In this document: positions 1-57,175 of the stretch, piece by piece
Layout of the letters: every line of letters begins with the position of its first letter
How positions within the stretch are numbered: position 1 is the stretch's first letter
Source: Aminicella lysinilytica
GTDB taxonomy: Bacteria > Bacillota > Clostridia > Peptostreptococcales > Anaerovoracaceae
Direction of reading: 5' to 3'
Length of the DNA stretch: 57,175 nt
Assembly: GCF_004362975.1 (NCBI RefSeq)
Contig: NZ_SNXO01000013.1
Coordinates: forward strand, 1-57,175
Made by a program: the position numbers and the translations under genes
Notes under the pieces: model-generated
The model's input: the letters and a program-made list of their open reading frames with translations, nothing else
Database searches by the model: none
Told to the model about the DNA's origin: nothing

Positions 1-68
1 GAATGAAGGAAACACTAGGTTATTTGAGCCCGGTAGAATACAGGCGTTCTCTTGGATTAGCTGCATAG
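1..68 (+). pseudogene. C-terminal fragment of an IS3-family transposase (OrfB)
   Basis: The window opens inside a reading frame ending at a TAG at 66-68. Its last residues include GYLSPVEYRRSLGLAA, which matches the typical end of the DDE integrase subunit of IS3/IS150-group transposases (a xLSPxEYR motif followed by a short tail). Only the last 21 codons are inside the window, so it cannot be told whether the element is complete upstream. Just after the stop the sequence TGTCCGCACCCCCC could be the right end of the element. The family call rests on the motif alone. Confidence 0.65.
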
Positions 69-99
69 GCAGTCCAAGAAAATGTCCGCACCCCCCATT

Positions 100-147
100 G
101 ATCCCGGCATCTTTAATATTGAGCAGTTTTATGATATCATTGTTCAT
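100..147 (-). pseudogene. 5' remnant of an ISL3-like transposase
   Basis: On the minus strand an ATG at 147 follows an AAGGAGA ribosome site and opens MNNDIIKLLNIKDAG, which resembles the usual N-terminus of ISL3-family transposases (MNxDIIKLLNL). The similarity stops after about 16 residues, where the sequence runs into the presumed end of the IS3-family element on the other strand. I read this as an ISL3-type gene interrupted or truncated by the IS3 insertion; the short match makes it tentative. No other gene is seen between 1 and 476; 148-388 holds one hairpin and two copies of TTTGCCCCCAA, possibly IS ends. Confidence 0.45.
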
Positions 148-208
148 ACAGTTATTCTCCTTTCATAGATGAAATGTTTGTACATCCATGATAAAAGGAG
201 AAGGCTAA

Positions 209-240
209 AAGGGCAACCGGCATATTTGCTGGCTGCCCTT
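209..240. terminator. Hairpin, possible bidirectional terminator
   Basis: AAGGGCA (209-215) pairs with TGCCCTT (234-240) and an inner CCGGCA/TGCTGG stem extends it. The hairpin is flanked by short A and T runs on both sides. It lies between the transposase remnants and the promoter of the next gene and could insulate them. Confidence 0.5.
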
Positions 241-388
241 TAAAACTAGATTTGCCCCCAACTCCAGCCCCCAAAAAGTTTGTAAGACTATTCCATATCA
301 TTCCAGTTTGTGGAATTTATTTTGCCCCCAAATAACTTTGGATACCCGGGGCGGCTCCTTTTATCGTTGGCGTATTCGGCATAGGCTA

Positions 389-446
389 TTGACATATCCG
401 TTCTTATACATTAGAATATATAAGAACAGATAAGAATGTATAAGAA
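389..446 (+). promoter_or_regulatory. Promoter with repeated TATAAGAA operator half-sites
   Basis: TTGACA (389-394), a 17-bp spacer and TAGAAT (412-417) form a near-consensus sigma-A promoter. TTCTTATA (401-408) inside the spacer is an inverted copy of TATAAGAA at 419-426, and further copies stand at 431-436 (TAAGAA) and 439-446. The half-sites bracket the -10, the usual geometry of an autorepressor. The gene downstream ends in a winged-helix-like domain, so self-regulation is plausible (inference). Confidence 0.75.
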
Positions 447-476
447 CGAGGCAAGTGTGACAATGGAGGTGTTGAA

Positions 477-1775
477 ATGAATATGACAGAAGGTTCGACC
501 ATTGAATTTAAAAGGATATATGTAAATGATATAGCGAAGACAGCCGTTGCTTTTGCAAATACAAAGGGCGGCAGGATATACATAGGAATCGAAGATGACG
601 GCACAGTCGCAGGAATAGACGATGCGGATGATGTAATGCTAAAGTGTACTAATAATCTACGTGATTCCATCAAGCCGGACATTACGTTGTTTTCAGAATG
701 CCGGATGGAAAATATAGAAGGAAAAGATGTTATTGTACTGGAAATACAGAAGGGTACTGCCTCTCCCTATTATATAGCATCCAAGGGTATTCGACCGGAA
801 GGCGTGTTTGTACGGCAGGGATCCTCTAATGTACCGGCAACCGAAACTGCCATCCTGAAAATGATCAAAGAAACGGATGGAGACGAATATGAAGATGTTA
901 GGTCTCTTGATCAGAATCTGACTTTCCTGGAAGCGGTAAAGGTATTTGATAATGAGAATATCCCATTCGGGCTGACTCAGCAGAAAACTCTTGGTATTAT
1001 TAATACTGACGGTGTCTACAGTAATCTTGGGCTTTTGATCTCTGATCAGTGCGTTCATACGATCAAAGTTGCAGTTTTTGAGGGAACAGAGAAGCTTGTT
1101 TTCAAGGATCGCACTGAGTTTACCGGATCACTATTAAAACAGTTATCCGACGTATTTGAAATGCTGGGGCGTTACAATAGAACACATTCGGAATTCGGAG
1201 GGTTGTACCGTGTCGACACTCGCGATTATCCCATTGAAGCGATTCGTGAAGTTCTGCTTAATGCATTGGTGCATCGCGATTATTCCTTCAGTGGCAGTAT
1301 ACTTATAAGCATTTTCGACGATAGAATAGAAGTCGTATCACTGGGTGGCCTTGTAAAGGGCATAACATATGACGATATTATGCTTGGCGCATCGATACCG
1401 AGAAACAAGAAGCTGGCCAATCTTTTCTATCGCCTGAAACTGATCGAGGCATATGGGACAGGAATGCCGAAAATCATCAGCTGTTACAAGGAATGCTATA
1501 CCAAACCCATGATGGAAGTATCCGATAATGCCTTTAAAATCACGCTTCCCAATATGAATTTAGCAGGGAAAGAAATAATGACAGGATCTTTGACTGTAAA
1601 AGAAAAGGCGTGCTATGAACTATTCAAAGGGGAACGAGAATTAACACGCAAACAGGTGGAATCATCCCTGACTGTGTCGCAGCCCTTTGCTGTTAAGATT
1701 TTAAATGGGCTGGTTGACAAGAATTTGATAGATCGTGTAGGAAAAGGTAAGAATACACGATACGAGTTGAAATGA
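477..1775 (+). CDS. AlbA_2 (Schlafen-type) domain protein with RecG-like ATP-binding domain
   Basis: Putative DNA-binding transcriptional regulator or stress ATPase of the AlbA_2/HATPase_c_4 class, cytoplasmic. Residues about 5-115 form the AlbA_2 domain (TIEFKR near the start, then FANTKGGRIYIGIEDDG). The middle holds a GHKL-type ATP-binding module with EVLLNALVHRDYS near 257-269 and YGTGMPKI near 320. The last 60 residues look like a winged helix (LTRKQVESSLTVSQPFAVKIL). GGAGGT lies 6 bp before the ATG. The 432-aa length fits the family. The target is unknown; the operator-rich promoter suggests it controls itself. It stands alone beside transposase debris. Confidence 0.8.
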   Translation: MNMTEGSTIEFKRIYVNDIAKTAVAFANTKGGRIYIGIEDDGTVAGIDDADDVMLKCTNNLRDSIKPDITLFSECRMENIEGKDVIVLEIQKGTASPYYIASKGIRPEGVFVRQGSSNVPATETAILKMIKETDGDEYEDVRSLDQNLTFLEAVKVFDNENIPFGLTQQKTLGIINTDGVYSNLGLLISDQCVHTIKVAVFEGTEKLVFKDRTEFTGSLLKQLSDVFEMLGRYNRTHSEFGGLYRVDTRDYPIEAIREVLLNALVHRDYSFSGSILISIFDDRIEVVSLGGLVKGITYDDIMLGASIPRNKKLANLFYRLKLIEAYGTGMPKIISCYKECYTKPMMEVSDNAFKITLPNMNLAGKEIMTGSLTVKEKACYELFKGERELTRKQVESSLTVSQPFAVKILNGLVDKNLIDRVGKGKNTRYELK

Positions 1776-1781
1776 GCTTAT

Positions 1782-1886
1782 CCTGATGTTGCAGAACTTG
1801 AAGCCCACTTTTGTTGGCAGCCTGAACATAAGCTATTTCAACGCTTTACCGAGGCAAATGGACTGGCAATGTATAATGGTTCATAA
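1782..1886 (+). pseudogene. Possible 3' remnant of an unidentified gene
   Basis: Between the AlbA gene and the EamA transporter one frame reads PDVAELEAHFCWQPEHKLF and on to a TAA at 1884-1886, with a protein-like composition but no start or ribosome site. It may be the tail of a lost gene. I do not recognise the family and the call is weak. Confidence 0.25.
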
Positions 1887-1970
1887 ATTGTTTTTATACT
1901 GAAATAATAATTATTTGTGTTATATTCATATAGGTAATCAAGACACAAATAAAAATATTGAGGTGTAAAA

Positions 1971-2927
1971 ATGAAGAAGTCAGTAATAGTTTATATAGTT
2001 ATGACAGCGTTTTTCTTCAGTACTATGAACGTAGCTCTGAAGATCGCGGGAGCGGATATCGATCCATTGGAATTGACATACATCAGATTCCTTATCGGAG
2101 GTCTCATACTCTTGCCGCTGGGCATCATGGAACTCAGAAAGAATCATGTCAGGCTGAATCTGAGAGACCTGGGCTACCTGCTGATACTGGGCATCATATG
2201 CATACCGGTCAGCATGTTGTTCTTCCAGTACAGTTGCAATCACATGAACGCATCCACTTCAGCAGTGTTATTCTGCATCAATCCGCTGTTCACGATGCTA
2301 TTTGCATGCACTATGTCCAACGAGATATTCACAAGCAGGAGACTTGTTGCAGTGGTAGTCTCACTGGCAGGCTTTGTATTCATGGTACAGCCTTGGAACA
2401 TGCAGGCAGGTAATACTTTGAGCGGCGCATTGTCAATGCTGCTGGCAGCTATATTCTTCAGCTTATACAGCGTACTGGGCAAAAAGAACATCAAACGCAT
2501 CGGCACATTTGCACAGACCAGTCTGGCGTTCATATTTGGATCTCTTGTACTGATGGTCATAGTAATGGTCACGGGACGTCCGCTTGTGGCAGGCGTTGCG
2601 GATAACCTGCCGGCAGTCCTTTACGTAGGCATTGCAGTTACAGGCATCGGATACCTAGCTTACTTCCTGGCAATTAAGAACAGCGATGCTACTACAGCTT
2701 CTATCGCATTCTTCCTGAAGCCGGCCATCGCTCCTATAGTAGCAGTGATAGTTATGGGAGACGTGCTCCTGTGGAATTCATTCGTCGGAATCGGATTGAT
2801 CCTTGTAGCTTCATTCCTGAACATGAGGGAGAGCAAGAGATGCGCTGAATTAAAGGCTAAGGGCGAACCTGTCAAGGCTCTTATCGGAAATGATATAAAC
2901 AGTAAAGAAGAAAAGGGAGTCGCTTAA
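1971..2927 (+). CDS. EamA/DMT-superfamily transporter
   Basis: Integral membrane permease of the drug/metabolite transporter superfamily, probably a metabolite exporter; substrate unknown. About ten hydrophobic helices in two tandem EamA halves are visible, the first beginning MKKSVIVYIVMTAFFFSTMNV and the second near residue 150 (LSGALSMLLAAIFFSLYSVLGK). The length of 318 aa includes a hydrophilic tail of about 35 residues. TTGAGGTG precedes the ATG. Monocistronic: a hairpin terminator follows and the next gene is convergent. The LysR and amino acid permease nearby do not fix the substrate. Confidence 0.85.
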   Translation: MKKSVIVYIVMTAFFFSTMNVALKIAGADIDPLELTYIRFLIGGLILLPLGIMELRKNHVRLNLRDLGYLLILGIICIPVSMLFFQYSCNHMNASTSAVLFCINPLFTMLFACTMSNEIFTSRRLVAVVVSLAGFVFMVQPWNMQAGNTLSGALSMLLAAIFFSLYSVLGKKNIKRIGTFAQTSLAFIFGSLVLMVIVMVTGRPLVAGVADNLPAVLYVGIAVTGIGYLAYFLAIKNSDATTASIAFFLKPAIAPIVAVIVMGDVLLWNSFVGIGLILVASFLNMRESKRCAELKAKGEPVKALIGNDINSKEEKGVA

Positions 2928-2951
2928 GGGCTTCACTACTGACACCATATT

Positions 2952-2990
2952 AAAAAGGCCGTCGTTCAGTTAAGAGCGGCGGTCTTATTA
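2952..2990 (+). terminator. Rho-independent terminator after the EamA gene
   Basis: GGCCGTCGTT (2957-2966) and GAGCGGCGGTC (2974-2984) form a stem with two G-U pairs around a short loop, followed by TTATTAT. It separates the gene from the convergent permease. Confidence 0.7.
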
Positions 2991-3053
2991 TGGGTAAACG
3001 CATTTATTATGGGAAATTGATCGTAAATTAATAATTAACTTTTATATCTACAT

Positions 3054-4532
3054 TTAGTTAGCTTTCTTTTCCTTGACATTTCCTGTATCAGGCGTCAGGT
3101 CGATATCCTTCAGAGGTATCATGTGATCGTGATGTTTCAATCTCCAACCTACGAATAATACTATGAACAGAACCAGACCTATGTATGCTGTCATGAAGCC
3201 CTTGATAGAATAATCGCCATATGCGAAGAATTGTCCGCATATTACGAAGGCACACATGAGCATGCATATCATTGGGCCCACAGGGAATCCCTTTGCCATA
3301 TACTTAAGCTCGCTGGTAGAATGACCCTGCAGGATGAAAGCTCTTCTGAACCTGTAGTGATCAAGGCCAATGCCGAACCATGTAATGAATCCGGAAATAC
3401 CGATAGTGTTTACCATCCACAGATATAACTGACCTTCGCCAACGAAAGATCCGAAGAACGAAAGTACTCCGAATACTGTGGTGAATATCAGTGCTACATA
3501 CGGGACTCCGCGTTTGTTGGTCTTGGCAAAGGCTCTTGGGATCTTGTCCTCAGTTGCCATTGCGTATAGAGTACGTGAACCTGCATATATGGCGGAATTA
3601 CCTGCAGACAATACGGAAGTCAGTATTACTGCATTCATTAGAGAGGCTGCGAATGCAATGCCGGCTCTCTTGAATACCAGAGTGAACGGGCTGACAGAAA
3701 CGTTTTCTACGCCGCCGTTAAGCAGGTTCGGATCCGTATATGGAATCAGTAACGATATAACGATTATAGATCCTATGTAGAACAGAAGTATTCTGTAGAA
3801 TATAGCCTTTACAGCTTTTGGAACAGCGTGCTCCGGGTCTTTCGCTTCGCCGGACATGATACCTATCAGTTCCGTGCCCTGGAAGGAGAAGCCGGCTATC
3901 AGGAAGACTGAAATACAGCCCCATGCGCCGTGAGGGAAAGCCCCGCTCCCTACATGCCAGTTTGAAAATCCCGGCGATGCCTGGCCGCCCATGATTCCGA
4001 ATATCAGTAAGACACCCGTTATCAGGAATACCACTATAGTTACTACTTTGATCCCGGCAAACCAGAATTCCGCTTCACCGAAGGATCCTACAGAGAACCA
4101 ATTCAATAAGAATAAGAAAATAATAAATCCAAGACTCCAGAAGAGTGAGTTGGCATGGGGAAACCAGAACCTTAAAACCAGCGTTGCCGCTTCCAGTTCG
4201 CAGGCTATGGTTACAGCCCAGTTGAACCAGTAATTCAGTCCCATTGCAAATCCGAAGGACGGACTTACGAACCTGGTCGAATAAGTTTCAAATGCTCCGG
4301 ATACCGGCATATATGTCGACATCTCTCCTAAGCTTGTCATTGAAAAGTAAATCATGACACTTACAAGACAGTAAGCCAGAATGATTCCTCCGGCACCGCC
4401 TTCGCTCAGTGAGCCGCCGGTACCTACGAACAATCCGGTACCTATGGCGCCGCCGATCGCTATCATGTTTATATGACGGACCTTCAGCCCTCGCTCGAGA
4501 GCCTCGCCCTCGTTGTTATTTTTGTTAGACAT
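3054..4532 (-). CDS. Amino acid permease (APC superfamily, LysP-like)
   Basis: Proton-coupled amino acid importer of the AAT family in the cytoplasmic membrane. After a short polar N-terminus the family signature INMIAIGGAIGTGLFVGTGG marks helix 1; about twelve hydrophobic helices follow and the 492-aa length is standard. Resemblance to lysine-specific permeases is closest by eye, but specificity cannot be read reliably. The frame stays open 57 codons upstream, but AGGAGGT lies 11 bp before the ATG at 4532 and the upstream part contains the LysR terminator, so MSNKNNNEGE is the real start. LysR lies directly upstream on the same strand. Confidence 0.85.
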   Translation of the reverse strand: MSNKNNNEGEALERGLKVRHINMIAIGGAIGTGLFVGTGGSLSEGGAGGIILAYCLVSVMIYFSMTSLGEMSTYMPVSGAFETYSTRFVSPSFGFAMGLNYWFNWAVTIACELEAATLVLRFWFPHANSLFWSLGFIIFLFLLNWFSVGSFGEAEFWFAGIKVVTIVVFLITGVLLIFGIMGGQASPGFSNWHVGSGAFPHGAWGCISVFLIAGFSFQGTELIGIMSGEAKDPEHAVPKAVKAIFYRILLFYIGSIIVISLLIPYTDPNLLNGGVENVSVSPFTLVFKRAGIAFAASLMNAVILTSVLSAGNSAIYAGSRTLYAMATEDKIPRAFAKTNKRGVPYVALIFTTVFGVLSFFGSFVGEGQLYLWMVNTIGISGFITWFGIGLDHYRFRRAFILQGHSTSELKYMAKGFPVGPMICMLMCAFVICGQFFAYGDYSIKGFMTAYIGLVLFIVLFVGWRLKHHDHMIPLKDIDLTPDTGNVKEKKAN

Positions 4533-4610
4533 TTTATTACGCCACCTCCTACGATACAATCCCTTAATAACGCCTTCATTGTACACCCGGGAGAGCCCTA
4601 TACCAACGAC

Positions 4611-4643
4611 AAAAAGAGCCGTATATATCAATTGGTATACGGC
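4611..4643 (-). terminator. Rho-independent terminator of the LysR gene
   Basis: Read on the minus strand, GCCGTATA and TATACGGC (4636-4643 and 4618-4625) form a perfect 8-bp stem followed by CTCTTTTT. It ends LysR transcription before the permease, so the two genes are probably separate units. Confidence 0.8.
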
Positions 4644-4732
4644 CGAATAATTATAATATGCCTGCGCATAATATAGGCAAATTGTTATGTGAAAGGGTGA
4701 CAATTAATGGATTCATAATAGGTCAACAAAAG

Positions 4733-5614
4733 TTAACCTGCGGTGTTATAGAGTCTGGAGGTTTTCGCGAAGCGGTCGACTGTATAGGAAAAGAAGTCGC
4801 TCTTGCGGGGGCTTTCATCGACCCTGAAGCCTTTCCTGAGATACAACTTCCAGGCAAGATCCATATCCTGGATATCCAGGAGTTTTATGGCGCTGGCATC
4901 GGGAATACCCCAGGTGCCGGCGAGCCAGAAGGCCGCGCCTATGCCTGCGCCTACAAGCTTTTTCACTTCGTTGATATCGCTGGTGCGATAAGCCACTTCC
5001 GGTTCGAAACCTTCAGAAAGACAATAACTTTCGGTAATATATGAAAACTGTCTGCTATCGTCCACAGCGATGAAATTTTCCTCACGCATGTCGATCAGGT
5101 CGATGAGATTATCACTGCTGCAGACATAATCTGCCGGTACAGCCAGGCGTATCTTTTCTGAAGACAACACCTGCGCCGGATACTGATGACATCCATCATC
5201 TATGGCAGTTATCTCCATATCCCAGTCGTCGACGCTTTCATCCTGAAACAGGTTCATAACAGTGTCAGGATGTTGCTTCTTATAGTCGCTTATGATGTCG
5301 ATGATCGGATACTGACCTGCGAGTATGTTAATATTGACAGTCCTGTTCTGCAGTTCATTTTCATTACCGAGGATATACGGCATTTCATCCAGTTTCCTGA
5401 CAAGAGGAGCCACCTCAGAATAGAAGAGCTTGCCCATTTCGCTGAGCCTGATATTGCGTCCGACTCTGATGAAAAGCTTGACGCCTAATTCCTCATTCAA
5501 GCGCCTGATAGCCTGGCTCAAAGCTGGCTGAGCCACGTGAATAGCTTCTGCTGCCTTAGTCATACTCTGGGATTTAGCCACCGCCACGAAATACTGTAAT
5601 CTTAAAATGTCCAT
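4733..5614 (-). CDS. LysR-family transcriptional regulator
   Basis: DNA-binding regulator with the classic LysR winged helix at residues 1-60 (MDILRLQYFVAVAKSQSMTK, then AAEAIHVAQPALSQAIRRLNEELG) and a periplasmic-binding-protein-like effector domain to residue 293. GGAGAG lies 5 bp before the ATG. It has its own promoter and terminator and is divergent from the AAA ATPase gene. The co-oriented amino acid permease is the most likely target (inference from position). The ligand is unknown. Confidence 0.9.
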   Translation of the reverse strand: MDILRLQYFVAVAKSQSMTKAAEAIHVAQPALSQAIRRLNEELGVKLFIRVGRNIRLSEMGKLFYSEVAPLVRKLDEMPYILGNENELQNRTVNINILAGQYPIIDIISDYKKQHPDTVMNLFQDESVDDWDMEITAIDDGCHQYPAQVLSSEKIRLAVPADYVCSSDNLIDLIDMREENFIAVDDSRQFSYITESYCLSEGFEPEVAYRTSDINEVKKLVGAGIGAAFWLAGTWGIPDASAIKLLDIQDMDLAWKLYLRKGFRVDESPRKSDFFSYTVDRFAKTSRLYNTAG

Positions 5615-5647
5615 TTATACTCTCCGTAGAAAATCAATTTCAAATCA

Positions 5648-5675
5648 ATTATAGACCTATTTATGAAATAATCAA
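5648..5675 (-). promoter_or_regulatory. Promoter of the LysR gene
   Basis: On the minus strand TTGATT (5675-5670), a 16-bp spacer and a perfect TATAAT (5653-5648) precede the LysR start by about 35 bp. AATCAATT-like repeats around it may be an autoregulatory site. Confidence 0.65.
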
Positions 5676-5716
5676 TCGGTTTCTTCAACAATGGGAGTGG
5701 ATGTGTCAGTAAATGA

Positions 5717-5778
5717 AGATTTAGTCAATCGTGATTTAGTCAATTGTACTTGACTAAATCTGCCATGGGTGCTAATAT
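5717..5778 (+). promoter_or_regulatory. Promoter with three ATTTAGTCAA operator copies
   Basis: TTGACT (5750-5755), a 17-bp spacer and TAATAT (5773-5778) make a good promoter. The -35 sits inside TTGACTAAATCT (5750-5761), the exact reverse complement of AGATTTAGTCAA at 5717-5728; a third copy, GATTTAGTCAA, lies at 5733-5743, 15 bp from the first. This is a dedicated operator array for an unidentified regulator. It also shows that the ATG at 5779 is too close to the -10 to be the start. Confidence 0.75.
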
Positions 5779-5805
5779 ATGAACATAGTCACAGGAGGAA
5801 AGAGT

Positions 5806-7197
5806 ATGTTTATAGGTAGAAATCACGAGATCGATGTTCTAGAAAGAGCATATGAGTCTGATAAATTTGAATTCACCGTCATATACGGTCGCAGACGTGT
5901 CGGCAAAACGGCACTGATCAATAATTTCATCCAGGAGAAAAGGGCCATATATTTTATGGGTGTAGAGAGTAATGCCAAGCAGAATCTAGAAAACCTGAGC
6001 AGGAGTATTTATGATTACAGTTCGGATATGGAAATGGATTCTACATTTGCGTCTTTCCAGGCTGCTATTGAATATGTTTTCAGGTTAGCAGAGAAAGAAC
6101 GAATCATACTGGCCATCGATGAGTACCCTTATGTGGCCCGGTCATCCAAAAGTCTGGCGTCCACATTGCAAATGCTTATAGACAAATATAAAGACAGATC
6201 CAAATTGATGTTGATACTCTGCGGTTCGTCTATGTCATATATGGAGGATAAGGTACTCGCATATAAAGCACCGCTTTACGGTAGACGTACGTCACAGATC
6301 AAACTGCTGCCCTTTGATTTCTATGAGACCTGCAAGTGCTTCGAGCATTTTTCAGATATAGATAAGGCTCTTGCTTACGGCGCCACAGGCGGAACGCCCC
6401 AGTACATTTTGCAGTTCAATGATAGACTGAGTTTCGAAGACAATATCAAGAAGACATTCCTTGATCCGACATCTTTCCTATATGAGGAGCCTGTAAATCT
6501 TCTGAAACAGGAAGTTAGAGAATCATCGGTATACAATGCCATCGTATCGGCAGTTGCTATGGGTGCTACTCATATGGCTGAGATTTCAAGCAAGGCAGGA
6601 GAGACTACCAGCGTATGTTCTACATATATGAAAAACCTTTTGTCTCTTGGTATAATAAAGAGGGAGACTCCTTATGGTGAAAAGTCCAGCAGGAAATCGA
6701 TATATTCCATCGAAGACAATATGTTCAGATTCTGGTTCCGCTTTGTCCCTGTGAATAATTCAATCATAGTCCGCGGCGCTGCAGACCTGGCATACAGCCG
6801 CATCGAACCCCATATTTCAGAGTATATGGGGCAGGTATTTGAAGACATTAGTAAACAGTATCTGTGGAGATTGCTTATTGACCATAAGTGCCCTATAGAG
6901 TTCAAGAGTCTTGGCCGATGGTGGGGCAATGACCCGCGCACACGCAAGCAAACAGAGTTAGACATTATGGGTGAGCAGGACAGGACGGCCGCCGTATTTG
7001 GCGAATGTAAATGGACTAATGAAAAGGTTGACATAGGGGTCTTAGTCACGCTTGTCAGTCGAAGCGAGCTCTTCCCATATAACAAAAAGCAGCTTTATCT
7101 GTTTTCCAAGGCGGGCTTTACAAAAGGCTGCATAGACAAGGCGGCGGAGCTGGGGAATGTGACACTGGTGACATACGAGGATATTATTTCTTCGTGA
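5806..7197 (+). CDS. Archaeal-type AAA ATPase with C-terminal DUF234 domain
   Basis: Cytoplasmic P-loop ATPase of the family that couples an ATPase domain to a restriction-endonuclease-like DUF234 tail; function unknown. Walker A is GRRRVGKTALIN, Walker B is RIILAIDEYPYV, and a winged-helix segment follows near residues 245-310. The C-terminal part (ELDIMG, then FGECKWTNEKVDIG) has the E-x-K pattern of PD-(D/E)XK-like folds. AGGAGGA lies 6 bp before the ATG at 5806, giving 463 aa. The gene is solitary, divergent from LysR, and overlaps the convergent downstream gene by 14 bp. The operator array suggests tight control. Confidence 0.85.
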   Translation: MFIGRNHEIDVLERAYESDKFEFTVIYGRRRVGKTALINNFIQEKRAIYFMGVESNAKQNLENLSRSIYDYSSDMEMDSTFASFQAAIEYVFRLAEKERIILAIDEYPYVARSSKSLASTLQMLIDKYKDRSKLMLILCGSSMSYMEDKVLAYKAPLYGRRTSQIKLLPFDFYETCKCFEHFSDIDKALAYGATGGTPQYILQFNDRLSFEDNIKKTFLDPTSFLYEEPVNLLKQEVRESSVYNAIVSAVAMGATHMAEISSKAGETTSVCSTYMKNLLSLGIIKRETPYGEKSSRKSIYSIEDNMFRFWFRFVPVNNSIIVRGAADLAYSRIEPHISEYMGQVFEDISKQYLWRLLIDHKCPIEFKSLGRWWGNDPRTRKQTELDIMGEQDRTAAVFGECKWTNEKVDIGVLVTLVSRSELFPYNKKQLYLFSKAGFTKGCIDKAAELGNVTLVTYEDIISS

Positions 7198-7867
7198 TAT
7201 TGCAGAATTTGCATCCGCCTTTGGCACCTTGGCAGGTGACGCAGGCTGCAGGGGCATCCAACTGGAAATCGTGAAAGGCAAACATAATAGAAGCGCAGGA
7301 CTTCTGAGGTATCAGAAGGCCTCCATCGTTGACCTGGATACCGATGTCATCGGCCCTGAGGATATCCGCCAGTTTCCGGGTGTTCTCTACAGGTATGCCG
7401 AAATAGCCGGGACCGAATTCCGGTGACAGAGTGAGACCTGAACCGATTCCCGAATCGATAAGAGATTTGACATATTCAGAGGCTGCCTCCACATAACTGG
7501 TTCCCCAGATGTCCGCATAGACATAGCCCATCATATCTGAATCGCTGTCGATGGAGTATTCTCCGGCAGTAAGGGTAAAGGCATATACTTCAGAGACAGC
7601 ATCTTCAGGGATTCCTTCGAATATATTGCAGGAGATGGGCCCGTCCCCGAGGTCCACAATACCATCGGCGAATGTATCTGCCCCGAAGCTCCCGATTATA
7701 GCCGGAAATTCACGGCCTTCATATTCCTGAGACCAGACGGCCCGAGCCGTAGCCATCATCCGCCTGTCCTTCTCTTTGGACAAGTCAAAACCGCAGGCTT
7801 TAATAAAGATACTTTCCGCCTGTCTGTGCAGTTCCTGTTCTGTTATTCTAAGGATTTTCTTTTTCAT
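7184..7867 (-). CDS. Protein resembling the B12-dependent methionine synthase activation domain
   Basis: The 227-aa protein resembles the reactivation domain of cobalamin-dependent methionine synthase, which binds S-adenosylmethionine during reductive methylation of the corrinoid. The segment SPEFGPGYFGIP followed by IGIQVNDGGLLIPQKSCASI matches the domain's SPGYGD-type and MxPxKS elements. The C-terminus CVTCQGAKGGCKFC holds four cysteines that could bind an Fe-S cluster or metal. In Clostridia such stand-alone proteins accompany MetH or corrinoid methyltransferases, but none is visible here. Assignment is by motif and moderately sure. Confidence 0.6.
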   Translation of the reverse strand: MKKKILRITEQELHRQAESIFIKACGFDLSKEKDRRMMATARAVWSQEYEGREFPAIIGSFGADTFADGIVDLGDGPISCNIFEGIPEDAVSEVYAFTLTAGEYSIDSDSDMMGYVYADIWGTSYVEAASEYVKSLIDSGIGSGLTLSPEFGPGYFGIPVENTRKLADILRADDIGIQVNDGGLLIPQKSCASIMFAFHDFQLDAPAACVTCQGAKGGCKFCNITKK

Positions 7868-7930
7868 AATAAGTAATTATACCATAAAGAACGGTAATGG
7901 GAAATGCATTGAAATAATATATAGTTTTGG

Positions 7931-7959
7931 TAGACTTATGACCTGCCAGCCTATATAAT
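7931..7959 (+). promoter_or_regulatory. Promoter of the first LysO gene
   Basis: TAGACT (7931-7936), 17-bp spacer, TATAAT (7954-7959). The -35 region GACTTATG is repeated at the second LysO promoter at 9872-9879, a possible shared regulatory element. Confidence 0.6.
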
Positions 7960-8001
7960 AAAAGGATAGTTAACGTTTGATTCCGGAGGGAGTATCGGTT
8001 T

Positions 8002-9012
8002 ATGAGTGATATTGTGCTGTATTTGGGTATCACAATCGTCGGTTATATCATTGGTTCTAAATTAAGAAATATTAAGGATAAACTAACGTGGACGGGTAAA
8101 GTGCAGACTGTTGCCATTACCCTTCTTGTTTTTGTTATGGGTCTGCGTATAGGCGCTAATAAGGAAGTAGTAGACAAGCTGGATTCCATAGGCCTCTACG
8201 CCTTCGCATTTACTGTGGTCGTCATGATAACTACGGTGATCGCCATCACCATCGCCAGAAAGATCCTGGGCATCGACAGGTACGGCCTTATGAAGGATCC
8301 AACTGCTAATATGGATATCAGCGAAGAAAGCGCTGAGGTAGATGAAATAGAGAACATCAGCGTCGGCGGCATTACTGCCACCAAACCGAGGAAAATCGAC
8401 CCCATGACCATCATCATAGTTATTTCTGTGACCCTGGGTATTTTGGCCGGAGTTTTTATCTTTGGGAAGATCGTCAGCGATTTCGATGTGTTCAATAACT
8501 ATTGCAGCCTTGCTATCAAGATAGGCCTTTGCACATTGCTGATATTCGTAGGTATGGATCTGGGCCTTGACGGGAAAATAGTTGAGAACTTCAGAAAAGT
8601 CGGCATAAGGATCATGGCAATTCCGGGAGCGGCCATCATCGGCACTCTGGCGGGTTCTGCTCTATGCATGCTGTTCCTGCCACTGTCCATGAGAGAAAGC
8701 CTGGCTATAGGCGCGGGCTTCGGCTGGTATTCACTGGCACCGGGAATCATCATGGACAAAGGTTTCCTTATGGCGGGCGCCATTTCATTCATGCATAATG
8801 TAATGCGCGAGCTTCTCGCTATTATCAGTATACCTTTTGTCGCCAAGCATGTTGGCTATGTGGAATGCTGCGGACTTCCGGGAGCGTCGGCTATGGATGT
8901 GTGCCTGCCTATCGTAGAGCAGGCTACAAGCAGCAACACGGCCGTGTACTCCTTCGTGTCCGGCGTGACTTTGTCAATAGCGGTACCTATTATGGTTCCC
9001 CTGATCATATAG
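8002..9012 (+). CDS. LysO-family (DUF340) exporter, paralogue 1
   Basis: Membrane protein of the LysO (YbjE) family, whose characterised member exports lysine; the substrate here is inferred from family only. Two hydrophobic halves are visible: an N-terminal set of three helices with VFVMGLRIGANKEVVDKL, a hydrophilic loop at about residues 95-135, and a C-terminal set with GFGWYSLAPGIIMDKG and SFMHNVMREL, typical LysO signatures. GGAGGG lies 11 bp before the ATG. Length is 336 aa. It is monocistronic and closes with a terminator shared with the convergent corA. The second copy lies 0.9 kb downstream. Confidence 0.85.
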   Translation: MSDIVLYLGITIVGYIIGSKLRNIKDKLTWTGKVQTVAITLLVFVMGLRIGANKEVVDKLDSIGLYAFAFTVVVMITTVIAITIARKILGIDRYGLMKDPTANMDISEESAEVDEIENISVGGITATKPRKIDPMTIIIVISVTLGILAGVFIFGKIVSDFDVFNNYCSLAIKIGLCTLLIFVGMDLGLDGKIVENFRKVGIRIMAIPGAAIIGTLAGSALCMLFLPLSMRESLAIGAGFGWYSLAPGIIMDKGFLMAGAISFMHNVMRELLAIISIPFVAKHVGYVECCGLPGASAMDVCLPIVEQATSSNTAVYSFVSGVTLSIAVPIMVPLII

Positions 9013-9023
9013 AAAATGCAATC

Positions 9024-9057
9024 AAAAAGTGGCTCGTCAGAACCACTTTTTCTTTTT
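9024..9057. terminator. Bidirectional terminator between LysO and CorA genes
   Basis: AAAAAGTGG (9024-9032) and CCACTTTTT (9043-9051) form a 9-bp stem with A and T tracts on either side, so it can act in both directions. The last codons of corA lie within the hairpin. Confidence 0.8.
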
Positions 9058-9816
9058 GAAAAATATTATCATTATCACTAAGACTGCGACACTTAGCCCG
9101 ATGACATAGGCATAGCCGAAAGCCCAGCCGAACTCCGGCATCTTCAGGTTCATCCCGAACCAGCCGGTGATCAGGGTCAGCGGCAGGAAAACCGTAGTGA
9201 CCACTGTGAAGATCTTCATGATGTTGTTTTGTTCAATGTCGATCTGCGACTGATAGGCCTCACGGACCTGCTCCACATATTCCTGTAGGTGCATGTTGAA
9301 CTCCAGCAGTCTGTCGAACTTCTTGTCTATGAAGTTGAAGGAACTGTTCAGCTCCGCCAGTTCGTCAGTGAGGAATTCCATCTGCTCATAGTAGCGCTTG
9401 TTGTGGAGGACTTCCTTGCGGATCGTTACGATGCGGTTGCTGCCTTCCTTGTTAGGGTGACCTGTTGTCAGCAGATCGTCCTCTAGCTTGGATATTCTGT
9501 TTTCAAGTGCTTCCAGGCCGTAGACATCCTCAGAAGTCAGAGCCAGGAAGAACTCGAACATTTCCATGATACCGCTTTCTTCATCGATATTTGCGGCATA
9601 GCTCAGGATCTTCTCGTCGTCGGTGGCTAGTTTACAGCGCTGGTCGTCTGCATAGATCCATACCTTAGTATGCCTTACAGAATGGAAGGACATAAGGTAC
9701 TTGTTTTCACCGATAGGAAGCACATAATTTCTGGCTTTTTCTATATGCGCCACAGTTTTCTCTTTCAGATATTTATATAGTTCGCTGACCTGTTCAGGTC
9801 CATAGGTTTCAATCAT
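9037..9816 (-). CDS. CorA-family divalent cation transporter
   Basis: Homologue of CorA Mg2+/Co2+ channels: a cytoplasmic alpha/beta and long-helix region followed by two C-terminal transmembrane helices (from about residue 200) with the diagnostic GWFGMN loop and a basic KKKKW end. At 259 aa it is shorter than the usual 310-320 aa, the shortfall being in the N-terminal cytoplasmic domain. It separates the two LysO paralogues and is transcribed against both. No metal riboswitch is visible upstream. Confidence 0.88.
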   Translation of the reverse strand: MIETYGPEQVSELYKYLKEKTVAHIEKARNYVLPIGENKYLMSFHSVRHTKVWIYADDQRCKLATDDEKILSYAANIDEESGIMEMFEFFLALTSEDVYGLEALENRISKLEDDLLTTGHPNKEGSNRIVTIRKEVLHNKRYYEQMEFLTDELAELNSSFNFIDKKFDRLLEFNMHLQEYVEQVREAYQSQIDIEQNNIMKIFTVVTTVFLPLTLITGWFGMNLKMPEFGWAFGYAYVIGLSVAVLVIMIIFFKKKKWF

Positions 9817-9869
9817 TTGTCTACCTCGAAAAGTTTAACTTTATCTTATCAAAAATCATATACTTTCGA

Positions 9870-9898
9870 TGGACTTATGTCAAGGTTAAAGATATAAT
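9870..9898 (+). promoter_or_regulatory. Promoter of the second LysO operon
   Basis: TGGACT (9870-9875), 17-bp spacer, TATAAT (9893-9898). GACTTATG within it also occurs in the promoter of the first LysO gene. Confidence 0.65.
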
Positions 9899-9930
9899 GG
9901 AAATAAGTCGTTTAACGAGTAGGAGGGGAA

Positions 9931-10938
9931 ATGAAATACGTAGTACTATATCTTGGCACTATGCTCATTGGTTACGCTATTGGCGGCAAGAGAAGAGGCA
10001 AGGCGTCCAATGACACATTAGTAAATCTGTTATTGCTCATCAGCGTTTCGATCCTGGTGTTTATGATGGGCGCCAGAATGGGCGCAAACCAGGAAGTCGT
10101 AGATAATATCGGAAGCATCGGATGGATATCCCTGCTGATAACTGTGGCCCTTTGGATAGGGGCTATAATTGCTATTACCTGCGCCAGGAAAATCATGGGC
10201 ATCGACAAGTGGGGATACATCGGCGGAAGCGATACTCCTGAAGAGGACTGCGCCGCAGATGAACTGGAAGCCAGGGTTGTATCTACTGAGGAAAACGCAG
10301 GCGATAATGATATAATGACCAAGGCTATCCTGGTCTGCATCGCTGCGGGCATTCTGGTTGGATTCTTCTACATCAGGAAGGAACTGACTCAGGAACAGAT
10401 AGCCAGCTTTTACAATATCACCGGGTACCTGCTGACTATATTCCTCTGCATGATGGTATTCGTTATCGGATACGGCATGGGATTGTCGGGCACTATTGTT
10501 GAAGAACTCAAGGGCATCGGTGCCAGAGTTTTCGCCATACCGGCGGCAGTCATCATCGGCACCACCGTAGTAGCCATAATAATAGGCTTTGTGCTGCCAC
10601 AGATAAACGTGAGAGAATCCCTGGCCATCAGCTACGGCTTCGGATGGTACACCTACGCGCCTGTTGCCATAGCCAACGCAGGCCACGAGATCGCCGGCGC
10701 CATTTCATTTCTGCATAACGTCATACGCGAGCTGGGAGGCCTGGTGCTGATACCTTTGCTGGCGAAGAGAGTCGGATACATTGAAGTCACAGGTCTGCCG
10801 GGAATAGCCGCCATGGACATCTGCCTGCCTATAATACAGCGGGCCACCCGTGAGGAAATAATAGCCTATGCCTTTGCAGTGGGCTTTATAGAAGAGATCG
10901 CAACGACGGTCCTGGTGCCAATAATAATCGGCGCCTGA
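9931..10938 (+). CDS. LysO-family (DUF340) exporter, paralogue 2
   Basis: Second LysO-type membrane protein, 335 aa, with the same architecture as the copy at 8.0 kb: N-terminal helices with VFMMGARMGANQEVVDNI, a charged loop, then GFGWYTYAPVAIANAG and SFLHNVIREL. Probable amino acid exporter, substrate inferred from family. GGAGGGGAA precedes the ATG. It is followed after 13 bp by a MoxR ATPase and a VWA protein, so it is the first gene of a three-gene operon, an unusual partnership for this transporter. Confidence 0.85.
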   Translation: MKYVVLYLGTMLIGYAIGGKRRGKASNDTLVNLLLLISVSILVFMMGARMGANQEVVDNIGSIGWISLLITVALWIGAIIAITCARKIMGIDKWGYIGGSDTPEEDCAADELEARVVSTEENAGDNDIMTKAILVCIAAGILVGFFYIRKELTQEQIASFYNITGYLLTIFLCMMVFVIGYGMGLSGTIVEELKGIGARVFAIPAAVIIGTTVVAIIIGFVLPQINVRESLAISYGFGWYTYAPVAIANAGHEIAGAISFLHNVIRELGGLVLIPLLAKRVGYIEVTGLPGIAAMDICLPIIQRATREEIIAYAFAVGFIEEIATTVLVPIIIGA

Positions 10939-10951
10939 TAAGGAGAAATAG

Positions 10952-11761
10952 ATGAAGAAATTTAAGGGAAGCGATGATTACGTCGCATCTAATGAGTTAA
11001 TGAACGCGGTCAACGTGTCTATCGCACTTGAAAAACCGCTTTTGATCAAAGGTGAGCCGGGCACGGGGAAAACCATGCTGGCTCAGTCTATAGCCGAGGC
11101 TCTCGACATGCCCCTCATCGTCTGGGGCATCAAGTCTACGACTAAGGCCCAGGAAGGGCTGTATGTTTACGACACGGTCCAGAGACTTTACGACAGCCAG
11201 TTCGGCGAAGGCGATGTAGCTGACATAAGCAAGTACATCAAGCTTGGCAAACTGGGCGAGGCCTTCACTTCAGATGAGCAGGTGGTACTTCTCATAGACG
11301 AGATCGACAAGGCCGACCTGGAATTCCCAAACGACCTTTTGTGGGAACTGGACAGGATGGAATTCTACATCAACGAGACCAAGGAGACCATAAGCACCAA
11401 GCACAGGCCTATTGTCATCATTACTTCAAACGCAGAGAAAGAACTGCCCGACGCATTCCTGCGCCGCTGCATTTTCCACTATATAGATTTTCCGACGGAA
11501 GACAAGATGCTTGAGATCATCAGGGTCCACTTCGGTGACATCGATAAGAAGCTGGTAAAGGAAGCTATGAAGGCCTTCTACGACATCAGAGACATGCGGG
11601 AGATCCAGAAGAAGCCAAGCACCTCAGAGCTCCTTGACTGGCTCCAGGCTTTGCAGATCAGCGGCATCGACGTGAGCCGCATCGCAGACGAGATACCATA
11701 TATAGGCGTGCTCCTGAAGAAAAATCAGGATATCGACATAGTGAAAAGTTACAGGAGATAG
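10952..11761 (+). CDS. MoxR-family AAA+ ATPase
   Basis: AAA+ chaperone-like ATPase of the MoxR group, which works with VWA-domain partners to mature or remodel metal-containing or membrane complexes. Walker A GEPGTGKT spans residues 34-41, Walker B is VVLLIDEIDKAD, sensor 1 is IVIITSNAE and an arginine-finger segment follows (PDAFLRRC). Length 269 aa. It sits between the LysO gene (13 bp away) and the VWA gene (3 bp away) and is surely cotranscribed with both. A link to the exporter is suggested by position only. Confidence 0.9.
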   Translation: MKKFKGSDDYVASNELMNAVNVSIALEKPLLIKGEPGTGKTMLAQSIAEALDMPLIVWGIKSTTKAQEGLYVYDTVQRLYDSQFGEGDVADISKYIKLGKLGEAFTSDEQVVLLIDEIDKADLEFPNDLLWELDRMEFYINETKETISTKHRPIVIITSNAEKELPDAFLRRCIFHYIDFPTEDKMLEIIRVHFGDIDKKLVKEAMKAFYDIRDMREIQKKPSTSELLDWLQALQISGIDVSRIADEIPYIGVLLKKNQDIDIVKSYRR

Positions 11762-11764
11762 CCT

Positions 11765-12955
11765 ATGTTTACGCAATTTTTTTACCTGTTGCGGGGCCAC
11801 GGTCTGGACATTTCTCTGGACGAGTGGCTATGCCTTATGGACGCTCTGGACAAAGGGCTGGCGGGCAACTCCCTCATAGAGTTTTATTATCTGTGCCGCA
11901 ATGTGCTGGTAAAGACCGAGACCGATTATGACAAGTTTGACATGGCCTTCGCTGAGTATTTTCAGGGTATCGAATCAGTCGACGACATACCGGAGGAACT
12001 CTGGAACTGGCTGTCTGAGGGCGAGCGGGAGCGCGACCTTGAGGACATGCCGGCCTGGGCCAAAGAGCACGACCTGGAGAAACTGCGTCAGATGTTTGCG
12101 GAGCGCCTCGAGGAACAAAAAGAAAAGCATGACGGCGGTAATTACTGGATAGGCACCGGCGGTACTTCGCCTATGGGCCACGGCGGTTACAATCCGGCCG
12201 GGATCAGAGTCGGCGGTTACAGCAGGCACAAAAGCGCCATTCAGGTGGCCGGCGAGCGGAATTTCCGTGACTTCCGTCAGGATAATGAACTTGACATCAG
12301 ACAGTTCCAGATGGCTTTCCGCAAGCTTAGACAGTTTTCCACCAGAGTGGACACAGCCAAGACTGAACTGGACATAGACGAGACCATAGACGCCACCTGC
12401 GAAAACGCCGGCATGCTGAAGCTTGTCTATGAAAAACCGCGGAAAAACACAGTGAAACTTTTGTTGCTCATGGATTCAGACGGATCCATGACCAGGTACA
12501 GTCAGCTATGCAGTCAGCTGTTCCAGGCAGTCAACCAATCTACCCACCTGAAGGACCTGAAGACCTATTACTTTCACAATTGCATCTACGATTACCTGTT
12601 CACAGGGCCTGAATGCCAGGACGGCAAATGGGTGGAGACCGACTGGGTCTTCGGAAATCTGGATAGCAGCTACAAGGTCATAGTTGTAGGAGATGCGGCT
12701 ATGTCGCCATATGAACTGACGGCCCGGGGAGGAAATCTTGACTGGTATGCTTTCAATCAGGATCCGGGACTTTTATGGCTGGAGAGGGTGACTCGCCGCT
12801 ATAAGAAGACCATCTGGCTGAATCCTATTAAGGAGAATCGCTGGAGGCTGGCTTGGGGAAGCCGGACCATCGCCATGATCGCCAATGTTTTCCCTATGTA
12901 CGAGCTGACTTTGGACGGCCTGGATAAGGGGATCAAGAAACTATTGTCTAATTGA
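11765..12955 (+). CDS. VWA-domain protein (CoxE-like)
   Basis: Partner of the preceding MoxR ATPase. The N-terminal half is a helical region with an acidic, Glu-rich stretch (residues about 75-125) and a Gly-rich segment; the C-terminal half is a von Willebrand A domain with the metal-ion-dependent adhesion motif in LLLLMDSDGSM near residue 236. No signal peptide, so cytoplasmic. The 396-aa length and the pairing with MoxR match CoxE-like proteins. The gene starts 3 bp after the MoxR stop. Confidence 0.88.
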   Translation: MFTQFFYLLRGHGLDISLDEWLCLMDALDKGLAGNSLIEFYYLCRNVLVKTETDYDKFDMAFAEYFQGIESVDDIPEELWNWLSEGERERDLEDMPAWAKEHDLEKLRQMFAERLEEQKEKHDGGNYWIGTGGTSPMGHGGYNPAGIRVGGYSRHKSAIQVAGERNFRDFRQDNELDIRQFQMAFRKLRQFSTRVDTAKTELDIDETIDATCENAGMLKLVYEKPRKNTVKLLLLMDSDGSMTRYSQLCSQLFQAVNQSTHLKDLKTYYFHNCIYDYLFTGPECQDGKWVETDWVFGNLDSSYKVIVVGDAAMSPYELTARGGNLDWYAFNQDPGLLWLERVTRRYKKTIWLNPIKENRWRLAWGSRTIAMIANVFPMYELTLDGLDKGIKKLLSN

Positions 12956-12973
12956 TATGCGGGAGGTGCTGAT

Positions 12974-13759
12974 ATGCGCTTGACTGTTGGGGAAATAAGC
13001 AAGGCTCTGGGAATATCCAACGAGTCCATCAGATATTATGTGGACGCGGGGTTGATTACTCCTGAGAAAAACATTCAGAACAACTACTGGGAATACTCGT
13101 CAGACGATCTGATCAGGCTGACTGATATTCTGTTCTACAGAAGCATGGGTCTCAATGTCAGGGAAATCAAGGCTATAATGGACGGTTTGCCTCTGGAGAA
13201 TCTGGGTGATGTTATCGATGAACGTAAGAGCGCCCTTATCAAGGATATCCATCAGTCTATGGAGGCCCTCTGGAATCTCAATGACTGGCATGAGAGATAT
13301 AAGACGGAAATGGATCTTCTGGGTAAGTACACCATCGGCGATATGCCGGTAGGGTTCCGTCGTGACAGTACTTATGAAGAGGCCACTCATATGGCCAAAT
13401 ATATCGAGGACTGCTTCGATCTGGATAAAGAAGACTGGGGAGATGTGTCTATCTCTTTCTATTACAATACGGCGGATCAAGACCCGAAACTACAACGATA
13501 TCTGTCCATAGAACATTCCATCAAGATAAATCCATCCAATACCAATGAGACCAGTATAGAAGAGAAAGCCGAGCATTGTCTCATTACTGAAGTTCACTTC
13601 AGCGATAATGTCATGGAGATGATACAGCCAATAATCGATTACGCCTCGGAAGCGGGATATAAACTTACCGGCGTTTTCTACGGCAGGGAGAACACCAATT
13701 ATTTTGCCGGCGGCAAGAGGCTGGGTCTATACCGGGTCTATGCTCCTATAGAAAATTAA
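12974..13759 (+). CDS. MerR-family transcriptional regulator with effector-binding-like domain
   Basis: Residues 1-70 are a MerR winged helix (LTVGEISKALGISNESIRYY, then GLITPEK and a YSSDDLIRL segment), followed by a dimerisation helix and a C-terminal domain of about 150 residues resembling GyrI-like ligand-binding modules. GGAGGTG lies 5 bp before the ATG and only 18 bp separate it from the VWA gene, so it may be part of that operon or regulate it. Ligand unknown. A strong terminator follows. Confidence 0.85.
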   Translation: MRLTVGEISKALGISNESIRYYVDAGLITPEKNIQNNYWEYSSDDLIRLTDILFYRSMGLNVREIKAIMDGLPLENLGDVIDERKSALIKDIHQSMEALWNLNDWHERYKTEMDLLGKYTIGDMPVGFRRDSTYEEATHMAKYIEDCFDLDKEDWGDVSISFYYNTADQDPKLQRYLSIEHSIKINPSNTNETSIEEKAEHCLITEVHFSDNVMEMIQPIIDYASEAGYKLTGVFYGRENTNYFAGGKRLGLYRVYAPIEN

Positions 13760-13788
13760 ATTTCAGAAAATTGAATAATTATCATTGA

Positions 13789-13813
13789 CCTCGTGGTGAC
13801 CACGAGGTTTATT
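13789..13813 (+). terminator. Rho-independent terminator after merR
   Basis: Perfect 8-bp stem CCTCGTGG/CCACGAGG with a TGA loop (13789-13807), then TTTATTATTT. It closes the LysO-MoxR-VWA-MerR block. Confidence 0.85.
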
Positions 13814-13873
13814 ATTTATATATGGAAAGCTATACATTATTACGGTTAAGCAAATATGAAGAGGGTGATATGT

Positions 13874-15235
13874 ATGTCTAATGATGAACTGATCGAGTAT
13901 ATGGTTAAACATCTGGGAGATATTGAGAAGAATCTCCGGGGATTCATAGCCATACCAAGCGTATCAGACGACAAGGAGCAGGTGGACAGAGCTTTAGACT
14001 ACGCCTTGGATCTGGGCACCAGGCTGGGCTTTGATTCACGGGCTGTCTGCAATCACCAGGTAGGCCTTATTGAGATCGGCCAAGGCCCTGAGACTGTAGG
14101 CATACTGGCTCATGTAGACGTAGTGCCTCCCGGGGACCGGGAGGATTGGAACACTGAACCCTTTGTTATGACCAAAAGGAAAGGGAGGCTGTACGGCCGG
14201 GGAACCTTGGACGACAAAGGACCGGTAGTTGTCTGCCTCTACGCCATGAAGGCATTGCTTGACAGCGGCGAGCCCATGCATAAGAAGATCCAGATGATCC
14301 TCGGCACTCAGGAGGAGGTAGACTGGGTGGACATGGACGAATACGTGAAGAAGTACCCACTGCCAGACTACGGGTTTACCCCCGACGGAGAGTTTCCCCT
14401 TTGTAACATCGAAAAGGGAATCATCGATTGCAACATGATTTTCAAGCTGGACGAAAAACGCCCTGCCAACGGTTGGTATCTGACAAAGGTCGATGCAGGA
14501 GTCATGGACAACGCCGTCCCTGGCAAGGCCAAGGCCATGGTGGAAAAGTTTGACCAGGGCAATTCCATGTGGAGCAGGGAAATCGTAACTACGGGCAAAG
14601 CCGTCCATTCATGCCAGCCGGAAAAGGGAGACAATGCTTTGTTCCACCTGGCAGATACTGTGGAACAGGAAGGTCTGTGTGAGAACAGGCTTTACGACAT
14701 CCTTATTATGCTGAGAGATAAGTTCGGCGATATCTACGGGAAGGCATTGGGCCTTTACAGCGACGGTGAGACCTACAAGGGTGAGTTTGTTCACAGAAAT
14801 GCATTCTCTGTGACAAGGACCTTCATTAAAGGCAATCAGCTTTCTGCTCACGTCAATGTGCGGTTTGCTTACGGCACTGAGGCTGATGAGATCCTCAGCG
14901 TTCTTGAAGAACTGGCGGCAGAGTACAATGGAAGAATAGAGGATATCTGCACGCTACCGGCAGTATTCGTAAGTGCTGCCAGGCCTTTCATTAAAGAATT
15001 CGGTGACGCATATGAAGAGGGTACCGGCCGCAAGCACGAATGTGTTCTGGCCTACGGCGGTTCCTACGCCAAGGCCATGCCGAACATCGTTTCCTGGGGA
15101 CCGATCTTCCCGGGCGATGAGGACACCTGCCACGAGGACAACGAATACTGGTCAGAAGCCAGCCTTCTGGGCAACGCCAAAGTTTTCGCCCTGGCCCTGT
15201 ACAAGGTGGTCATGTCTGAAAAAAGTTACAAGTAG
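13874..15235 (+). CDS. Sapep-type Mn-dependent dipeptidase (M20 family, PepV-like)
   Basis: Cytoplasmic di-zinc/Mn peptidase that cleaves dipeptides. M20 metal-site motifs are visible: HVDVVP near residue 79, GRGTLDDKGP (bridging Asp), GTQEE (Glu pair) and TPDGEFP, with a terminal CHEDNEYW supplying the last His. At 453 aa it has the usual length of PepV/Sapep. The ATG at 13874 has GAGGGTG 6 bp before it; the ATG 18 bp upstream lacks a site. The NhaC antiporter follows 55 bp later, suggesting peptide use coupled to an ion or amine exchanger. Confidence 0.9.
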   Translation: MSNDELIEYMVKHLGDIEKNLRGFIAIPSVSDDKEQVDRALDYALDLGTRLGFDSRAVCNHQVGLIEIGQGPETVGILAHVDVVPPGDREDWNTEPFVMTKRKGRLYGRGTLDDKGPVVVCLYAMKALLDSGEPMHKKIQMILGTQEEVDWVDMDEYVKKYPLPDYGFTPDGEFPLCNIEKGIIDCNMIFKLDEKRPANGWYLTKVDAGVMDNAVPGKAKAMVEKFDQGNSMWSREIVTTGKAVHSCQPEKGDNALFHLADTVEQEGLCENRLYDILIMLRDKFGDIYGKALGLYSDGETYKGEFVHRNAFSVTRTFIKGNQLSAHVNVRFAYGTEADEILSVLEELAAEYNGRIEDICTLPAVFVSAARPFIKEFGDAYEEGTGRKHECVLAYGGSYAKAMPNIVSWGPIFPGDEDTCHEDNEYWSEASLLGNAKVFALALYKVVMSEKSYK

Positions 15236-15290
15236 AAGTTAATGAGTTAGTATTATTAGTTATTATCTTAAATCGAAAGGAAGTGATTTT

Positions 15291-16667
15291 ATGAGTTTTG
15301 GATTTTGGGCCCTCATACCGGTCATAGTTATACTGGTCCTGGCGCTCATTACGAAGGACACATTTATTTCCCTGTTTCTCGGCGTTGTAGTGGGATTCGT
15401 CATGATAGCACAGGGCAATCCGGTAATGGCATTCAATAAGTTCATCGATGCGCTGTACACGGTCATGTGCGATTCCAATACTGCTTGGGTGCTGATGATA
15501 TGCGCCTTGTTCAGCTCCGTGATTTTCCTGATCACCGAGTCCGGCGGCGTACTTGGATTCTCCAACCTGGCTGAGAAAGTGCTGAAGACCAGAAAGCAGA
15601 CCATGATAGGAACATGGATCCTGGGTCTCATTGTATTCGTAGACGATTATCTGAACTGCCTGGCCGTTGGCGCCGCAGTAAGAAAGATCGCCGACAGACA
15701 GAAAATCTCCAGAGAGATGATCGCCTTCATTGTCAACGCTACAGGCGTTACTATGTGTGCTATCGTACCGTTCTCATCCTGGTCGGCATTTATGGGCGGG
15801 CTTATGCAAAAGGCTGACATGCTGGGCGGACTCAGCGTTACAGGAGCTTACATCCACACCATTCCATATGTTATCTATGGCTGGCTGGCTATAATCGTAG
15901 TGCCTCTGATTTGCCTGAAAGTCATCCCTCTCTTCGGGCCTATGAAGAAGGCCGAACAAAGAGCAATGGAGACGGGCGAGGTCCAGTCTCCTGAGGCAAA
16001 GGCTCTCCATGGCGAACTTCCTGATGAAGAACTGAAGTTCAAGGACAAAAAGTGTCGCGCAGTGAATTTCCTCCTGCCGATCCTGGTTATTGCTATAGTT
16101 GCTGTATGGCGTGATGATCTGCTTATTGGTGTGTTCGCGGGTCTGCTGGCTTGTCTGATAATGTATCTGCCGCAGAGACTTATGAATATCAATCAGTATT
16201 TCAACGGCATACTTCAGGGCATTACGGATATGTGTTCCATGCTCGTGATCATCATCATGTCTTATGTGCTCATAGAAGTGAACAATCAGTTGGGCCTGGT
16301 CGATACCATAGTGGGAGCAGCACTTAAGACAGTCAATCCGGCACTGCTTCCTGTAACTATCTTCGTAGTTATCGGACTGTTGTCATTTGCTTCAGGAACC
16401 TTCTGGGGACTTGCAGCAATTGCATTCCCAATCGTAGGGCCACTGGGCGCAGCTCTGGGAGTGAGCCCGTTCCTCTGCGCCGGCGCTGTAATATCTGCAG
16501 TCGCCTTCGGAGGACAGATCTGTATGTATTCTGATACAGTAATGCTGACATCATCATCCACACAGATCACCAACGCCGAGTACCTGAGAACATCAGGGCC
16601 GCTGGTGGTAATACCGTTTGTACTGGCTGTCATTGGATTCACTATTGTAGGATTCGTAGCAGCATAA
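15291..16667 (+). CDS. NhaC-family Na+/H+ antiporter
   Basis: Polytopic membrane protein of the ion-transporter/NhaC superfamily, 458 aa with about 11-12 hydrophobic helices. The segments VFVDDYLNCLAVGAAVRKIA and GTFWGLAAIAFPIVGPLGAA are typical of the family. Possible role: Na+/H+ or amino acid/amine antiport. GGAAGTG precedes the ATG. It follows the dipeptidase gene and is closed by a strong terminator. Confidence 0.88.
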   Translation: MSFGFWALIPVIVILVLALITKDTFISLFLGVVVGFVMIAQGNPVMAFNKFIDALYTVMCDSNTAWVLMICALFSSVIFLITESGGVLGFSNLAEKVLKTRKQTMIGTWILGLIVFVDDYLNCLAVGAAVRKIADRQKISREMIAFIVNATGVTMCAIVPFSSWSAFMGGLMQKADMLGGLSVTGAYIHTIPYVIYGWLAIIVVPLICLKVIPLFGPMKKAEQRAMETGEVQSPEAKALHGELPDEELKFKDKKCRAVNFLLPILVIAIVAVWRDDLLIGVFAGLLACLIMYLPQRLMNINQYFNGILQGITDMCSMLVIIIMSYVLIEVNNQLGLVDTIVGAALKTVNPALLPVTIFVVIGLLSFASGTFWGLAAIAFPIVGPLGAALGVSPFLCAGAVISAVAFGGQICMYSDTVMLTSSSTQITNAEYLRTSGPLVVIPFVLAVIGFTIVGFVAA

Positions 16668-16747
16668 TCGATTGTAAGACTTGGCCAGAAGCGCTCCGCT
16701 TATTGGAAGCGCTCCGCACTTCTGCCGGCCAGTTTATTGGAATCAGG

Positions 16748-16787
16748 ATCGTGGGTGCTGACCTTTGGTTAGCACCCACGATTTTTC
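16748..16787 (+). terminator. Rho-independent terminator after nhaC
   Basis: ATCGTGGGTGCT (16748-16759) pairs perfectly with AGCACCCACGAT (16771-16782) and is followed by TTTTTC. Just upstream, AGCGCTCCGC occurs twice 18 bp apart (16690, 16708), function unknown. Confidence 0.9.
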
Positions 16788-16872
16788 TTGGCGTTAGTGT
16801 GGTTTCCAAACAGACCAAGGCCCATATACGCAGATCCGCATCAACCTCAATTACCTGAAGCTCGAGAAAAGG

Positions 16873-16901
16873 TGGCATAACTATGTGATTTCCTGTATAA
16901 T
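16873..16901 (+). promoter_or_regulatory. Promoter of the cell-surface operon
   Basis: TGGCAT (16873-16878, weak -35), 17-bp spacer, perfect TATAAT (16896-16901), 46 bp before the start of the next gene. Confidence 0.55.
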
Positions 16902-16947
16902 ACATGTATGAGATAGTTGTTGGATTAAAGATCGTGAGGTAACAACC

Positions 16948-17367
16948 ATGAAGAGAGTATTGATAGTGATCCTGCTGGTCATCGCGTTGGCAGTTGCAGG
17001 CGTTGTGTGCTATAAAGTTCTGAATGATTCACAGGAACAGGGGAAGGATAACACCGGCACCACCCAGACTGAGGAGAAACAGGATGTCAATGAGGATACT
17101 GATAAGGACAAGGACGAAGACGCAGATGATAAGTATGCAGATTTCGACGACCTGAAAGCAGGTCAGAAGAATGTCACAGTCAAGGGCAAGATAGAGAGCA
17201 TTGCTGAGACTCCGTGCCTTCTGGTAGATAATGATGAGGATGACATACTCATTTTAGAAAATGTCACAGAGGTATCAACAGGTTCAACGGTCATCGTTAC
17301 GGGAGATATAACCAGCGGCGATGGCGATAAACTTGGGATTTCAGTCGATTCAATGAAAAAACAGTAA
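16948..17367 (+). CDS. Membrane-anchored or secreted protein with an OB-fold-like domain
   Basis: The first 22 residues form a signal anchor (MKRVLIVILLVIALAVAGVV). Residues about 30-65 are a very acidic, Asp/Glu/Lys-rich linker. The remaining 75 residues (KNVTVKGKIESIAETPCLLV, then VTEVSTGSTVIVTGDI) look like a small beta-barrel of the tRNA_anti-like/OB type found in other extracellular Clostridia proteins. GAGGT precedes the ATG. It lies 11 bp upstream of the amidase gene and is likely cotranscribed. No specific function can be assigned. Confidence 0.65.
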   Translation: MKRVLIVILLVIALAVAGVVCYKVLNDSQEQGKDNTGTTQTEEKQDVNEDTDKDKDEDADDKYADFDDLKAGQKNVTVKGKIESIAETPCLLVDNDEDDILILENVTEVSTGSTVIVTGDITSGDGDKLGISVDSMKKQ

Positions 17368-17378
17368 GGAGAATCCTC

Positions 17379-19166
17379 GTGTCAATAACAAGGAAAAGTA
17401 AAATATTTCTGTCATTGGTACTTTCAGCTGCAATGATAATTGCGTTCATGCCTGAAAGCACCTTCGCTGCATCATATTACCCCAGCAAGATAACTTCGGT
17501 CAAGGCGTCATCGGCCTCCAACGGAGGTATTACCATACGCTGGGCTAAGAAATCCGGAGTCACAGGCTACAGGGTTTACCGTGCCACTTCGGCCGCCGGG
17601 AAGTATACCAGGATCAAGGAACTGTCGGGGAGTTCCAGTATTTCCTACACTAATGTGAGCATCACTGCAGGCGTACGGTATTATTACAAAGTTCGGGCTT
17701 ATAAGACGGTAAGCGGCAAGCGTTATTATGGCAAGACATACTCTTCTGTAGTATCCGCCAAAAGCTCCGTATCTTTGGCTACGCCTAAATTGACAGGCGC
17801 TCAGTACAGCGCCACATGCAATAAACTGACCTGGGACAAGGTCAGCGGCGCCAGTGGATACAGGGTGTATGTTCTGGAAGAAAGCGGATCTTATACAAGA
17901 CTGGCCACTGTTACATCAACATCATATTCGGATACGAAGGCTGTTACGGCAGTGAAGTATAGTTATAGGGTAAGGGCTTATCGGACTATCAAGGGTACAA
18001 ATACCTATAGCAAGATGTCTAATCTTGCTGAAGTGACCACTAAGGTGTCGATAGCCAGACCTGTAGCCACTGCCGCCCAGAAGGATGCAGTCAGCAATAG
18101 CATAACATGGGCGACTGTGAAAAACGCCTATAAATACACTATAGCCAGGGCAGCGTCTGAAGACGGGGATTATGATACCCTTGGCACAAGCACCACTACA
18201 TCTTTTGTCGATGATACAGCCAAGTCGCGGGTCACATACTATTACAAAGTCGCTGCCTATGCCAAGGTCAAAGGCACAGTCTATAAAAGCTATTATTCCA
18301 AGGCCGCGTCAGTAACGACCAAGGATATCGAGGCGCCGGTCATTGCGGTCAGCCAATACAAGGTGGGATATAACAAAGTCACCTGGGGCAATGTGGTAGG
18401 CGCAGTGAAGTACAGGGTCTACAGAGCTACGTCTGCATCGGGGAAATACAGCTTGCTGAAGGAGTATGATGCAGGCTCTCTGGCGTCGGCCAAGTACGCT
18501 ACGCCGGGCAAGACATACTATTATAAGGTCAGAGCCAAAGCAGAAGATTACTATAGCGGCTACTCACAAGTAGTGTCAGTCAAGACCATGAAAGCTGAAA
18601 CAGGTCTCTATGTTTACCTGGCCTGCGGTCATGGGACGCAGACAGACGGTTCATGGGACCCTGGGTGTGTGTACGGAAAATACACTGAGGCGGCGCTGAT
18701 GCTGCCAATAACCAAGGCAATGACAAGCGCTATGCGCAGAAGCGGCGTTCATGTATATACCGACTCTGATAAAAATAACAATTTGAACATGATAAAAAGC
18801 GTCGCCTTGTCTAACAGTCACAGTAATATCAAGGCTTATGTGGATATCCATTGCGATTATTCGGGAGCGAAAAGTGGTACAATGCCTTTATATTATTCGT
18901 CTTCGGGCAAGGTACTGGCTACTGCTCTCAACGATGCAGTCACAGGTGATGCATCTCTTGGAATTGGCACTAACGGAGTTACCAGAAGGACAGATCTATA
19001 CGCTTTGAAAGCAACCAATGCGGTGGCATGCATCTTTGAGACAGGCGCTATCAAAGCTGACCTGGCTGTTCTGTCCGGCAAATCCAAGGCATACGGCGAG
19101 GCTCTCGCCAGAGGGCTTTGTGCTTACCTGGGCGTGGACTATTATGCGGCCTCATCGGTGAATTAG
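17379..19166 (+). CDS. Secreted N-acetylmuramoyl-L-alanine amidase with four fibronectin III repeats
   Basis: Exported cell-wall hydrolase. A signal peptide ends near residue 30 (STFAA). Four FnIII-like repeats of 85-95 residues follow, with recurring GYRVYRA and YYYKVRAY motifs, to about residue 405. The C-terminal amidase_3 domain (about 408-592) shows the zinc-site series ACGHGTQ, KYTEAA, DIHCDYSG and a catalytic FETGAI. The start is GTG at 17379, with AAGGAG 7 bp before it and no better ATG. The FnIII block probably spaces the catalytic domain away from the membrane or binds wall polymer. A terminator follows. Confidence 0.9.
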   Translation: MSITRKSKIFLSLVLSAAMIIAFMPESTFAASYYPSKITSVKASSASNGGITIRWAKKSGVTGYRVYRATSAAGKYTRIKELSGSSSISYTNVSITAGVRYYYKVRAYKTVSGKRYYGKTYSSVVSAKSSVSLATPKLTGAQYSATCNKLTWDKVSGASGYRVYVLEESGSYTRLATVTSTSYSDTKAVTAVKYSYRVRAYRTIKGTNTYSKMSNLAEVTTKVSIARPVATAAQKDAVSNSITWATVKNAYKYTIARAASEDGDYDTLGTSTTTSFVDDTAKSRVTYYYKVAAYAKVKGTVYKSYYSKAASVTTKDIEAPVIAVSQYKVGYNKVTWGNVVGAVKYRVYRATSASGKYSLLKEYDAGSLASAKYATPGKTYYYKVRAKAEDYYSGYSQVVSVKTMKAETGLYVYLACGHGTQTDGSWDPGCVYGKYTEAALMLPITKAMTSAMRRSGVHVYTDSDKNNNLNMIKSVALSNSHSNIKAYVDIHCDYSGAKSGTMPLYYSSSGKVLATALNDAVTGDASLGIGTNGVTRRTDLYALKATNAVACIFETGAIKADLAVLSGKSKAYGEALARGLCAYLGVDYYAASSVN

Positions 19167-19207
19167 CCATCAAAAAAAGCTTGCATAATTATTATAAAAA
19201 AATTATA

Positions 19208-19244
19208 ATATAGTTACTAAACGGTTAGTAACTATATTTTTTTA
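19208..19244 (+). terminator. Perfect AT-rich palindrome followed by a T run
   Basis: ATATAGTTACTAA (19208-19220) and TTAGTAACTATAT (19225-19237) form a perfect 13-bp inverted repeat with an ACGG loop, followed by a T run. It works as a terminator for the amidase gene. The core TTACTAAACGGTTAGTAA also resembles TetR-type operators, so it could be a regulatory site for the prepilin gene 50 bp downstream. Confidence 0.7.
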
Positions 19245-19292
19245 AAGATTTCGAGTTTTAAATCCTCGGTATCATGAAAGTTGTGGAAGTCG

Positions 19293-20135
19293 ATGATAAA
19301 GACCAATGATAAGAAGAAAGGATTCACCCTAGCGGAGTTGTTAGTTGTAGTGGCCATAATCGCTGTGCTGGTTGCCGTTTCTATACCTATATTCACATCT
19401 CAATTAGACAAGGCCAGAGCCTCAACGGATGCGGCCAATGTCCGCTCGGCCAAAGGCGCCGCCACGACGGATTATCTGAGCAATGGATATGAAGGCACAA
19501 CAGTGACATACTATTACGATGCCGCCAACGGGAAGGTCACCACGGATCTTACAGCGGCCAAAGCCTTCGATGTTTATGGGAAGTCCACCAAGGATATCGA
19601 CCTGGATAAGGCCACGGGAATCCCTAAAGATCAGATCGTTTCTATCACGATTTCAGAAAGCGGTACTACAGCCGCCTGGGCACTGGGCAAAAGCACCAGC
19701 GGCGATGCTACGGGCGATAGCGAAGACAACGATACGGTTGCTGCGTTGAAGAAACTGGCGGGATTGACTTGGGACGATATTAAGGCTGCAGTTACAGGGG
19801 ATAGCGGAGCGTCATTGGCGCATGGCACATTAGTCAAAGATGGCGATAAAATATACCTTGTATTTGGCTATCAAAATAATTATGGAAAGAAGGAAGCGAC
19901 ATCAATGGCGGATTTAGTAGCTAAATATCCTCAATTTATTGAAGAAGTGACAAACTCTACACCGGTGATATCCGAATCAAGTATGAAAAGCGGGAGCAAT
20001 GCAGGTATAACAATAAAAGGTGGATCTATCACATACTATGACGGCGTGTATTATTCAGCAGCTCAGGATATCATATATGGAAATGGTGAGAAGGAAGACC
20101 CAACGCAAACAGGCAGATGGTTCCAAATCAAATAG
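19293..20135 (+). CDS. Orphan type IV prepilin-like protein
   Basis: A short basic leader (MIKTNDKKKG) is followed by the prepilin peptidase site G|FTLAE and a hydrophobic helix (LLVVVAIIAVLVAVSIPIF), the class III signal of type IV pilins and pseudopilins. After processing, E5 of the mature protein is present. The 265-residue globular part is rich in Thr, Asp and Gly. I prefer the ATG at 19293 over the TTG at 19281, since the leader is then of normal length; the ribosome site is weak. No assembly ATPase, platform protein or prepilin peptidase is in the window, so it must rely on genes elsewhere. Confidence 0.8.
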   Translation: MIKTNDKKKGFTLAELLVVVAIIAVLVAVSIPIFTSQLDKARASTDAANVRSAKGAATTDYLSNGYEGTTVTYYYDAANGKVTTDLTAAKAFDVYGKSTKDIDLDKATGIPKDQIVSITISESGTTAAWALGKSTSGDATGDSEDNDTVAALKKLAGLTWDDIKAAVTGDSGASLAHGTLVKDGDKIYLVFGYQNNYGKKEATSMADLVAKYPQFIEEVTNSTPVISESSMKSGSNAGITIKGGSITYYDGVYYSAAQDIIYGNGEKEDPTQTGRWFQIK

Positions 20136-20161
20136 CTATGATTACATTAGAACATAAAACA

Positions 20162-20192
20162 GAGGCTATTGCATCAAGCAATGGCCTCATTA
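20162..20192 (+). terminator. Terminator after the prepilin gene
   Basis: GAGGCTATTGC and GCAATGGCCTC (20162-20188) form an 11-bp stem with one mismatch, followed by ATTATTA. It lies between the prepilin gene and the convergent lexA. Confidence 0.65.
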
Positions 20193-20207
20193 TTATGCAA
20201 AGCTATA

Positions 20208-20855
20208 TTAACTGAAATACCTGAACACGCCTTTGACCTTGCCCTGGATGCTCACATCCTGGACGATGATCGGGCTCATGGTGTCGTTCTCCGGTTGCAG
20301 TCTGATATGATCCTTCTCCTTGAAGAATGTCTTCACTGTGGCCTCGCTCTCAAAGCCGTCGATCATGGCAACTACTATGTCTCCGTTATTGGCGGTGTTC
20401 TGCTGCTCGACTAAAATCAGGTCCCCGTCCATAATTCCTACATTGACCATAGATTCGCCACGTACACGAAGCATGAAGCAGGTACCCTTGGCGTACTGAA
20501 CAGGAACAGGGAAGGTGCCCTCCAGATTTTCCTCAGCGGTAATAGGCGTTCCGGCAGCGACGCGACCTACAACAGGGATGTCAACAACATTCTCCCTGTC
20601 TGCCATTTCAGCAGTGCCTGCCACCGTAGCCTTCTTTCCGTCTCTATTTACGAGAACCAAAGCTCTTGGCTTGGATGGGTCCTTCTTCAGGTATCCCTTC
20701 TTGACCAGGTCGTCGATATCCTTATGAGCAGTAGATGTGGACTTGATGCCCACAGCGCTGCAGATTTCCCTCACTGTTGGGGGATATCCCTTGACGCTGA
20801 TTTCCTCTTTCATGAAATCAAGTATTTTCTGTTCTCTGGCCTTCAGGTCACTCAT
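20208..20855 (-). CDS. lexA: LexA SOS repressor
   Basis: Repressor of the SOS regulon that self-cleaves when stimulated by RecA. The N-terminal winged helix spans residues 1-65. The self-cleavage bond is A101-G102 in VGRVAAGTP; the catalytic pair is S135 in RGESMVNVGI and K175 in ATVKTFF. At 215 aa it has standard length. The longer frame starts 27 codons upstream, but GGAGGT lies 6 bp before the ATG at 20855 and the promoter covers the extension. A LexA-box-like site overlaps the -35, so it autoregulates. It is divergent from the FIST operon. Confidence 0.95.
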   Translation of the reverse strand: MSDLKAREQKILDFMKEEISVKGYPPTVREICSAVGIKSTSTAHKDIDDLVKKGYLKKDPSKPRALVLVNRDGKKATVAGTAEMADRENVVDIPVVGRVAAGTPITAEENLEGTFPVPVQYAKGTCFMLRVRGESMVNVGIMDGDLILVEQQNTANNGDIVVAMIDGFESEATVKTFFKEKDHIRLQPENDTMSPIIVQDVSIQGKVKGVFRYFS

Positions 20856-20894
20856 TTCAATACCTCCAATTACCCGTAAACTTATGTTTATCTG

Positions 20895-20933
20895 ATTATA
20901 CCACAGCATGAACAAAATGTAAACATCTGTTCG
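20895..20933 (-). promoter_or_regulatory. lexA promoter with SOS box
   Basis: On the minus strand TTTACA (20923-20918), 17-bp spacer, TATAAT (20900-20895). The site CGAACAGATGTTT (20933-20921) matches the Firmicute LexA box GAAC-N4-GTTC with one change and overlaps the -35. Confidence 0.8.
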
Positions 20934-21081
20934 CAATTATATAATATATTTTGTGCGGCATCAGGAGCAACTCTGCAGAATATTTTGTGCGAGGATGATC
21001 CCGGACCGCGGCGATTTTCTGTGGCAAAACCAGCCGTTCCGCATTGTGGAACGCAAGGTTCCCATAGCAGAACCGGCCCTA

Positions 21082-21110
21082 TTGACGAACAGAATATTCT
21101 GACTTAATAT
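21082..21110 (+). promoter_or_regulatory. Promoter of the FIST-aldehyde dehydrogenase operon with a palindrome in the spacer
   Basis: TTGACG (21082-21087), 17-bp spacer, TAATAT (21105-21110). The spacer contains the perfect 12-bp palindrome CAGAATATTCTG (21090-21101). A related CAGAATATT and two copies of ATTTTGTGCG (20948, 20982) lie upstream, so a dedicated regulator is likely; the nearby IclR protein is a candidate. Confidence 0.7.
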
Positions 21111-21183
21111 GTACGTGTAAAAAAACATTGGTACACCTGGTATTAATGATTTTGATACGCCAATAGGCGAGGAGGTAAAGATA

Positions 21184-22347
21184 ATGTTAAACGCAAAGAC
21201 TGGTACAAGCATAAATGCAGACCCTAAACTTGCAGGCAAAGAGGCAGCGCAGGCCCTTAAGGACGTGAAAGACGCCAAGATGGCTTTTGTTTATAGCGGA
21301 GTTCAGTACGATCAGAAAGAACTGCTGGGCGCCATCGCTAAGGAATTGCCGGGAGTTCCTCTCGTAGGAAACACCTCATTCACAGGCGTCATTACAGATC
21401 AGGGCTTCGTCAGCGGCGACGATGGATTCGTTGGCATCATGGCTCTCGGGGACAAAGATATGGCTGTTGGCGTTGCAGGCTCACCTAAGCAGGGCGATGC
21501 CAGGGCAACGGGGCACAAAGTTGCAGTTGAGGCTATGAAAAAGGCCGGCAAAACTACTGCACCTGACTATTTCTTCATGGTGGCGTCTCCGGGCGAGGAA
21601 GAATTCTATCTGAAGGGCATCAGCGAGGTAATCGGCAGAGTCCCATGCTTCGGCGGCAGCGCAGCTGATAACACCATAACAGGCGAGTGGGTTCTGTACA
21701 CGGACGAAATGGTAACACCGGAGGGCGTTGCTGTTGCATTCTTCTACACGGACAAAAAGTTCGCTAATGTTTACACCGGCGCATATAAAGAGACTAAGAA
21801 ATCAGGAGTCATCACCAAGGTGGAGGATTACAGAAAGATCTGCGAGATCGACGGAGTTCCGGCTCTTGAGAAATACATGGAGTGGACAGGCGCTACACCT
21901 GACCAGGTAAAGGGCGGAGATCTTCTTGGATATTCCATCACAGCCCCTATCGGCGTCAAAGATCCTCTGGGCGATCTGATCGCAATCAGACATCCTCAGG
22001 CAGGTAATGACGACAATACGATTTCAGTAGGAAGCAATGCTGCAGAGAATACCGTAGCAATATTGATGGAAGGCTCAGTAGACCAGTTGATCACATCGAC
22101 AGGAGCTACTTTGAAACAGACTGCTGAGAGACTCGGAGCACCGGCAGGAGCTTACATGCTCGTACACTGCGGCGGCAGACGCGCAGGCATCGGCGACAGG
22201 ATCGACGAAGTAGCGGCCCAGCTTAAGGCAGCATCAGGCGGAGTTCCATTCATTACAGAATTCACTTTCGGCGAGTTCGGCTATGAGGATGACAGCAGAA
22301 ACACCTGCGGTGGATTGATGCTTTCATTCACAGGATTTGAAAAATAA
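21184..22347 (+). CDS. FIST-domain signal transduction protein
   Basis: Cytoplasmic protein made of a FIST N-terminal domain (residues about 25-220, with LVGNTSFTGVI and CFGGSAADN) and a FIST C-terminal domain (about 225-370, ending in GELG-like FTFGEFGYEDD and NTCGGL). FIST proteins are proposed small-ligand, possibly amino acid, sensors. GAGGAGGT precedes the ATG. The 387-aa length is normal. An aldehyde dehydrogenase follows after 19 bp in the same operon, so it may sense or channel a related metabolite. Confidence 0.85.
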   Translation: MLNAKTGTSINADPKLAGKEAAQALKDVKDAKMAFVYSGVQYDQKELLGAIAKELPGVPLVGNTSFTGVITDQGFVSGDDGFVGIMALGDKDMAVGVAGSPKQGDARATGHKVAVEAMKKAGKTTAPDYFFMVASPGEEEFYLKGISEVIGRVPCFGGSAADNTITGEWVLYTDEMVTPEGVAVAFFYTDKKFANVYTGAYKETKKSGVITKVEDYRKICEIDGVPALEKYMEWTGATPDQVKGGDLLGYSITAPIGVKDPLGDLIAIRHPQAGNDDNTISVGSNAAENTVAILMEGSVDQLITSTGATLKQTAERLGAPAGAYMLVHCGGRRAGIGDRIDEVAAQLKAASGGVPFITEFTFGEFGYEDDSRNTCGGLMLSFTGFEK

Positions 22348-22366
22348 ATAACAGGAGGCAGTTTTT

Positions 22367-23797
22367 ATGAAAATGATTATAAACGGAAAGAAAGTCGACA
22401 GCGAAAGCGGCAAGACTTTCAACGTAACAGATCCGGCAACAGGCAAGGTCATTGAGGCAGTGCCTAAGGCAACGGAAAAAGATATCGAGTTGGCTGTCGA
22501 TGCGGCAGTCACAGGTCAGAAGATATGGGCAGAGATCCCCGTATGGCAGAGAGTTCAGGTCCTGAGAAAATTCCTGGACCTGGTAGAAGTTAATAAGGAA
22601 GACCTGGCCCAGACCCTTTGTGCAGAAAACGGCAAACCTATAAGCGAGGCCAGAGGCGAGATCGGCAACATTCCAATCGGCTTCTCCGGCTTCATTGAGC
22701 ACGCCAAACATTACTACGGCAGCATCATCCCCCAGGGTACCGAGCAGGGCCAGGACAAAAATATCCAGATGGTCACCCGCGAGCCTATCGGAGTCGTTGC
22801 CTGCATCATACCGTTCAACTTCCCTTGCGATCTTTTTGATCAAAAGGTAGCCCCGGCGTTGATGATGGGTAATGCAGCCATCGTTTTGCCGTCGTCAGAC
22901 AATCCTCTGACACTGATGAAACTGACGGAGCTTCTCGTAGAGGCTGGCGTTCCAAACGGAGCGATCCAGTGCCTGACAGCACCTGGCGCAGTTAAATCTG
23001 CTGCAGTTGCTGACCCTAGAGTACATCTGGTAACTCTGACCGGAAGCACAGAGGTCGGCATCGATACAGCGAAAATAGCGGCCGGCAACCTGACTCACTC
23101 AGCTCTTGAACTTGGCGGAAACGACGCTTTCATCGTACTTGATGACGGCGACGTAGATCTGGCAGTTGAAGAACTGGTCTGGGGCAGAATGTATAATACA
23201 GGGCAGGTCTGCTGCGCAAGCAAGAGATTCCTGATCCACAATTCTCTGAAGGATGAGTTCGCTAAGAAGGCTGTTGAGCGCATCAAGAAGCTGAAGGTAG
23301 GAATGCCTTCTGACGAGAGCACTCAGATCGGCTGCCTGATCAGCGAGAAGGCTGCTGTCAAAGTCGAAGGCGAGGTCGCCAGAACTGTAGAGCAGGGCGG
23401 CAAGATCATTATGGGCGGTCACAGAGACGGCGCATTCTATGAGCCGACTGTAATCGTAGATGTACCTAAGACGGCAGATGTAGCTAAGGACATGGAGATC
23501 TTCGGACCGGTAGTTCCTGTAATCGGATTTGATACTGATGAGGAAGCCATCGAGATCGCTAACAATTCCATCTTCGGATTGTCAAGCTGCGTATTCTCCA
23601 GAGATCAGAAGAGAGCTTTCAAGGTAGCTACTGCTATGGAAGCAGGCGGCGCAGTAATCAACGGCGCAAGCTTCTTCAGGGCTTTCGAGCAGCCATTCGG
23701 CGGCTGGAAGCACAGCGGCATCGGCACCGAGGGCGTATTCTCCACCTTCGATGAGATGACCAGAGTCAAGACAATAGTACTGAAGAATATATTATAA
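22367..23797 (+). CDS. NAD(P)-dependent aldehyde dehydrogenase (succinate-semialdehyde type)
   Basis: Oxidises an aldehyde to the acid with NAD(P). The nucleotide-fold and active-site motifs are present: LTGSTEVG, LELGGND (general-base Glu), and GQVCCASKR with the catalytic Cys near 281, then EIFGPVVPV. At 476 aa it matches the succinate-semialdehyde/glycolaldehyde group; the exact substrate cannot be read from sequence. AGGAGG lies just before the ATG and the gene follows the FIST gene by 19 bp. A strong terminator ends the operon, opposite a convergent IclR gene that may regulate it. Confidence 0.9.
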   Translation: MKMIINGKKVDSESGKTFNVTDPATGKVIEAVPKATEKDIELAVDAAVTGQKIWAEIPVWQRVQVLRKFLDLVEVNKEDLAQTLCAENGKPISEARGEIGNIPIGFSGFIEHAKHYYGSIIPQGTEQGQDKNIQMVTREPIGVVACIIPFNFPCDLFDQKVAPALMMGNAAIVLPSSDNPLTLMKLTELLVEAGVPNGAIQCLTAPGAVKSAAVADPRVHLVTLTGSTEVGIDTAKIAAGNLTHSALELGGNDAFIVLDDGDVDLAVEELVWGRMYNTGQVCCASKRFLIHNSLKDEFAKKAVERIKKLKVGMPSDESTQIGCLISEKAAVKVEGEVARTVEQGGKIIMGGHRDGAFYEPTVIVDVPKTADVAKDMEIFGPVVPVIGFDTDEEAIEIANNSIFGLSSCVFSRDQKRAFKVATAMEAGGAVINGASFFRAFEQPFGGWKHSGIGTEGVFSTFDEMTRVKTIVLKNIL

Positions 23798-23828
23798 TCA
23801 GCAAAACAGAATAACATTAATGACAAGA

Positions 23829-23855
23829 CCCGGGGCAGAAGCCCCGGGCCTTATA
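23829..23855 (+). terminator. Terminator after the aldehyde dehydrogenase gene
   Basis: CCCGGGGC and GCCCCGGG (23829-23836, 23841-23848) form a perfect 8-bp stem with an AGAA loop, followed by CCTTAT. The 220 bp from here to the IclR stop show no gene or RNA I recognise. Confidence 0.8.
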
Positions 23856-24075
23856 CTATGCATTTATGATAGACCTGGTAAACCATATGCCAAGCTAAAA
23901 CCTGGGACTCTTTACCAAAACCAAGGATTCTTTCAACCAGGTAGGCAATTTCCACAGGCAGTGATTTCGAAGGAGACTTTTTATATTTCGCCAAGTTCGT
24001 AACGTGTTCTGCCTCTTGACGAGCGAGTCGTCAGGGTTTGTTCGCACACGAGGACAAACGGGCTGCGGAAATCGC

Positions 24076-24840
24076 CTACCCCACATAGCCCATGCTCTTA
24101 GATATTTCCATCGCCTGGGCCTTAACATAAGAACTCACCTGATCGATTCGGTCAGGTGTGAAAACCGTAGTAGGACCACTGGCAGAAATAGCCGCGATAA
24201 TGTCGCCCCTATAATCGTAAATAGGCGCTCCGATGCATCGGTGGCCAACCTCGGACTCCTCATCGTCAATAGCCCAGCCACGCTTGCGCACCAGCTCAAG
24301 GTCCGACATAAGATCCTCAATAGAGCAGATCGTTTTGTTCGTGAACCTTGTGAAACTGCAGTTGGCCATGATCTTGCGCAAATCTTCAGCCGAGTAGTTC
24401 GATAGGAGACACTTGCCGAGAGAGCAGGAATAGGCGTGGACGTGTAGGCCAATCTGTGAGTACATGCGGACATTAGAAAAGACGTCCATTTTTTCTATGT
24501 AGACCACCTGATCTCCATCCAGCACTCCCAGATGGCTGGTGAGACCCAATTCCCCGGTGATTTTTGCAATATAAGGGCGGGCCTCCGTCTGAAGTTCCAG
24601 GCTGTTTATGTAGCAACTGACCGCCTCGATAAGCTTCAGGCCGATTTGATAATTGCCAGACTTATTTTTGTTCAGGTAGCCACGGTTAGTCATAGTGGTG
24701 ATGATGCGGTGAGCCGTGCTCTTATGCAGGCCTATGCGGTTTGCAATCTCGGTGACGCCGAGACCCTCGCTTTCATCAGACAGTACTTCGATGATATCCA
24801 GAGCCCTGTCGATAGATTGAACGTTATTATCAGTTGCCAT
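24076..24840 (-). CDS. IclR-family transcriptional regulator
   Basis: Winged-helix regulator: residues 1-70 hold the IclR helix-turn-helix (SIDRALDIIEVLSD, then LGVTEIANRIGLHKSTAHRI), and the rest forms the IclR effector-binding domain with LGKCLLS, a central RGWAIDDEESEVG and GAPIYDYRG. 254 aa, the family norm. AGGAGGG lies before the ATG at 24840; the 12 extra upstream codons overlap the promoter. It is convergent with the FIST-aldehyde dehydrogenase operon, a reasonable target. A palindrome over its own -35 suggests autoregulation. Confidence 0.9.
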   Translation of the reverse strand: MATDNNVQSIDRALDIIEVLSDESEGLGVTEIANRIGLHKSTAHRIITTMTNRGYLNKNKSGNYQIGLKLIEAVSCYINSLELQTEARPYIAKITGELGLTSHLGVLDGDQVVYIEKMDVFSNVRMYSQIGLHVHAYSCSLGKCLLSNYSAEDLRKIMANCSFTRFTNKTICSIEDLMSDLELVRKRGWAIDDEESEVGHRCIGAPIYDYRGDIIAAISASGPTTVFTPDRIDQVSSYVKAQAMEISKSMGYVG

Positions 24841-24865
24841 TTTGCGCACCCTCCTAATATTGTCA

Positions 24866-24896
24866 ATTATACTCAAAAATCAACCTGATTGCAATC
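24866..24896 (-). promoter_or_regulatory. iclR promoter with GATTGCAATC operator
   Basis: Minus strand TTGCAA (24894-24889), 17-bp spacer, TATAAT (24871-24866). The perfect palindrome GATTGCAATC (24887-24896) overlaps the -35, a likely autorepressor site. Confidence 0.7.
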
Positions 24897-24917
24897 GCAG
24901 GACCAACAAAAAAACAT

Positions 24918-24946
24918 TTGACATGGCTTGCTTGCAATGGTATACT
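24918..24946 (+). promoter_or_regulatory. Promoter of the infC-rpmI-rplT operon
   Basis: TTGACA (24918-24923), 17-bp spacer, TATACT (24941-24946), about 140 bp before the infC start; the gap is the regulatory leader. Confidence 0.85.
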
Positions 24947-24954
24947 TGTTGAGT

Positions 24955-25088
24955 GATTAAGAAGAAGTTATCCGCTTCTCACCTTTCAGACTATCGTGTT
25001 TGTCGGGTTAATAAGTGAGAACAACGTAATACGTTTGTTTTTTTGGCGGATACTTTAGGTATCCGTTTTTTAGTAGGAGGTAAAGAAA
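24955..25088 (+). promoter_or_regulatory. infC operon leader with attenuator (L20-leader-like)
   Basis: The untranslated leader contains a GAAGAAG/CTTCTC-type hairpin near its start, then GGTTAATAAGTGAGAACA. It ends in a terminator: CGGATAC (25047-25053) pairs with GTATCCG (25059-25065) and is followed by TTTTTT. This is the layout of Firmicute infC leaders in which ribosomal protein L20 promotes premature termination. The family call is from layout and position; the L20-binding core was not modelled. Confidence 0.75.
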
Positions 25089-25637
25089 ATTAGCAAGGAA
25101 AGTAGAATCAACGAAGAGATTCGTGCGAAGGAATTAAGAGTTCTCGATGACAATGGCGAAATGCTTGGAATCATGAGTCGGAACGATGCCCTGGCCAAGG
25201 CAGATGAGAAGAACCTAGACCTGGTTGAAATTTCACCGAATGCCAAACCGCCTGTTGCCAAGATTCTGGATTACGGTAAATACCGCTATGAACTCCAGAA
25301 ACGCGAGAAGGAAGCCAAGAAGAAACAGAAGACCGTTCAGGTCAAGGAAATCAGGCTCAGCACTTTTATTGAAGAGCACGACATCCTTGTGAAGGCCAAC
25401 ACTGCTACCAAATTCCTTAAGGAAGGCGATAAGGTAAAGGTTAGCCTCCGCTTCAGAGGACGCGAACGTGATTACGTAAATAAAGGTCGCGACGTTATGA
25501 GAAAGTTTGCAGAAGTATGCAGCGAGGTCAGCGTCATGGACAAAAAGCCTGCTTTCGAGGGTAGAAGTCTGACAATGTTTTTGTCGCCTAAACCTGTAGA
25601 CAAGCAGAAGAAGCCAAAGGATAACGAAGAAAAATAG
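25089..25637 (+). CDS. infC: Translation initiation factor IF-3
   Basis: Binds the 30S subunit and checks start-codon pairing. The full protein (182 aa) needs an AUU start at 25089: AGGAGG ends 8 bp before it and the frame reads (M)[17 protein letters not shown], the canonical IF3 N-terminus. The first ATG, at 25161, would delete 24 conserved residues. AUU starts are known for infC and let IF3 repress its own translation. The C-terminal domain follows, with VKEIRLS and VSLRFRGRE. The gene leads infC-rpmI-rplT. Confidence 0.95.
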
Positions 25638-25660
25638 TTAGCATAGGAGGAAATTACAAA

Positions 25661-25861
25661 ATGGCAAAGAATAAGATGAAGTCTCATAGAGGCGCCTGCA
25701 AAAGACTGCATGTAACCGGATCAGGAAAAATTTCAAGGCATAAGGCTTTCAAGGGCCATATTCTTACAAAGAAAACGCCAAAGAGAAAACAGGGTCTGCG
25801 TAAATCAACTATATTGGGCAAGGCAGATCATAAGAGAATGTTAAGGTCAATGGCGAAGTAG
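25661..25861 (+). CDS. rpmI: 50S ribosomal protein L35
   Basis: Small basic protein of the large subunit, 66 aa, with the family start [15 protein letters not shown] and the [16 protein letters not shown] signature. AGGAGG precedes it and it lies 23 bp after infC. Confidence 0.97.
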
Positions 25862-25885
25862 TCGTAGTATTAGGAGGTAAGAAAA

Positions 25886-26245
25886 ATGGCAAGAGTAAAA
25901 AAGGGTGTTAACGCCCATAAGAGACATAAGAAAATTTTGAAGATGGCCAAAGGTTATTATGGCCAGAAGAGCAAGGTGTTCAAGGCTGCTAATCCAGCAG
26001 TTATGAGAGCCTTGAGATCAGCGTACACAGGTAGAAAACTCAAGAAGAGAGACTACAGAAAAATGTGGATCGCAAGGATCAATGCCGGTGCAAGAAAGAA
26101 TGGCATCTCATACAGCAGACTCATGGATGGTCTTAAGAAGAGCGGAATCGAAATCAATCGTAAGATGCTTTCAGAAATGGCTATTTACGATGAGAAAGGC
26201 TTCGCAGAACTTTGCTCAACAGCAAAAGCATCCTGCGGAAAATAA
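25886..26245 (+). CDS. rplT: 50S ribosomal protein L20
   Basis: 119-aa subunit protein and, in Firmicutes, the repressor that binds the operon leader. Signatures [28 protein letters not shown] and [17 protein letters not shown] are present. AGGAGG precedes the ATG; it ends the operon ahead of two hairpins. Confidence 0.97.
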
Positions 26246-26257
26246 ATTAGGATAAGG

Positions 26258-26283
26258 AAGCGCCCTTTATGGGGCGCTTTTCT
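26258..26283 (+). terminator. Terminator of the rplT operon
   Basis: AAGCGCCC and GGGCGCTT (26258-26265, 26272-26279) form an 8-bp stem followed by TTCT. Confidence 0.85.
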
Positions 26284-26295
26284 AATGAATTGGTA

Positions 26296-26328
26296 GGGAA
26301 TATCGCATCGCGATATTCCCATATTTTA
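26296..26328 (+). terminator. Second perfect hairpin after rplT
   Basis: GGGAATATCGC (26296-26306) and GCGATATTCCC (26310-26320) are a perfect 11-bp stem with an ATC loop, followed by ATATTTT. Backup terminator for rplT, opposite the convergent queuosine transporter gene. Confidence 0.65.
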
Positions 26329-26409
26329 TAATAATGGCAGGTGCTATGGGAATTTTTGTCAGAAACTCCGCGCATACTTCAACACCGGCATAACCCTTGG
26401 CAACAAAAT

Positions 26410-27114
26410 CTAACTGGCAGCGCCCGCCTTCTCATGCCATCTTCGCGCTATATACACCGCCGGCGTGTCCAGCAGGCTCGTGGCGATGAAGATCACATAG
26501 CTGGAAACGCAGATAGCCAGAATCGTGGAAACGCTGTGCAGTCCCCAGAATGCGCCGAAGTTGAAAAGCACCGTGTTCAAAAGCTGCGATACCAGCGTTG
26601 AACAGTTGTTTCGAATCCACAGACCCCGGTGAGAATCCCCGAAAAGGCGACTCGTGTGAGCCCATATTTTGTGGTATGCCCAGACATCGAAAACCTGGAC
26701 GATTGCGTAAACCCCAATGCTTACCAGCATCAACCGCGGCGTGTTGGAGAAGACTGAGCGGATGGCCGGAGCAGCCCAGTCGTCGGACGCCGGCGCGTAC
26801 AAAAACCATGACTGGGAAATCAGTATGAATGCGATGCTTGTGATAATGCCGATGGTCACCGCGCGGTCGGCCTCGCGCTTGCCTTCGTTTTCGCTGAGAA
26901 TGTCAGTCACCAGGAAAGTCGACGCGAACAAAATGTTGCCTAAGGTCATTTCCATGCCAAAGGCGCGCACCAGTATCAGCACTTCGATGTTGGCGGCGAT
27001 GGTGGCGATGACAGTCCACATGAAGAGTCCGGTTTTCCCAAGAAATCTATATAACAGAACCACTGCCGTATATATACAGACAAGGCTCACTATAAGTATT
27101 ATTTCATTACGCAT
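26410..27114 (-). CDS. Queuosine precursor transporter (YhhQ/VUT family)
   Basis: Integral membrane protein of the VUT family that imports queuosine precursors (preQ0/preQ1 or queuine) for tRNA modification. 234 aa with six to seven hydrophobic segments. Family hallmarks are STFLVTDILSENEGKREAD, a charged QVFDVWAYHKIW helix and WIRNNCSTLVSQ with LNTVLFNFGAFW. GGAGG lies before the ATG. The function is strongly supported by the preQ1-I riboswitch and terminator in its leader. The gene is solitary; no queuosine synthesis genes are in the window. Confidence 0.93.
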   Translation of the reverse strand: MRNEIILIVSLVCIYTAVVLLYRFLGKTGLFMWTVIATIAANIEVLILVRAFGMEMTLGNILFASTFLVTDILSENEGKREADRAVTIGIITSIAFILISQSWFLYAPASDDWAAPAIRSVFSNTPRLMLVSIGVYAIVQVFDVWAYHKIWAHTSRLFGDSHRGLWIRNNCSTLVSQLLNTVLFNFGAFWGLHSVSTILAICVSSYVIFIATSLLDTPAVYIARRWHEKAGAAS

Positions 27115-27201
27115 AAATTTCCTCCATCAATTCTCAGTCGTGGCATGCATCTTGCTCCACGCTTTCGTTTCACGTCCGCAGTATCTCACTGGCAGCTCAG
27201 T

Positions 27202-27290
27202 CAAAATAAAAATGCGCACGGAAAACGCGCGCATTAAAATTGCATTGTTCCCGTAGTTTTGTTTTCAGACAGGATGGTCACGAACTGTCT
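27202..27290 (-). ncRNA. preQ1-I riboswitch with downstream terminator
   Basis: On the minus strand, stem P1 is GACAG (27289-27285) with CTGTC (27272-27268), enclosing TTCGTGACCATC. The A-rich tail TGAAAACAAAACTACGGG (to 27250) supplies the AAAACTA-GG residues that form the class I preQ1 pseudoknot. Forty bases on, AATGCGC (27211-27217) and GCGCATT (27229-27235) form a hairpin that on the minus strand precedes TTTTTATTTT, an intrinsic terminator. Ligand binding should therefore switch off transcription of the transporter. Found by motif; the match in sequence and gene context is very good. Confidence 0.88.
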
Positions 27291-27307
27291 TATTTAATTA
27301 CTATGAA

Positions 27308-27336
27308 AATATACCATAAAACCAGAAGAAAGTAAA
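27308..27336 (-). promoter_or_regulatory. Promoter of the preQ1-regulated transporter
   Basis: Minus strand TTTACT (27336-27331), 17-bp spacer, TATATT (27313-27308), about 20 bp upstream of the riboswitch aptamer. Confidence 0.6.
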
Positions 27337-27341
27337 GCAAT

Positions 27342-27389
27342 AGGTAAGTCAACAGGTAAGTCAACAGGTAAGTCAACAGGTAAGTCAAC
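27342..27389. repeat. Four perfect 12-bp tandem repeats
   Basis: AGGTAAGTCAAC occurs four times head to tail. Read on the minus strand each unit is GTTGACTTACCT and carries a TTGACT like a -35 hexamer. The block sits just upstream of the transporter promoter and next to the 31-bp-phased array. Function unknown; it may be slippage-prone. Confidence 0.9.
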
Positions 27390-27416
27390 ACGCTGGCGCT
27401 TGGTGACTGGTGGTCG

Positions 27417-27770
27417 CGCACTTCCTATTAGCTATTTGGTTGTAAACGTGCGTCTGCGCACGTATAGCCTCATATCAAGGAATCAAGGTGCGTTTTTGGA
27501 ATTCCAAATTTCATTTCCGCACTTATCAGCCATTCTCAGAGCATGGAGGTGCGCATATTGGAATTCCAACGATTATCCGTGCACTTATAGCCCGTTTCAA
27601 AGACCAGGAAGTGCGTTTAAGTCACGATATACTGCTAAATAATGGAAATAATGGGTAATGCATCCATTGGCGCGCACCTCGACCTATTTGAATCGGTCAA
27701 TAAGTGCGATATTGGTTTACAATAATAAAAAATTCGCACTATCGTTCCAGATATTGGGCCAATACGTGCG
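27417..27770. repeat. 31-bp-phased array of alternating CGCAC/GTGCG motifs (copy A)
   Basis: CGCAC (-) and GTGCG (+) start at 27417-, 27448+, 27457-, 27488+, 27518-, 27549+, 27580- (TGCAC), 27611+, 27673-, 27704+, 27735-, 27766+. Apart from one 9-bp pair and one 62-bp gap every step is 30-31 bp and the orientation alternates strictly. Extended half-sites read AAGTGCG/CGCACTTAT. Two motif pairs enclose GGAATTCC. The same order and spacing recur at 46.7 kb and, inverted, at 56.9 kb. There is no protein-coding periodicity, since 31 is not a multiple of three. The whole interval 27337-27855 is otherwise gene-free. Confidence 0.9.
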
Positions 27771-27848
27771 CAGAGGGCTTCCGCTAATCGCAGAGGGCTT
27801 CCGCTAATCGCAGAGGGCTTCCGCTAATCGCAGAGGGCTTACGCTAAC
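27769..27848. repeat. Four 20-bp tandem repeats at the end of array copy A
   Basis: CGCAGAGGGCTTCCGCTAAT is repeated four times (the last with two changes), starting in the last GTGCG of the array and ending 8 bp from the cbiO stop. Copies B and C end in different 22-bp repeats at the same position. Confidence 0.9.
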
Positions 27849-27855
27849 CTCAAAT

Positions 27856-28680
27856 CTATTCAAAATCCCACGGATGCGTGTGGAAGTGCTCGTCTACCAG
27901 GTTCACGCTGCGGAGCAGATCTACCCGCTGCAGGAGTTCGCGGACCGGCAGGTCGGCGCATAGTTGATGATCTTCATTGAACAAAAGGGCCCTGTCTGCA
28001 ATGTGTGGCACAAGTTCCAGGTTGTGCGTGGAAAAAATAAGAGTTTTGGCATGGGGCTTGCTGCCGTCTAATAAATCGCTGGCATGGGGCTTGCGGCCAG
28101 CGTCACCGCTAGCCATATCTCTGTGTAGCAGTTTCAGCAGCCATGTCTGGGAACGTGGGTCCAGATCGTTAGTAGGTTCATCCATAATAAGTACCTCTGG
28201 ATCCAGAATCAGAGTGCTGGCTATGGCCACCTTCTTTTTCTCACCGCCACTCAGGTGGAAAGGCGCTTTGTCGAGTAACTTTGTTATGTCAAGGGATTCG
28301 GCCATTCGGTTCACGCTGGCCATGACCTCGTCATGGGAGAGCCCCAGCTGTAAGGGCCCGAAGGCCAGCTCCTCCCTGACATTACTGCAGAAAAGCTGTA
28401 CGTCAGAATCCTGAAAAACATAGCCGACCCGCCTGTGATAAACCTTTGATTCGTCCCGGGAAAGCACCGCAGGGTCCATTTTGTTCCCGAAAGCGAAGAA
28501 CTCGCCCGCCGTAGGAGACAGAAGCCCCGCCAGGATTTTCAGGAGCGTGGATTTGCCGCAGCCGTTGGCGCCGAGTATGCAGACCCGTTCGCCGGCCTCC
28601 ACGGAAAAATTCAGCCCAGTCAAGACCTCAGGCCTCATCGAATATGAGAAATTCAGATTTTTTAGCTGGAAAATATTCAA
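27856..28680 (-). CDS. cbiO: ATPase subunit of an ECF-type nickel/cobalt transporter
   Basis: Energises metal uptake with CbiM/CbiQ (274 aa). Walker A GANGCGKSTLLK, Q-loop region GYVFQDSDVQLF, signature LSGGEKKKVAIAS and Walker B VLIMDEPTNDLD are all present, with switch His in STHNLEL. An insertion near residue 215 (GDAGRKPHASDLLDGSKPHA) is unusual. The start is TTG at 28680, 8 bp after GGAGG and overlapping the cbiQ stop as TTGA; no ATG fits. Third gene of cbiM-cbiQ-cbiO. The neighbouring lar genes make nickel the likely substrate (inference). Confidence 0.9.
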   Translation of the reverse strand: MNIFQLKNLNFSYSMRPEVLTGLNFSVEAGERVCILGANGCGKSTLLKILAGLLSPTAGEFFAFGNKMDPAVLSRDESKVYHRRVGYVFQDSDVQLFCSNVREELAFGPLQLGLSHDEVMASVNRMAESLDITKLLDKAPFHLSGGEKKKVAIASTLILDPEVLIMDEPTNDLDPRSQTWLLKLLHRDMASGDAGRKPHASDLLDGSKPHAKTLIFSTHNLELVPHIADRALLFNEDHQLCADLPVRELLQRVDLLRSVNLVDEHFHTHPWDFE

Positions 28681-29543
28681 AAAACATAACCTCCAATAGT
28701 TAAAATCACAAGTATTATCACGTTGACCAAGACGAAAAGCCAATCAGCAGCCCCCGTCCGCAGCTCTCGCAGATTCACAGGGCTGCCATCGTAGCCCCGC
28801 AGTTTCATAGCACCGTAAATGTCGTCGCTCATGGAGTGGACCCGTATAAAAAGCTGCCCCGCACGGCTGCTGACGAATCGACGGCTGTCGGCGCTTTTAA
28901 TGGCGCCCACTGTTCGCATGTGTCGCGCCTGCATCATGTCCGTGCCCGTTTCCGCAATGAGAAAAAGGTAGCGGTAGGCCATATTCAGGATCGAAACGAA
29001 AATCTCCGGCAGGTGCATCCGCCGCAGGCCGCAGGTCAGGTCGGACCACCTGGTCGTCATGAGCAAAAGAAAGGCGAAGGCCATGGAATCTCCCGTGCGC
29101 AAAGCTATCCGCAGGGCCATATTCAAGCCGGCCGTGGAGAAGTACACACCCTCGTGCACAAAATTTCCCGCAGGAATAATGTAGAAAAGCGGCGTGCCTC
29201 CGGTTAGCAGGCTGGATGCGCCGGGCAGGTTCAAAATGAAAATCAATGTTGGCAGATACAGCCAGGTCCGGCGCAGATACGGCCGAAGCGGCAGGGCCGA
29301 TGCGGCTGCGTAGAGAGCGGATACGGTGCCTGCCGCCACCAGAATTATGCAGTTGTCCGTGAAACCGATGAAAACCATGAATGCCAGTACTACTAGGACT
29401 TTGATCCGCGGGTCCATGCTTTGGAGCAGGCCGTCACCGGCCGCGTACCTCTCATTATATAATTCGTTCTCGAAGAGCTGAGCGAAGCGGCTCAGAGTCT
29501 TTCCGACGAAACCTTTTCCGTAGATTTTATCTGGTCTGTTCAC
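28677..29543 (-). CDS. cbiQ: Transmembrane (T) component of an ECF-type nickel/cobalt transporter
   Basis: Couples the ATPase to the substrate-binding CbiM unit. 288 aa with five to six hydrophobic helices; DPRIKVLVVLAFMVFIGF near residue 45 is the usual start of CbiQ proteins, and the coupling-helix motif appears as MLQARHMR/ADSRRF-type basic segments near 205-225. The start is GTG at 29543, overlapping the cbiM end by 17 bp. The stop overlaps the cbiO start. Confidence 0.88.
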   Translation of the reverse strand: MNRPDKIYGKGFVGKTLSRFAQLFENELYNERYAAGDGLLQSMDPRIKVLVVLAFMVFIGFTDNCIILVAAGTVSALYAAASALPLRPYLRRTWLYLPTLIFILNLPGASSLLTGGTPLFYIIPAGNFVHEGVYFSTAGLNMALRIALRTGDSMAFAFLLLMTTRWSDLTCGLRRMHLPEIFVSILNMAYRYLFLIAETGTDMMQARHMRTVGAIKSADSRRFVSSRAGQLFIRVHSMSDDIYGAMKLRGYDGSPVNLRELRTGAADWLFVLVNVIILVILTIGGYVF

Positions 29544-30645
29544 GGGCTACATTACCTTTCCTGGATTTTTTAACGAATAGTGACAGGGCGAAGATCAGGG
29601 CTGCGATGAGCAGTATGCCTACGACGGCGGAGATAACGTAGCCGGTAATTGAGCCGGCGGCTCCGTTACCGAATATCTTCACTGTATAATCGGGCAGAAT
29701 AGATTTCCACCAGTCAGCCATAGACGCGAAACCTGAAGGCACATAGCCGAGAGTTTTTTTGATTTCGTCGGTTCCCCATTCGCCCCAGGCAGTTCCCTGG
29801 GCAATGAGGCCAAGGGGTGTCAGAATCACCAGGATACCGAGAGGGATCAGTAAGGCTTTGTATCTTTTGAGGAAAGACTGCCTTTCCACAGACACGTCGC
29901 CGCTGACGAACATCTGCGGCGCGGCTTTTGCGATATATGCTATGGCCGCTCCCGTGACGACTCCTTCAATAGGCCCGGCCACCAGAATATGGGCGAACAT
30001 CATAGCCGGAATCGAAACCGACAGCGGATACGGACAGTAGAGGGCTGCGCCATCAGCCCCGGTGAAGAGCAGAGGCTGGATGCCGAATTCCACAGCCGCC
30101 AGCAGGGCGGCCGCGTTGAGACCGACAAATCCGGCTATGGCTGCAGCAATGATACTGCGACTACTGCCGAAAGCAACTGCAGTTGACTTTGTTCGGCTAT
30201 ATTCGACCCCGGCACCTATGTACTCCCCGGCTTTAGCAACTGCAGCCGACTTTTTGCCGCTGATGAGCCGGTAGACGCCGTAGCCCACGAAAGGCATGAC
30301 TACGGCCATATTTAGGCAGTTCATGCCGAAAGCCAGTATGCCCCCATCGCCGAAGACGAGGGCTTGAATGAGCAAGGCCGATGACACGGCAATAGTCGCC
30401 GCCCAGGGACCCAGCATTATAGCTATTAGCACAGCGCCCACTGCATGGGCCGAGCTGCCGCCGGCCACAGGGACGTTCATCATCATTATAGTAAATGAGA
30501 ACGCTGCGCCTAAAGCCAGCGTCGGCAGATTCTTCTCGCCGACCTTTTCTTTGACCTTTTTTGCGGCCACGGCCCACACAGGGACCATACCCACCAGCAC
30601 CGGGATCGTAGTTTCCGGCGCCATATATCCATCAGGAATGTGCAT
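29527..30645 (-). CDS. cbiM: Substrate-specific component of an ECF nickel/cobalt transporter, CbiM/NikM fused to NikN-like domain
   Basis: Membrane protein that captures Ni2+ or Co2+. It begins MHIPDGYM; in this family the N-terminal amine, His2 and a later His build the metal site. GGSSAHAVGAV and GDGGILAFGMNCLNM are CbiM signatures. After seven helices a C-terminal part (from about residue 260: PLGLIAQGTAWGEWG, then a final TM helix) matches the NikN/PDGLE partner, giving a single-chain NikMN of 372 aa. The first gene of the operon, it has an attenuator-like leader and is divergent from the lar cluster. Confidence 0.92.
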   Translation of the reverse strand: MHIPDGYMAPETTIPVLVGMVPVWAVAAKKVKEKVGEKNLPTLALGAAFSFTIMMMNVPVAGGSSAHAVGAVLIAIMLGPWAATIAVSSALLIQALVFGDGGILAFGMNCLNMAVVMPFVGYGVYRLISGKKSAAVAKAGEYIGAGVEYSRTKSTAVAFGSSRSIIAAAIAGFVGLNAAALLAAVEFGIQPLLFTGADGAALYCPYPLSVSIPAMMFAHILVAGPIEGVVTGAAIAYIAKAAPQMFVSGDVSVERQSFLKRYKALLIPLGILVILTPLGLIAQGTAWGEWGTDEIKKTLGYVPSGFASMADWWKSILPDYTVKIFGNGAAGSITGYVISAVVGILLIAALIFALSLFVKKSRKGNVAREQTR

Positions 30646-30657
30646 TGATTACCTCCA

Positions 30658-30740
30658 ACAAAAAACCCACTCAGGGTACTACAAAAAAATAGTTTTTTCC
30701 CTTCGTGGGTGTGTAAAGTCTTCGTGACTTTTATGGTAAG
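30658..30740 (-). promoter_or_regulatory. Attenuator-like leader of the nickel transporter operon
   Basis: On the minus strand the leader starts with an AAAGTC/GACTTT hairpin (30731-30715) and is followed by a larger hairpin, ACCCAC...GTGGGT with inner AGGG/CCCT (30710-30665), that runs into TTTTTTG, an intrinsic terminator. CACGAAG occurs in both hairpins (30726-30720 and 30707-30701), so the two halves could compete for pairing. This looks like a regulated leader, perhaps metal-responsive. It is too short and lacks the junction sequence expected for a NiCo riboswitch. Confidence 0.6.
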
Positions 30741-30770
30741 ATTATATCACTTGCCAGGTCGATGCGTCAA
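30741..30770 (-). promoter_or_regulatory. Promoter of the nickel transporter operon
   Basis: Minus strand TTGACG (30770-30765), 18-bp spacer, TATAAT (30746-30741). No NikR-type operator is seen. Between here and larE (30771-31253) I see an extended -10 (TGGTATAAT near 30915), a small hairpin near 31118-31136 and short repeats, but no gene. Confidence 0.7.
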
Positions 30771-31137
30771 GTGGATAACTTAACGGTACTAAATACTAAT
30801 TATTATTCGTCGAAAATGGAACTTGAACTGATTTTGATAAAATCACCAGTATACGTTATAATAAATTGGCATTTTAGGCATCAAAAATCAGAATCAATGA
30901 TTGATAAATGAACTGTGGTATAATATTGGTGTGGGTTTTAACGATTTCCACTATAAATAATGGATGATAACAGGTTTCATAAGGACTTCCGTTTGAACAT
31001 TGATACAATCAGCACGCATCTGGTTATCCTATGATTAGCAAATTTGTATATTCTTTGCATAATTAATGTATAGCCACTTTCCAAAGTTGAAAATTCGGAT
31101 TCTAAGAGGCAAAAATCGTGTTTTGTCATAAAACACA

Positions 31138-31182
31138 TCCGTCAACCCGACCAAGTCCGTCAACCCGACCACATCCGTCTGC
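31138..31182. repeat. 18-bp tandem repeat upstream of larE
   Basis: TCCGTCAACCCGACCA-- occurs at 31138-31155 and 31156-31173, with a partial third copy (TCCGTC) at 31174. It lies about 75 bp before the larE start, after a GTGTTTT/AAAACAC hairpin. Possible operator or slippage repeat. Confidence 0.75.
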
Positions 31183-31253
31183 ATTTTTTGCCGATAGTCC
31201 TTGATTTTTATCATGGCTTGCTTTATTCTTAATTACATTAGAGGGGGACAACG

Positions 31254-32003
31254 ATGAATATACAGGAATTTTTCGAAACGAATAATAAGGTAGCCCTTGG
31301 ATTTTCCGGCGGGGTGGATTCTTCATATCTGCTCTATGCCGCCAAAGAGGCCGGGGCAGACATAGGCGCTTACTACGTCAAGAGCCAGTTCCAGCCGCAG
31401 TTCGAGTTAGATGACGCGCTGAAATTGGCCGAGCATGTGGGCGCGGAGCTGAAGGTGTTGGAGTGTGACGTTCTCTCCGAACCAAAAGTAGCCTCCAATC
31501 CATCCGACCGGTGTTATTACTGCAAAAGGCATATTTTTGGCGCGGTGGCGGATCGGGCCGCAAAGGATGGCTACGGGGTTCTCATAGATGGCACCAACGC
31601 TTCCGATGATGCAGGCGACAGGCCGGGGACCAAGGCCCTCGGCGAGCTGAAGGTTTTGTCGCCTTTGCGGGACTGCGGTCTGACAAAGGATGACATCAGG
31701 GCTCTTTCCAAGGAGGCCGGCTTGTTCACATGGAACAAACCATCGTACGCTTGCCTCGCGACCAGGATACCCGAGGGCGAAGAGATCACCGATAAAACCC
31801 TGCGCAGGATCGAAGGAGCAGAGGATGTTTTGCGCATGATGGGTTTCTCGGATTTTCGCGTCAGAAAGCGTGGGGATATCGGTCTATTGCAGATACCGGA
31901 ATGCCAGATGGTTTCGGCAGTTAAATTAAATGAGGAAATCGTCTTGGGCCTCAAGCCATATTTCAAGGATGTGGTCCTGGACCTGGTCGGACGCAGGCGC
32001 TGA
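31254..32003 (+). CDS. larE: LarE, sulfur-inserting enzyme of nickel-pincer cofactor synthesis
   Basis: ATP-dependent sulfurtransferase that thiolates pyridinium-3,5-biscarboxylic acid mononucleotide on the way to the nickel-pincer nucleotide of lactate racemase and related enzymes. The PP-loop SGGVDS is at 18-23. Cys167 in KPSYACLATRIP corresponds to the sacrificial Cys176 of the Lactobacillus enzyme, so this is probably the sacrificial rather than Fe-S type, although CYYC (87-90) adds two cysteines. 249 aa. AGAGGGGG precedes the ATG. First gene of larE-larB-larC; the stop falls in a 38-bp tandem repeat. Confidence 0.92.
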   Translation: MNIQEFFETNNKVALGFSGGVDSSYLLYAAKEAGADIGAYYVKSQFQPQFELDDALKLAEHVGAELKVLECDVLSEPKVASNPSDRCYYCKRHIFGAVADRAAKDGYGVLIDGTNASDDAGDRPGTKALGELKVLSPLRDCGLTKDDIRALSKEAGLFTWNKPSYACLATRIPEGEEITDKTLRRIEGAEDVLRMMGFSDFRVRKRGDIGLLQIPECQMVSAVKLNEEIVLGLKPYFKDVVLDLVGRRR

Positions 32004-32131
32004 GGGACAGCGCCCATGTCGACCGCAAACGCAGGCGCTGAGGGACAGCGCCCATGCCGACCGCAAACGCAGGCGCTGAGGGACAGCGCCCATGTCTACC
32101 GCAAACGCAGGCGCTTAGGGACAGCGCCCAT
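31991..32131 (+). repeat. Four 38-bp tandem repeats, each with a GGCGCT/AGCGCC hairpin
   Basis: Units start at 31991, 32029, 32067 and 32105. Each contains GGCGCTGAGGGACAGCGCC, a 6-bp stem with a 7-base loop. The first unit overlaps the last codons and stop of larE; the last ends 20 bp before larB. In mRNA they would form four hairpins between the two genes, likely tuning stability or translation. The open frame through them ahead of larB is not coding. Confidence 0.92.
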
Positions 32132-32150
32132 ATATAGGAAGGAAACGCTC

Positions 32151-32909
32151 ATGGATAAAAATCAGGTAAAAACTTTGCTGGAGCAGGTGGCCGCAGGGGA
32201 CACTTCTGTTGACGACGCCGTGCTCAAGCTTAGAATGGAGCCATTTACAGATATAGACATAGCAAATCTGGACACCCACCGGGCTCTGCGACAGGGCGTC
32301 GGCGAGGTGATTTACGGCGCCGGCAAAACACCCGAGCAGATAGACCGCATAGCCCACACTTTGTGGGAAGGCGGACAGCGGGCCATACTCATTACACGCA
32401 TGTCAGAAGCAGCGGCAGAGGCTTTTACCAAGGACGTGCCTTTTGAGTACTTTCCGGATGGCCATTCGGCAGTAGTCGGCGCACAGATGGAGCCGGATGT
32501 GAGAGGTAATATTCTGATAATAACCGCAGGCACCAGCGACATTCCCGTTGCCGAAGAGGCGGCTGTCACGGCGGAGACTCTGGGCAACAATGTAGAGCGC
32601 ATCTACGATGTGGGCGTTGCAGGAATCCACAGGCTTCTCAGCCACACGGACTCCATAATGAAAGCCCGGGTCATTATCGCCATTGCAGGCATGGAGGGTG
32701 CTCTGGCCAGCGTCGTTGGCGGACTGGCCGCCTGCCCTGTGATTGCAGTGCCTACAAGCATCGGCTACGGTACGGCCTTCGGCGGCGTGACAGCGCTTTT
32801 GTCTATGCTCAATTCCTGCGCCAGCGGCGTCAGCGTCGTGAACATCGACAACGGCTTCGGCGCCGGCTATCTTGCCAGCATGATAAACCACATGGAGGAA
32901 AGCAAATGA
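32151..32909 (+). CDS. larB: LarB, pyridinium biscarboxylic acid mononucleotide synthase
   Basis: Carboxylates and hydrolyses nicotinic acid adenine dinucleotide, the first step of nickel-pincer synthesis. The C-terminal half is PurE-like (IITAGTSDIPVAEEAA, then VAGIHRLL and GMEGALASVVGGL). I start at the ATG at 32151, which follows GGAAGGAAACG and gives MDKNQVKTLLEQVAAG, the family N-terminus; 45 codons of open frame upstream are repeat sequence. 252 aa. Overlaps larC by four bases. Confidence 0.93.
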   Translation: MDKNQVKTLLEQVAAGDTSVDDAVLKLRMEPFTDIDIANLDTHRALRQGVGEVIYGAGKTPEQIDRIAHTLWEGGQRAILITRMSEAAAEAFTKDVPFEYFPDGHSAVVGAQMEPDVRGNILIITAGTSDIPVAEEAAVTAETLGNNVERIYDVGVAGIHRLLSHTDSIMKARVIIAIAGMEGALASVVGGLAACPVIAVPTSIGYGTAFGGVTALLSMLNSCASGVSVVNIDNGFGAGYLASMINHMEESK

Positions 32910-34264
32910 AAACATTGTATATAGAATGTAATATGGGCGCGGCCGGGGATATGCTCATGGGCGCGCTGCTGGAAATTGCGCCGGAGGGTCTCGCACAAAA
33001 AATATCTGAGCTTGCGATCCCGGGGGTCGCGATTTCTGCGGAGAAGGCGGCTAAGTGCGGGGTCACTGGCACTCACGTTCACGTTCTGGTCAAAGGCGAG
33101 GAAGAGGGCCACGACCATCACCACGACCATGGTCATCACCATGAAGACCATGACCACCATCATGGCCATGACCACTGCCACGACCATCACCATCATGAAC
33201 ACCACAGTTTGGCCGACATTGAAGCAATAATCGACGGAATCGACATTTCAGATAGAGTCCGTACTGACGCTAAGGCAATATATAAAGCTATCGCCGACGC
33301 GGAGTCCACTGTTCACGGAGAGCCTGTGAGCCAGATCCATTTCCACGAAGTCGGAGCTATGGACGCAGTTGCCGATGTTGTTGGAAACTGCATGCTTATA
33401 GAGGCCATTGGTGCAGATCGCATAATCGTATCGCCGATAAACACTGGCAGCGGCACAGTCAGGTGCGCTCACGGGATACTTCCCGTTCCGGCGCCTGCAA
33501 CGGCGGAGATACTGAAAGGCGCTGAGTATTATAGCGATGGAACCGACGGAGAACTATGTACTCCGACAGGGGCCGCCATATTACAACATTTTGCGACTGC
33601 TTACGGACAGCAACCACAGATGAAGCTCATAGATTCAGGTACTGGAGTCGGTAATAAGGATTTCGACCCTAAGGCAAACATCGTCAGGGTGTTCCTGGGG
33701 GATACGAGCGGCGGCAATGGCGACAGTTCGACTGTTACCCATTGCGCCAGCGCTAATGGGACGAGCACCGATAAAATCTGCGAACTTTCGGCAAATATCG
33801 ACGATATGACCGGCGAAGAGCTGGGGTTCGCCATGGAGCGACTCCTTACGGCCGGGGCAGTCGATGTATATTTTGTTCCTATAGTAATGAAGAAATCCAG
33901 ACCGGCCGTGAAATTGTCCTGCCTTTGCAGGGCCGAGGACGCAGACGCTATGGCGAAGGCCATGTTCAAACATACCAAGACTGCCGGCATCAGGCGGCAG
34001 GACTTTGACAGATACGTCCTTGACAGATATACTGAAGATAGAGACGGATTGCGGGTGAAGACCTGCAGCGGGTACGGCGTCAGCAGGAGGAAGGCGGAGT
34101 TCGACGATCTGGCAGAAATGGCCAGGGCAGAGGACTTGAGCCTTGATGAGGCTCGTGCCAAAGGCGGAGTGGTTGCCGGAGGCGGAGCGACCGCCAAAGC
34201 CGGCGCCAGGGCCAACACCCGTGCTAACGCACATGGCGACTCCGATTCGAAGGGAGAAAAGTAA
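32906..34264 (+). CDS. larC: LarC, nickel insertase of the pincer cofactor
   Basis: CTP-dependent cyclometallase that inserts Ni into the dithio-carboxylate cofactor. The N-terminus has MGAAGDMLMGALLE. Residues about 70-100 are a His/Asp-rich run with more than 15 histidines, a probable nickel store. The C-terminal domain (SANIDDMTGEELGFAMERLL) is in the same frame, so no programmed shift is needed, unlike in some lactobacilli. 452 aa, ending in an Ala/Gly-rich tail (GGVVAGGGATAKAGARANTR) absent from typical LarC. Starts inside the larB stop (ATGA). Confidence 0.93.
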   Translation: MKTLYIECNMGAAGDMLMGALLEIAPEGLAQKISELAIPGVAISAEKAAKCGVTGTHVHVLVKGEEEGHDHHHDHGHHHEDHDHHHGHDHCHDHHHHEHHSLADIEAIIDGIDISDRVRTDAKAIYKAIADAESTVHGEPVSQIHFHEVGAMDAVADVVGNCMLIEAIGADRIIVSPINTGSGTVRCAHGILPVPAPATAEILKGAEYYSDGTDGELCTPTGAAILQHFATAYGQQPQMKLIDSGTGVGNKDFDPKANIVRVFLGDTSGGNGDSSTVTHCASANGTSTDKICELSANIDDMTGEELGFAMERLLTAGAVDVYFVPIVMKKSRPAVKLSCLCRAEDADAMAKAMFKHTKTAGIRRQDFDRYVLDRYTEDRDGLRVKTCSGYGVSRRKAEFDDLAEMARAEDLSLDEARAKGGVVAGGGATAKAGARANTRANAHGDSDSKGEK

Positions 34265-34692
34265 TGGTCATACTTGTAATAGACGGACAGGGCGGACGCC
34301 TTGGGAAACAGCTGGTGGAGGCTTTGCGCGGGAAATTTGCCGGAGCAGAGATACTGGCGGTGGGAACCAACAGCGTAGCAACGGCCACCATGCTGAAGGC
34401 CGGCGCTGACGAGGGCGCCACGGGAGAGAATCCGGTTGTCGTAGGCTGCCGCAAGGCTGACTTCATCGTCGGGCCTCTGGGCATAGTCATCGCCGATTCC
34501 CTTATGGGCGAGGTCACTCCGAAGATGGCCCTAGCCATTTCTCAGAGCGAGGCCACTCGCATCCTCATACCTATGAATATGTGCGACAATCTGGTTGCCG
34601 GCGTCACGGCTCAGTCAGTCAACGAACTGCTGGACGACGCCGTGGCCAAGATCGCCGGAAAAATAAAGGAGAATCAAAATGCTGGAAAATAA
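34264..34692 (+). CDS. DUF3842 family protein
   Basis: Small cytoplasmic protein (142 aa) with MVILVIDGQGGRLGKQLVEA at the start, a nucleotide-fold-like glycine motif, then GTNSVATATMLKAGADEGATG and VGPLGIVIADSLMGEVTP. It matches DUF3842, of unknown function, common in Clostridia. The ATG overlaps the larC stop by one base and its end overlaps coaBC by 14 bp, so translation is probably coupled to nickel-pincer synthesis. A role in that cofactor pathway is possible but unproven. Confidence 0.8.
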   Translation: MVILVIDGQGGRLGKQLVEALRGKFAGAEILAVGTNSVATATMLKAGADEGATGENPVVVGCRKADFIVGPLGIVIADSLMGEVTPKMALAISQSEATRILIPMNMCDNLVAGVTAQSVNELLDDAVAKIAGKIKENQNAGK

Positions 34693-35863
34693 GACTGTAT
34701 TGTTGGGAGTAAGCGGCGGAATAGCCGCATATAAGATCGCGTACCTGGCCAGCCATCTGAAGCAGGCCGGAGCCGAGGTCCATGTGATCATGACGGAGAA
34801 CGCGTGCAAATTCATCAGCCCCCTGACCTTCGAGACACTGACCGGGCAGAAATGCGTGGTTGATACCTTTGAGCGCAACGGGACTTACGAAGTCGAGCAC
34901 GTGGCATTGGCCAAGAAAGCAGACGTCTTCATGGTAGCTCCGGCTACAGCTAACGTCATGGCCAAGCTGGCACAAGGCATCGCCGACGACATGCTGACCA
35001 CAACCTTCCTGGCCTGCGACTGCCCTAAGATCGTCGTGCCTGCCATGAATACGAAAATGTTCGACAATCCGGCTACCCAGGACAATATTTTGTGCCTGAA
35101 AAAGTACGGCATCCAGGTAGTAGAGCCGGCCAGCGGATATCTTGCCTGCGGAGACACAGGCGCCGGCAAAATGCCTGAACCCGAGGTTTTGTTCGATTAT
35201 ATAGAGCGCCAGATCGCACGCCCTAAGGACATGGTCGGCAAGCGCGTCCTGGTCACGGCGGGAGCAACCTGCGAAGCCATCGATCCGGTCCGCTTCATCA
35301 CCAACCACTCCACAGGCAAAATGGGATTTGCCCTGGCCAAGGAATGCATGTTGCGTGGTGCCGACGTGATCCTCGTGAAAGCAGCCACAAGCGCTACGCC
35401 GCCTAGGTTTTGTCATATAGTCGACGTTGTCAGCGCCGGCGAAATGTTCAAAGAGGTCACTGCCAGGTCTGAGGCTGCGGACATCGTCATTATGGCGGCC
35501 GCTGTTTCCGATTACACGCCTCTGCAGGTAGCCGTACAAAAAGTAAAGAAATCCGATGGAGATCTGTCGCTGCCTATGAAGCGCACTTTGGACATCCTGG
35601 GATATCTTGGGGGCAACCGCCGGGAGGGTCAGTTCCTATGCGGTTTCTCTATGGAGACTGAGAACATGGTGGAGAATTCCAAGGCCAAACTGACCAAGAA
35701 GCATGTGGACATGATCGTGGCCAATAATCTGAAGGATGACGGCGCCGGCTTCGGCACGGACACCAACCTGGTGACATTGATCACCCCGGACGACGTCCAC
35801 CAGTACGACCTCATGAGCAAAGAGGACGTGGCTCGGACCGTAGTCGACAGGATACTCAAGTAA
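34679..35863 (+). CDS. coaBC: Bifunctional phosphopantothenoylcysteine decarboxylase/phosphopantothenate-cysteine ligase
   Basis: Two consecutive steps of coenzyme A synthesis. The N-terminal flavoprotein (CoaC, about 1-185) has GVSGGIAAYK, the active-site His in VEHVALAKKAD, PAMNTKMF and the Cys-containing GYLACGDTGAGKMPEP. The C-terminal CoaB domain has VTAGATCEAIDPVRFITNHS and a nucleotide-binding AAVSDYTP. 394 aa, normal. Overlapping the DUF3842 gene, it ends the lar operon, an odd place for a CoA gene. CoaBC-like flavin chemistry in the lar pathway is not established. Confidence 0.93.
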   Translation: MLENKTVLLGVSGGIAAYKIAYLASHLKQAGAEVHVIMTENACKFISPLTFETLTGQKCVVDTFERNGTYEVEHVALAKKADVFMVAPATANVMAKLAQGIADDMLTTTFLACDCPKIVVPAMNTKMFDNPATQDNILCLKKYGIQVVEPASGYLACGDTGAGKMPEPEVLFDYIERQIARPKDMVGKRVLVTAGATCEAIDPVRFITNHSTGKMGFALAKECMLRGADVILVKAATSATPPRFCHIVDVVSAGEMFKEVTARSEAADIVIMAAAVSDYTPLQVAVQKVKKSDGDLSLPMKRTLDILGYLGGNRREGQFLCGFSMETENMVENSKAKLTKKHVDMIVANNLKDDGAGFGTDTNLVTLITPDDVHQYDLMSKEDVARTVVDRILK

Positions 35864-35869
35864 CAGCAT

Positions 35870-35938
35870 TTGACAAACTGTAAATAAGTGGTATAATACA
35901 AAATGCAACTGAGTTGCAAATACATCCAAGTTGCAAAT
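35870..35938 (+). promoter_or_regulatory. Promoter and Fur/Zur-type operator of the metal exporter operon
   Basis: TTGACA (35870-35875), 16-bp spacer, TATAAT (35892-35897) with an extended TGG. Immediately downstream is the perfect palindrome TGCAACTGAGTTGCA (35904-35918) and another half-site AAGTTGCAAAT (35928-35938). A Fur-family gene is the second gene of the operon, so this is its likely operator. Confidence 0.8.
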
Positions 35939-35961
35939 TCATACCAAGGAGCAGGACACAC

Positions 35962-36816
35962 ATGCTGGACGCACTGACAGATTCACTCATAGATAGTTTA
36001 AAATTATTTCCATTTTTGTTCGTGACCTATCTCGTCATGGGTATGCTCGAGAAAGCTGCCAGCGACAAGGCCAGGAACGCCATAAAAGAAGCCGGGAAAG
36101 TCGGTCCCATCTGGGGCGGACTTTTGGGCGCCATACCCCAGTGCGGGTTTTCGGCGGCGGCTTCATATTTTTATGTGGGCAAGGTCATAACCCTGGGAAC
36201 ACTGATTTCCATATACCTGTCAACATCCGACGAGATGCTGCCGATTTTCATTTCCGAGCAGGTACCCGTCAAGACCATGGTCAGCATCATCGTTGCCAAG
36301 GTCATCATAGGCATGATCTCAGGATTCCTGGTGGAGATCTTCTTCGGCTGGATAGCCAGGAAGCGCCACGTGCCTAAGGACTACATCGGCGAACTCCCGG
36401 GCGAGGGCTGCAACTGCGGCGCCAGCCTCATAATCAACTCAATCGTAAGATCACTGAAAGTACTTATTTTCATTTTCATCATATCGGTAATAATCAATGT
36501 GGTCGTAAATGCAGTGGGTCACGATGCTATATCATCGCTGTTCCAGGGCCTGCCGGTCGTCGGCGAACTGGTGGCGGCCTTAGTGGGCCTCATCCCCAAC
36601 TGCGCCGCGTCCGTCGTCATCACCCAGCTTTACCTGGAAGGCGTCATCGGCGCCGGACCAATGATGAGCGGCCTTTTGTGCAGCGCCGGCGTAGGGCTGC
36701 TGGTTTTGTGCAGGGAAAATACACACCCCAGGCAGGATCTTCTCGTCATCGGCACCCTGTACGTTGTCAGCGTGGGCTGGGGCATATTGATAGAAGTCCT
36801 GGGTATAACGTTTTAG
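35962..36816 (+). CDS. Putative heavy-metal exporter (ArsP_2 family, 10 TM)
   Basis: Membrane permease, 284 aa, made of two pseudo-symmetric halves that each hold a Pro-x-Cys signature: GAIPQCGFSAAASYFYVGKV and GLIPNCAASVVITQLYLEGV. A hydrophilic loop with CNCG lies between them. Family members are predicted metal exporters; the substrate is unproven. The ATG at 35962 follows AAGGAGCAGG and lies after the operator, whereas the upstream ATG at 35914 is inside the palindrome. It is followed after 13 bp by a Fur-family regulator, supporting metal-controlled expression. Confidence 0.8.
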   Translation: MLDALTDSLIDSLKLFPFLFVTYLVMGMLEKAASDKARNAIKEAGKVGPIWGGLLGAIPQCGFSAAASYFYVGKVITLGTLISIYLSTSDEMLPIFISEQVPVKTMVSIIVAKVIIGMISGFLVEIFFGWIARKRHVPKDYIGELPGEGCNCGASLIINSIVRSLKVLIFIFIISVIINVVVNAVGHDAISSLFQGLPVVGELVAALVGLIPNCAASVVITQLYLEGVIGAGPMMSGLLCSAGVGLLVLCRENTHPRQDLLVIGTLYVVSVGWGILIEVLGITF

Positions 36817-36829
36817 GAGGAACAAAACT

Positions 36830-37249
36830 ATGGCTGAGCATGAATATAAAACCAACAATCGCACTAAGATCATGGAGTTTCTCAAGTCTAACAAAGACCG
36901 TACCGTCAGCGTTTCTGACATAGAAGACCATCTGGCGGGCGAGCAGAACCCCGTGAACAAAACGACCATCTACAGGTATCTGGACAAGCTGGAGGCTGAT
37001 GGCAATGTCATCAAGTACGCGGCCGAGAAAGGCGACAAGGCCACATATCAGTATGTGGAGCGGGAGCATAAGTGCGACGAGCACCTGCATCTGAAGTGTA
37101 CCAGATGCGGAATGATCATACACCTGGACTGTGAGTTCATGGATGAGATATCAGAGCACGTGGCCAAGGATCACGGCTTCAGGATACAATGTAAGAATTC
37201 TATCATCTACGGCCTTTGCGAGAGGTGTCAAAAATTACAAAAAGATTAG
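36830..37249 (+). CDS. Fur-family metalloregulator
   Basis: 139-aa repressor with an N-terminal winged helix (KTTIYRYLDKLEADGNV) and a C-terminal metal-binding and dimerisation domain including CTRCG and CERCQKLQ, two CxxC pairs of the structural zinc site, plus EHLHLKC histidines. The DEHLHLKCTRCGMIIHLDC layout is closest to Zur/Fur types. GGAGG precedes the ATG. Cotranscribed with the exporter; the TGCAACT palindrome at the promoter is its probable binding site. Confidence 0.88.
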   Translation: MAEHEYKTNNRTKIMEFLKSNKDRTVSVSDIEDHLAGEQNPVNKTTIYRYLDKLEADGNVIKYAAEKGDKATYQYVEREHKCDEHLHLKCTRCGMIIHLDCEFMDEISEHVAKDHGFRIQCKNSIIYGLCERCQKLQKD

Positions 37250-37388
37250 TATAAATGCCTAAAATTTAGACGAATGGCCTATATTGTCGTTTGCTTTTTA
37301 CATGGCCATGCAATATAATAAGGTAAATTTAAGAAGAAAAGTGTATTTAAATGCACTTATGTAGAGAAAGAGATTGGAGAAAACGACA

Positions 37389-38936
37389 ATGGGAATCAAA
37401 CATAAACTAGGAAGAAGAGCTTTTTCGAAGGGATTTGACATAGCTTATGGGAAAATGGGAAAAGATAGACAGAAGGCTGTATTGGATCTGTTCAGAATGG
37501 CTCAGAAGTACATCGACAAGACCGATGTGAAAATCGACTATAAGAAGGGCGAAGACTGGATCATGAACGAAGACGGCGCTCTGATGAAGTATATCAACCG
37601 CGCAGTTGACAACCTGGACAGAAACGTCCTGAAGACAGCTGCCCTGAACTTCGGTTATGAAGCCATGTTCTACGGCACCAAGGTAATGGAAGACGCCAGG
37701 AAGGTACAGAAATGCAACGTGCCTTGGCTGATCCTGATGGACCCTACAAGCGCATGCAACCTGAAATGCACAGGCTGCTGGGCTGCAGAGTACGGCCACA
37801 AACTTAATCTGACCTTAGAGCAGATGGACAGCATGATCAAACAGGGAAAGAAACTGGGCATCCATTTCTACATGTACACCGGCGGCGAACCACTTGTACG
37901 TAAGGACGACCTGATCAAGCTTTGCGAGATGCACCCTGATTGCGCTTTTGCATGCTTCACCAACGGAACTCTCGTAGACGAGAAATTCTGCAAGGACCTG
38001 AAGCGCGTAGGCAACATGTATCTTGCTATCAGCCTTGAGGGATTCGAGGACACCAATGACGCAAGACGTGGCCCTGGAGTGTTCAATAAGGTAATGCACG
38101 CTATGGACCTGCTTAAGGAGAACGGTTGCCTCTTCGGCACATCGGTCTGCTACACAAGCCATAACATCGACCTGCTCACATCAGACGAGTTCATCAAGAT
38201 GGAGATCGAGAAGGGCGTTCAGTTCTCAATGTATTTCCACTATATGCCTGTAGGCAATGATGCGTCCCCTGAACTGCTTCCTACTAAGGAGCAGAGAGAG
38301 TACATGTATCATAAGCTGAGAGAAGTCAGAAATATGACAGACGGAGACGGCTTGTTCGCCTTCGACTTCCAGAATGACGGAGAATTTGTAGGCGGCTGTA
38401 TTGCCGGCGGAAGGAATTACTTCCACATCAACGCCAACGGCGACGCTGAACCTTGCGTATTCATCCATTATTCAAATATGAACATCAAGGATCACACTTT
38501 GCTGGAGATCCTCCACTCACCGCTGTTTATGGCTTATCACAACAATCAGCCATTCAACGACAACCATCTGAGACCGTGCCCGATGCTTGAGAATCCGGAC
38601 ATGCTGGTGAAGATGGTCCACGAGAGCGGCGCCAAGTCTACGGATCTGGAGTCACCTGAGACAGTTGAGCATCTTTGCGACAAGTGCAAACAGTATGCTG
38701 CAAACTGGGCTCCTGAGGCTGACAGAATCTGGGAGGAAAGCGGTAGAGCTGAGCAGCAGAGACAGAAGAAGGCCGCTGAGGCCAGAGCCGCAGGACAGCC
38801 TGGACCCAGTACAAAGGTAAAGACGGACCTTAAGGCTGCAACAAAGGCCAGCGCGGAGGCAAAGGCTAATGCAACGGCAAAGGCCAGCGCTGACGCTGAT
38901 GCAGGCGCTGACGAGAAGAAAGCTGTAAATCAGTAA
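37389..38936 (+). CDS. Radical SAM protein
   Basis: 4Fe-4S radical SAM enzyme. The cluster motif CNLKCTGC places cysteines at 123, 127 and 130; GGEPL follows after about 35 residues. Cysteines in the last third (ANGDAEPCVF, RPCPML and LCDKCKQYAANW) suggest a SPASM-like auxiliary cluster. About 45 C-terminal residues are an Ala/Lys/Asp repeat (KASAEAKANATAKASADA). I start at the ATG at 37389 (GGAG 9 bp upstream) rather than the TTG at 37374. Substrate unknown; no peptide precursor is visible nearby. 515 aa. Confidence 0.85.
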   Translation: MGIKHKLGRRAFSKGFDIAYGKMGKDRQKAVLDLFRMAQKYIDKTDVKIDYKKGEDWIMNEDGALMKYINRAVDNLDRNVLKTAALNFGYEAMFYGTKVMEDARKVQKCNVPWLILMDPTSACNLKCTGCWAAEYGHKLNLTLEQMDSMIKQGKKLGIHFYMYTGGEPLVRKDDLIKLCEMHPDCAFACFTNGTLVDEKFCKDLKRVGNMYLAISLEGFEDTNDARRGPGVFNKVMHAMDLLKENGCLFGTSVCYTSHNIDLLTSDEFIKMEIEKGVQFSMYFHYMPVGNDASPELLPTKEQREYMYHKLREVRNMTDGDGLFAFDFQNDGEFVGGCIAGGRNYFHINANGDAEPCVFIHYSNMNIKDHTLLEILHSPLFMAYHNNQPFNDNHLRPCPMLENPDMLVKMVHESGAKSTDLESPETVEHLCDKCKQYAANWAPEADRIWEESGRAEQQRQKKAAEARAAGQPGPSTKVKTDLKAATKASAEAKANATAKASADADAGADEKKAVNQ

Positions 38937-38970
38937 ATAGGTAAATCCTTACATATGTAACATTAATGAG

Positions 38971-39005
38971 AAGAACTGTTGCTTAATGCGGCAGTTCTTT
39001 TTTCT
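38971..39005 (+). terminator. Terminator after the radical SAM gene
   Basis: AAGAACTG (38971-38978) and CAGTTCTT (38992-38999), with an inner GC/GC pair, then TTTTTCTTT. The mirror-symmetric element begins 12 bp later. Confidence 0.85.
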
Positions 39006-39114
39006 TTGTTACAGTTGGCTATTGTTCCATCAATGGTACAGTTATGCATGAACTTATGCATAAATAAGGGCGCCAGTCTAGACAAGATAATCACTGAAGC
39101 CTGTTTTCGTGGCC

Positions 39115-39469
39115 GCAAGAATCGGCTTTAAAAAGTCGCCTATGTGGCGTGCACGGGTAATTTCAACGTCTCACGCGCAAGAATCAGGATCAAAATGAAG
39201 CCTGTGTGGCGACTTGCTGGTTTTAATAAGAGTGACGTGCAAGAATTCCATATAAAATTAAATCAATGTGGCGGGATAGCCTATCAGAAGTGACTGATAT
39301 TAAGGCTTCACGCCACATTGTTATTATTATTCAAGTGATTCTTGCGCGGTACCACGGAGAATCCAAGCTACACGCCACAGTGCCTTAAATATCAAGTCGA
39401 TTCTTGCGCGAAGCCTCATCAGAAAATCCGAATGCGCCACATCGTCTCAAATATCAAGTCGATTCTTGC
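39115..39469. repeat. Mirror-symmetric array of six 35-bp units at 62-bp period
   Basis: Each unit is GCAAGAAT, exactly 20 bp, then TGTGGCG. Forward units begin at 39115, 39177 and 39239. Inverted units (CGCCACA, 20 bp, ATTCTTGC) begin at 39311, 39373 and 39435. The period is 62 bp in every case and the two halves face each other across 37 bp. The three forward gaps share AAAA at gap positions 8-11. The interior is otherwise variable, so the anchors and spacing are what is conserved. Confidence 0.92.
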
Positions 39470-39516
39470 GCGCAGTATACTAAGTTATGGTACACAAACC
39501 TGATAGATCCACATAC

Positions 39517-39562
39517 TTCCGAAAACGAAAAAATGCTTGAAGAACATTTTCGTTGTCGGAAC
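39517..39562. repeat. Long imperfect hairpin within element D
   Basis: TTCCGAAAACGAAAAAAT (39517-39534) pairs with ATTTTCGTTGTCGGAA (39547-39562) with one bulge or mismatch around a GCTTGAAGAAC-type loop. It may be a cruciform or an RNA hairpin. Confidence 0.75.
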
Positions 39563-39755
39563 TTGCATACTTTCACTGAGAAATTCAACTATAACATACA
39601 CCATGTCTAAAACATAATTGATCATGACCCTGTAAACCGTTGGAACTACTGGATTCAAGCAAATATATGGTTTACGATGTCAGGATGTGGTGATATCAGT
39701 AGATCGTTTTCGTTGCATTTAAAAATGTATGTATCGTACCATTGATGGAACGATA

Positions 39756-39788
39756 CCGGTTGAATAAACCGGCGGCAAATGGTATACT
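39756..39788 (+). promoter_or_regulatory. Promoter of the NifU-like operon with CCGGTT palindrome
   Basis: TTGAAT (39760-39765), 17-bp spacer, TATACT (39783-39788). The inverted repeat CCGGTT-GAATA-AACCGG (39756-39772) covers the -35 and is a probable operator. It abuts the right end of element D, which may therefore have delivered or displaced upstream control sequences. Confidence 0.7.
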
Positions 39789-39830
39789 TGAGTCGACTTG
39801 ATATTGCACTGTTTTTATGGAGGTTTACAT

Positions 39831-40526
39831 ATGATATACACTAAAGAAGTCGAAAACATGTGTCCTGTCAACAGGATGGATGCGACTCAGGGGCCTTCTC
39901 CGATACCTGAAGAAGGCAAATGGGTGCAGGCTAAGGAAGTGAAGGACATTTCCGGATTCACCCATGGAATCGGCTGGTGCGCGCCGCAGCAGGGCGCCTG
40001 CAAGCTGACACTCAATGTTAAGGAAGGCATCATCCAGGAAGCTCTTATAGAGACCATCGGATGTTCGGGCATGACCCATTCAGCAGCCATGGCAGGAGAG
40101 ATCCTCGTAGGCAAAACTTTGCTCGAGGCTCTGAACACCGACTTGGTCTGCGACGCCATAAACACCGCCATGAGAGAACTTTTCCTGCAGATCGCATACG
40201 GCAGGACCCAGTCGGCATTTTCCGAGGACGGCCTGGCAGTAGGCGCAGGCATGGAAGACCTGGGCAAGGGACTCATGAGCCAGGTGGGAACTATTTTCTC
40301 CACAGAGAAGAAGGGCCCGAGATATATGAACCTGACCGAGGGCTACATCCTCGAGAATGGTTTGGACAAGGATAATAACATCATTGGATACAAGTACGTG
40401 AACATGGGTAAGATGATGGAATTCATAAAAGACGGCATGGAACCTGGGGCAGCGATGGAAAAGGCTACCGGCGAATACGGAAGATTCGGCGAGGCAGTCA
40501 AGACCATTGACCCGAGGAAGGAATAG
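39831..40526 (+). CDS. NifU/IscU-like iron-sulfur scaffold protein
   Basis: 231-aa protein of the NifU-like group that occurs beside GGGtGRT proteins in Clostridia. The N-terminus has MCPVNRM; HGIGWCAPQQGACKLTL and ETIGCSGMTHSAAMAGEILV carry the cysteines expected of an Fe-S scaffold, although the spacing differs from classical IscU. A C-terminal extension of about 80 residues has no assigned role. GGAGG lies before the ATG at 39831, which fixes the start. It is 11 bp upstream of the GGGtGRT gene. Confidence 0.8.
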   Translation: MIYTKEVENMCPVNRMDATQGPSPIPEEGKWVQAKEVKDISGFTHGIGWCAPQQGACKLTLNVKEGIIQEALIETIGCSGMTHSAAMAGEILVGKTLLEALNTDLVCDAINTAMRELFLQIAYGRTQSAFSEDGLAVGAGMEDLGKGLMSQVGTIFSTEKKGPRYMNLTEGYILENGLDKDNNIIGYKYVNMGKMMEFIKDGMEPGAAMEKATGEYGRFGEAVKTIDPRKE

Positions 40527-40537
40527 GAGGCGATGAC

Positions 40538-41533
40538 ATGGAATTATTCGAAAACTACGACAGAAAAATCGAGAAAATAGAAAAGACAATGAAAGAATAT
40601 GGCATCCAAGACCTCCAGGAAGCTCGCAAGCTTTGCACGGATAAAGGTTTTGATCCGTATGATATCGTCAAGGGCGTGCAGACTATCTGCTTCGAGGACG
40701 CCTGCTGGGCATATGTTCTCGGCTGCGCCATTGCTATCAAAAAGGGAGCTACGAAGGCTGAAGAAGCTGCCAAGGCTATAGGCGAGGGCCTGCAGGCCTT
40801 TTGTCTACCGGGGTCAGTTGCCGAAGACAGAAAAGTCGGCCTGGGCCACGGAAACCTGGCATCGATGCTTTTGAACGAGGACACGGCATGCTTCGCATTC
40901 CTCGCAGGCCACGAATCCTTTGCGGCCGCAGAAGGCGCCATCGGAATCGCCAACTCCGCCAATAAAGTCCGCAAGAACCCTTTGCGCGTTATTTTGAACG
41001 GCCTGGGCAAAGACGCGGCACTTATCATTTCCAGAATCAACGGTTTCACCTATGTTAAGACGGATTTCGACTTCTACACAGGTAAACTGAACATAGTAAG
41101 CGAGACAGCCTATTCCAAAGGCGACAGAGCCAAGGTCAGGTGCTTCGGCGCTTACGATGTCCGCGAGGGCGTTGCGATCATGGATCACGAGGGAGTAGAC
41201 GTTTCCATCACAGGAAACTCCACCAACCCTACCAGATTCCAGCACCCGGTAGCAGGCACATATAAGAAACAGTGCGTAGAGCAGGGCAAGAAGTACTTCT
41301 CCGTTGCATCAGGCGGCGGCACAGGAAGAACACTTCATCCGGACAACATGGCGGCAGGGCCTTCATCCTACGGCATGACGGATACTATGGGAAGAATGCA
41401 CTCGGACGCTCAGTTCGCAGGCAGCTCCTCCGTTCCGGCTCACGTTGAGATGATGGGATTCATCGGCATGGGCAACAATCCGATGGTCGGCGCTTCCGTA
41501 GCCTGCGCTGTAGCCGTACAGGAGCACTGCTAA
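40538..41533 (+). CDS. GGGtGRT protein
   Basis: 331-aa protein named for its motif, seen here as VASGGGTGRTLHPDN near residue 255. Other conserved parts include AWAYVLGCAIAIKKGATKAE and a C-terminal GFIGMGNNPMVGASVACAVA. The biochemical role is not established in my knowledge; its constant pairing with the NifU-like scaffold suggests work on a metal cofactor. GGAGG precedes the ATG and the gene starts 11 bp after its partner. Confidence 0.85.
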   Translation: MELFENYDRKIEKIEKTMKEYGIQDLQEARKLCTDKGFDPYDIVKGVQTICFEDACWAYVLGCAIAIKKGATKAEEAAKAIGEGLQAFCLPGSVAEDRKVGLGHGNLASMLLNEDTACFAFLAGHESFAAAEGAIGIANSANKVRKNPLRVILNGLGKDAALIISRINGFTYVKTDFDFYTGKLNIVSETAYSKGDRAKVRCFGAYDVREGVAIMDHEGVDVSITGNSTNPTRFQHPVAGTYKKQCVEQGKKYFSVASGGGTGRTLHPDNMAAGPSSYGMTDTMGRMHSDAQFAGSSSVPAHVEMMGFIGMGNNPMVGASVACAVAVQEHC

Positions 41534-41544
41534 AGGAGACGAAT

Positions 41545-42093
41545 ATGGACGAAGAAAGAAAGAACGGCGCCGGGGAACGGCCGGCAGAGGACATGCATGA
41601 GGCCGGGGAACGCCCGGCTGAGGACCAGCCTAAGAACGCCGGCTGGAGCGACGACGCGGAAATGCACAGCCTCAACGAATATAAGGACTACGACGGCAAC
41701 AGTGACAAATACATGCCGAGAGAACTGCTGGAAGAAAAGAATATCGTCCTTTGTGTGATATTCTCTATCATCAGTTTCGGCATATATTACGTGTACTGGT
41801 TCTACACTCTGAGCAAGAAGATACAACTTCTGAATCATGAGGAACCTAGCTGTGTCGGCGAAGTACTGCTGTATTTCCTGATACCTTTCTATTGCCTGTA
41901 CTGGATGTATACCAGAGCCAGAACGACTATGGAGGCATCGAGAAAGTACTGGCATTACAACAGAGTGTCAGACGAGGGAGTTGCGTACCTTTTACTGGCC
42001 CTATTCGGGTTGGGAATAGTAGCAGTCGCTCTCATGCAGAACGACTTCAACAAGTTTGCCAGAGACATGAGCGAACTTCGCGGAAACAATTAG
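41545..42093 (+). CDS. DUF4234 membrane protein
   Basis: 182 aa. The first 60 residues are polar, with two copies of AGERPAED. They are followed by three or four hydrophobic segments beginning IVLCVIFSIISFGIYYVYWFY and a GIVAVALMQNDFNKFA end, typical of DUF4234. AAGGAG lies 6 bp before the ATG, 11 bp after the GGGtGRT stop, so it is the third gene of that operon. Function unknown. Confidence 0.8.
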   Translation: MDEERKNGAGERPAEDMHEAGERPAEDQPKNAGWSDDAEMHSLNEYKDYDGNSDKYMPRELLEEKNIVLCVIFSIISFGIYYVYWFYTLSKKIQLLNHEEPSCVGEVLLYFLIPFYCLYWMYTRARTTMEASRKYWHYNRVSDEGVAYLLLALFGLGIVAVALMQNDFNKFARDMSELRGNN

Positions 42094-42099
42094 AATATC

Positions 42100-42130
42100 A
42101 GGGACTGTCTGAGGACGGTCCCTATTATTT
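42100..42130 (+). terminator. Terminator after the DUF4234 gene
   Basis: AGGGACTGTC and GGACGGTCCCT form a hairpin (42100-42123) followed by ATTATTTTG. Confidence 0.75.
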
Positions 42131-42247
42131 TGTGGTATATTCTGACAATTTGTAGTATAATGACATAAAAGAGAAAAAAACAGGATAATAATCGGAATAG
42201 GCTTAGGGTGCAATGCTAATGCGTTTCACAACTATGGGGGACACATA

Positions 42248-44320
42248 ATGAAATATGCCGAATTCCACAGAGCAACTAAGGATTATTATCTTGGTATCCG
42301 CGCCCGGGCAGTGACATGGGACGGTAAGGACGCATACATAATGTATATATCCGATGAGACCAACGAGCATAAGAAGCGCATGGAACAGGAAGCGCTGCTG
42401 AATCTGGTGCCTGTGGGCATAGGAATATACACAATTGAAAATGGCACATTGAGACAGGTGTACATGAATGACAGGTACTACCTGATGATAGGAGAATCCA
42501 GAGAGAAGCGTAAGAAGAATGTGCAGGAAGGCTTTCTGGACTTCGTTCATCCCGATGATATGCCTGCTGTAAACGGGGCAGTGAAGAAGATGGTAGCCGG
42601 CAGCCAGGAAGAAACATTGGATCATCGTATCCTTTGCGGAAACGGTAAATATGTATGGTTCCGTCTGGTCGCCTCCGTAAGTAAACGAACAGATGACAAG
42701 TTGATCCTCTATTGCAGCTATGCGGATATTGATGATACTTATGCGGCGCAGGAAGCCCTGAAGAATGCCAACGCTGCCATTAAGAAGCAGTACGACCACG
42801 AGCTGTCACAGCGGGAGATGCTGGAGAGAGACAGTCTCATAGCGGTTCAGTTCAACGTCGATCAGGACAAGCTGATTTCTTATCGAATGAATAACGAACT
42901 CATTAAGGAATTTGAAAACGGTACAGCGGGGAATGCCATCAGGCCGGATCTTATGTCGGCAGCTCCTACAGAAGAAGAACGTGAAATCGTAGCCGACTTT
43001 TTCAGCAAAGAAAAGGCTGTGGAAAGGTATAACTCAGGCGTCAAGGAATTTTCGGCGGAATATCGCCGCCGGCTAAACGACGGCAGATACCACTGGCTTC
43101 GCTCTACCTGCATGCTTGCTCCCGATGAAAACGGGGACCTGATTTCATACACATATTGCAGAAGCATCGATATAGAGAAGAAGAAGGAACTGGTCGCCTA
43201 CAGTGTCATAGATGAAGACACTGATTTCGTTATGCTGCTGAATACCGTGGCCAATAAGGTCAGGCTCATACGCATAAGCGGCGATTATCATGACTCACCT
43301 TGGGTACTCAACAGGGAATTCAACTTTGACAGGACGCCTAAAGACGGCGCGCTGGAAACTGTTGAACCTGCTGACAGGGCTATGGTCTATGATTTCTTCG
43401 TTGAGGACAATCTCCTGGAAAGATTGAAAACAGAGCCACTGGTGCAGATCATCTACAGATATCACGGGCCGGATGGAAAGCGCCGTAGAAAGAAAATCAG
43501 AGCATTCTATCTTGACGAACTCCACGAGGATATCGTCATCGCCCGCAGAGACATCACCGACATATATGAAGAGGAGCAGGAACAAAAGCAAGCTTTGCAA
43601 ACTGCCCTGGATGAAGCCAGGCAGGCAAACAACGCCAAGAGCGACTTTTTGTCCCGTATTAGCCACGACCTGAGAACTCCCATGAACGTCATCATGGGAC
43701 TCACAGACCTGGCCATAGAGATCCCGGATCAGGGCAGCGAGATGAAGGAAACTTTAGCCCACATCAGCAGCTCAGCCCAGTACCTCCTCAGCCTCATCAA
43801 CGATTGCCTGGACATGGAGAAAATCACCAGCGGCAAGATCGAGTTGCATCCGAGCACTTATTCGCACGCGGATTTCTATGATAATGTGAAGGCAGTCATA
43901 GTGCCACTTTGCGAACAAAAAAAGATTAATTTTGTTATTGCTGACAAGAGTGATACGGCGCCGGCCATAATGGTTGACCGAGTGAGGATGGAACAGATAT
44001 TCTATAACCTTTTGTCCAATGCGGTAAAATTCACGCCGGAAGGCGGCAAGGTGGAAATGCTGATCGAGAACAAGCGCATCAAGGATGGCTATGTCAGCTA
44101 TGATTCCATAGTCCGTGATAGCGGCATAGGTATGACTCGGGAATTTCAGGAGCATATGTTTGAGGCCTTCACTCAGGAAGCCAATAATGTGACACCGGAT
44201 TATAAGGGGTCGGGTCTGGGCCTTGCCATAGTGAAGCAACTTGTGGATCTTATGGGTGGGAGGATTTCAGTGAAGAGCAGTCTCGGCAAGGGGACAGAGT
44301 TTACGGTACATTGCCTATAG
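42248..44320 (+). CDS. PAS-domain sensor histidine kinase
   Basis: 690-aa kinase without transmembrane helices. PAS-like modules at about 1-40 (apparently only the end of one), 45-165, 185-315 and a divergent one to 440; a short coiled coil leads to the H-box SHDLRTPMNVIMG with the phospho-acceptor His near 473. ATPase motifs: N-box NLLSNAVKFTP, G1 RDSGIGMT, G2 GSGLGLAIVKQLV. It ends right after the ATPase domain, with no receiver or Hpt domain, and no response regulator is adjacent, so the partner is elsewhere. The partial first PAS suggests N-terminal trimming. ATGGGGG precedes the ATG. Confidence 0.85.
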   Translation: MKYAEFHRATKDYYLGIRARAVTWDGKDAYIMYISDETNEHKKRMEQEALLNLVPVGIGIYTIENGTLRQVYMNDRYYLMIGESREKRKKNVQEGFLDFVHPDDMPAVNGAVKKMVAGSQEETLDHRILCGNGKYVWFRLVASVSKRTDDKLILYCSYADIDDTYAAQEALKNANAAIKKQYDHELSQREMLERDSLIAVQFNVDQDKLISYRMNNELIKEFENGTAGNAIRPDLMSAAPTEEEREIVADFFSKEKAVERYNSGVKEFSAEYRRRLNDGRYHWLRSTCMLAPDENGDLISYTYCRSIDIEKKKELVAYSVIDEDTDFVMLLNTVANKVRLIRISGDYHDSPWVLNREFNFDRTPKDGALETVEPADRAMVYDFFVEDNLLERLKTEPLVQIIYRYHGPDGKRRRKKIRAFYLDELHEDIVIARRDITDIYEEEQEQKQALQTALDEARQANNAKSDFLSRISHDLRTPMNVIMGLTDLAIEIPDQGSEMKETLAHISSSAQYLLSLINDCLDMEKITSGKIELHPSTYSHADFYDNVKAVIVPLCEQKKINFVIADKSDTAPAIMVDRVRMEQIFYNLLSNAVKFTPEGGKVEMLIENKRIKDGYVSYDSIVRDSGIGMTREFQEHMFEAFTQEANNVTPDYKGSGLGLAIVKQLVDLMGGRISVKSSLGKGTEFTVHCL

Positions 44321-44381
44321 ACGCTAAGATATTATATGATACCTTAGCAGAATTCATAAAATCATAACAAACCTTGCGACA

Positions 44382-44415
44382 AGAGGGCCCCGCGGTTTTA
44401 CCCGCAGGGCCCTCT
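44382..44415. terminator. GC-rich hairpin between the kinase and CAP genes
   Basis: AGAGGGCCC and GGGCCCTCT form a perfect 9-bp stem with inner CGCGG/CCGC pairs. It lacks a T run on either side, so it may work as a weak terminator for both convergent genes. Confidence 0.6.
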
Positions 44416-44472
44416 CGCTATGAGAATGAATTTAAACTATCATTGAAATCAGTTCAGACTGTGGAAGTCCAG

Positions 44473-45219
44473 CTAATAAACAGTGATAGTGCCGATTTTG
44501 ATTGTACCAAGGTTAAGGGTTCCAGAGCCTTTCTTCAGGCCCTTAATGGAACTGGAGTTGATTTTCACCAGTTTGCTTTTGCTGCACTTGATTTTCGGGC
44601 TGGTGATGCTGACCGTACAGTCATCTTTGCTTGTATTCTTCAGAGAATAACTGGTTGACTTGCCTTTTTTGATAGTGCTCTTATCAAGATCAAATTTCAG
44701 ATTCATGATGTTAGAGCCTGCGCTTACAGTAACGGCCTTGGTGTAGTTCTTATTTACAGGGCTCTTGCTTTTAGCCGCTGTATCAGAAATTGCGATATAC
44801 CAGTAGCTCTTGCCACCTGCTACGAATTTGGCAGCAGCCATACTTACGAACTCAGGAGAGCTATCGTCATCAGTGTCCTCGTCTTCTGTATCGTCGGTGA
44901 CATCAGTATCGTCTACATCAGTATCATCGGTGTCATCTACATCTGTATCTGTATCATCTGTGACATCACCGGTAAGGATTTCATCGTAGAAAGCTTTATA
45001 AGCAGCCTCTGCTGTACTTGCTTCTGTAACATAGGACAGAACGCTTTCTTCGTCAGTTTCGTAACCGTCCAGATCATCTGTCCCATCAGGAGTATATTCT
45101 TCGCTGTGATAGATGGCCTGTTCCGCGGCTCTCTGCATTGCATACTTTTCCAAAGCCTTATTCCATGTTACTTTGCAGTCATTGGTCGTACCGTATCCGG
45201 CGTTGAAGAGGGCCAGCAT
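44473..45219 (-). pseudogene. CAP/SCP-like secreted protein lacking its N-terminus
   Basis: The frame reads VTWNKALEKYAMQRAAEQAIYHS, later KFVAGGKSYWYIAIS, which fits a CAP (SCP-like) domain. It carries a Thr/Asp-rich insert of about 45 residues and ends in a Ser/Lys-rich beta domain. Translation cannot begin before MLALFNAG: the in-frame codons upstream encode plausible protein (IDFGDPIKIGFAGKYYQKTAYE) but reach a TGA about 80 bp upstream without a start, ribosome site or signal peptide. A promoter-like TATAAT lies near 45396-45401. I read it as a secreted protein gene that has lost its 5' end. Confidence 0.55.
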
Positions 45220-45423
45220 TTCATAGGCGGTCTTCTGATAGTACTTTCCGGCAAAACCGATTTTGATAGGATCGCCGAAATCGATATCTTCTTCAGTTCA
45301 TTCCCTTTCCGCGATGGTCGCTTGACAGGTGATATACTTGCTTTCCGCGCAGGTCTATCCGCTGCGGTTATATTCCAGTTATCGTATAGTCACATTATAC
45401 ACTTTAGCATACTAAAATGCAAT

Positions 45424-45873
45424 CTATTTTTTGTGCTTGCCCCAGTCAATATTTTCCTTGCGATAAAAGAGTGTATTCAGGATGACAGACGTCTGAGAAA
45501 TGCCGAAAAGCTGTATCTGCCCCAGCAGTTCGGCCAGCTCGTCGGAGTCGCTTACGGCCACGTGAAGCATGGCGTTGTAGGGCCCGATAATGTGGAAATG
45601 CGATTCTATCAGAGGACTGTTTTCACAAAAGGCACAAAAGGTATCGTACTTTTTCGGGTCGCAGTCTACGGTGACGAAGGCCTGAACGGTTTTGCCCATT
45701 TTCAGGTAGTTGATGTCCGCGTGATAGCCGTCGATGACGCCGCTTTCCTCGAGGCGCTTGATCCGCTCTGTCACCGCCGGAGATGACAGGTTGACCTGCC
45801 CGCTGATTTCTTTTATAGATGCCCTGCCGTTTTTCTGCAGATAGCTTAAGATTTTCAAGTCTGTATTGTCCAT
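45424..45873 (-). CDS. Lrp/AsnC-family transcriptional regulator
   Basis: 149-aa regulator: helix-turn-helix at residues 5-55 (NTDLKILSYLQKNGRASIKE, ISGQVNLSSPAVTERIKRL) and an RAM/effector domain (VQAFVTVDC, HIIGPYNAMLHVAV). GGGAGG lies 4 bp before the ATG at 45873, so 23 upstream codons are dropped. Ligands of the family are usually amino acids. An AT-rich inverted repeat upstream is a candidate autoregulatory site. Confidence 0.9.
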   Translation of the reverse strand: MDNTDLKILSYLQKNGRASIKEISGQVNLSSPAVTERIKRLEESGVIDGYHADINYLKMGKTVQAFVTVDCDPKKYDTFCAFCENSPLIESHFHIIGPYNAMLHVAVSDSDELAELLGQIQLFGISQTSVILNTLFYRKENIDWGKHKK

Positions 45874-45938
45874 GATGCCTCCCTGCGCGCCGATGTATGC
45901 TGCGGTCGCCGCGCCGTCCTGGGCCGCATTTTGCGCGC

Positions 45939-45985
45939 TCAAAATAAAATAAAGTTTTTGCTTAATATATTTTACTTTATTTTGA
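45939..45985 (-). promoter_or_regulatory. AT-rich inverted repeat upstream of lrp
   Basis: TCAAAATAAA...AAAG (45939-45954) mirrors CTTTATTTTGA (45975-45985). It lies 65-110 bp upstream of the Lrp start, where an Lrp octamer could bind. The rest of 45986-46280 holds no gene I can support. Confidence 0.5.
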
Positions 45986-46169
45986 AAAAACGGTCAACTA
46001 CCTTTGCGCCGATATATACAAAAAACCATAAAAAAGTATAATAATAATATAAATATTATCTCTCCGGGAGCTGCTTCAAGAGTTAGTTCTTCCATAGACG
46101 TCAACATCCCTACAACTTGTCTGTGGCAGAACGAGAAATTGGAGAAGTTCCCGTTTTCATTTTTTGATC

Positions 46170-46260
46170 TTCCGCATCCTCACAACTTCTGCATCTTCGC
46201 AGTTACGCGTTTTCGCAGTTACGCGTTTTCGCAGCTTCCGATTCCTCACAACTTCTGCGG
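46170..46260. repeat. Short degenerate repeats (TTCGCAGTTACGCG and CCTCACAACTTCTGC)
   Basis: TTCGCAGTTACGCGTTT occurs twice in tandem and is bracketed by two copies of CCTCACAACTTCTGC about 66 bp apart. No coding or RNA assignment. It lies just upstream of the small membrane protein promoter. Confidence 0.7.
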
Positions 46261-46280
46261 TTATTTTCCGCGAAATGTGG

Positions 46281-46286
46281 TATAAT
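46281..46286 (+). promoter_or_regulatory. Extended -10 promoter of the small Cys-rich protein
   Basis: TGG-TATAAT at 46278-46286 is an extended -10 with no good -35. Transcription would begin near 46293, which rules out the ATG-like start at 46291 and supports 46309. Confidence 0.55.
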
Positions 46287-46308
46287 CATCTTGGTCGGAG
46301 GTGATATA

Positions 46309-46509
46309 ATGGAATACTTTATGAGTCATATTGTAGATATAATAATTATTGGAGTAGTACTGGCGGCAGTTTGCCTGGCCTGGGCCTGGATGACAGCCAA
46401 AAACGACGCAAGTCGCAAAGCGGACGGTGAAGAGGTCCACGATTGCAGCCTTGGCTGCAGCAGTTGCTCCAGTTTCAGCAGTTGCAATAAATCTGAGAAA
46501 AAGAATTAG
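46309..46509 (+). CDS. Small membrane protein resembling FeoB-associated Cys-rich proteins
   Basis: 66 aa: one N-terminal transmembrane helix (IVDIIIIGVVLAAVCLAWAWM), a short basic stretch, then a Cys/Ser-rich tail CSLGCSSCSSFSSCN with four cysteines. FeoB-associated proteins of Clostridia have this layout, but no feoA/feoB is in the window, so it is an orphan or lies away from its partner. GGAGGTG lies 6 bp before the ATG at 46309. Confidence 0.6.
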   Translation: MEYFMSHIVDIIIIGVVLAAVCLAWAWMTAKNDASRKADGEEVHDCSLGCSSCSSFSSCNKSEKKN

Positions 46510-46569
46510 AAATGAATTAGGATTGAATTAGTAATGATCAGAATCAGAATCAAATAGGATCATATGGCG

Positions 46570-46599
46570 GCCCGCAGGCAGAACTGCGGGCTGTTTTTT
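46570..46599 (+). terminator. Terminator after the small Cys-rich protein
   Basis: GCCCGCAG and CTGCGGGC form a perfect 8-bp stem (46570-46591) followed by TGTTTTTT. Element B begins 7 bp later. Confidence 0.88.
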
Positions 46600-46709
46600 G
46601 TAGTAGGCTATCGTTCCATCAATGGTACCTTTATACATAAGTTCATGCATAATTCTGGCCATCGGAATGTACCCGTAATCCTGGACAGTGGTATATACCA
46701 CAGGTTGCC

Positions 46710-47063
46710 CGCACCTTTTCTCAACGATTTGGACCTATAAGTGCGTCTGCGCACTTATAGCCTCTTATCAAGGAATCAAGGTGCGTTTTTGGCATTCTAA
46801 TTTTCATTTCCGCACTTATCAGCCGTTCTCAGAGCATGGAGGTGCGCATATTGGAATTCCAACAATTATCCGCGCACTTATCCACTTTTTTAAAGGAACA
46901 GAAGTGCGTTTAAGTTATGATATGCAGCCATATAATGGAATTAATGGGTAAAACATCCATTGACGCGCACCTCGACCTATTTGATTCAGCCAATAAGTGC
47001 GAGTTTGGTTTACAATAATATAAAATACGCACTATCGTTCCGGATATTGGGCCAATACGTGCG
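46710..47063. repeat. 31-bp-phased array of alternating CGCAC/GTGCG motifs (copy B)
   Basis: Motif starts: 46710-, 46741+, 46750-, 46781+, 46811-, 46842+, 46873-, 46904+, 46966-, 46997+, 47028-, 47059+. The intervals (31, 9, 31, 30, 31, 31, 31, 62, 31, 31, 31) equal those of copy A one for one, although intervening bases have diverged. Extended half-sites are AAGTGCG and CGCACTTAT; GGAATTCC is kept in one unit. Confidence 0.92.
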
Positions 47064-47066
47064 CGA

Positions 47067-47154
47067 AGAACTTTCAACCCAGTATCGGAGGACTTTCAAC
47101 CCAGTATCGGAGGACTTTCAACCCAGTATCGGAGTACTTTCACCCCAGTATCGG
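47067..47154. repeat. Four 22-bp tandem repeats at the end of array copy B
   Basis: AGGACTTTCAACCCAGTATCGG repeated four times with few changes, directly after the last GTGCG. It occupies the place of the unrelated 20-bp repeats of copy A. Confidence 0.9.
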
Positions 47155-47747
47155 AGGATATTTCCCACATCTTGGGTCCGCGGGCGAGCCTACCCAAAGG
47201 GCTCTGGACCGCGATGCCAGGTTTGGAAATATTCATGTTCCAAACACCAGAATATTCTCCAACAACTTTTTCGTTGCTGTACTTTGCATATAAGTCTAGG
47301 ATCGTGATGGGAAATGGGCATCCAAATTGCGCAAAAAGCACCCTGAAGTGGGCCTGAATTATGGCTGCCAGGGCCGAATTGAAATGCTTACATCGCCTGA
47401 AACGCTTGCGCTACAAGGCCTACGGCCGTCCGCTGGCCGCGTGGCCACTCCCTGCCTCAAGTCGGCAGGGACGTTTTTGATCAAGGTTTGCGAAGATGAA
47501 TAGGTTGATGCATAAACTTGTGCATAAAGGTACCATTGATGGAACAATAGCCAACCTGCATAAACTATTATCCGCACCACCACCCAGCGCCGTGCCGTCC
47601 GCGCCGCCACCCAGCGCCGTCACCCAGCGCCGCCACCTAACGCTGGCTGTCCGTGCCGGCTGCACCGCCAGACCCGAAAATCCGTGCGAAGCCACAATCC
47701 GGCAGGGTATATTTTGTACTAAACACACAAATAATCCACAAACCCCC

Positions 47748-47775
47748 TTGACTTATCGCTTTAATATGTTACTAT
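47748..47775 (+). promoter_or_regulatory. Promoter of the histidine operon
   Basis: TTGACT (47748-47753), 16-bp spacer, TACTAT (47770-47775), 33 bp before hisZ. No T-box or attenuator is seen. The 195 bp between element B and this promoter hold only GC-rich CACCCAGCGCCG repeats (near 47575-47640). Confidence 0.6.
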
Positions 47776-47807
47776 GGTAAAGTATCATCAAAAAAATGGG
47801 AGGTAAC

Positions 47808-48929
47808 ATGAGAATCGACAGAAACAGAATGAACACGGAAGAGAAAGCCATGCTCGAGCTCCACTCTTTGTACCAGAAGTTCGGATACTCCAGGTATAAG
47901 ATGGGCAAATTCGAAGAGTACGACCTTTACGTGCGCAACAAAGACTTCATTCCCACTGAGAGCATCATTACGTTCAACGACATGAACGGCAAGCTCATGG
48001 CTTTGAAGCCAGACCTGACACTATCAATAGTCAAGAACTACAGACACATTCCCGGTTTTGTTCAGAAAGTCTACTACAGCGAGAACATCTACCGGGCATC
48101 TTTGAGCGCCCACGCCCATCGCGAGATCATGCAGACCGGCCTTGAATGTATGGGAGACATCGACCTTTACCAGATATTCGAAGTCACCATGCTGGCAGCG
48201 AGGAGCCTAGCCGCCGTGAGCAGCGACTACATATTGGAAGTTTCCCATATGGGCCTCATCGCAGACATACTCCATCCTCTCCCGGAGGATATAAAGGAAC
48301 AGATATTACGGTGCATCGGCGAGAAGAACATCCATGAGATCCACGAAATCGGCGAAGCCCATCATATAGACGAAAACATCATACGGTCATTGGAAATACT
48401 GGTATCCACCTACGGCGACTACCGGAAAGTCCTCAAGAAACTCGAGACCCTGCCCCTTGGACAACAAGGCAGACAGGCCCTCGACCAGCTGTCACAAGTC
48501 CTCGGCCTCATGGCCCGGAACAAAATGGCAACCAAAGTCAACCTGGACTTTTCCATAGTCAACGATCTGACATACTACAGCGGATTCCTGTACAAAGGTT
48601 TTGTCAACGGAGTCCCAAGCGCCGTTCTTTCCGGCGGTCAATACGACAAGCTCATGGAGAGAATGGGAAAAGAAGGCGGGGCCATCGGCTTTGCTGTATA
48701 CCTGGATAACCTGGACCGTCTCGATGCCGGCGAAAAGAATTTCGACGTCGATGTGGTCTTTATTTATGATGAAAATGACGACATGGAAACCGTATACCGC
48801 ACGGTCCGCGATCACACCGCGTCGGGCAATTCCGTCCTGGTGGAACGAGCCGTGCCGAAGAAACTCCGCGCCAGGCGCGTGATAAAGTTAAAGGAAGGCG
48901 AGGTGGTCACAGTTGAACAAAATGATTAA
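47808..48929 (+). CDS. hisZ: HisZ, regulatory subunit of ATP phosphoribosyltransferase
   Basis: HisRS-like paralogue without aminoacylation activity that activates short-form HisG. The core resembles class II synthetase motifs (FITFNDMNGKLMALKPDLTLSI, then a motif 3-like GGQYDKLM and GGAIGFAVYLD). 373 aa from the ATG at 47808, which has GGGAGG 4 bp upstream. First gene of the his operon; it overlaps hisG by 17 bp. Confidence 0.93.
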   Translation: MRIDRNRMNTEEKAMLELHSLYQKFGYSRYKMGKFEEYDLYVRNKDFIPTESIITFNDMNGKLMALKPDLTLSIVKNYRHIPGFVQKVYYSENIYRASLSAHAHREIMQTGLECMGDIDLYQIFEVTMLAARSLAAVSSDYILEVSHMGLIADILHPLPEDIKEQILRCIGEKNIHEIHEIGEAHHIDENIIRSLEILVSTYGDYRKVLKKLETLPLGQQGRQALDQLSQVLGLMARNKMATKVNLDFSIVNDLTYYSGFLYKGFVNGVPSAVLSGGQYDKLMERMGKEGGAIGFAVYLDNLDRLDAGEKNFDVDVVFIYDENDDMETVYRTVRDHTASGNSVLVERAVPKKLRARRVIKLKEGEVVTVEQND

Positions 48930-49560
48930 TGTGGCGCTGCCAAAGGGCAGGCTGGGCAAAAAAGTTTACGACATGTTCGAACTGGCCGGCTATGAATGCC
49001 CCGCTATTAAAGAAGATAACCGCAAGCTGATATTTGAGAATGAAGAGAAAGGCATACGCTATTTCTGGGTCAAACCCAGCGACGTGACAATCTATGTGGA
49101 GCGAGGCGCCGCCGACATCGGCATCGCCGGCAAAGACATACTGCTGGAGTACGAGCCGGACGTTTTCGAGCTCCTGGACCTGGGCTTAGGCAAGTGCAAA
49201 ATGGCCGTCGCGGCGCCGGAGAACATCCGCGAAGTCACCGACAGGACATTGCGCGTGGCAACTAAATTCCCCAACATTACCAGGGACTTTTACCATAAAG
49301 AAAGCCGTGACATCGACATTATCAACCTTCACGGCAGCATAGAGCTGGCACCGGTAGTCGGTCTGTCAGACGTCATCGTGGATATAGTGGAAACAGGAAA
49401 AACACTCAGGGAAAATCATCTGGAAGTCATCGAGGATGTGGTGCAGATCAGCGCTCGCCTCATTGCCAACAAGGCCAGTTTCCGTTTCAAAACGGCGGAA
49501 ATCGAATCCCTACGGGACGCCCTGGCCGCTCAGATAGCACCAAAGGAGGCCGCCAAATGA
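48913..49560 (+). CDS. hisG: ATP phosphoribosyltransferase, short form
   Basis: Catalyses the first step of histidine synthesis (ATP + PRPP). At 215 aa it lacks the C-terminal regulatory domain, so it needs HisZ. INVALPKGRLGKK, ERGAADIGIAGKDIL and the PRPP loop DIVETGKTLREN are present. I prefer TTG at 48913, since AGGTGG lies 6 bp before it; the ATG at 48922 would be 15 bp from that site. Overlaps hisC by four bases. Confidence 0.93.
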   Translation: MNKMINVALPKGRLGKKVYDMFELAGYECPAIKEDNRKLIFENEEKGIRYFWVKPSDVTIYVERGAADIGIAGKDILLEYEPDVFELLDLGLGKCKMAVAAPENIREVTDRTLRVATKFPNITRDFYHKESRDIDIINLHGSIELAPVVGLSDVIVDIVETGKTLRENHLEVIEDVVQISARLIANKASFRFKTAEIESLRDALAAQIAPKEAAK

Positions 49561-50729
49561 GCAGATTCATAAACGAAAAATTCAGAAGCCTCGTAGAATA
49601 CGTTCCCGGCGAGCAGCCTAAGGATGGCGAGTACCTGAAATTAAATACCAACGAATCCCCATATCCGCCGGGGCCGAAGACACGGGCGGCTCTGAGAGAC
49701 CAGGATCTGACCAAGAAGCTTCGGCTATATTCGGATCCGGATTCCGGCGAATTATGTCGAAAGCTGGCTGAAACCTACGGAAAAGGTCGAACCGCCGCTG
49801 CAGCCGGCCAGCGAACCGCCGGCCGCCCGCAGGCCGGCCTTGGGCCGGAAAACATCTATGTGGGCAACGGCAGCGACGAGATCCTCAACTTCATATTCAT
49901 GGAATTCTGCGAAGGCGGAGTTTTGTTCCCGGAAATCAGCTACGGATTCTATGAAGTGTTTGCAGACCTTTACGGCGTGGATTTTGTTAAAGTACCACTG
50001 CGAGAAGACTTTTCCATAGACCCGGACGATTACGCCGGGTGCGGCAGGACCATAGTCATCGCCAACCCCAACGCGCCCACAGGACGCATTTTGTGCCTGG
50101 ATGAAATCGAGACCATCCTGAAGACCAACCCGAAAAATCTGGTGGTCATAGACGAAGCCTACATAGACTTCGGCGGCGAGTCGGCAATGGGATTGATCGG
50201 CGGGTACGACAATTTGCTCGTAGTCTGCACCTATTCCAAGAGCCGGAGCATGGCAGGCGCCAGACTGGGATTCGCCATGGGAGCCAAGGCCGTTATCGAC
50301 GACCTGGTGAAAATCAAGTACGCCACCAACCCGTATAATGTAAACGCTTTGACGGCGGCGGCGGGCCTGGCGGCCCTCCATGAACCGGGATATTACAGAG
50401 AAAACTGCAGGCAGATCCAGGAGACCAGAAGATGGACGACGGAGGCCCTGACAGACCTGGGATTCCGAGTGGTGCCATCCGCAACAAATTTCATTTTCGT
50501 CACTACGGACAGAATCGGCGGAAGCGAGTTATACCAAGGCCTGAAGCAGAGAAAGATTCTTATCAGACATTTTGACATTCCGGCCATTAGACAGTACAAT
50601 AGAATCACCATAGGAACGCGGCGGCAGATGGAACTTCTGGTGGAGACCATCGACCGGATGCTGGGCGACGCAGACGACGGCGCCGGCCCGGGAATTGCAG
50701 CCAGCCCAGACGGAGAGGAGCAGTTATGA
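49557..50729 (+). CDS. hisC: Histidinol-phosphate aminotransferase
   Basis: PLP enzyme converting imidazole acetol phosphate to histidinol phosphate. LNTNESPYPPGP, VGNGSDEILNF, ANPNAPTGRI, VIDEAYIDFGG and the PLP-lysine motif TYSKSRSMAGARLGFAMG are present. About 20 extra residues (GRTAAAAGQRTAGRPQAGL, near 82-100), coded by very GC-rich sequence, interrupt the segment before GPENIYVGNG. The ATG overlaps the hisG stop. 390 aa. Confidence 0.93.
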   Translation: MSRFINEKFRSLVEYVPGEQPKDGEYLKLNTNESPYPPGPKTRAALRDQDLTKKLRLYSDPDSGELCRKLAETYGKGRTAAAAGQRTAGRPQAGLGPENIYVGNGSDEILNFIFMEFCEGGVLFPEISYGFYEVFADLYGVDFVKVPLREDFSIDPDDYAGCGRTIVIANPNAPTGRILCLDEIETILKTNPKNLVVIDEAYIDFGGESAMGLIGGYDNLLVVCTYSKSRSMAGARLGFAMGAKAVIDDLVKIKYATNPYNVNALTAAAGLAALHEPGYYRENCRQIQETRRWTTEALTDLGFRVVPSATNFIFVTTDRIGGSELYQGLKQRKILIRHFDIPAIRQYNRITIGTRRQMELLVETIDRMLGDADDGAGPGIAASPDGEEQL

Positions 50730-51313
50730 GACGAAGCAGAATAGACCGAAAAACTTCAGAGACAGATATCAGGCTGGCTCTGACAATTGAAGGCACCGGC
50801 AGATCCGAGATCGACACCGGTTGCGGATTCATGGACCACATGCTGGAACTTTTCGCCCGCCACGGCAGGTTCGACCTGTTCATACAGTGCGACGGCGACA
50901 CCGGCGTGGACTACCATCACTCCGTGGAAGACATTGGAATTGCTCTGGGGCAGGCTTTTGTTGACGCCCTGGATGACAAAAAGGGAATCGTGAGATATGC
51001 CGATATGGTCCTGCCCATGGACGAAGCTTTAATGCTTTGCGCTGTGGACATTTCCGGCCGCGGCTGTCTGGGATTCCATGTGGAAATGCCGACGGAAAAG
51101 GTCGGAAATATGGATACGGAGTTGGTAAAGGAATTTTTCCTGGCTTTCACCCGCAACGCCGACGTGACCCTGCATTTCAGGGAGCTGGCCGGCGAGAACA
51201 CCCACCACATTATCGAGGCCATGTTCAAAGCCTTCGGCCGCGTTATGTCGGGGGCCTGCGCCATCGACGAAAAATTCAGCGAGGAGATACCTTCCACGAA
51301 AGGTGTGTTATAA
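50726..51313 (+). CDS. hisB: Imidazoleglycerol-phosphate dehydratase
   Basis: Monofunctional Mn-dependent dehydratase (195 aa) without the phosphatase domain seen in enterobacteria. The two metal motifs HHSVEDIGIALG and HHIIEAMFKAFGR are clear, with GCGFMDHMLELFARHG at the start. Overlaps hisC by four bases. Confidence 0.95.
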   Translation: MRRSRIDRKTSETDIRLALTIEGTGRSEIDTGCGFMDHMLELFARHGRFDLFIQCDGDTGVDYHHSVEDIGIALGQAFVDALDDKKGIVRYADMVLPMDEALMLCAVDISGRGCLGFHVEMPTEKVGNMDTELVKEFFLAFTRNADVTLHFRELAGENTHHIIEAMFKAFGRVMSGACAIDEKFSEEIPSTKGVL

Positions 51314-52050
51314 TGATAGCGATAATAGATTATGGAGTAGGGAATATTTTCTCCCTTCGCAGCTCCTTCGCCCGCATTGGCGCCGACGTGAAACTCACAG
51401 GGGACCCGGCGGAAATAAGGGCAGCCGACAAGCTGATCCTGCCCGGGGTCGGGGCTTTCGGCGATGCTGCGGATAAACTCCGGGAAAGCGGACTTGGCGA
51501 CGTGGTCGTGGACGAAGCTCGACGGGGCAAGGCTCTCATGGGCATCTGCCTGGGCATGCAGCTGCTATTTGACGAGAGTTACGAGTACGGCCGTCACCGG
51601 GGCCTGGGCCTCATAGAGGGCCGGGTGGTGACAATGGATCCGGCAGCAACGCAGCCGGAGACAGGGCAGGCAGCGGAGACGGACACGCCGGCCGCCGAAA
51701 CGCAGGCAGCGGAGACGGACACGCTAGCCGCCGAAACGCAGGCGGCCTGCACTCACACAGTGCCGGCAGGCCTGAAAGTTCCACACATCGGCTGGAACGC
51801 CCTGCATTTCCCTGAAAGCCGACCGAAAAGTAAAATTTTCGACAAAATAGACCAGGGCGACTTTGTCTATTTTGTTCATACATATCATGCAATAGACTGC
51901 GATGCTTCGGTCATCGCGACTACAGACTACGGAATCCAGCTGACGGCCGCAGTGGCCCGGGGCAACGTTTACGGCCTGCAGTTCCACCCGGAGAAAAGCG
52001 GCGACGTGGGCATGAAGATATTGAAGGCGTTTGTTGAGATGGAGGTATAG
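51313..52050 (+). CDS. hisH: Imidazole glycerol phosphate synthase, glutaminase subunit
   Basis: Supplies ammonia to HisF. DYGVGNIFSLRSSFARIG at the start, nucleophile Cys in GICLGMQLLFD and the His/Glu pair in LQFHPEKSGD. The ATG at 51313 overlaps the hisB stop by one base; the long open frame upstream is a shadow of hisB. An insert of about 35 residues (ETGQAAETDTPAAETQ repeated) near 115-148 is encoded by two 36-bp tandem repeats at 51667-51738 and is not part of normal HisH. 245 aa instead of about 205. Confidence 0.94.
   Translation: MIAIIDYGVGNIFSLRSSFARIGADVKLTGDPAEIRAADKLILPGVGAFGDAADKLRESGLGDVVVDEARRGKALMGICLGMQLLFDESYEYGRHRGLGLIEGRVVTMDPAATQPETGQAAETDTPAAETQAAETDTLAAETQAACTHTVPAGLKVPHIGWNALHFPESRPKSKIFDKIDQGDFVYFVHTYHAIDCDASVIATTDYGIQLTAAVARGNVYGLQFHPEKSGDVGMKILKAFVEMEV
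51667..51738 (+). repeat. 36-bp tandem repeat within hisH
   Basis: Two 36-bp copies beginning CAGGCAGCGGAGACGGACAC (51667 and 51703), with the start of a third. In frame, adding 12 residues per unit at a surface loop between the catalytic segments. Confidence 0.9.
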
Positions 52051-52052
52051 TT

Positions 52053-52775
52053 ATGAAGATTTTTCCGGCAATCGATTTGAAGGACGGGCAGGTGGTCCGC
52101 CTTTTGAAGGGCGACTATAACAAAATGACTGTTTACGGCCAGAACCCTCTGGCTGTGGCTAAGGAGTTTGAGGCGGCGGGGGCTGAATACCTGCACGTTG
52201 TGGATCTGGACGGCGCCATCGACGGCGACCAGCCGAATTTCAGTGCGGTGGCCGACATCATCGAGGGCACGGACCTGAAGGTGGAAATCGGCGGCGGCAT
52301 CCGCAACGAGGAGATCATCGTGGACTACGCCCAAATCGGCGCGCTGCGGGTGATCATCGGCACTATGGCCATCAAGGATCCGGAGTTTACGGACCGCATG
52401 ATCAAAAAGCACAGTAACAGTGTGGCTGTCGGCGTTGATATTACCGGCGTTAACGTGGCCATCGACGGCTGGACAAACGTGACGGATATTACTGTAGATG
52501 AAATGTTCCAGACCCTCATCGACGAAGGGGTCAGCACGATCATCTGCACAGACATAGCCAAGGACGGCGCCATGGAAGGCACCAACCTGGAGCTTTACAG
52601 GAAACTCGTCAAGTACTACGGCGGCTACGCGGACATAATCGCCTCCGGCGGAATTTCGTCTATGGACGATCTGCAGGCCTTGGCGGACCTGGGCGTAGAC
52701 GGCGCCATAATCGGCAAAGCCCTCTACACGGGTGCCTTGGATCTGGGCGAGATAATAAAGAAGTTCGGAGAATAA
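52053..52775 (+). CDS. hisA: ProFAR isomerase
   Basis: TIM barrel isomerising ProFAR to PRFAR. The first catalytic Asp is in FPAIDLKDGQVVRL and the second in VGVDITGVNVAIDGW; phosphate-binding loops EIGGGIRN and ASGGISSMDDL are kept. 240 aa, normal. Starts 2 bp after hisH. Confidence 0.95.
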   Translation: MKIFPAIDLKDGQVVRLLKGDYNKMTVYGQNPLAVAKEFEAAGAEYLHVVDLDGAIDGDQPNFSAVADIIEGTDLKVEIGGGIRNEEIIVDYAQIGALRVIIGTMAIKDPEFTDRMIKKHSNSVAVGVDITGVNVAIDGWTNVTDITVDEMFQTLIDEGVSTIICTDIAKDGAMEGTNLELYRKLVKYYGGYADIIASGGISSMDDLQALADLGVDGAIIGKALYTGALDLGEIIKKFGE

Positions 52776-52846
52776 CGGCGGGGCGGGCCTTACTTCAGCT
52801 GGCTTTCGGCCTTCAGTTGCCTTCGGCCCCGGCCCGCCGCATAAAG
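52776..52846 (+). other. GC-rich hairpin region between hisA and hisF
   Basis: GGCGGGGCGGGCC near 52778 and GGCCCCGGCCCGCCGC near 52827 can pair, enclosing smaller CTTTCGGCCTTCAGTTGCC repeats. It resembles an intra-operon REP-like hairpin. No T run, so it probably affects mRNA stability rather than ending transcription. Confidence 0.55.
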
Positions 52847-52853
52847 GAGAAAA

Positions 52854-53612
52854 ATGATAACCAAAAGAATTATTCCCTGCCTGGACGTTAAGGACGGCCG
52901 CGTGGTGAAAGGCGTGAATTTCCAAGGCCTTGCCGACGTGTCCTCTCCCGTGGAGCTGGGCAGGTACTATAGCGAACACGGCGCCGACGAGCTGGTGTTC
53001 TACGACATCACAGCTTCCTCCGACGGACGGAAGCTATTTACGGATATTTTGCGCCAGGTGGCCTCGACGATTTTCATACCACTGACCGTCGGCGGCGGCA
53101 TCAACACGGTGGAGGACTTCGACCGCGTCTTGAAATGCGGCGCTGACAAAGTCTCTGTCAATTCCGGCGCTCTCCGCGACCCGGGCCTCATCGGCCGGGC
53201 CGCTAAACTTTACGGCAATCAGTGCGTTGTCCTGTCGGTGGACGTGATGCGGGTGGACGGCAGATTTACCGTCTTCGCCAAGGGCGGCCGCGAGAACACC
53301 GGCCTGGACGCTATCGACTGGATCCGCAAAGCCGAGGCTGACGGTGCCGGCGAGATCGTTGTCAACAGCATCGACACGGACGGCGTCAAAGGCGGCTTCG
53401 ATATTGAGATGTTGCGGGCCGTTGAGGATGTAGTGTCCGTCCCGGTCATTGCGTCCGGCGGAGCTGGCTGCATAGAAGATTTTGTTAAACTGTTCCGGGC
53501 TATCCCGGACATAGACGCCGGCCTAGCCGCGTCGATTTTCCACTTCGGCGAAGTGTCCATCAGCGACCTGAAAAGGGCCTTGGCCGCCGCGGGAATAAAT
53601 GTAAGGATTTAG
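52854..53612 (+). CDS. hisF: Imidazole glycerol phosphate synthase, cyclase subunit
   Basis: TIM-barrel partner of His[19 protein letters not shown] holds catalytic Asp11; [12 protein letters not shown] holds the second Asp near 130. [13 protein letters not shown] and [11 protein letters not shown] bind phosphate. 252 aa. AAAGGAG precedes the ATG. Confidence 0.95.
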
Positions 53613-53655
53613 TGGTGAGCAGCCAACAGCGCTCAGCCAACGAATAGGAGATAAG

Positions 53656-54375
53656 ATGATAAACATAGACGAATTAAAATTTGACGACAGGGGCCTGATT
53701 CCCGCCATTGTCCAGGACGCCACATCCAAGCGCGTTCTGACCCTGGCCTATATGAATCGGGAGAGCCTGGAAATAACATTGAAGGAAAAGAAGACCTGTT
53801 TCTGGTCCCGCTCCCGCCAGGAGCTCTGGCTGAAGGGCGAGACTTCCGGAAATTATCAGCATGTAGTCAGCATCATCGCCGACTGCGACCGCGACGCCCT
53901 GACAGTCCTGGTCAACAAAGACGGTCCGGCCTGTCACATGGGCACGGACTCGTGTTTCGAGTATCCGCTGTTGGGGGAAGTGGAAGCGCCTTGCTGCTGC
54001 GATGGCGATAGCTGCTGCCAGACAGACTCCGGCACCGGCTCGACCAGCGCCGGCACCGCAGACTTCTCAGTGGACACTTTGTACCAGATGCTCCAGGGCC
54101 GCAAAGCCGACATGCCCGAGGGCTCGTACACCTCGTACCTTTTCGACAAAGGCATCGACAAGATCCTGAAGAAAGTCGGCGAGGAATCCACGGAAGTCAT
54201 CATCGCCGCCAAAGCAGGCGACAAGCGCGAGACCGTTTACGAGATCGCGGACCTCTACTATCACGTGCTGGTCATGATGGTGGAAATGGGCATCAGCACC
54301 GACCAGGTCATGGCCGAGCTGGCTTCGCGCCACGTCATCGACCACAAAGTCAAACAGGAGAAAATGACCAAATGA
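53656..54375 (+). CDS. hisI: Bifunctional phosphoribosyl-AMP cyclohydrolase / phosphoribosyl-ATP pyrophosphatase
   Basis: HisIE fusion for steps 2 and 3. The cyclohydrolase part (1-115) has [29 protein letters not shown] and the metal Cys/His set in [19 protein letters not shown]. The pyrophosphatase part begins near 140 ([16 protein letters not shown], then [12 protein letters not shown]). The linker is unusually Cys/Ser/Gly-rich (CCCDGDSCC). 239 aa. AGGAG precedes the ATG. Confidence 0.94.
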
Positions 54376-55151
54376 AGATTTTGAACCCGCGTGGGGACGC
54401 AAACCTCCACACACATACAAGCTTTTGCGATGGCAAAGATACCCCGTACGAACTGGTTCAGGCGGCTATTTTGCTGGGCTTTCGCACGATCGGTTTTTCC
54501 GGACACGAGTACGCGCCCCACGATCTGGACGCCTGCATGGCCAGGGACGACGTGCCGAAATACCGCGCCGCTGTCCTGGCCGCCCGTGAGAAATATGCCG
54601 GCCGGATCGACGTCCGCCTGGGCATCGAGAGGGATTATTACGGCGCCACCGACGGCTACGCCTATGATTACGTCATCGGCTCCGTTCATTATGTGAAGGC
54701 CGGCGATGTTTTCGTGCCCGTGGACAACACGCCGGAGCTCATGGAGCAGGGCGTGCGCGACTGCTTCGACGGAGATTTCAAGGCTTACGTGGCTGCGTAT
54801 TATGATTGCGTCGCAGACGTGGTTGACCGGACCGGCGCAGACATCGTCGGGCATTTCGACCTGGTCACAAAGTTCAACGAGGGCAATCGTTATTTCGACG
54901 AGCACGCTGCCTGGTACAAAAAGCTGGCTCTCCATGCTCTTGCCCGCATTTCTCAGTCGCGGACACCGTCGGGCGCCCGGCCCATCGTCGAGATCAACAC
55001 CGGCGCCATGGCAAAGGGTTACCGCACGCGGCCTTATCCGGACGCGTTCATTCGCGACGAAGTCGAGCGCTTAGGCTTGCCGATGCTGCTTTCCAGCGAT
55101 TGCCACGACAAAACCAAGCTCGATTATGGTTTCGACATGTTCAGAGAATAA
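54372..55151 (+). CDS. PHP-family histidinol-phosphatase
   Basis: Removes phosphate from histidinol phosphate. Metal motifs of the PHP fold are visible: [55 protein letters not shown] and SSDCHDK. 259 aa. It replaces the HAD-type domain missing from HisB. The ATG overlaps the hisIE stop. It is the last gene of the operon and two terminators follow. Confidence 0.9.
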
Positions 55152-55160
55152 TAAGATGTA

Positions 55161-55189
55161 AGGCGGTTGCCAGATGCAACCGCCTATTT
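55161..55189 (+). terminator. Terminator of the his operon
   Basis: AGGCGGTTGC and GCAACCGCCT (55161-55170, 55176-55185) form a perfect 10-bp stem with a CAGAT loop, followed by ATTTAT. Confidence 0.85.
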
Positions 55190-55211
55190 ATATGCAGCGC
55201 ACGCAAAAATA

Positions 55212-55247
55212 CCAAAAGGCCCTGTCCGAAGATAGGGCCTTTTGGCT
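55212..55247. terminator. Second hairpin after the his operon
   Basis: CCAAAAGGCCCT and AGGGCCTTTTGG (55212-55223, 55234-55245) form a perfect 12-bp stem. The remaining 55248-55491 is AT-rich with a small GGAGG/CCTCC-type hairpin near 55282-55303 and no gene. Confidence 0.75.
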
Positions 55248-55491
55248 GCGATATTTATTTAATTAAGAAAGAACGTTCAAAAGGAGGATTGCTCCGTCCT
55301 TCTGACAATACTAATTATATTCGACTTCACTTTTGATTGCAATAGAAAAATTGTGTATTTTTCGTGAAGAAACTGCTTTTCATTTGAAAAGATATAGCCT
55401 TGGTGGTATCATTGAAAAAGCACGTTACTTAGAGTGGATATCTGTGACGTACTAAATATATTTGACATTATTATAAGGGAGATTTATTAAC

Positions 55492-56592
55492 ATGACGAAA
55501 AATAAGAAAATAATTCTTGGTAGTGCCATAGGCGTAGTTGCGATAGTCGTAATATTTTTGCTGTTGGCCTTCGTATTTGACACATTTGGATTCATTACGG
55601 ATCAGTACAGAGTTAACTACAGCAAGTACATCAAACTTGGTGATTACAAGGGCCTGACATATGATAAGGTCAGCGTATCTGTAACAGATAAAGAGATCCA
55701 GAGCGAGATCAAGACCAGAGTAAAGGCCAAGGCTTCAACCAAATCAGTGAAGACCGGCACAGTAGCAGACGGAGACACTATCAGCGTAGATTACGTTGGT
55801 AAGATCAACGGCAAGACCTTCAGCGGCGGAAGCGCTGAGGACAGCAATATCACCATAGGCACAACGTCAATGATAGATGGATTCACCGATGGACTTATCG
55901 GAAAATCCGTTGGAAGCAAGGTAACACTTCACCTGAAGTTCCCGAGCGATTATTCCAACACCAAGGTCGCAGGCAAGAAGGTAGTCTTCACCGTGACCAT
56001 CAACTCCAAGCAGGTAAAGACAACGCCAACATACAATCTGGCTTTTGTTAAAAAATATTCCAAGTACGACACCATCAAGGACTATGAAGCTTCAGTCAAG
56101 AAGTCTTTGCTGAAGACCAAGAAAGAGTCCGCTGAGACAACGATCAAGAACACTTTGTGGAACCAGATCGTCGCAGACACCACTGTTAAGAAGTACCCTG
56201 AGAAGCAGTACAAGTACGAGCAGGAGCAGGTAACTCAGAAGTACAAGAAGATGGCCAAGAACTACAACCTGTCATGGAAGAAATTCCTGAAGAATTACAT
56301 GGGAACAACCGAGTCAGGCTTCAAGACTCAGGCCAAGGCTTATGCCAAGACCGTCGTTAAGCAGAAACTCGTTATGTACGATATCGCCAAGAAGGAGAAC
56401 CTGAAGGTAACGAACAAAGAATACAAGAAGTACCTGTCAAATCTCCTGAGCAATGCCGGCTTCACGGAGTCGTCATTCAAGAAGCAGTACAACGAGACTA
56501 TCGAGGAGTACGGCGAGGAAAACGATTTCAAGACAAACCTCTTACTGCAAAAGGTAATGGATAAAGTTTTGGAAGAAGGCAAGGCTAAATAG
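55492..56592 (+). CDS. Membrane-anchored trigger-factor-like peptidyl-prolyl isomerase
   Basis: N-terminal transmembrane anchor (IILGSAIGVVAIVVIFLLLAF), then an FKBP-type isomerase domain at about 85-175 (DGDTISVDYVGKINGKTFSG, GFTDGLIGKSVGSKV) and a helical trigger-factor C-terminal domain to residue 366. The ribosome-binding domain of cytosolic trigger factor is missing, so the protein probably faces outward and helps fold exported proteins. Lys-rich throughout, suiting the cell-wall space. GGGAGA precedes the ATG. Monocistronic, closed by a terminator. Confidence 0.85.
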   Translation: MTKNKKIILGSAIGVVAIVVIFLLLAFVFDTFGFITDQYRVNYSKYIKLGDYKGLTYDKVSVSVTDKEIQSEIKTRVKAKASTKSVKTGTVADGDTISVDYVGKINGKTFSGGSAEDSNITIGTTSMIDGFTDGLIGKSVGSKVTLHLKFPSDYSNTKVAGKKVVFTVTINSKQVKTTPTYNLAFVKKYSKYDTIKDYEASVKKSLLKTKKESAETTIKNTLWNQIVADTTVKKYPEKQYKYEQEQVTQKYKKMAKNYNLSWKKFLKNYMGTTESGFKTQAKAYAKTVVKQKLVMYDIAKKENLKVTNKEYKKYLSNLLSNAGFTESSFKKQYNETIEEYGEENDFKTNLLLQKVMDKVLEEGKAK

Positions 56593-56617
56593 CCTACCAG
56601 AAAACTGAAATCAGCTT

Positions 56618-56657
56618 AGGCTGCGCATAGGATAATTATTCTCTGCGTAGCCTTTTT
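56618..56657 (+). terminator. Terminator after the trigger-factor-like gene
   Basis: AGGCTGCGCA (56618-56627) pairs with TGCGTAGCCT (56644-56653, one G-U), followed by TTTTTATTT. The third array element begins just after it. Confidence 0.85.
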
Positions 56658-56659
56658 TA

Positions 56660-57096
56660 TTTGTATTCAAAGCTGTTAGCCGCTGGCCCGTGCTTGCCCG
56701 CAGACCCGGGCGGCGCGGCCTGGCCGGAGTCCTTGAAGATCCCGGTCAGCCTGCTGGCCGCCGGGCCGTCCCGCGGGCCTGAGCCTTTTGGGTGGGCTCG
56801 CCCGCAGACCCGGGAAGAATTCCGCACACATATTGGTGTTGAGCCACTCGGCCACGGATATATGAAGCAGCAAGTAGAAAGTCCTTCGCGCACGTGTGGA
56901 AAGTCCTTCGCGCACGTATTGGCCAAATATAAGGGACGGTAGTGCGAATTTTTGTTTATGGTAAACCAAATACGCACTTATAGGCTGGATTAAACAGGTC
57001 GAGGTGCGCATGGCTGGTGTTATCATCCTTAAATGGGAATAAATGGCATATATTCGGAACTGAAAACGCACTTTTTATCTGATTGAGTCCGTATAA
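56660..57096 (-). mobile_element. Third copy (C) of the array element, inverted relative to A and B
   Basis: Starts within a few bases of the preceding terminator. A GC-rich part (56697-56816) has two copies of GCCCGCAGACCCGGG and a segment (56776-56811) that is the reverse complement of 47173-47212 in element B with few changes. After that come two 22-bp repeats and the phased array. The GTTCCATCAATGGTAC end is not seen; the copy may be truncated, and the sequence after 57096 to the window edge shows nothing I recognise. Confidence 0.6.
56887..57071 (-). repeat. 31-bp-phased CGCAC/GTGCG array (copy C) with two 22-bp repeats
   Basis: Motif starts: 56889- and 56911- (22 bp apart, the tandem repeats), then 56942+, 56973-, 57004+ at 31-bp steps and 57067- after 63 bp. 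Reversed, this is the same order as the last part of copies A and B, including the double-length step. The array then fades out. Confidence 0.88.
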
Positions 57097-57175
57097 TGGT
57101 GTAAAAGAGAGAATTGGAGAGATCAAAAAAATATAGAGCCAAATGCTCCACTTTCAAGTATAATTGAAATTGAAA

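Follow-up and report, generated by a model that had tools for sequence, protein, structure and literature searches.

A proliferated family of intergenic six-site arrays in Aminicella lysinilytica, putative protein-bound scaffolds of a mobile repeat

The mirror-symmetric array described here belongs to a repeat family that has proliferated in the genome of Aminicella lysinilytica, a gut-type bacterium, beyond what an earlier sequence-only reading of the same DNA had suspected. These arrays are interspersed, intergenic and species-restricted, as judged from one genome of the species and with genes judged by ORFs. We regard them as species-restricted, proliferated non-coding intergenic repeats, whose six-site arrays are a putative protein-bound scaffold within a mobile repeat; on the sequence evidence we give this reading about an even chance. 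What was added to the earlier account is the inverted-end element that encloses the array, eight complete copies in the genome, and further arrays of a second type at 27417-27770 and 56911-57079.

The window (the whole 57,175-nt stretch of contig NZ_SNXO01000013.1 that was analysed) holds six GCAAGAAT-N20-TGTGGCG units with 0 mismatches, starting at 39115, 39177 and 39239 on the + strand and at 39311, 39373 and 39435 on the - strand. The six exact units, the 20-bp gap between anchors and the 62-bp period that had been claimed are thus present at every one of these starts, and the two halves do face each other. With the leading C counted, the unit is 36 bp long and the pitches are 62, 62, 73, 62 and 62, where 73 is the central turn. 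A pattern search at three mismatches or fewer found 7 matches; shuffled sequences gave a mean of 2.1 and reached 7 in 0 of 100 trials. The units (by pattern match) lie inside a 738-bp element, 39019-39756, whose inverted ends (TIRs) were located by core search:

39019..39039, + strand: left inverted end (TIR core) of the element around the A array
39114..39149, + strand: A unit 1, 36 bp, CGCAAGAAT-N20-TGTGGCG
39176..39211, + strand: A unit 2
39238..39273, + strand: A unit 3
39311..39346, - strand: A unit 4, inverted
39373..39408, - strand: A unit 5, inverted
39435..39470, - strand: A unit 6, inverted
39736..39756, - strand: right inverted end of the element around the A array

Neighbouring genes are a radical-SAM/SPASM gene and one with a NifU_N match just below the Pfam cut-off, and the gene adjoining the array shows 73-77% identity in its ten best same-genus matches.

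At one mismatch or fewer there are 68 such A units in the 2.29-Mb genome; this total and the one for B below rest on pattern counts in a single, 91-contig genome of the species. Complete A arrays number eight among the loci examined (window, L012, L024, L026, L030, L031, L033, L045), all with three units facing three, and 38 of their 40 pitches follow 62/62/73/62/62, the remaining two being 61, one in each of two arrays. L034 has five A units and a unit of the second type, B, at the sixth unit's place (unit 1). Incomplete arrays occur at L032 (four units) and L025 (two units plus a partial one past an insertion), one A unit faces one at L009 and L011, and lone A units stand at L046-L050. The A copies thus vary more than the B copies described below: in a 441-kb sample of the genome the complete six-unit places are four, others having five, four, two or one. 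The arrays form three sequence subfamilies. The middle of the A unit is A/T-rich: at three positions all or almost all of the 35 rows have A or T, a tendency that is weaker in B. L009 (C5:59117) and L012 (C55:7688) are two related TIR elements, the former without A units 1, 2, 5 and 6, which are missing symmetrically on the two sides, and with a central pair 99% identical to that of L012.

The B unit, CGCAC-N26-GTGCG, is also 36 bp long, with CGCAC and GTGCG 31 bp apart, and recurs at a 62-bp pitch. The A period therefore is, as had been remarked, twice the 31 bp of the CGCAC arrays, and A and B, sharing unit length and pitch, bear out the proposal of several motif sets under one spacing rule. 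The pattern CGCACNTAT-N22-GTGCG has 139 exact matches in the genome; those listed fall, by hand count, in at least 23 places. The window accounts for three, at 27 kb, 46.7 kb and 56.9 kb:

27417..27770, - strand: B array without TIR ends, same geometry (pattern and profile search)
46608..47550, no strand: second TIR-bounded element of the window, which holds a B array (TIR core pairs)
46710..47063, - strand: B array of six CGCAC-N26-GTGCG units, pitches 40/61/62/93/62, inside the second TIR element
56911..57079, + strand: B array, left part only, truncated near 57080 at an insertion-sequence-like end (cut seen by eye; pattern and profile search)

Nineteen B arrays could be aligned, these being the clusters with at least five recognised units out of 29, after nine with fewer than five and one L034 duplicate were dropped. 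They are 354-356 bp long, oriented ++---+ (a few single units undecided), with pitches of 62, 93 (94 in two), 62, 61 or 62, and 40. Beside unit 4 lie a conserved TTATTGTAAACCAAA block and a TTGGAATTCCAATAT block; TTCCAAT precedes unit 4 in 4 of 9 A arrays too, with one-base variants in three more. Directly beside B arrays there are tandem repeats of ~20-22 bp (window 27778-27850 and 47078-47160, by eye), and similar ones beside the L018 array. The insertion in the A array of L025 (L025:270-800, C46) is a miniature element that holds a B array and has insertion-sequence-like ends, presumably IS256-like, with an apparent 8-bp target duplication, CACTTCTG (by eye). Arrays at window 57080 and close to the starts of several contigs are likewise truncated by ends of this kind.

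Further box sets were met. C units (GTCGGGC ... GCCCGAC) and D units (GTGTCC ... GGACAC) are 64 bp long. At a 93-bp pitch, units of C recur in L047, of D in L048 and of an E type in L046, all three sets adjoining single A units; in 3 of the 4 loci with a C unit it keeps a constant distance from the A unit (25 bp between box starts). At L046:28-93 a group II intron end (Rfam RF00029) adjoins an array. In a lag scan that ignores box sequence, 62-bp arrays appeared nine times and 124-bp arrays four times in 441 kb of the own genome, and neither appeared in 400 kb of genome G008 or in 601 kb from other genomes. The lag of 93 bp turned up once in the own genome, once in G008 and three times in other genomes, so the 93-bp pitch, which is also a multiple of three, is not distinctive.

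Conservation is concentrated in the boxes and their spacing. The 19 aligned B arrays, which were picked by a box rule and are to that extent biased towards intact boxes, deviate from the consensus at 10 of 1140 box positions versus 1236 of 5585 positions elsewhere, with pairwise divergences of 1.5% and 31.8%, respectively. Their tree has long terminal branches (median 0.13), and 9 of its 16 internal branches are unsupported. Searching 441 kb of the own genome with profiles (E <= 1e-3) that were partly built from the same arrays turned up 11 B arrays: nine of full length and two truncated next to insertion-like ends, close to the window end or to the start of a contig. Eight of the nine full-length arrays have at most one box mismatch in total each; the ninth, in C10 (L210:11914-12270), is decayed, with two spoiled units and shifted spacing. 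The remaining matches are weak opposite-strand ones on the same arrays and a piece at L206:3624-3797, a lone B unit beside an A array. This low rate of decay argues that B boxes are kept locus by locus, or that only active lineages persist, and argues against dead filler.

The A arrays tell the same story between and within subfamilies. Between subfamilies, for 9 of 10 arrays (the four-unit L032 was left out), identity is 78-97% in the boxes versus 37-45% at all other positions, and the two 61-bp pitches are the sole indels; the lower box values, 78-83%, belong to pairs with L034, where a B unit takes the place of unit 1, other pairs having 90-97%. The 20-bp flanks of the arrays are 10-53% identical over 36 pairs. 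Within subfamilies, 2-7 of 96 box positions differ versus 56-114 of ~260 elsewhere (Fisher p from 1.6e-4 to 7.6e-15 for the 9 of 10 pairs tested, L030-L034 being left out). The conserved set is thus box sequence, box-to-box distance and unit-to-unit distance, plus the A/T middle in A.

Boxes and spacing frozen in this way, with no or negligible accompanying covariation, point to protein binding to double-stranded DNA and to cooperative assembly, and the conservation pattern of A and B fits the signature that would be expected of it. Each complete repeat would be a scaffold of six 36-bp sites over ~355 bp, each site consisting of two short facing boxes about three helical turns apart, with site distances fixed at 62 bp and turns of 73 (A) or of 93 and 40 (B). 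The pitches 40, 62, 73 and 93 lie near whole helical turns (best period 10.62 bp), but the fit is weak, since 40 of ~3000 random sets equal it. Because the distances are near whole turns, bound proteins would sit on about one face of the DNA and could join across the mirror axis. The boxes would be bound by a protein, probably one dimer per site, which may also act in trans to mobilise or copy the repeats. Some arrays ride in TIR-bounded miniature elements, and the unit that would move may be the array or the surrounding element. We infer that the bound protein is a mobiliser rather than a host factor.

No such enzyme or binding protein came out of family searches (serine recombinase, rve, Y1) or of ORF paralogy. 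The Y1 transposase (RAYT, PF01797) had 0 matches at E <= 0.001 in the 91 contigs of the genome, while 5 of 14 control genomes were positive. Serine recombinase (2 matches) and rve transposase (4 matches) were rejected as candidates, as the loci fetched around them had no A, B or TIR sequence; the same holds for the ~3.3-kb loci fetched around two gene pairs that we take to be IS21-like. The 412 ORFs of the 441-kb sample form paralogous families of at most four members, none of which is linked to the boxes; one of the four-member families is presumably LysR-like. The earlier suggestion of DNA-architectural arrays, perhaps read by paralogous proteins, is thus upheld in part, in that box and spacing conservation points to protein binding, whereas paralogous binding proteins were not found in these searches. 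We think it rather unlikely that the arrays form a genome-wide network of phased six-site scaffolds, a DNA-architectural repeat system of a new kind, in which box alphabets (A, B and the 93-bp C/D/E) share one spacing grammar, each alphabet would have its own protein, and the sites would be kept locus by locus in one species and would not be transposon remains.

The arrays appear confined to this species. A units in 40 relatives gave one 1-mismatch match (a reversed control gave 0 in the own genome and 2 stray matches in relatives), B units gave 0 in 16 same-genus genomes by exact pattern, and a profile search of 400 kb of one same-genus genome found neither A nor B. The TIR core was found in 0 of 60 relatives with one mismatch allowed and in 0 of 348 other family genomes by exact match. 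The two-unit A pattern was absent from the genome contigs and viral contigs searched, the own record possibly lying outside both sets, and the TIR core hit 0 viral contigs, in a set that again may not include the own record. One viral match to the B pattern is a lone site without an array and is probably due to chance. Phage or plasmid origin was set aside, there being no similar DNA among phage or plasmid records. One protein search places the organism near Emergencia timonensis, the two best matches both being Emergencia at 84-85% identity. The sequence-only reading had named a lack of further arrays of this period in relatives as a refuting outcome, and by that test the result so far is negative, including for any 62-bp array in a lag scan of ~1 Mb of other genomes; the argument is therefore carried instead by the many diverged copies within one genome.

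Gene context was scored for 29 copies using mechanical ORFs: 14 have co-directional neighbours, 9 convergent ones and 1 divergent ones, with 5 unclassified, against a background of 87 co-directional, 28 convergent and 33 divergent intergenic regions. The divergent context is rarer than in the background (1 of 24 versus 33 of 148, p=.05; for convergent, p=.06), and with 1 of 24 copies between divergent genes the arrays are not, as a rule, promoter operators. This bears on the best of the alternatives, which we consider possible though doubtful: that these are chromosome-architecture sites of the host, bound by a nucleoid, segregation or supercoiling protein, selected by the host at each locus and spread by recombination rather than as a parasite. 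The avoidance of divergent regions is somewhat like that of gyrase-binding BIMEs. The long end branches of the B tree, together with boxes intact at nearly every copy, speak for host sites, as does the single decayed array among nine of full length, which is what per-locus selection would give. However, one would expect relatives to share a core host system, and the same-genus genomes yielded neither box set. Several copies also have missing units or are interrupted by insertions (L025, L027, L009, L011), so single copies are dispensable.

The mobile-repeat reading brings in the TIR elements. The TIR core has 42 matches in the own genome at two mismatches or fewer, with 0 for a reversed-pattern control, and by hand count there are 16 facing pairs with spans of 255-1458 bp. 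Such pairs flank 2 of the 8 complete A arrays (window and L012) and 4 of the 19 aligned B arrays. The B array in the 46608-47550 element is 98% identical to that in the TIR element C9:19840-20818. In six partial B clusters (L017, L020, L025, L027, L029, L045) one TIR-like end is present, and L201 and L234 have an apparent retained TIR start or truncated ends (by eye). One TIR element has a long gene: L023:634-2091 (C7:7833-9290) encodes a regulator-like 433-aa ORF with an N-terminal HTH_17-like stretch below the Pfam cut-off and weak relatives in the genus. The TIR core of L023 resembles a promoter spacer (by eye).

Outside the arrays there is little in common. On either side of the 19 B arrays, the flanks have a consensus of no more than a few bases. 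When 250 bp on each side of the TIR-less B arrays were compared with the non-array parts of 15 TIR elements, 10 of 15 shared nothing, which indicates that arrays occupy many unrelated places; the other five (L192, L206, L226, L231, L233) have 31-60 bp flank pieces like TIR elements, and some flanks of TIR-less arrays resemble one another. Given the traces in these five and in L201 and L234, the array may not move alone, and some of the arrays that now stand by themselves may once have travelled in TIR elements, yet with boxes that have stayed intact. A GC-rich piece of ~55-60 bp recurs beside arrays (L206, L231, L233) and inside TIR elements such as L016, and may be a separate repeat. No target-site duplication was visible by eye at 36 aligned ends, an alignment that omitted ends <50 bp from a locus edge and two palindromic variants. 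Direct repeats near a few copies (25-49 bp long in four cases, plus a 23-bp repeat present several times) vary too much in length and position and were dropped as footprints of target duplication.

Might the arrays then be passive filler of TIR-bounded MITEs, some having lost their ends, with the regularity an inherited history? We find this improbable. It would account for the window array and several others lying between TIR ends among 16 facing pairs, for two TIR elements with B arrays that are 98% identical, and for the one-ended partial clusters and the TIR-element pieces beside 5 of 15 TIR-less B arrays. But a TIR pair is absent from 6 of the 8 full A arrays and 15 of the 19 B arrays, where the boxes are equally intact, and neutral DNA would lose its boxes as fast as the remaining positions.

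A still poorer prospect is a hairpin of RNA or single-stranded DNA, with the mirror halves paired as a long rod in the manner of REPINs or structured RNAs. RNA folding of 39105-39480 is strong (z = -7.8 on the + strand, -6.6 on the - strand), and compensatory change is seen in 5 of 62 predicted B pairs. However, such energy follows from the mirrored boxes themselves, and covariation hardly accompanies it, if at all. Across the A mirror, Watson-Crick pairing of the variable stretches is.378 within the same array versus.372 and.384 with other arrays, the latter value being with an array of another subfamily; in-register pairing (.378) exceeds that of slid registers (.25-.29), but equally so between subfamilies. 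Pairing within 53 A units shows no excess over shuffles, with no conserved hairpin palindrome found, and the B covariation term is 0.08 kcal/mol over ten aligned arrays. Rfam had 0 matches in the window, and the genome search gave no Y1 transposase. Finally, the simple recent 62-bp tandem duplication, here with inversion and without function, that had been offered as an alternative would explain the constant 62-bp pitch but can practically be dismissed, as units within an array share little beyond their boxes and subfamilies at 37-45% background identity retain the same geometry.

Returning to protein-bound scaffolds in a mobile repeat, several known systems invite comparison. The likeness to a CRISPR array was called superficial by the sequence-only reading, with only the anchors repeating, and we agree: N20 and linkers differ within and between arrays, so that repeats within an array are not near-identical (boxes only), and units are mirrored, three facing three, where CRISPR repeats have one orientation; identity with CRISPR is rejected. 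The ends of Mu, Tn7 and IS21 and the res sites of resolvases have several protein sites per end, with ends facing. Our arrays share these multiple facing sites, but no enzyme is linked to them and no target duplication was seen.

BIMEs, REPs and REPINs are described (PMC3116915, PMC2817692) as short, non-coding intergenic sites, alternating or facing, with regular spacing and many copies. Regular spacing and facing orientation are present in A and B arrays, whereas here only the outer boxes are conserved, without a conserved hairpin, in ~355-bp six-site arrays and with no PF01797 match, so a REPIN/RAYT system is not supported. BOX elements are modular. Together with RUP and SPRITE of Streptococcus pneumoniae, they are small interspersed repeats, largely species-restricted and judged parasitic; extensive secondary structure is reported for them, as are expressed ORFs for the large BOX elements (PMC3049150). 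Ours are likewise interspersed, intergenic and species-restricted, but with box sequence and spacing conserved and covariation absent or negligible. The BrickBuilt MITE of Porphyromonas gingivalis is an array in a miniature inverted-repeat element, described as species-specific and with 19 intergenic copies in one strain, made of contiguous 23-nt repeats without spacers (PMC4596501). An array within a MITE is common to both; the present arrays differ in their mirrored 36-bp two-box sites at a 62-bp pitch and in the many copies without inverted ends. A literature search for miniature elements that contain phased arrays, or arrays with regular spacing, turned up a single Drosophila paper, which leaves absence from print unproven.

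To our knowledge, the interspersed repeats described from bacteria are told by their tandem units, their inverted ends or a hairpin that is conserved. The conserved feature of the present family is a grammar of spacing: protein-type boxes set out over ~355 bp and repeated in dozens of copies, while the compared copies have otherwise mostly diverged by a fifth to more than half. The arrays would be assembly platforms for a DNA-binding protein, perhaps their mobiliser. They amount to a natural mutagenesis record of a nucleoprotein assembly, from which it can be tested which protein reads the boxes, and whether the benefit goes to the repeat or to the cell.
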